Virus record (IMG/VR): IMGVR_UViG_3300029787_000392
Coordinates: 1 to 21,401 of that record
From: a virus
DNA: 21,401 nucleotides
Strand: one strand, 5' to 3'
The notes below the pieces were generated by a model. The model was not told the DNA's origin and did no database searches. It saw nothing but the letters and a program-made list of their open reading frames with translations. Both the position numbers and the translations under genes were made by a program. Of the stretch, positions 1 to 21,401 are shown piece after piece (positions within the stretch are counted from its first letter, which is position 1; every line of letters begins with the position of its first letter).

Positions 1-368
1 CAATCAATCTCGCTCTATACACAAACTCTGTAACTTTAAATGGAAACACAACAGCCTATTCCGCAACAAACGAAGTAGGTAATTCAGGAACATACGCAGC
101 AGGTGGTATAACTTTAACAAGTCCAACCATCGGTTTGACAGCAACAAGCGTAACAGCTTCTACAGCATTTGTTGATTTTGCAAACGCAAGTTTTACATCA
201 GCAACAATATCTGCACAAGCAGCTTTGATCTATAATAGATCTTCAAGTGCTACAAACGCAGCTATCGCAGTTCTTGATTTCGGTGCAGTAAAGACATCAA
301 CAAACGGTACATTCACAATCGCATTCCCAACTAACGATGCTTCAAGTGCTATATTAAGATTATCTTAA
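1..368 (+). CDS. Beta-rich virion protein, 5' end outside window
   Basis: An open frame runs from base 3 to the TAA at 366-368 with no stop before it, so this is the C-terminal ~121 residues of a longer protein. The visible part is rich in Thr, Ala, Ser and Asn, has almost no charged residues and alternates polar and hydrophobic residues, which is typical of phage fibre or tail-associated beta-structure proteins. I see no catalytic motif. A TTG at 135 could act as an internal start, but the reading frame is equally convincing upstream of it, so I treat the gene as truncated by the window edge. It is followed 17 bases later by another beta-rich structural gene. The structural role is inferred from composition and neighbours only. 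Confidence 0.7.
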   Translation, partial: INLALYTNSVTLNGNTTAYSATNEVGNSGTYAAGGITLTSPTIGLTATSVTASTAFVDFANASFTSATISAQAALIYNRSSSATNAAIAVLDFGAVKTSTNGTFTIAFPTNDASSAILRLS

Positions 369-385
369 TATAAGGTAGCATTACC

Positions 386-1372
386 ATGGCAGATGCTTGG
401 GGTGAAAATAATTGGGGCGAAGGCTTTTGGGGCCAACAAAGCTCAATTACAGTATCTGTTACTGGACTATCAACAACAACAGCTATAGGAACTGAGTCAG
501 TTGTTGCAGATTCATTAGTATCAGTTTCAACTTTATCTATGACCAGTGCATTAGGCACTGCCGTAGGTGAACCTGAAAATGTCACGTTTCCTACAGGTGT
601 TTCATTCGAAACACAACTCTCTGGAGCATTAGCAATTGAAGAAGGTGCAGGAGTTGTCTTGCCAAGTCTTTCTATGGCTTTCACTGCAGGGGATGAAACA
701 GCTTCAGGCACAGTCGATGCAGGTTGGGGTAGATCTACATGGGGATCTTTTGCTTGGAACGAAAACATAACACAAGAGGTTAGCGTCACAGGTGTGACTA
801 TGACCACAGCACTTGGAACAACTACTCAAGAAGTTGGAACAGGTGTCATTGTAAGTCCAACAGGATTAGCAATGACCAGTGCGTTAGGCACAACATCTCA
901 AACAGGAACAGCAGTAGAAACTTTAGATAGTTTAACCGTTGGCGTAGCTTTATCAGGAGCAACTGTTTCTGGTGAAGGAAGTGCTGCAGTTATAGCACCT
1001 TCCGATCAATTAGACTTTTCTATAGGAACTCCTACTATTGAAATCTTTACACAAGTAGACCCTGTTGGAGTAACAATGACTTCAGCTCTTGGAACTGCTG
1101 TTGCAGAAGCTGATGCTTTAGTAACTCTAGGTAGTTTAAGTATGAGCACTACTTTAGGAACCGAAACTGTAGAGGTGGGCACAGGCGTGATTGTAAGCGT
1201 TTCAACAGTAGCCTTATCTTTTGCTGAGGGGACCACAACAACAACAGGAACAGCCACTGTTAATGTGACAGGTCTCGATTTATCAATAGTCGCAGGAAAC
1301 CCATTTGCAACACCTTGGGCAAATGTAGTAACAGGTGCAAGCAATACATGGACAGAGGTAGATGCAGCATAA
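386..1372 (+). CDS. Repeat-containing fibre/adhesin-like structural protein with Trp-Gly pentads
   Basis: The 328-residue protein starts with three Trp at five-residue spacing (W5, W10, W15, in WGENN-WGEGF-WGQQS) and has a second triad at W114, W119 and W124. The rest is built of degenerate units of roughly 22-30 residues around the core GLxMTSALGT, for example near residues 28-36, 52-58, 139-145, 163-169, 231-237 and 253-259. The units are rich in Thr, Ser, Val and Gly with few charges, so a beta-solenoid or repeated beta-hairpin fibre is likely. AAGG at 372-375 serves the ATG at 386. There is no signal peptide or membrane segment. It lies directly before the tail-fibre gene, so a role in the adhesion apparatus is inferred; the exact function is unknown. 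Confidence 0.75.
   Translation: MADAWGENNWGEGFWGQQSSITVSVTGLSTTTAIGTESVVADSLVSVSTLSMTSALGTAVGEPENVTFPTGVSFETQLSGALAIEEGAGVVLPSLSMAFTAGDETASGTVDAGWGRSTWGSFAWNENITQEVSVTGVTMTTALGTTTQEVGTGVIVSPTGLAMTSALGTTSQTGTAVETLDSLTVGVALSGATVSGEGSAAVIAPSDQLDFSIGTPTIEIFTQVDPVGVTMTSALGTAVAEADALVTLGSLSMSTTLGTETVEVGTGVIVSVSTVALSFAEGTTTTTGTATVNVTGLDLSIVAGNPFATPWANVVTGASNTWTEVDAA
452..1300 (+). repeat. Degenerate coding repeats (GLxMTSALGT units)
   Basis: At least five clear and several degenerate copies of a unit centred on MTSALGT occur, with the ATG of the core at 539, 800, 872, 1076 and 1142. The 21-base cores at 539-559 and 872-892 agree at 19 positions. Spacing varies (72 and 66 bases between the closest pairs), so this is an old, diverging protein repeat and not a recent tandem duplication. 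Confidence 0.7.
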
Positions 1373-1378
1373 AAAGTG

Positions 1379-1406
1379 TTGCTTGAATAACAAAAAAAGA
1401 TATATT
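1379..1406 (+). promoter_or_regulatory. Candidate sigma70-type promoter before the tail-fibre gene
   Basis: TTGCTT (1379-1384) and TATATT (1401-1406) are separated by 16 bases in the 50-base gap between two genes. The predicted start, about 1412, leaves only a short leader that overlaps the AGAGGT ribosome site at 1411-1416. AT-rich sequence gives such matches by chance, so this is only a candidate. Confidence 0.35.
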
Positions 1407-1422
1407 TTAGAGAGGTAAAAAC

Positions 1423-2454
1423 ATGGCAAGTACATTTACAAGTAGATTCAAATTAGAGAAGATGGAAACAGGGGCTAATGCCAATACGTGGGGCACTAGA
1501 ACAAACAATAACTTAGACGTTTTGGACGCTTTTGGAGGAGGCTATATAGCTAAATCTGTAGCAGGTTCTGCAAACATTACTCTCTCGACTGCTGATGCAG
1601 ATGCAACTGCTGAGTCCTCAAACAAAGTAATTGAACTTACAGGAGCTTTAACAGGAGACATTGTTGTATTTGTTCCTGCTACTGAAAGTGAATATGTATT
1701 TTTTAATAATACTACTGGTACTCAGACTTTAACTATTGCAGCAACAGGGCATACAGCAAATGGTTTTGCAATAGCTCAAGGAGCATACTCACATGTTTAT
1801 TGTGAAGGCTCTTCAAATTTTAAAATTTATAACTCAGTTGATAAATTAGGAGCAACAACTTTTAAAGACACTGTTACTGCTGGTTCATCAGGACAAATTA
1901 TTCTTAGAACAAATGGTGCTGTTACTGCTACAACTTTTACAGGTGATGGATCTAATCTAACAGGTGTTGAACCTTTTCCTTCTGGAACAAAACAAGTTTT
2001 CTATCAAGCATCCGCTCCAACAGGTTGGACTAAAGATACAACAGCTGCACTTAATGAAGCTACAATGGCAGTTGTGACAGGATCAGGTGGTGGAACAGGT
2101 GGTACTACTGCGTTCTTCTCATCTTTTTTAGCCACCACAAATAAAGCAGCACCTGGTCAACCTGTATCAGGTTCTGTTGCGGGAACAGTAGGAGCACATA
2201 CACTTTCTACTCCTGAAATAGCTAGTCACAGTCACCCTTTAAATAGAAGAATTGGTAACCCAACACCTGGTCAACCTATCAGTACTCCTTTTGCCCCTCA
2301 ACCTTCTAATACAAATGCTACAACTAATGCCACAGGTGGTGGTGGATCTCACACACACCCTTTTAGTGGTTCTTTATCAAGCACTACAGCAGACGTTACA
2401 ATTCCTGCCGCAGACGTAAAATATGCTAACGTCATCATAGCAGCTAAAGACTAA
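1423..2454 (+). CDS. Tail fibre protein with C-terminal HxH receptor-binding tip
   Basis: This 343-residue protein has the layout common in marine phage fibres. The N-terminal ~140 residues (beginning MASTFTSRFKLEKMETG, then NTWGTRTNNNLDVLDAF) form the probable virion-attachment and shaft part. A linker with TATTFTGDGSNLTGV spans about residues 166-182. A tip domain starting with a PTGWTK segment follows. The tip has a Gly-rich stretch and two HxH motifs, H269-S-H271 and H310-T-H312. HxH motifs in the T4 gp37 tip bind iron in a trimer, and the same role is inferred here. Two short APGQP/TPGQP repeats flank the first HxH. AGAGGT lies seven bases before the ATG. The product is probably trimeric and binds the host surface. 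Confidence 0.8.
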   Translation: MASTFTSRFKLEKMETGANANTWGTRTNNNLDVLDAFGGGYIAKSVAGSANITLSTADADATAESSNKVIELTGALTGDIVVFVPATESEYVFFNNTTGTQTLTIAATGHTANGFAIAQGAYSHVYCEGSSNFKIYNSVDKLGATTFKDTVTAGSSGQIILRTNGAVTATTFTGDGSNLTGVEPFPSGTKQVFYQASAPTGWTKDTTAALNEATMAVVTGSGGGTGGTTAFFSSFLATTNKAAPGQPVSGSVAGTVGAHTLSTPEIASHSHPLNRRIGNPTPGQPISTPFAPQPSNTNATTNATGGGGSHTHPFSGSLSSTTADVTIPAADVKYANVIIAAKD

Positions 2455-2456
2455 GG

Positions 2457-2951
2457 TTGATAATTTCACTTCAGGATAAGTATAAAGACGTTAAGATAGA
2501 TATAACAAAAGTATCTTATTTCAAGGATTTTTTTAAGTTAGAAAAAAATTTTGATTTTAACACATTAGCTTTTCTTTTAGATAGGAAAGAAAATGGTAAT
2601 TATTATAGTCCTAATGGTAAAATTAAATTACGTAATTTTGATATTTTTGATGAGGGTAAATTTTTTTCAAATTTTGTTAAAAACATATTGTTAAACCAAA
2701 ACTTTACAAAAATAGACACGGACATTTTTGCTTCAATGAGTAAAATTGGATTAAGTGAAAATCATCAAGACGTAGAATCAGTCTTTCTTTTTCCACTACT
2801 AGGATCAGTAGTATATAATATTTATAATGAAAATAATTTTAATTCATATTATATGAATGTTGGAGATTTATTAGTAATACCAAAAAATATAATTCATTCA
2901 GCAATACCTTTATGTCCTAGAATAGTTATATCAGTAGGAGTATTTGATTAA
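2457..2951 (+). CDS. Cupin/JmjC-like Fe(II)-dependent oxygenase-fold protein, TTG start
   Basis: The 164-residue protein has a C-terminal double-stranded beta-helix signature: H103-Q-D105, then G116 at the 13-residue spacing typical of Cupin_4/Cupin_8/JmjC hydroxylases, followed by VGDLLVIPKNIIHSA with G136-D137 and the distal H147. H103, D105 and H147 fit an Fe(II) facial triad. The N-terminal half is Lys/Asn-rich and unfamiliar. An in-frame stop at 2445-2447 and the absence of any ATG before residue 94 make TTG 2457 the best start. It lies two bases after the fibre-gene stop, so reinitiation is likely. The gene is far more AT-rich than the structural genes (14 G/C in bases 2461-2520). Substrate unknown; a virion, glycan or host component is possible. 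Confidence 0.6.
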   Translation: MIISLQDKYKDVKIDITKVSYFKDFFKLEKNFDFNTLAFLLDRKENGNYYSPNGKIKLRNFDIFDEGKFFSNFVKNILLNQNFTKIDTDIFASMSKIGLSENHQDVESVFLFPLLGSVVYNIYNENNFNSYYMNVGDLLVIPKNIIHSAIPLCPRIVISVGVFD

Positions 2952-3415
2952 TGCCTATATTTGACCCTGATGGAAAGTGCCCTCTTTTGAAAGGAAAATG
3001 TATTAAACATAAGTGCCTTTGGTACAATATGCTTCAAGGTAAAAATCCACAAACAGGTTTAGATGTTCAAGAATGGGGTTGTTCTATTGCTTGGATTCCT
3101 CTACTTTTAGTAGAAAATTCTAGACAAACAATGCAAGTTCAAGCAGCTACAGAATCCTTTAGAAATGAAATGGTTGATTCTAATAAAGCTATGGAAGGTC
3201 TTTTGCAAAAAAGTGATACAGCGTCTAATTTAATGAGAAATACTACGACAATATTTAATTTATTAGCTAATATGCAAAGATCTGTAACGGATGGTAATAA
3301 AAAATTAGCAGATGAAACAATTGGACAATTAAGCAATAATAATATAAAAATTAATAAGAAGCCAAAAAAGGCTTTAGCTAAAAAGGTGAAAAAAAATGGC
3401 AACAACAGTAAATAA
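2951..3415 (+). CDS. Small protein with N-terminal four-Cys cluster, function unknown
   Basis: The 154-residue protein begins with four cysteines, C10, C17, C22 and C44, plus H20, in a conserved-looking region with CPLLKGKCIKHKC and EWGCSIAWIPLLLVENSRQ. The cluster could bind zinc or an iron-sulfur centre; this is inference. Residues ~55-115 look helical and amphipathic, and the C-terminus is a Lys-rich tail (KKPKKALAKKVKKNG). The ATG overlaps the previous stop as TAATG, indicating translational coupling to the cupin gene. The 3' end overlaps the next gene by 20 bases. I recognise the N-terminal pattern from marine phage genomes but know no assigned role. Confidence 0.65.
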   Translation: MPIFDPDGKCPLLKGKCIKHKCLWYNMLQGKNPQTGLDVQEWGCSIAWIPLLLVENSRQTMQVQAATESFRNEMVDSNKAMEGLLQKSDTASNLMRNTTTIFNLLANMQRSVTDGNKKLADETIGQLSNNNIKINKKPKKALAKKVKKNGNNSK

Positions 3416-3878
3416 TACTACTGCAAATTCAAGAATAACAATTATTTTTGATGCAGATCTTAACATGGAAAATACAAATGATGGACCAAGATCAGGAACA
3501 GGCAATACTGAATCTGATGTTCAGATAGATAATAAATCTTATTTAAACATTAGATCTCACACTGAAATAGATGCTAGTGTTCACGCTTTACAGTGGAGTG
3601 CTACAACCAACACAGGTGAGTTAGAATACACTGATACTAGAGCAAATGATTCTTTATCAGAATTTCCACAATGGGCCACAAATGTTGTCATAAGATGTGA
3701 GGCTCAAGATGCTTGGCAAGTCGCTTACGATGCAAACGTTTCAGCACAGTTTACAACTTGGCAAAACGCAAATCCTGAAGCCAATGTAGATACCTTTGTT
3801 CCAAACTCTTCTCAAGCTACTAGCGTAGCTGATACAGAAAGAACTACTTATCTTTCTGCACACAGTATTACTTTTTAG
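3396..3878 (+). CDS. Hypothetical phage structural-region protein
   Basis: The 160-residue acidic protein has an N-terminal beta-rich part rich in Thr, Asn and Ser, followed by SHTEIDASVHALQWSATTNTG, which suggests a strand-rich fold. The C-terminal ~60 residues look more helical (DAWQVAYDANVSAQFTTWQNA). No enzyme motif is visible. AAAGGTG just before the ATG serves as ribosome site inside the 20-base overlap with the upstream gene. Its place behind the fibre genes suggests a tail-associated or chaperone role, but the sequence gives no direct evidence. Confidence 0.6.
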   Translation: MATTVNNTTANSRITIIFDADLNMENTNDGPRSGTGNTESDVQIDNKSYLNIRSHTEIDASVHALQWSATTNTGELEYTDTRANDSLSEFPQWATNVVIRCEAQDAWQVAYDANVSAQFTTWQNANPEANVDTFVPNSSQATSVADTERTTYLSAHSITF

Positions 3879-3888
3879 TAACTCTGTG

Positions 3889-3894
3889 TATAAA
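3889..3894 (+). promoter_or_regulatory. -10-like TATAAA six bases before an SD-less start
   Basis: TATAAA at 3889-3894 is followed by six bases and the ATG at 3901, where no Shine-Dalgarno is visible. No good -35 is seen at 16-18 bases upstream. It matches the pattern at 5867, 9937 and 20213, where a promoter would give a leaderless or nearly leaderless mRNA. Confidence 0.25.
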
Positions 3895-3900
3895 TAGAAA

Positions 3901-4446
3901 ATGAAAGAATATATTTTAGAAGTCAAAAAAATAATTCCATCTAAATTTTGTGAAAAAATAATTAATTATTTCGATAAAGATTATTATAATGCTCATACAA
4001 CAGGGCATGGAGTTGACAAAAACATACGAAATTGCGTTACAAGAAATGTATTAGAAACAAAAACACTTGGTGAAAAAATATGTTCAAATGCAATTAAAGA
4101 AAAATTATTTGAATGCGTTTTGCACTATCAAAAAAAATTTGACATAGATATAAAAGAAATATCTCAATTAGATATCTTAAAATACGAGACAAATAAATAC
4201 AAAGCAGGGTATGATTTTCATCAGGACTTTGGTAAAGGATGCACAGAAAGACATCTTTCTATTTCAATTTGTTTAAATAATGACTATGAAGGAGGAGAGT
4301 TTGTTTTTGATTTATCTTCTGGTAAACACGTTCTTCCTCAAAATGTAGGGGATGCAGTTATTTTCCCATCCAACTTTATGTTTCCTCATCAAGTCAATAA
4401 AATAACTAGAGGCACAAGATATGCCTTGATAGGATGGGTATACTAA
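3901..4446 (+). CDS. 2-oxoglutarate/Fe(II)-dependent oxygenase, prolyl-4-hydroxylase-like
   Basis: The 181-residue protein carries the full prolyl-4-hydroxylase-type signature: H107-Q-D109 in YDFHQDFG, EGGEF at 130-134, GDAVIFPSNFMFPH ending in the distal H163, and R173 in RGTRYALIGWVY for the 2-oxoglutarate carboxylate. H107, D109 and H163 would bind Fe(II). Such enzymes hydroxylate protein side chains or small molecules using oxygen and 2-oxoglutarate. The length is that of a single-domain enzyme. No Shine-Dalgarno precedes the ATG. The gene is coupled by TAATG to a second oxygenase-like gene, which is followed by a glycosyltransferase, so glycan or virion-protein modification is plausible. 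Substrate unknown. Confidence 0.8.
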   Translation: MKEYILEVKKIIPSKFCEKIINYFDKDYYNAHTTGHGVDKNIRNCVTRNVLETKTLGEKICSNAIKEKLFECVLHYQKKFDIDIKEISQLDILKYETNKYKAGYDFHQDFGKGCTERHLSISICLNNDYEGGEFVFDLSSGKHVLPQNVGDAVIFPSNFMFPHQVNKITRGTRYALIGWVY

Positions 4447-5048
4447 TGGAACCTATTTTTATAAAAGAATTTTTACCACCTCAAATACTGAATTTAAGTT
4501 ATTCTTATTGTGTTTTAAAATTTAGTAATCAAAAAAAATTCACTATAGATAATCAAACAGATTCATTATGTTCTGAATACAGCGATTTTTACATGGAAAC
4601 ATTAATGGATGCTAGCACGCCTGTGGTAGAACAAAATGTTGGAAAAAAACTTTGGCCAACATATTCTTATTTTAGAATTTATGATAAAGGTTCTGATCTT
4701 AAAATTCATACAGATAGAGAAGCTTGTGAATACACTGTCGCTCTCTGTCTAGGAGCAGATCCTGTAGACAAACCTTATGAAATATTTGTTGGAGAAAAAG
4801 ACGAAGCCTCTGATTATAAATATTATAACAAACAAAAAGAGTACAATAGATATAGAATTGACCATAAATTTTCAATGGTTCCTAATAATGCTGTATTGTT
4901 TAAAGGAATGGATAAAATTCATTGGAGAGAAATGTGTACACATGATCATTTTATGACTGTTTTTTTACACTACGTTGATCAAGATGGTCCTTATAAAAAA
5001 TACAAATTTGATGAAAGAAGTAAATTAGGGGAGGATCCAGAAAAATGA
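4446..5048 (+). CDS. 2OG-Fe(II) oxygenase-like protein (HTD...H)
   Basis: The 200-residue product (ATG at 4446, overlapping the previous stop as TAATG; an in-frame ATG at 4434 is an alternative) has LWPTYSYFRIYDKGSDLKIHTDR with H88-T-D90, followed by YTVALCLG. It then has VPNNAVLFKGMDKIHWREM with the distal H159 and a final strand MTVFLHYVDQDGPY. This is the layout of small phage P4H-like oxygenases with an HxD...H triad. A clear 2-oxoglutarate-binding Arg after H159 is less obvious than in the upstream enzyme; R161 or another residue may serve. AGGA at 4430-4433 is a possible ribosome site. It overlaps the glycosyltransferase gene by ATGA, so the three products are probably made together. 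Confidence 0.65.
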   Translation: MEPIFIKEFLPPQILNLSYSYCVLKFSNQKKFTIDNQTDSLCSEYSDFYMETLMDASTPVVEQNVGKKLWPTYSYFRIYDKGSDLKIHTDREACEYTVALCLGADPVDKPYEIFVGEKDEASDYKYYNKQKEYNRYRIDHKFSMVPNNAVLFKGMDKIHWREMCTHDHFMTVFLHYVDQDGPYKKYKFDERSKLGEDPEK

Positions 5049-5860
5049 TAAAACCAGAAGAAATAAAAAATAAAAACTTCAAGATATTTTTAGGCATGCC
5101 AATGTATGGTGGGATGTTAACAGAGAGCACGTTGCATGGATTATTGGAACTACAAGCATGGACTGTAGCTAACAATGTTGGAATGAGAGTACAAACTATG
5201 GGCAATGAAAGTCTCATAACAAGAGCTAGAAATACAATTGTATCAATGATGATGGATCAACAAGATTTTGTAGCAACACATCTTTTGTTTATAGACGCTG
5301 ATATTGGTTTTTCATGGCAAAATATTCAAAGATTATTATGCATAGATAAAGATGTAGCTTGTGGTATTTATCCTAGAAAACACATTTATTTAGAAAAAAT
5401 AAAAAAAATTTTAGAAGATAATCCAAATTCTACTCCTGATGACATTGAAGCTAGAGCCTTGGGTTATAATGTAAATTTTGATGATCCTCTTAATTTAAAA
5501 GGTGAGCATGGTTTCTTTCCTGTACAAGAAGCAGCCACTGGTATGATGTTGGTTAAAAGAGAAGTATTTAGAACTATGATGAAAAAGTTTCCTGAAAGAA
5601 AGTATGAGTCTGATCAAATAGTAAACGGTGGGTCTTACAAGTCTGATAACTGTTATGATCTGTTTGCTGTAGGACCTTATGAAACAAAAAGTACACAAGG
5701 TAAACCTCAAAAAAGATATTTGTCAGAAGATTATTACTTCTCCAGACTTTGGCAAGAGTGTGGTGGTCAAATTTGGGCTGATTTAGCAATGCCTTTGACT
5801 CACTTTGGTAATAGAGCATTTAAAGGTCATGTTGGGTCTTTAGTTGCTAAAAAAGACTAA
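5045..5860 (+). CDS. GT-A-fold glycosyltransferase-like protein
   Basis: The 271-residue protein has the GT-A pattern seen in many phage glycosyltransferases. It opens with a strand at residues 12-20 (NFKIFLGMP), has S56LITRARN63 before the donor-site helix, and then HLLFIDADIGF with the DxD motif D84-A-D86 for the metal-nucleotide-sugar. An ATGMMLVKREVF segment lies near residues 163-174, and RYLSEDYYFSRLW near 226-238 may supply the acceptor-side acid. A tail HFGNRAFKGHVG follows. There is no membrane segment, so the enzyme is cytoplasmic. The start ATGA overlaps the upstream stop, with GGGGAGGA nearby. It could glycosylate virion proteins or phage DNA; the acceptor cannot be read from sequence. 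Confidence 0.75.
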   Translation: MIKPEEIKNKNFKIFLGMPMYGGMLTESTLHGLLELQAWTVANNVGMRVQTMGNESLITRARNTIVSMMMDQQDFVATHLLFIDADIGFSWQNIQRLLCIDKDVACGIYPRKHIYLEKIKKILEDNPNSTPDDIEARALGYNVNFDDPLNLKGEHGFFPVQEAATGMMLVKREVFRTMMKKFPERKYESDQIVNGGSYKSDNCYDLFAVGPYETKSTQGKPQKRYLSEDYYFSRLWQECGGQIWADLAMPLTHFGNRAFKGHVGSLVAKKD

Positions 5861-5872
5861 TTTATATATATT
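5844..5872 (+). promoter_or_regulatory. Candidate promoter giving a leaderless mRNA for the nozzle-like gene
   Basis: TTGCTA (5844-5849) and TATATT (5867-5872) have a 17-base spacer. The -10 ends only six bases before the ATG at 5879, and no Shine-Dalgarno is present in the gap (GGCGCT), so transcription would begin at or next to the start codon. The -35 lies inside the end of the glycosyltransferase gene. Confidence 0.4.
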
Positions 5873-5878
5873 GGCGCT

Positions 5879-7705
5879 ATGCCCTTAGTAAATTTTAGAC
5901 CAAACCCCGGTATCAATAAAGAAGTAACTGACTACACAGGCGAAGGCAAGTGGACAGATGGTGATAATGTACGATTTTTTCAAGGATTACCTCAAAAAAT
6001 TAAAGGTTGGCAAAAGTTTATATCTACCACTTTGGTGGGAGTAGTAAGAGATCAACATGCATGGATATCTCTTGACGGAACAAGACACGATGCCGTGGGC
6101 ACAGATAGAAAACTATATATTATACAAGAAGGTTTAGCCTACGATATTACTCCTATTAGAGAGACACAAGCTCTAACCAATCCTTTTACAACAAATGCAA
6201 CAACTTCTGTTGTGGTGACTGACACAGCTCATGGTGCACAAAAAGGTGACTTTGTTACTTTCGATTCTTTTTCAGCTATTAATGGTCTTGATATGAATAA
6301 AGAATTTGAAGTTACCTCTGTAGCAAATAATAATGCCTATGTGGTAACAGCGACCTCTGCTGCTTCTGGATCAACTTCAGGAGGCGGTGGCACAGGTAAT
6401 GCAAAGTATCAAATTAATATTGGACCTGAGTTTTCTGTGCCTGCTTTTGGTTGGGGAACAGATACTTGGAGTTCTGGTACATGGGGCACACCTTCCTCAT
6501 CTTCTAATGTGACGCTTGAAGCAAGACAATGGTCATTAGATAATTTTGGTGAAGACTTAATTGCAGTAGTCTTGAATGGTGGTGCTTTTAAATGGGATAC
6601 ATCAGGAGGCGTAGCAACAAGAGCAGCAGCTATTACAAACGCACCAACTAAGTCAAGATTAGGATTAGTATCCACACCTGACAGACATTTACTTTTAATG
6701 GGTTCTCAACCAACTATCGGTGGAACTAATGCTCAAGATGATTTACTTATAAGATTTTCAAACCAAGAAGATATTGAAACATATCAACCTACAGCAGAGA
6801 ATACTGCAGGCACATTAAGAATTGCTGACGGATCACGGATCGTAGCAGCAGAACGTTCAAGGGGTCAGATACTTGTTTGGACAGATACTTCTCTACACTC
6901 TATGCAATTCATTGGTCCTCCTTTTACTTTTGGTTTAAGACAACTTGGTCAAAACTGTGGCATCATAGGACAACATGCAGGTATAGATATTAATGGTGTT
7001 TCTTATTGGATGTCTCAAGATTCTTTCTTTCTCTTTGATGGTACAGTTAAAAAATTACCTTGCACAGTGGAGCAATACATATTTGATAATATTAATCAAA
7101 CAGGATCTGAAAATGCTTTTGCAGGTCACAACGGTGAATATAACGAAATTTTATGGTTTTATAATAGAACAGGATCAGATCAAATTAATGCAGTAGTTGC
7201 TTATAACTACTTAGAGCAAACTTGGTGGATTGGAACATTAGATAGAACAGCTTGGATTGATAGAGAGGTTTATGACAATCCAGTAGCATCGGATTATTTA
7301 CCTACAACTACAGCCAACAATGAAGTTATATCTGGACTTACCGATGGAGCTACTCAAATGTTTTTACACGAGGTTGGTAACAACGGTGACGATGAAGCTA
7401 TTACTGCTTACGTTAAATCAGGTTCTGTTGAAATAGGTCAAGGAGATGAATTTTCTTTTGTATCAAAGCTTATTCCTGATGTGCAAAATCAAGAGGGAAC
7501 TTTAAATATGAATTTAGAATTTAAAAACTATCCTAACAATAGCACTAGCGTAATAAAAACTACTAGCTTTGTAGATAGCACAGAGTTTGTAAGTCTTAGA
7601 GGAAGAGGTAGAGAGTTTACAGTCAATGTTATTTCTAACACCACAGGAACAGCTTGGAGATTAGGCACACAACGTTTTGAAATACAGCCCGATGGTAGAA
7701 GATAA
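5879..7705 (+). CDS. Large tail nozzle/DNA-stabilisation-like structural protein
   Basis: The 608-residue protein begins MPLVNFRPNPGINKEVTDY and has TGEGKWTDGDNVRFFQGLPQ, an N-terminus I recognise from a widespread phage tail family annotated as tail, nozzle or P22 gp10-like stabilisation protein. Residues ~105-175 form a beta-rich insert (DTAHGAQKGDFVTF... ending in a Gly-Ser-rich linker). A Trp triad W192, W197, W202 (GWGTDTWSSGTWG) follows. The remainder is rich in Trp-anchored beta repeats, as expected for a beta-propeller nozzle, for example QILVWTDTSLHSMQF and VSYWMSQDSFFLF. It probably forms the ring or nozzle through which DNA leaves. The start has no Shine-Dalgarno. The 3' end overlaps the next gene by 14 bases. 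Confidence 0.7.
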   Translation: MPLVNFRPNPGINKEVTDYTGEGKWTDGDNVRFFQGLPQKIKGWQKFISTTLVGVVRDQHAWISLDGTRHDAVGTDRKLYIIQEGLAYDITPIRETQALTNPFTTNATTSVVVTDTAHGAQKGDFVTFDSFSAINGLDMNKEFEVTSVANNNAYVVTATSAASGSTSGGGGTGNAKYQINIGPEFSVPAFGWGTDTWSSGTWGTPSSSSNVTLEARQWSLDNFGEDLIAVVLNGGAFKWDTSGGVATRAAAITNAPTKSRLGLVSTPDRHLLLMGSQPTIGGTNAQDDLLIRFSNQEDIETYQPTAENTAGTLRIADGSRIVAAERSRGQILVWTDTSLHSMQFIGPPFTFGLRQLGQNCGIIGQHAGIDINGVSYWMSQDSFFLFDGTVKKLPCTVEQYIFDNINQTGSENAFAGHNGEYNEILWFYNRTGSDQINAVVAYNYLEQTWWIGTLDRTAWIDREVYDNPVASDYLPTTTANNEVISGLTDGATQMFLHEVGNNGDDEAITAYVKSGSVEIGQGDEFSFVSKLIPDVQNQEGTLNMNLEFKNYPNNSTSVIKTTSFVDSTEFVSLRGRGREFTVNVISNTTGTAWRLGTQRFEIQPDGRR

Positions 7706-8234
7706 TTTTCTTAAAAGTATAAGAAATAAAAAAGTAAATCTTACAGAACAACAAGTTTTAGAAAGATTCTATGACAGATTTCGTTGGCCTAAATTTTATC
7801 CTTGGGGTCAACCTTCTGTTGAAGCAATAAATGAAGAGGGTGAAAATTATCAAGACTTTTTTTTAGAAGATAATTATATTGATTCCAATAAATGCATTAA
7901 AACCTACTTAGATGGGTATACTCTAATACTTTCTAATATAGGAGGTTTTTGTAAAGATACTTGGGAAATTCAAACTATGATTAATAATTACTTTAAAATA
8001 AATGTTAATTGTAATTTTTATTTTGGTAACGGTAAAAAATCAGTTTCTTTTGATAAACATAATCATGATTATAGCGTTTTAGTAAAAAATATATATGGTA
8101 AGTCAAAATGGATAATTAATAAGGAACAGGTTAATTTAGAAAATCAAGACTGTATTTGGTTTAATAAAGATATTGACCATCAAGTCACAAGAATAGATAA
8201 TCATAAGTTGTCTATGACGTGCAACATAATTTAA
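7692..8234 (+). CDS. Cupin_4/JmjC-like oxygenase-fold protein with HxH instead of HxD
   Basis: The 180-residue product from ATG 7692 (TTG 7677 is an alternative) ends in a cupin-type domain: KHNHDYSVLVKNIYG puts H123 and G136 at the 13-residue spacing of Cupin_4/Cupin_8 hydroxylases, and H163 (KDIDHQV) is the distal ligand. The usual Asp two residues after the first His is H125, giving an HxH...H set, so metal use or activity may differ from classical 2OG enzymes. The N-terminal part (residues 1-75) has an aromatic-rich RFRWPKFYPWGQP segment. The gene is strongly AT-rich, lies partly inside the end of the nozzle-like gene and is followed by another oxygenase-like gene. Substrate unknown. Confidence 0.55.
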   Translation: MVEDNFLKSIRNKKVNLTEQQVLERFYDRFRWPKFYPWGQPSVEAINEEGENYQDFFLEDNYIDSNKCIKTYLDGYTLILSNIGGFCKDTWEIQTMINNYFKINVNCNFYFGNGKKSVSFDKHNHDYSVLVKNIYGKSKWIINKEQVNLENQDCIWFNKDIDHQVTRIDNHKLSMTCNII

Positions 8235-8239
8235 ACTTT

Positions 8240-8788
8240 ATGGAACAAAAAATAATAGAGTATACAAAATATAGTTTTCCTTGTGATTTTTATGAAATAA
8301 AAACAGAATATCAAGACAACGATAAAGTACTTAATTTTTTGTCAAAAAATAAAATAAATAGAAGTACAGAACAATTTAGCACTTTTTTTAATAATAACAA
8401 AATAATGGATGATCCTGATTTACAATTTTTTAAAAGTTTCATAACTAAACAATTAATAATTTTTACTACAAGTGTGTTAAATAAAAAAAATTTTAAGTTT
8501 TTACATTCTTGGTTTCAAGCTTATAAGCCCGATGACTTCCACGATACACATATCCATGGAAATCAACGTGATGAATACTCACTTATTTATTATGTAAACT
8601 GCACCGATGACTCGGCTGTTACTGTTTTTTATGCACCAATGGAACCTTATGTTGATTCTCATAATCCAATAAAGATAAAGCCAGAAAAATCAAAATTAGT
8701 TATTTTTCCTTCTTACTTGCCACACTGTGCCTACCCAAATAAAGATGAGGAAAGAATTATATTTTCAGCAAATATTAAGGTAGAATAA
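8240..8788 (+). CDS. Putative 2OG-Fe(II) oxygenase (PF13759-like)
   Basis: The 182-residue product (ATG 8240; GTG 8219 is a possible earlier start) matches the pattern of the putative 2OG-Fe(II) oxygenase family PF13759 as I know it. It has SWFQAYKPDDFHDTHIHG with H104-I-H106, then EYSLIYYVNC, KSKLVIFPSYLPHCAYP with the distal H162, and a final RIIFSAN with R172 as likely 2-oxoglutarate ligand. No good ribosome site precedes either start, so coupling to the upstream gene is likely. Base composition is extreme (11 G/C in bases 8341-8400). It pairs with the cupin-like gene before it. The target is unknown; a tail-protein or glycan hydroxylase is a reasonable guess. Confidence 0.65.
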   Translation: MEQKIIEYTKYSFPCDFYEIKTEYQDNDKVLNFLSKNKINRSTEQFSTFFNNNKIMDDPDLQFFKSFITKQLIIFTTSVLNKKNFKFLHSWFQAYKPDDFHDTHIHGNQRDEYSLIYYVNCTDDSAVTVFYAPMEPYVDSHNPIKIKPEKSKLVIFPSYLPHCAYPNKDEERIIFSANIKVE

Positions 8789-8792
8789 TTTT

Positions 8793-8963
8793 ATGGCAAA
8801 ACTAACTTTACAAAGATTTCCTGATCCAAGACCTGAGTATGATGCTCAACAGTCTGCTGAGTTGATAAGGCAGTTAGAAGAATTAATTCAACAGTTAAAT
8901 ACTCAATATACACAAGACACACAAGAGGAGGCCACAAGAAGGACGTGGTTTTTAAATGGCTGA
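8793..8963 (+). CDS. 56-residue Gln/Glu-rich coiled-coil protein
   Basis: A short frame from ATG 8793 to TGA 8961-8963 encodes 56 residues starting MAKLTLQRFPDPRPEYDAQQ, then a helical stretch SAELIRQLEELIQQLNTQYT with hydrophobic residues at heptad-like spacing. AAGG about ten bases upstream (8777-8780) is a fitting ribosome site. It overlaps the next gene by eight bases. The clean start, ribosome site and coiled-coil pattern support a real gene. Small proteins of this type sit beside tail genes in marine phages; an oligomeric connector or chaperone role is only a guess. Confidence 0.7.
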   Translation: MAKLTLQRFPDPRPEYDAQQSAELIRQLEELIQQLNTQYTQDTQEEATRRTWFLNG

Positions 8964-9312
8964 CGTATTTAAAAGATTTATAGCAAACGTGACAACCACA
9001 GATTTGACAACGGTCTTCACAGTTCCAACTGCCGATGTAGCTGCAACACCACCAGTTCCTGTATCAACTTTTATTATTAAAACAATTAATACTCATAATT
9101 ATGATGGATCAAATGCAGTGACTGTAAATATTGACCACAATAATGGTAGTGCGGATTTTCAAATATTTCAAGTTGATGTATCTGCTAGTGATACCAATAC
9201 GATATCTACTAGCATGGTATACGCTGAGGGTGACTCTTTAAAAGTTCAAGCTAATGCTGCAAGTAGAGCTATGATTGAAGTATCTGTGTTGGAGATAAAA
9301 CAACAACAATAA
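8956..9312 (+). CDS. Small beta-rich virion-associated protein
   Basis: The 118-residue protein starts MADVFKRFIANVTTTDLTTVFTVP and alternates hydrophobic and Thr/Ser/Asn residues throughout, with NAVTVNIDHNNGSADFQIF and SLKVQANAASRAMIEVSVLEI. That is the character of small phage accessory or decoration proteins built as a beta-sandwich. No catalytic motif is visible. AGGAGG at 8926-8931 and GAAGGA at 8937-8942 lie upstream of the start. The stop is fused to the next start as TAATG. A virion role is inferred from composition and neighbours. Confidence 0.65.
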   Translation: MADVFKRFIANVTTTDLTTVFTVPTADVAATPPVPVSTFIIKTINTHNYDGSNAVTVNIDHNNGSADFQIFQVDVSASDTNTISTSMVYAEGDSLKVQANAASRAMIEVSVLEIKQQQ

Positions 9313-9911
9313 TGTACATTATATCTGACGTACCTAAAGATGTATTAGAAGAGTTAGACAAAATTATAAACAAAAAAAATAAGCCTGCCTACAATCAAAA
9401 ACTTGCGGGTTCAATCAAAAACGAATTTGGCATTAGAGAAGGTATAAGCATAGTATCTCCTTTTCTCATGCAAATGGTAAAAGCACACAACGATAAACAT
9501 CCTGCTTTTATTAAAAGAGCTCATTCAATGTTTAACTACAAAACCATAGACATAGAACTATTTGATCTATGGGTAAACTTTCAAAAGAAATATGAATTTA
9601 ACCCTCCTCATGTTCACGATGGTCTATTTAGTTTTGTAATATGGTATAAGGTTCCTTATCTTTTGAAAGATGAAAAGGCTAATTTTCCATACATGGATGA
9701 AAAAAATCAAAAAGCAGGTCAGTTTGCTTTTCTGTTTACAGCACCTGATGGAAGGCTACATACTGAAGATTTACCAGTTGACAAGGAGTGGGAAGGTAAG
9801 ATTGCTCTATTTCCTGCAGACTTAAACCATATGGTCTATCCGTTTTACACTTCAGATGAATATCGAATATCTATATCAGGTAACTTAGGTTTCAAAACTT
9901 CAGACAAATAA
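9312..9911 (+). CDS. Putative 2OG-Fe(II) oxygenase with HVHD motif
   Basis: The 199-residue protein has LWVNFQKKYEFNPPHVHDG with H100-V-H102-D103, then FSFVIWYKVP, GKIALFPADLNHMVYPF with the distal H173, and YRISISGN with R185. This order (HxH, FP...H, R..S.N) is shared with the 8240 gene and with PF13759-type putative oxygenases, so the two may be distant paralogs. The N-terminal 90 residues are helical and Lys-rich. Base composition is closer to the structural genes than for the other cupin or oxygenase genes. It is coupled by TAATG to the small beta-rich protein before it and is the last gene before the internal virion cassette. Substrate unknown. Confidence 0.65.
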   Translation: MYIISDVPKDVLEELDKIINKKNKPAYNQKLAGSIKNEFGIREGISIVSPFLMQMVKAHNDKHPAFIKRAHSMFNYKTIDIELFDLWVNFQKKYEFNPPHVHDGLFSFVIWYKVPYLLKDEKANFPYMDEKNQKAGQFAFLFTAPDGRLHTEDLPVDKEWEGKIALFPADLNHMVYPFYTSDEYRISISGNLGFKTSDK

Positions 9912-9915
9912 TCTA

Positions 9916-9942
9916 TTGATTTCATAGTTTTTCGCCTATAAA
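9916..9942 (+). promoter_or_regulatory. Candidate promoter before the internal virion cassette
   Basis: TTGATT (9916-9921) and TATAAA (9937-9942) are separated by 15 bases, slightly short. The ATG at 9951 is eight bases after the -10 and has no Shine-Dalgarno, so the mRNA would be leaderless or nearly so. It is placed where a new transcript for the ejection-protein cassette would be expected. A hairpin overlaps it. Confidence 0.35.
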
Positions 9943-9947
9943 ACTAT
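9924..9947 (+). repeat. Perfect 8-base inverted repeat between oxygenase and cassette genes
   Basis: ATAGTTTT (9924-9931) and AAAACTAT (9940-9947) form a perfect inverted repeat around an eight-base loop. The stem is AT-rich and no T-run follows, so it is not a classical terminator. It could be a weak hairpin, an operator overlapping the promoter, or an mRNA processing site. Confidence 0.4.
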
Positions 9948-9950
9948 ACT

Positions 9951-10202
9951 ATGGCAAAAATTGTAGACGAAGCGAAAATCTTACGATACGACGAGATCGG
10001 CGGTAAGAAAATACCTGTTTACAGCGCTAAAGTAGAAACCACTGTAACTAATATAAAAACAGGTCAAGAATACAGTTCACACGAAGAATGTCAGGCCGAT
10101 ATTGACAATTCAGAAACAGACACAACAGAGGCAGATATTAGAAGAGATGTTCATGTAACAGCTCCTAATGTATTTGCAGGAGCACACACACTGCCGGAAT
10201 AG
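9951..10202 (+). CDS. Small acidic hypothetical protein
   Basis: The 83-residue acidic protein (MAKIVDEAKILRYDEIGGKKIPVYSAKV...) has a short beta-like N-terminal half with EVETTVTNIKTGQEYSSHEE-type composition and an acidic, Asp/Glu/Thr-rich C-terminal half. I do not recognise it. It stands first in the internal virion cassette, three bases before the next gene, and appears to have its own promoter. Its start lacks a Shine-Dalgarno. Confidence 0.6.
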   Translation: MAKIVDEAKILRYDEIGGKKIPVYSAKVETTVTNIKTGQEYSSHEECQADIDNSETDTTEADIRRDVHVTAPNVFAGAHTLPE

Positions 10203-10205
10203 AAC

Positions 10206-11075
10206 ATGTTTAAAAAGATATTTAAAGCAGCAAAAGATTTAGTCAGAAGTCCAGCAGGACAACTAGGTATTGGTTTACTCATACCTGGTGCCGGAGGTTT
10301 TCTACAAGGGGTTAAAGGCGCAGGTACCATGGCTAACCTTGCAAGGGGTATAGGAACTTTTGCTGTCAATAATCCAATGCTTACTCAAGCTGGTATTGGA
10401 CTACTTGGTGGCGACAAGCCTGCTAACGTTTTAAGAAACGTGGCCTACGGAACAGCTCTTGGCGGAATACGAAACTTAAATGAACCAAGCGGCTTTATGG
10501 GTGGTGTACAACAAAGCTTGGGCATGACTCCTCCCACTGTACCAGATCAAGTTTATGATCCCATAACTGGAGGGATGAGAGATTCACTTCCACAACAACC
10601 TGCAAAACCAGGAGTTCTTAAAAGTATTACAGACTCTCTAATTAATGAAAATGAAACAGATTTCTTTAAAAAATATTCTCCTCTTCTAAAAATAGGTGCC
10701 GTTGGCGCAAGTGTTTTATCTTCGTTGTTATCAGATGAAGAACAAAGATTGCTTTATGATCCTTCGAAAAATCCTTATCTACCTAGTGGGGGAAGAGATA
10801 GAGAATTTTTTAAAGATATAAATCCTCTTTACGCCGCTACCATGAACCAAGGAGGAGTTATGGACTTTCCAGAAAAAGAAGGTATGATTGACGGTCCAGG
10901 TGATGGTCAATCTGACGATATCCCTGCAATGCTTTCCGATGGCGAATTTGTTATGACTAAACAAGCAGTTATGGCTGCTGGTAATGGCGACAGAGATGAA
11001 GGTACTAAACAAATGTATAGTATGATGAACAATTTAGAAGAAAAAGCACAAAGCATGGGAATAGGTAGAATCTAA
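10206..11075 (+). CDS. Internal virion protein with IDGPGDGQSDDIPAML motif
   Basis: In this 289-residue protein, residues 1-105 are rich in Gly, Ala and Leu with several hydrophobic stretches (LGIGLLIPGAGGFLQG, then QAGIGLLGG), as in membrane-active ejection proteins. Residues ~155-180 hold another hydrophobic helix (LLKIGAVGASVLSSLLS). The C-terminal part carries G226-MIDGPGDGQSDDIPAML-S-DGEFVM, a motif I know from internal or structural proteins of many marine phages, whose function is not established. The C-terminus is helical. It is coupled by TAATG to the next virion gene. By position and composition it may play the part of T7 gp14 (membrane-inserting channel), which is inference. Confidence 0.7.
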   Translation: MFKKIFKAAKDLVRSPAGQLGIGLLIPGAGGFLQGVKGAGTMANLARGIGTFAVNNPMLTQAGIGLLGGDKPANVLRNVAYGTALGGIRNLNEPSGFMGGVQQSLGMTPPTVPDQVYDPITGGMRDSLPQQPAKPGVLKSITDSLINENETDFFKKYSPLLKIGAVGASVLSSLLSDEEQRLLYDPSKNPYLPSGGRDREFFKDINPLYAATMNQGGVMDFPEKEGMIDGPGDGQSDDIPAMLSDGEFVMTKQAVMAAGNGDRDEGTKQMYSMMNNLEEKAQSMGIGRI

Positions 11076-11959
11076 TGACACCACAAGAATTACAAGAACT
11101 GATCGCACAACAATACGGCAATGTCCTTACAGCAGGACAGGCTTTAACATCTAACGCAATTCCTGTTCCACAAATGACTACAGTTGCTCCTTCAAGCGCA
11201 ATTGGTCAAGCCACAAATTTAGCATCTAATGTTGCAACATCGGGTCCAGATTACTTTGGAATGGGTGTAGGAGCACTACAAGGTGCCAATGCTGCTATAG
11301 GTAATGCTATGACGACATCGGCTCAAACAACCGGGGCCTACGATCCACAGTCCTATCAAGCTTTTATGAACCCTTATCAACAAGAAGTTATTGATAAATA
11401 CACTCAAGAAATGCAAAGACAGTTTGGTATCTCTGGTCAAAACAGAGCAGCACAAGCAATTGGCGCTGGAGCTTTTGGCGGAGGTAGACAGGGTGTTTTA
11501 GAAGCAGAAGCACAAAGAGGTTTTCAACAACAACTAGGCACAGGTATAGCAGGTTTACTTTCTAGTGGGTTTCAAAATGCTCAACAACAAGCTCAACAGG
11601 CTTTTGAAAATCAAAGAAAAGCACAACAAAGTGCTGCAGGATTACAACTTGCAGGCGGAGAACTTGGTCAGGGTATTGGTCAACTCTATGGAACATTCGG
11701 TGTTCAGTCACCAATGACTTCAGCAAACTTAGCAACAACTCTAAGTCAATTGGGAGTTACAGAAACCCAAGCTAATCAACAAGCTGCACAAAATGCTTTT
11801 AACAATCAAATGCTTCAGTTTAAACAACCTTATGATCAGTTGACCTTTCAATCTAATTTATTAGGTGGAGCTGCACCTTCTTTCTTGTCAGCACCCACAA
11901 CGCAAATGGGAAATCCTCTTTTGGCAGGTATAGGAGCATTAGGCGGGTACGCAGGATAA
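11075..11959 (+). CDS. Gln/Ala-rich internal virion (ejection) protein
   Basis: The 294-residue protein is dominated by Gln, Ala and Gly. YDPQSYQAFMNPYQQEVIDKY near residues 88-108 and the following long helical region (FQNAQQQAQQAFENQRKAQQ) are typical of a family I recall in pelagiphage-like genomes beside internal virion proteins. A Gly-rich segment (AIGAGAFGGGRQG) interrupts the helices. No enzyme motif is visible. TAATG coupling to the upstream gene suggests roughly equal expression. It probably belongs to the DNA-ejection complex. Confidence 0.65.
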   Translation: MTPQELQELIAQQYGNVLTAGQALTSNAIPVPQMTTVAPSSAIGQATNLASNVATSGPDYFGMGVGALQGANAAIGNAMTTSAQTTGAYDPQSYQAFMNPYQQEVIDKYTQEMQRQFGISGQNRAAQAIGAGAFGGGRQGVLEAEAQRGFQQQLGTGIAGLLSSGFQNAQQQAQQAFENQRKAQQSAAGLQLAGGELGQGIGQLYGTFGVQSPMTSANLATTLSQLGVTETQANQQAAQNAFNNQMLQFKQPYDQLTFQSNLLGGAAPSFLSAPTTQMGNPLLAGIGALGGYAG

Positions 11960-11968
11960 GGGGGGTCA

Positions 11969-13855
11969 ATGAGTTCTTTAGGATATGACACTCTCAGTGA
12001 TTTCAAAATTGATTTATCAGTTGATCCAATTCAACCACTTCAATCAATAAAGCCCTATCAAGGAGGCAGTGTCACTATTAGTGGTGAAGAAAGATTTACT
12101 CCAACACCAGAGATGGAAGCGAATGCTGCCACAACTCAACAACAAGCACAAACAAGTGTAAACACAGAAGCCTATATGAACATGATGGCAAATCAATTTG
12201 CTGGACAATATTTACCTGTACGTGAAAATAGAAGAGCTTATGGAGAACAATATTACAAAGCATTAGGTTTAGGAGATCGTTACAATCCTGCAGACTTTGA
12301 AGCAGAAATAAGAAAATCTTTAGGAGAGTTTCCAAAGAAAAGTGGATTAGATAAAACTTTAAATTTTGTAGTTGATGCTCTCAATGGAAGAACACCTTTT
12401 AAAGGTGTGGCAGGTGCTCTCGATGTCTTAAGTCAAGCAACGGGCAAAGCTTTGGGTAGGGCAGAACAAGATACTTTAAATAGATTAAACTATCAAATGA
12501 AGGTCGGTGAACTTGCTGTAAAACAAGCACAAGATGCTAACAAAATAATTATGGAAAAAGAAGCAGACTTTTTTTTAAAAATGATGGGTTATGACAACGA
12601 AGATATGACCATCAATATGAATTTTAATAAAGATATTTTAAAACAAGTTTCTCAACATAATCTCGATGTTCAAAAAGATAGAGTGAAAGCATCCGTTGAT
12701 TTATTAAACAATGTAGAAAAACCGCTTTACGGTGTCTACACTGATGGAAAAGGTGTTAAACAATATGCAACAGTAAGGGTGATGCCTTCTGACGTTGGAC
12801 CACAATTAATGATGGGAAGAATACAACAGTTAGAAGATGGTAGATCCGTACAAATTTTTGATGTACCTCTTCCTGCCGGACCCGATGGAACTTTAGACTT
12901 CGCAATAATTGGTGCTCAGCAACCAGGCACAGAAAAAAGTATGTTTGATCAAATGGTTCCTTCTGCACAAAAAATATCTGATGGTGTTCAAGAGTTTGCT
13001 TCTTTAGACGGAACAAGATCTGACATAAGTAATATTCTTTTAACAGCACAAAATGACATAAATAAACTTGGTTTACCTGGTAACATTCAAAGTATTATTC
13101 AGACTGCTGGATTTAATATTGAATCTATATTTAATGAAATATCAAAACAATCAGGTGGTAGTGGAGCTACAGGTACAAATTTAACTAGCAACGGTGAAAT
13201 GATGTATAACAGAGATTTTCTTGAATTTGATGATTATGATCAAGACGAAACAACTCTTACTTTAACTGACATACCTAAAGGAAATAATCCTTTTGGAACT
13301 ACAACCAAAAATGTACCCGCTTCTATGCAAGACATATTTAGCGAAGACTGGTTTGTAGAACAAGGTTATGACACTAGCTATGCAGAAAACAAAGTTCGTG
13401 AAAACTTTATTATATATGGATTAGCCAGAGCCAACAAACCAACAGGCCGTTTAAACGTTGATGATATTAAACGTGCTAGTGATGCAGTTTCGATCTATGG
13501 TGCAAAAGCTCCGCAAGACGTTATTGCTGCATTGAAAGAAGTTGACAGAAAAATTAGACAGGCACAGGAAGGCTTGCTACGTGCTTATCCTGAGATTATA
13601 ATGAAGGATCCAACATTCTCTAATCGTGAAAAAGCCGAAGAAATACTTAGAGGATTAGGTCTAAACCCTTCTGATTTTGAAAGATATTTTCTAGAAATGC
13701 AATCTACAGGAACAAGTCCTGATGCAAACGCGGTACAAAGTCAACAACCTGAACTACAACAAGAAAAAACGGTGCCTAATGAATTTGATAATGACGGAGA
13801 AGCTGTAACAGTAGATGATTTATTTAGTGCATCATCAATAGAGGGAATGATTTAA
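11969..13855 (+). CDS. 628-residue internal virion protein
   Basis: The protein has an N-terminal flexible part (about 1-60, many Pro, Gln and Thr), helical segments at about 160-240 with alternating charged and hydrophobic residues, a beta-rich segment around 250-310 (KPLYGVYTDGKGVKQYATVRV) and a helical C-terminal half ending in an acidic tail. I see no lysozyme or protease motif. A strong ribosome site (AAGGGGGG) lies before the ATG. Gene order, size and TAATG coupling to the 948-residue protein match the medium and large internal proteins of podoviruses (T7 gp15/gp16 position), which is inferred from context and not from sequence similarity I can prove. Confidence 0.65.
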   Translation: MSSLGYDTLSDFKIDLSVDPIQPLQSIKPYQGGSVTISGEERFTPTPEMEANAATTQQQAQTSVNTEAYMNMMANQFAGQYLPVRENRRAYGEQYYKALGLGDRYNPADFEAEIRKSLGEFPKKSGLDKTLNFVVDALNGRTPFKGVAGALDVLSQATGKALGRAEQDTLNRLNYQMKVGELAVKQAQDANKIIMEKEADFFLKMMGYDNEDMTINMNFNKDILKQVSQHNLDVQKDRVKASVDLLNNVEKPLYGVYTDGKGVKQYATVRVMPSDVGPQLMMGRIQQLEDGRSVQIFDVPLPAGPDGTLDFAIIGAQQPGTEKSMFDQMVPSAQKISDGVQEFASLDGTRSDISNILLTAQNDINKLGLPGNIQSIIQTAGFNIESIFNEISKQSGGSGATGTNLTSNGEMMYNRDFLEFDDYDQDETTLTLTDIPKGNNPFGTTTKNVPASMQDIFSEDWFVEQGYDTSYAENKVRENFIIYGLARANKPTGRLNVDDIKRASDAVSIYGAKAPQDVIAALKEVDRKIRQAQEGLLRAYPEIIMKDPTFSNREKAEEILRGLGLNPSDFERYFLEMQSTGTSPDANAVQSQQPELQQEKTVPNEFDNDGEAVTVDDLFSASSIEGMI

Positions 13856-16701
13856 TGGCTGAGAAAGATAACATCGTACAAATAAATTCTTTTACACCTG
13901 GCACAAAAAAAGGAAAACCTATTACACTTATGAAAGGCACTCCTAACCAAAAAACTATTATGTTAGAAATGCCAAACGGTAAAATGTCTCAAGCAGATTT
14001 AAATAAAATAAAAGATGCTTACAACCTTCCTACTGATCTTACTTTCACACAAACTCAAGAGATGCTAAAAAAGATAGAGGTTAGTGACAGGCAAACTCTT
14101 CTTGCCGATATACCTTTTGACAAAGGAACAAAGGAATATTTTGGCGATTTAGCAAATAAAACATCTAAGGTTATGACAAGAGAGGCGTTGATAGAAGATC
14201 CCATGAACTTTTATTATAATCAAGCAGCAAAAGAATTTGCTGTTAAAAATCCTTTTTCTTACACACCTTTTATAGGACAATATTTACCTGAAAATATGAA
14301 ATTACCTAAAGATTTAGTTTCAAAACCATCTGCTGAAATGATTGGTGGTATGACTGGAGTGACAGCAGCACAATCTGCAAAGATCTTAGGTACAAGAAAT
14401 CCTATGGCTTTATTAACACCTCAAGAACTTTACGGTTCCGAATATTTAGGAACAATGGCAGGAGCGACAGCTTATGATCTAGGTAACAGACTTTTAAGAA
14501 CTTTAATTGATTTACCTAACCCTGATTTAAAAGAACAAGGTTCACAATTTATGTATGACACTATGTTAAATGCAATGTTTACTGGTGGTGCAGCGTCCAT
14601 GGGACCTGTCTTCAATCATACAAAAGGATTTATAGGTAACAAGATTTTTGGTATTAGCCCAACAAAAAAGAATTTAGCTAAGATAGCAGACGTAGCAGAT
14701 ACTTACGGTATGCCTATGGGTATTATTCAAGCAACAAACATGCCTTTTTGGAGAGCATACAGTAAAGTTATTGGTGTTCTTCCTTGGGTTGGTAGAGAGT
14801 TTGGAACACAACAATCTGCAGTGCAAGAGGGAGCAAGACAGTATTTAGGTAAGATGATGAATACAGTAGCTCCTTTACAAACTGTATCTATGTTAGGAAA
14901 AGATTTATCTAAAATGATGCAAGCAAATTATGAGTCAGTAAGAGCAGCACAACGTTACTTGTATGAAAACTTTGAAGAGTATGCCAAAAAATTAAAAGGT
15001 AAAAAAGTAATTAATATTGATGGTTTTAAAAACTTAGCCAACGAAACAAAGCTTGCCTATGAAGAAGGTATACCAAGCATGCGAGGTGGTGAGATGTTTA
15101 AGTATCCAGGATCACGATCCAAGGAATCTTTTGGTGAACTATATCGTGTGCTAAGTGAGTTAGATCCAAACATTACTTTGGAACAAGCAATCACACTTCG
15201 TCAAATGTTTAATGATTTTGCTGTGAATTTTAAAACAGAATTTAAAGGAAATATTCCTGAAAACCAGGCACAAGCAATAGGAAACTTAGCTGCTATGCTT
15301 GAACACAATATTTTAAATTTAAAGAATGTGGGTAATGAGATTGATGACGTTGTATTTAATACAGCCTTAAAAAAATTATCTACTGCTAATGATTATTTTG
15401 CAGCAACTATTCCAGATTACACAGGTGGAGTTGCATCAAACATGAAACAAATAAATGCAAACATCTTTGGTGCAGGACCTGATCAAAAGTACGGTATGAT
15501 GTACACAAAAGAAATGTTTGACACTATTTTACAAAGAGCCAAAAACGATCCTGAAGCAATGAAACATTTATTAGAATTATCTAAATCAACACCAGAACAA
15601 ATTCAAGCTTTCAAAAAAGCAGGTAATAAATCAGGTGTAACTGTGGATGTAGAAACTGTCGTAAGAAATCCAGAAACTGGCTTAATGGAGAAGAAAGTTG
15701 TTCCTATAATAAGTCAAGCTCCAAACGCAGGACAACTACGAGTTGTAAGAAGATTATTAGGAGATGCTTTGAATGATTCTCTCACAGGTCTTCCTGTTGG
15801 TATGACACCTAATCAATATCTAAACGTTACCTCAGCTAGTCCTGACTTAATTCAAAAACAAGGATTAAAGAAAGCAGCTCCTGAAATGTTAGAGTTTGGA
15901 CAGGTTGAATTTAGCCCTGCTATGTTTGCAAAAAAACTAGGTTTGGATACAGAAGATGGTATTGAAATATTAGAAGAAAGTTTAAAAGGTACGGGTGTAA
16001 CTGTAAAAGGTATTAGAGACTTTCTAACAGCAGCAGATATGGCGGGTGCTTTTATAGTAAATGATCCTTCAACTTTTGTTACAAGAAGAATTACATTGAG
16101 TGGTTTTAAGGGAGTTATGTTAGGCTCAGCTATCGGTGGTAGTGCAGGTGGCTTTGTTGCTATGAATCCAATAATGACTGCGTTGATGTTAAAATACGGT
16201 TCTAAATTATTAACAAGTCCCAAAGCACTGAAAGCTTTCACTGATGTTTATACAGATGCTTTAAAGTTTCCAACAAAAGATCCTTTAACTAAATCAAGAA
16301 GAAACGATATTTTAAAGTGGGCTGCAGAAACACTGCCTTCGGATCAAGAACTAGAAGATCAAGACTTTATGAAAGAGATTGATCAATCAATTATAAGTTT
16401 AATATCAAACCCTGCAGGTAAGATGGAACAAAATGCAGCTTATGATAAACAAATACAGTTAATGGAAGACAGATCAAGGTCAGAACCTAATGATTTGCGT
16501 ACACTAAGAGAAATATCAGATAGAGTAACACCTGATACAGATGAACAACGATTTTATGATACAGGTTTTGAACCTGACGTATCACTACAACCTAATATGC
16601 AGACACCCATACAACCTAACGTTAGAAATGATTTAGCCTTTGGAACTTTAGACGATGCTCTTAATACACAAATGTTAAATAGAGGAATAGGAACATTATG
16701 A
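13855..16701 (+). CDS. Large internal virion/ejection protein (948 residues)
   Basis: This is the largest gene of the window. It is mostly helical with a glycine-rich hydrophobic stretch near residues 752-785 (GVMLGSAIGGSAGGFVAMNP) that could cross a membrane. Another such segment lies near 160-180 (MIGGMTGVTAAQSA). A helical block at ~355-430 is rich in Lys and Glu. No transglycosylase Glu motif or protease triad is obvious, so, unlike T7 gp16, an enzymatic domain is not visible. It follows the 628-residue protein by TAATG and overlaps the next gene by ATGA, as expected for one polycistronic ejection cassette. The role in DNA delivery is inferred from size and position. Confidence 0.65.
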   Translation: MAEKDNIVQINSFTPGTKKGKPITLMKGTPNQKTIMLEMPNGKMSQADLNKIKDAYNLPTDLTFTQTQEMLKKIEVSDRQTLLADIPFDKGTKEYFGDLANKTSKVMTREALIEDPMNFYYNQAAKEFAVKNPFSYTPFIGQYLPENMKLPKDLVSKPSAEMIGGMTGVTAAQSAKILGTRNPMALLTPQELYGSEYLGTMAGATAYDLGNRLLRTLIDLPNPDLKEQGSQFMYDTMLNAMFTGGAASMGPVFNHTKGFIGNKIFGISPTKKNLAKIADVADTYGMPMGIIQATNMPFWRAYSKVIGVLPWVGREFGTQQSAVQEGARQYLGKMMNTVAPLQTVSMLGKDLSKMMQANYESVRAAQRYLYENFEEYAKKLKGKKVINIDGFKNLANETKLAYEEGIPSMRGGEMFKYPGSRSKESFGELYRVLSELDPNITLEQAITLRQMFNDFAVNFKTEFKGNIPENQAQAIGNLAAMLEHNILNLKNVGNEIDDVVFNTALKKLSTANDYFAATIPDYTGGVASNMKQINANIFGAGPDQKYGMMYTKEMFDTILQRAKNDPEAMKHLLELSKSTPEQIQAFKKAGNKSGVTVDVETVVRNPETGLMEKKVVPIISQAPNAGQLRVVRRLLGDALNDSLTGLPVGMTPNQYLNVTSASPDLIQKQGLKKAAPEMLEFGQVEFSPAMFAKKLGLDTEDGIEILEESLKGTGVTVKGIRDFLTAADMAGAFIVNDPSTFVTRRITLSGFKGVMLGSAIGGSAGGFVAMNPIMTALMLKYGSKLLTSPKALKAFTDVYTDALKFPTKDPLTKSRRNDILKWAAETLPSDQELEDQDFMKEIDQSIISLISNPAGKMEQNAAYDKQIQLMEDRSRSEPNDLRTLREISDRVTPDTDEQRFYDTGFEPDVSLQPNMQTPIQPNVRNDLAFGTLDDALNTQMLNRGIGTL

Positions 16702-17216
16702 TCGCTCTCGATGCAGTAACACCTTTAAGTCAAATACCTACAAAGCCGTTGAAAATGCGAAAGGGTGGTGAAGCTGAAAAAAAATTGGCAGAAGGACCAC
16801 CAGAAGATATTAATATGTTACCAAGGTTTGAAGGCTTTGAAGCAGGACCTAATCAATTTGAATTACCACAAGAAGAGAAAGTAATTCCTAGCGAACCTAA
16901 TGTCAGACCACGAACCATGGACCAACAAGGTCAAATTTTTCCTGTACCTAAAGTACTAGGACCAATACCCAGTGAACCAGATGTTGTAGATTTACCTGGA
17001 GCAGAGGGAATGATGGAAGGCACAACCATGCAGGACAGACTGATGTATGGTCCTGTAATTGACCCTAGAGAAGTATATCCAAGAGATCCAGATCCTTTTA
17101 TTCAAGGTTTCTTTGATCCTATGCCACAAAGCATAGGAGGTATTCCTAACTTATTGCAAGCAAATATGTTGAAACCTCTTGGAATTTTGTCTATAAATAA
17201 AACCTATAATATTTAA
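16698..17216 (+). CDS. Pro/Glu-rich hypothetical protein
   Basis: The 172-residue protein contains many Pro, Glu, Gly and Met, with two SEPxV repeats (IPSEPNV at about 63-69 and IPSEPDV at about 90-96). It is probably largely unstructured. An ATGA overlap couples it to the large internal virion protein. The last ~25 residues are hydrophobic (IPNLLQANMLKPLGILSI), perhaps an anchoring helix. I do not recognise the family. A virion-internal or scaffold-like role would fit its place. Confidence 0.6.
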   Translation: MIALDAVTPLSQIPTKPLKMRKGGEAEKKLAEGPPEDINMLPRFEGFEAGPNQFELPQEEKVIPSEPNVRPRTMDQQGQIFPVPKVLGPIPSEPDVVDLPGAEGMMEGTTMQDRLMYGPVIDPREVYPRDPDPFIQGFFDPMPQSIGGIPNLLQANMLKPLGILSINKTYNI

Positions 17217-17226
17217 AGGAGAACAC

Positions 17227-17682
17227 ATGATAGATTTAACAGATGACCTAAAAGCGAGGGTCCGTTTACACGAAGGAGTCCGCACTCAAATGTACTTGGA
17301 CAGCTTGGGCAAGGCTACGATCGGGATCGGCCACCTTATTCAGTCCCACGAACGAGAAAGATATGCTGAAGGTGTAGAAATCTCCATGGAAGAAGTTGAT
17401 GAACTATTCGATATTGATTTAAACAGAGCTGCTGCGGGGGCTGATCTGCTTATTGACGAATGTGTTGGTCACGATTTGCCTCAACCAGTATCAGAGGTCA
17501 TTCTTGAAATGGTCTATCAACTAGGGACAAATGGTGTCCGTAAGTTCTCCAACATGTGGAAAGCCATGCGTGAAAAACGCTGGAAAGACGCCGCTACTGA
17601 GATGAAGGATTCGAGGTGGCATAAACAAACAACAAAAAGGTGTGAAAGTCTTGCAGAAATAGTTGCAAAGACTAACGTATAA
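17227..17682 (+). CDS. T4-type lysozyme (endolysin, glycoside hydrolase 24)
   Basis: The 151-residue enzyme cleaves the glycan strands of peptidoglycan for host lysis. It shows LHEGVR with the catalytic E16, YLDSLGKATIGIGH with D25 and T31 at the same spacing as E11/D20/T26 of T4 lysozyme, and later VSEVILEMVYQLGTNGVRKFSNMWKAM, the conserved C-lobe helix. The length is typical for GH24. There is no signal peptide, so it needs a holin or similar. AAAGGAG before the ATG is a strong ribosome site. The gene is GC-richer than its neighbours (32 G/C in bases 17281-17340 against 14 in 17161-17220) and uses many CGN arginine codons, suggesting recent transfer. Confidence 0.9.
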   Translation: MIDLTDDLKARVRLHEGVRTQMYLDSLGKATIGIGHLIQSHERERYAEGVEISMEEVDELFDIDLNRAAAGADLLIDECVGHDLPQPVSEVILEMVYQLGTNGVRKFSNMWKAMREKRWKDAATEMKDSRWHKQTTKRCESLAEIVAKTNV

Positions 17683-17696
17683 AGGTAGGATTAATC

Positions 17697-18059
17697 ATGG
17701 GTAAATATACATATAAACACTTAGGACATAAGCTTTACAATGTTCCTGGAGTAAAAGATGAATCTAAAATAGTAGAAATTAAGTTGGACCCAAAAGCAAC
17801 AACTTTAAATGCTATTAAAAGATTGAATCATCCTGAAATGAAAGCTCAAGGTGGCTCAATGAAGAAAAAAAAGAAGTTTCCTGACCTAAGCGGAGATGGT
17901 AAAATCACCAAGAAAGACATCTTAATGGGTCGTAGTATTATCAAAGCACGTAGACGAAAAAATAGTAATATGGGATTTGGAGCTGACGCAGGAACTGGTC
18001 TTGAGTCTAGTCTTCAAAAGCGTTTTGGAAAAAAAGGAGCAAAAAATGGCAAAAAATAA
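17697..18059 (+). CDS. Basic protein with EF-hand-like calcium loop
   Basis: The 120-residue protein has an N-terminal domain (MGKYTYKHLGHKLYNVPG...) followed by the Lys-rich stretch KKKKKFP and D63-L-S-G-D-G-K-I-T-K-K-D74. This fits a 12-residue EF-hand/dockerin calcium loop (D63, S65, D67, I70, D74; position 12 is Asp instead of Glu). The C-terminus is strongly basic. I remember this DLTGDGK-type loop in small proteins of many marine phages near the lysis genes, without a known function. AGGA upstream serves as ribosome site. The 3' end overlaps the next gene by 14 bases. Confidence 0.65.
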   Translation: MGKYTYKHLGHKLYNVPGVKDESKIVEIKLDPKATTLNAIKRLNHPEMKAQGGSMKKKKKFPDLSGDGKITKKDILMGRSIIKARRRKNSNMGFGADAGTGLESSLQKRFGKKGAKNGKK

Positions 18060-18201
18060 AACAGTAAATACTCCAAAAAGAATAGTGGTTGTACAAAATG
18101 CAACAACTGTTGACTCTGGTAAAATGCAAATAGTTAGAGGTAAGGCTAGAGGTGGCGGTGCTGCTAAAAAAGGTCTTGGCTATAACGTAAGCCCTAATTA
18201 A
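18046..18201 (+). CDS. 51-residue basic hypothetical protein
   Basis: From ATG 18046, preceded by AAAAAGGAGC, the frame encodes 51 residues with a short strand-forming segment (KRIVVVQNATTVDSGKMQIV) and a Gly/Lys/Arg-rich tail (RGKARGGGAAKKG). The frame is open further upstream, but the strong ribosome site fixes this start. It may bind nucleic acid because of its charge, but nothing specific can be read. Confidence 0.6.
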   Translation: MAKNKTVNTPKRIVVVQNATTVDSGKMQIVRGKARGGGAAKKGLGYNVSPN

Positions 18202-18203
18202 TC

Positions 18204-18515
18204 ATGGGTTTGTTTACAGTAATAAAAGCAGGTAAGAATACTTTCAAAGCAAAGAAAGTAGGTGGTGGTAAAAAACCTTCAAAAAAAGATTTAACAGATT
18301 TTTTGGACAAAAATGTTAAAAAAACTAGTGATATTAAAAAAGATAAAATAGGTGAAAATGTTGAGCAAACTATGAAAGAAGTAGCTTTCGTTGGCGCTCC
18401 AGCTGTTGCGATAACTCAAACCATAAGAGAGAAAAACAAAAAAGCTAGAAATACTAAGCCCAGTCCTTTTGTTAAAAGAAGAAAAAATCTTAGATCACCA
18501 AAGAAATCTAAGTAA
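18204..18515 (+). CDS. Lys-rich small protein with one hydrophobic segment
   Basis: The 103-residue, strongly basic protein has a moderately hydrophobic stretch (VAFVGAPAVAITQTI, about residues 60-74) and ends in a basic tail. IREKNKKAR is shared in pattern with IKLKNKKAR of the next gene, and both begin M..F.I.K.G, so the two look like diverged tandem duplicates. No Shine-Dalgarno is visible; it begins three bases after the previous stop. Position after the lysozyme makes a holin-like role thinkable, but the hydrophobic segment is weak; DNA binding is equally possible. Confidence 0.55.
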   Translation: MGLFTVIKAGKNTFKAKKVGGGKKPSKKDLTDFLDKNVKKTSDIKKDKIGENVEQTMKEVAFVGAPAVAITQTIREKNKKARNTKPSPFVKRRKNLRSPKKSK

Positions 18516-18730
18516 TGAGTATCTTTGGTATTGCAAAAAAAGGTTTTGGTCTTTTAGGTAAGACTAAAAAAAAGGTAGCTAAGATGTCTGATAAAACTGC
18601 AGGAACTGTAGGTATGGGAGGCACTGTAGTTGCAGTTGTTGGTGGTGCTGAAGCCATTAAACTTAAAAATAAAAAAGCTAGATCCCCTCAAAATACAAAG
18701 AAAGCTAAAGATTTAAAAGTTAAAGAATAA
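18515..18730 (+). CDS. 71-residue basic protein, paralog of the preceding gene, possible single-helix membrane protein
   Basis: The protein has a basic N-terminus, a hydrophobic Gly/Val/Ala segment (AGTVGMGGTVVAVVGGAEAI, about residues 28-47) and a Lys-rich tail. It shares the I..KNKKAR element with the upstream protein. TAATG coupling links the two. It is the last plus-strand gene before the convergent helicase gene, whose stop is two bases away; no terminator hairpin is visible in the junction. A holin or small nucleoid-type protein are the two readings I consider; neither is proved. Confidence 0.55.
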   Translation: MSIFGIAKKGFGLLGKTKKKVAKMSDKTAGTVGMGGTVVAVVGGAEAIKLKNKKARSPQNTKKAKDLKVKE

Positions 18731-18732
18731 TA

Positions 18733-20199
18733 CTAAGTAATCCAACTTTTCAACTCATCACCCATAACTTGACTGGCTATGTCAACCTTGTTCTTCAAGG
18801 CAGTTAATATCTTTTCATCAACAGTTCCTTTACAAACAAAGTCAACATAAGTCACTTTATTCTTCTGTCCTATTCTATGAGCACGGTCTTCACTTTGTAG
18901 TCTTATCTCAAGATCATAATTGTTTGAAAAGTACACAACAGTGTGAGAGGCAGTAAGAGTGATTCCATATCCACCAGTCTTAGGGTTCGCGACAAGGTAC
19001 GTGAGATCATGTCCTTTGTTCTGAAAATTTTCGACAAGATCCATCCGTACTTGATTATCTGTATCACCATAAAAAGCCGCAGTCGAAGTATCACCATATT
19101 TATCCTTTAGTTTTTGAGTTATTGTTTGAATATTATGTCTGTAATTTGCCCATATAATTACTTTACCGTCAGACTCTTCTAGGACATTTAACAGTTCATC
19201 ATATCTTTTATTAGGCACGTCATGGATTTCACCATCATCGTTGATAGTGAATCCACAACATACCTGGTGCAACTTAACAATCTGTGAGAGCCGGTTCACA
19301 GATGTGGTTGTATTGTCATTGAAAATAAACATTGCGTTTCTTCTCAATGATTCATAAGCTACAAGTTGTTTCTCACTCATAGTTACAAATCTTTTCTGAT
19401 ATACTTTATCGGGTAAGTCCGTGCACTCTTCTTTTTTTACACGGAAGGCATGTGTATATATCTTTTCTTCTAACTCTTCTAAACGTTGATAGCCTGTTAT
19501 CAAAGGGAAGTGACGACCCCCTGATGTAGGTCTATTAATTATCTTTGCGTATCTAGCACGAAAAGCATAATAGTTTGACTGACCTAGTATCTTTGTATCT
19601 AAGAAAGCAAACTGAGTATAAATATCTAAAGGACTCTTTGTTACTGGCGTACCAGTTAAAATTCTTTTGTATGCAATATCTTTGGTGATCTTAATTAAAT
19701 TCTTTGTTCGTTTGGCTGTAGGTGTTTTTATTGTAGTGCTTTCATCAACGATCATCATAGTTCTAGATAAATCTTTTCGAGATAAAAAAGCTGACAAATA
19801 ATTCATACCTTTGGGTGTAGAAAGAGATTCGATGTTCATCAAAAAGACGTGTAGTTTTGATTCTCTACCAGCAACGAAAAACTTTTCTGTGGATAAGTTT
19901 TCTTTTGTGTAGGGATCTATCATAGAAGGTTCCCATGTATTTACTTTGTAGTCATAGTCACTAGATATAAATGTGTTAATCTCTTTCATCCAATTACGAT
20001 ACACGGACTTCGGAGCAAGGACCACGGCACACTCAACAATGTCTTTGTTATTCAACAATAGTAAGTCTATTAACGCTGTCAGTGTTTTACCCGTACCCAT
20101 CTCCATAAGGTATGCGTAGTTATACATGTCTGTATTATGACATGATGCAACCGCATCCTTTTGATGTTTGAAAGGTTCCTTCAAAAAAATGTTAGCCAT
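18733..20199 (-). CDS. SNF2-family DEAD/H-like helicase/ATPase
   Basis: The 488-residue protein contains the SF2/SNF2 set in order: FKHQ near residue 10 (Q-like motif), Walker A M34-G-T-G-K-T39, VVLAPKSVYRNW (motif Ia), D152-E-S-T155 (motif II), ILTGTPVTKSP (motif III), a C-lobe with KVIIWANYRHN and GGYGITLTASHTVVYF (motif V region), and Q435-SEDRAHRIGQ445 (motif VI). Both RecA-like lobes are complete, and the length is normal for minimal phage SNF2 proteins. It should be an ATP-driven DNA translocase or remodeller in replication, recombination or anti-defence. It is the only minus-strand gene, convergent with the structural genes, and apparently has its own promoter. The start has no Shine-Dalgarno. 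Confidence 0.88.
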   Translation of the reverse strand: MANIFLKEPFKHQKDAVASCHNTDMYNYAYLMEMGTGKTLTALIDLLLLNNKDIVECAVVLAPKSVYRNWMKEINTFISSDYDYKVNTWEPSMIDPYTKENLSTEKFFVAGRESKLHVFLMNIESLSTPKGMNYLSAFLSRKDLSRTMMIVDESTTIKTPTAKRTKNLIKITKDIAYKRILTGTPVTKSPLDIYTQFAFLDTKILGQSNYYAFRARYAKIINRPTSGGRHFPLITGYQRLEELEEKIYTHAFRVKKEECTDLPDKVYQKRFVTMSEKQLVAYESLRRNAMFIFNDNTTTSVNRLSQIVKLHQVCCGFTINDDGEIHDVPNKRYDELLNVLEESDGKVIIWANYRHNIQTITQKLKDKYGDTSTAAFYGDTDNQVRMDLVENFQNKGHDLTYLVANPKTGGYGITLTASHTVVYFSNNYDLEIRLQSEDRAHRIGQKNKVTYVDFVCKGTVDEKILTALKNKVDIASQVMGDELKSWIT

Positions 20200-20207
20200 A
20201 TAAAAAT

Positions 20208-20235
20208 AATATATTGCATTTTGTTAGGATTTCAA
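20208..20235 (-). promoter_or_regulatory. Candidate promoter of the SNF2 helicase gene
   Basis: On the minus strand TTGAAA (20235-20230) and TATATT (20213-20208) have a 16-base spacer. The -10 ends eight bases before the ATG at 20199, and no ribosome site lies between, suggesting a leaderless or nearly leaderless mRNA. Confidence 0.5.
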
Positions 20236-20242
20236 GTATAAC
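20214..20242 (+). promoter_or_regulatory. Candidate promoter of the replication-side operon
   Basis: TTGCAT (20214-20219) and TATAAC (20237-20242) have an ideal 17-base spacer. Transcription would start near 20249 and give a leader of about 210 nt before the ATG at 20459. It overlaps the divergent helicase promoter almost completely. Confidence 0.5.
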
Positions 20243-20248
20243 TTTTTT

Positions 20249-20458
20249 AACGAACAATAAAGTGCTTAGCTGGCACTTTTAGCTTGTGGCGGAACAACGT
20301 TTTCAACAGAGGCGTAACGCACAGGGATTGGGGAAGGATGGGCAAATGCCTGGTGGCCTCATAGCTGGTACAAGTAGGGTGGAGAAACCGTTCATCTGTG
20401 TCCTGGAAGTTGGAGGTGAGAAACTAGTCCTCCCAAGCTGTTCGACAAAGGAGGTAAC
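20249..20458 (+). ncRNA. GC-rich structured leader (candidate cis-regulatory RNA)
   Basis: Between the divergent genes the first 60 bases are very AT-rich (11 G/C in 20201-20260), while 20341-20400 has 32 G/C of 60. A step of this kind in a non-coding stretch is typical of structured RNA. A hairpin AAAGTGC/GCACTTT (20259-20265 with 20273-20279) followed by four T lies at its start, and alternative hairpins cover its 3' end. A GTG-started frame of 61 codons (20286-20471) runs through it but has no ribosome site. I see no match to a riboswitch class that I can verify. It could also hold a replication origin or an antisense target. Confidence 0.45.
20410..20454 (+). promoter_or_regulatory. Mutually exclusive hairpins that hide or free the ribosome binding site
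   Basis: GGAGG (20412-20416), CCTCC (20429-20433) and GGAGG (20450-20454, the core of the ribosome site AAGGAGGT) lie in a row. CCTCC can pair either with the first GGAGG (extended by TT/AA at 20410-20411 and 20435-20436 with C20434 bulged) or with the ribosome site itself. The two stems cannot form together, the usual anti-anti-SD / anti-SD / SD arrangement of translational switches. Confidence 0.45.
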
Positions 20459-21034
20459 ATGGCTAACATAATTGACTTTGACGATCTTAAACAAGACGCT
20501 GGTGATTTAAGAAACTTACAAGATGGAGAAGTTTCAGCACTCAGCCAACTTATTCAAAAACAAATAAATTTAGAGTCTGAAATAGAGAATATGGAAGACA
20601 CATTAAAAGAATTAAAAAAAGAAAGAGACATTCTTTCTTCTGATACAATACCTGTCAAGATGCAGGAGTTAGGTATTAATGAAACAACAATGGCTGACGG
20701 CAGTAAGGTTACTGTAAAGGACGGATTTCATTGTAGGATACCAAAAGCAAGAGAAGATGAAGCATTAGACTATTTAAGAAGCAATGATCTTGGTGATATA
20801 ATCAAGAATCAAGTTTCAACAAGTTTCGGAACGGGTGAAGACAATATGGCTGGAGATTTAGCTGGATATATAGAACAGAACTTCGGTATCACCCCTGACG
20901 TGAAAAAATCAGTGCACCCCTCGACACTGAAGGCGACTCTTAAAAAGCGCCACGAAGAGGGACTAACGGACCCTGACGATCTCTTTGGGATCTTCATACG
21001 TCCAGAAACCAAAATAATAAAAGGAAAAAAATAA
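20459..21034 (+). CDS. Conserved phage protein with N-terminal coiled coil, replication region
   Basis: The 191-residue acidic protein has an N-terminal coiled coil, residues ~25-60 (LSQLIQKQINLESEIENM, then LKELKKERD), followed by a compact beta region (NETTMADGSKVTVKDGFHCRIP) and a C-terminal part with VHPSTLKATLKKRHEEG. I recall related proteins beside the replication genes of marine phages, with no fixed function. A full AAGGAGGT ribosome site precedes the ATG and is the target of the leader switch described above. It is followed three bases later by the next gene. It should be an early or replication-linked gene, possibly tightly regulated at translation. Confidence 0.65.
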   Translation: MANIIDFDDLKQDAGDLRNLQDGEVSALSQLIQKQINLESEIENMEDTLKELKKERDILSSDTIPVKMQELGINETTMADGSKVTVKDGFHCRIPKAREDEALDYLRSNDLGDIIKNQVSTSFGTGEDNMAGDLAGYIEQNFGITPDVKKSVHPSTLKATLKKRHEEGLTDPDDLFGIFIRPETKIIKGKK

Positions 21035-21036
21035 TA

Positions 21037-21401
21037 ATGAACGAACAAGCAACAACCAAAAAACAAGTAGCGACCAAAAGCACTACTGCCGTTGCTGCAC
21101 CTTCTATCGACTTATCGTTGGTAGCACAGGATGCAGGTCAAGGTCTATCAGAGGTAAACATGGATACAATCCAAATACCTTTTCTTAAAATTCTTAGCTC
21201 TATGTCTCCGCAGACTAAAAAGCAAAAGAAAGAATATGTAGACGGAGCAGAAGAGGGCATGATTTTCAACACTGTCACTGATGAATTATTTGACGGTGCT
21301 GGAGGTATCACGGTCGTACCATGTTACTTCGAACCCGTAGCATTAGAATGGACAGATAGAGGTACAGGTTCTTCAGCCCCTATCGTGCATCCTGTGGATA
21401 C
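21037..21401 (+). CDS. Conserved phage protein of unknown function, 3' end outside window
   Basis: An open frame from ATG 21037 runs off the window (121 codons seen). A disordered Thr/Lys/Ala-rich start is followed by PFLKILSSMSPQTKKQKKEY, a segment EEGMIFNTVTDELFDG and GITVVPCYFEPVALEWTDRG. These elements recur in a widespread phage family found near DNA polymerase and primase genes. It is often left unnamed, and an ssDNA-binding role has been thought possible. AAAGGA upstream is its ribosome site. It is cotranscribed with the previous gene. Confidence 0.65.
   Translation, partial: MNEQATTKKQVATKSTTAVAAPSIDLSLVAQDAGQGLSEVNMDTIQIPFLKILSSMSPQTKKQKKEYVDGAEEGMIFNTVTDELFDGAGGITVVPCYFEPVALEWTDRGTGSSAPIVHPVD

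Follow-up and report, generated by a model that had tools for sequence, protein, structure and literature searches.

The leader that precedes a replication operon in the analysed stretch of viral DNA, hereafter the window (21,401 nucleotides; positions 1 to 21,401 of IMG/VR record IMGVR_UViG_3300029787_000392), is a structured, conserved RNA and a homologue of manA. It occupies positions 20259-20439 of the plus strand, from the first helix, P1, to the 3' strand of the closing helix, P2, and constitutes a divergent manA subclass which falls short of curated membership. The assignment is based on a match to the Rfam family RF01745 (20260-20443), on reciprocal model searches and on covariation. 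manA, known since 2010 and, among the orphan RNA structures of marine phages, one of the larger, was described as a candidate riboswitch in the 5' UTRs of genes for metabolism and photosynthesis (PMC2864571), and its regulatory role still awaits proof (PMC9964418); neither of these two papers names a ligand. The re-curation of the family in Rfam 14 yielded 48 significant pairs (PMC7779021). The group reported here extends manA-type RNAs to phages outside the T4-like cyanophages and to a place beside replication genes, with RNA-less sister phages at hand for comparison. A first-pass annotation of the sequence had proposed an undescribed cis-regulatory RNA at this site: covariation and a constant location, with the promoter on one side and the start codon on the other, bear out a structured leader positioned in cis, but as a relative of manA it is not undescribed.

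In a permissive search of the leader (411 bases) against all Rfam families, RF01745 was matched over its whole length (model positions 1-192; 33.8 bits, E 3.5e-7), and the runner-up reached only E 2.4. Because this score sits below the curated gathering cut-off of 55.2 bits, the standard Rfam search is silent, with no match at the gathering threshold in the window or in 20 relatives; the Rfam search suggested in the first-pass annotation thus identifies a family without conferring membership. Relatives of the leader score between 26.9 and 41.8 bits against RF01745. In the reverse direction, model R1, which was built from 24 window-type leaders and their RNAalifold structure and was blind to manA, detects two cyanophage manA RNAs, that of S-SSM7 at 21.5 bits and that of S-CREM1 at 20.8 bits, both over their full extent and at the positions already known; it also detects related RNAs in contigs L160, L156 and L159 (68, 65 and 43 bits). 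The manA RNAs of P-SSM4 and P-SSM2 are missed by R1, and for the Prochlorococcus type the reciprocal connection is therefore indirect. Model R2 recovers the P-SSM2 RNA end to end (26.7 bits) along with RNAs of the canonical type (E 1e-5 to 1e-11), but P-SSM4 and another ten cyanophage loci escape it. Window-type leaders and cyanophage manA RNAs are linked by a set of bridging copies, which enlarge the family and were collected from marine phage contigs by a pattern search derived from L156 and by model R1; they are found in at least 34 viral contigs, with scores from 28.6 to 73.7 bits, at least 33 of them full-length or nearly so and one truncated.

The window RNA and manA share the order of the arms from P1 to P6, a similar length (183 positions, and 192 in RF01745) and the motifs of the P3 arm, and both are found in marine phages, directly behind a promoter and ahead of a gene. 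The window RNA differs from manA in its P1 loop, AGCU, in carrying GGCGGAACAAC where manA has GACUGAAUAA, in preceding a replication operon, and in having carriers other than T4-like cyanophages. Two other kinds of RNA invite comparison. The wcaG RNA (RF01761) is likewise a candidate cis-regulatory RNA of marine cyanophages and was described alongside manA, but it gives no match at its cut-off in the window and is absent from the leader's permissive matches. The glnA and Downstream-peptide (glutamine) riboswitches also occupy marine 5' leaders, and the CGUUCAUCU ... GGAAGU stretch of the window bears what we take to be a resemblance to the glutamine aptamer; this candidate was rejected, as neither glutamine family gives an Rfam match up to E 10 and the resemblance varies among relatives.

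The same architecture is obtained when manA is left aside: RNAalifold, run on 34 leaders with no manA sequence as input, returns the manA arms, namely P1, a closing P2, P3, P4 with an inner hairpin, P5 and P6. All of them lie on the plus strand. P1 (20259-20279) pairs 20259-20266 with 20272-20279, and in the family-wide helix all six pairs have changes on both sides; the hairpin noted at the leader start in the first-pass annotation is thus real, being kept by relatives in which the whole stem has been replaced. The closing helix P2 joins AGCUUG (20281-20286) to CAAGCU (20434-20439), with changes across the family from A-U to C-G, G-C to U-A and A-U to G-C. Enclosed by P2 are the P3 arm (20287-20323), whose conserved GGCGGAACAAC ... 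GUAACGC corresponds to GACUGAAUAA ... GUAAGGU of manA, the P4 and P4b arm (20327-20362), whose helices 5, 6 and 7 show compensatory changes, the P5 arm (20377-20404; helix 8, 91% paired), which is the least certain helix of the window-type group, and the P6 hairpin GGAGG ... CCUCC (20412-20433; helix 9, 98.5% paired), which includes a change from G-C to A-U. The P1 loop (20267-20271) contains the self-complementary AGCU, invariant in the 34 leaders though the stem is exchanged, and has UGCA in its place in the bridging copies L156, L169, L195 and L238; judged from these letters, a loop-loop contact or a dimer is conceivable.

Covariation was assessed in an alignment of 40 sequences, seven of the window type and 33 bridging, and compensatory changes were found in 27 of the 41 consensus pairs. 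Paired cells amount to 95.8%, compared with 78.8% after shuffling and 37-45% after sliding the partners by one to three columns, and the covariation score is 0.492, compared with 0.179 for shuffled and at most 0.113 for slid alignments; the slid control favours the structure, since the structure was derived from that very alignment, and the covariation score and pair changes are the better evidence. The covariation check recommended in the first-pass annotation therefore came out in favour of a structured RNA. The folding energy of the single sequence is ordinary (z -0.41) and, on either strand, no better than that of shuffles, so that the support for the RNA rests on comparison and not on energy.

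The RNA coincides with a marked change in composition. Positions 20259-20443 contain 51.4% G+C, while 185-nt windows average 35.8% (sd 5.8) and only 0.12% of them reach this value. Counted per 60 bases, G/C rises from 11 (20200-20259) to 29, 34 and 30, close to the 32 that had been reported. Two frames are open here in the window, 20286-20471 on the plus strand and 20303-20494 on the minus strand, and could be taken for a small protein gene. The plus frame, however, is intact in no sequence but the window and relative L002, and it meets a stop within 14 codons in 32 of the 34 distinct relatives, which moreover differ by indels of 1-2 nt; the leader ORFs have no Pfam match above the cut-off and no PHROG match, and the compensatory changes are consistent with an RNA helix. 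The earlier statement that the leader holds no well-supported gene is upheld, and where that annotation had named absent covariation and a coding pattern in 20286-20471 as evidence against an RNA, the outcome was the opposite on both counts. Its other suggestion, an origin of replication, found no echo in any result. Readings as a small protein gene or as a DNA element, for instance an origin, we consider highly improbable.

Upstream of the RNA, on the plus strand, stands a promoter-like block (20214-20242) of TTGCAT (20214-20219), a 17-nt spacer and TATAAC (20237-20242), from which transcription is expected to start at about 20249. The block was recognised from sequence and is kept in all 38 distinct leaders, including those of the RNA-less contigs L050-L055. 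The promoter with ideal spacing that had been annotated here is accordingly sound in its 17-nt spacing and conservation; its hexamers match the consensus at 8 of 12 positions, and a consensus scanner is silent. Beyond the promoter region lies a divergent gene for a SNF2-type helicase (18733-20199, minus strand; Pfam PF00176, E 1.1e-24). Downstream, the RNA is followed by a ribosome-binding site, AAAGGAGG (20447-20454, plus strand), recognised from its letters, and by a gene for a Pam3 gp33-like DUF7307 protein (20459-21034, plus strand; Pfam PF23984, E 8.8e-29; PHROG 2378), the first of the replication operon as judged from the gene order of relative G005. In G005, the RNA is followed by genes for gp33-like, gp34-like, primase-like (507 aa), helicase-like (514 aa) and polymerase-like (619 aa) proteins, the last three of which are named from inspection and position, not from a family search.

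About 50 of the relatives found through the gp33-like gene carry the leader, and in 34 window-type leaders 19-25 nt separate the RNA end from the ATG. An obligatory link between gp33-like genes and the RNA was rejected, as relatives at 44-51% lack the RNA there. In L050-L055, whose gp33-like protein is 66-67% identical, the promoter block and the gene are kept with a short leader only (about 2428-2501), and model searches of three of these contigs, which are fragments, reveal no copy elsewhere; sharing promoter and gene but not the RNA, these phages offer a natural RNA-less comparison. The fast first pass of the model search overlooks copies, such as that of G017, which does carry the RNA, and its negatives are therefore weak. 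Direct sequence comparison reaches less far: blast of the leader against isolated phages gave short chance matches only, blast of a bridging RNA gave none, and true matches to the exact pattern GGNGTAACGCACAGGG are confined to the same locus, the others being chance matches inside genes.

In 34 of 35 bridging cases a usable ATG is first met 8-23 nt past the RNA, mostly at 15-23 nt and with a median of 18. These copies precede 13 protein clusters, two of which are too short, at contig ends, to count; including the gp33-like gene, about a dozen unrelated ORF families follow the RNA. The commonest product is a protein of 96-115 aa, which has no match in the searched contigs of the window clade; its gene lies behind a DNA polymerase gene in L156 and L159, and in L160 another small gene intervenes. 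This inconstancy of the downstream gene argues against a sensor for a single metabolic pathway. Blast of the P-SSM4 copy matches 37 phage records, at one place in each, and a promoter matching at 12 of 12 positions lies immediately upstream in all three cyanophage copies scanned. The surroundings again vary: a transaldolase gene begins 24 nt after the RNA in P-RSM6 and gp32 39 nt after it in P-HM2, a terminator-like site follows directly in P-SSM7 and after about 28 nt in MED4-213, the RNA abuts tRNA-Gly in S-SSM7, and it spans the interval from one tRNA gene to the next in S-CREM1 and contig L323. Copies flush with phage tRNA genes (L151 616-827, L323 8280-8475, L163 1864-2064) look as if freed by tRNA processing, in a family that Rfam types as cis-regulatory. 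In the tRNA cluster of L323, ARAGORN also calls a permuted tmRNA-like gene (7904-8231), which overlaps two tRNA calls and is probably false.

We think it probable that the leader, as a divergent manA relative of six helices and about 181 nt, acts in cis and tunes the mRNA of the replication operon. The RNA would open the transcript of this operon (gp33-like, gp34-like, primase-like, helicase-like and DNA polymerase-like genes), and its position between promoter block and ribosome-binding site suggests a function as a 5' leader. Since P2 and P6 end just upstream of the ribosome-binding site, folding could adjust how well the operon mRNA is translated or how long it lasts, possibly with the help of a ligand or protein. 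For the window type, a simple on/off route is predicted, in which CCUCC of P6 pairs instead with GGAGG of the ribosome-binding site. By partition-function folding, this pairing has a mean probability of 0.17 over 34 leaders and exceeds 0.7 in four; as a conserved switch it was set aside, being strong in those four only and not evident in the bridging sequences.

Copies that lie between tRNA genes or abut tRNA-Gly leave hardly any scope for translational control of a neighbour, so that such control cannot be the sole role across the family, and two other readings remain serious rivals. The RNA may be a stand-alone phage noncoding RNA, trans-acting or processed, with which the downstream gene merely shares a promoter; we hold this to be unlikely for the window. 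It would account for the single copy per genome or contig wherever the RNA is found (a lower bound, as most genomes are fragments), for the unrelated downstream genes, for the own 12/12 promoter in several cyanophages, for the terminator-like site right behind the P-SSM7 copy, and for the copies of S-CREM1, S-SSM7 and L323, which lie flush with tRNA genes and would be released by tRNA processing. Against it, the window and nearly all bridging copies are without a terminator and have a ribosome-binding site and start codon within about 20 nt, a short spacing which would be equally expected from compact genomes.

Alternatively, and with a still smaller chance, the RNA could act near the promoter as a generic element, shielding the 5' end of the transcript or rendering RNA polymerase resistant to termination, like the put RNA of HK022. 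Such an element would fit a P1 that, in copies of all three kinds (window, bridging and cyanophage), begins no more than about 10 nt from where transcription is expected to start, a place at the head of a long operon, and an indifference to what follows, tRNAs and terminator-like site included. The conserved core between P2 and P6, however, suggests specific recognition, and put RNAs are far smaller and less conserved than the manA-type RNA, which counts against a generic element. More tentatively than the cis-acting leader favoured for the window, we entertain the view that manA extends far beyond its curated members: the family might be a mobile promoter-plus-RNA module, moving among unrelated genes, tRNA clusters and terminators, and serve as an autonomous RNA or generic expression element, not as a gene-specific metabolic riboswitch.

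The carrier phage has a virion protein of 608 aa similar to that of Phage DSL-LC04 (45%), to those of Pelagibacter phages HTVC027P and HTVC023P (38-41%) and to those of Roseobacter phages (35%); models R1 and R2 give no match in HTVC027P and HTVC023P. Among the virion genes of the same 21-kb fragment are three 2OG-Fe(II) oxygenase-like genes (3901-4446, 8219-8788 and 9312-9911; Pfam PF13640, PF13759) and two weaker, JmjC-like ones (2457-2951 and 7677-8234).
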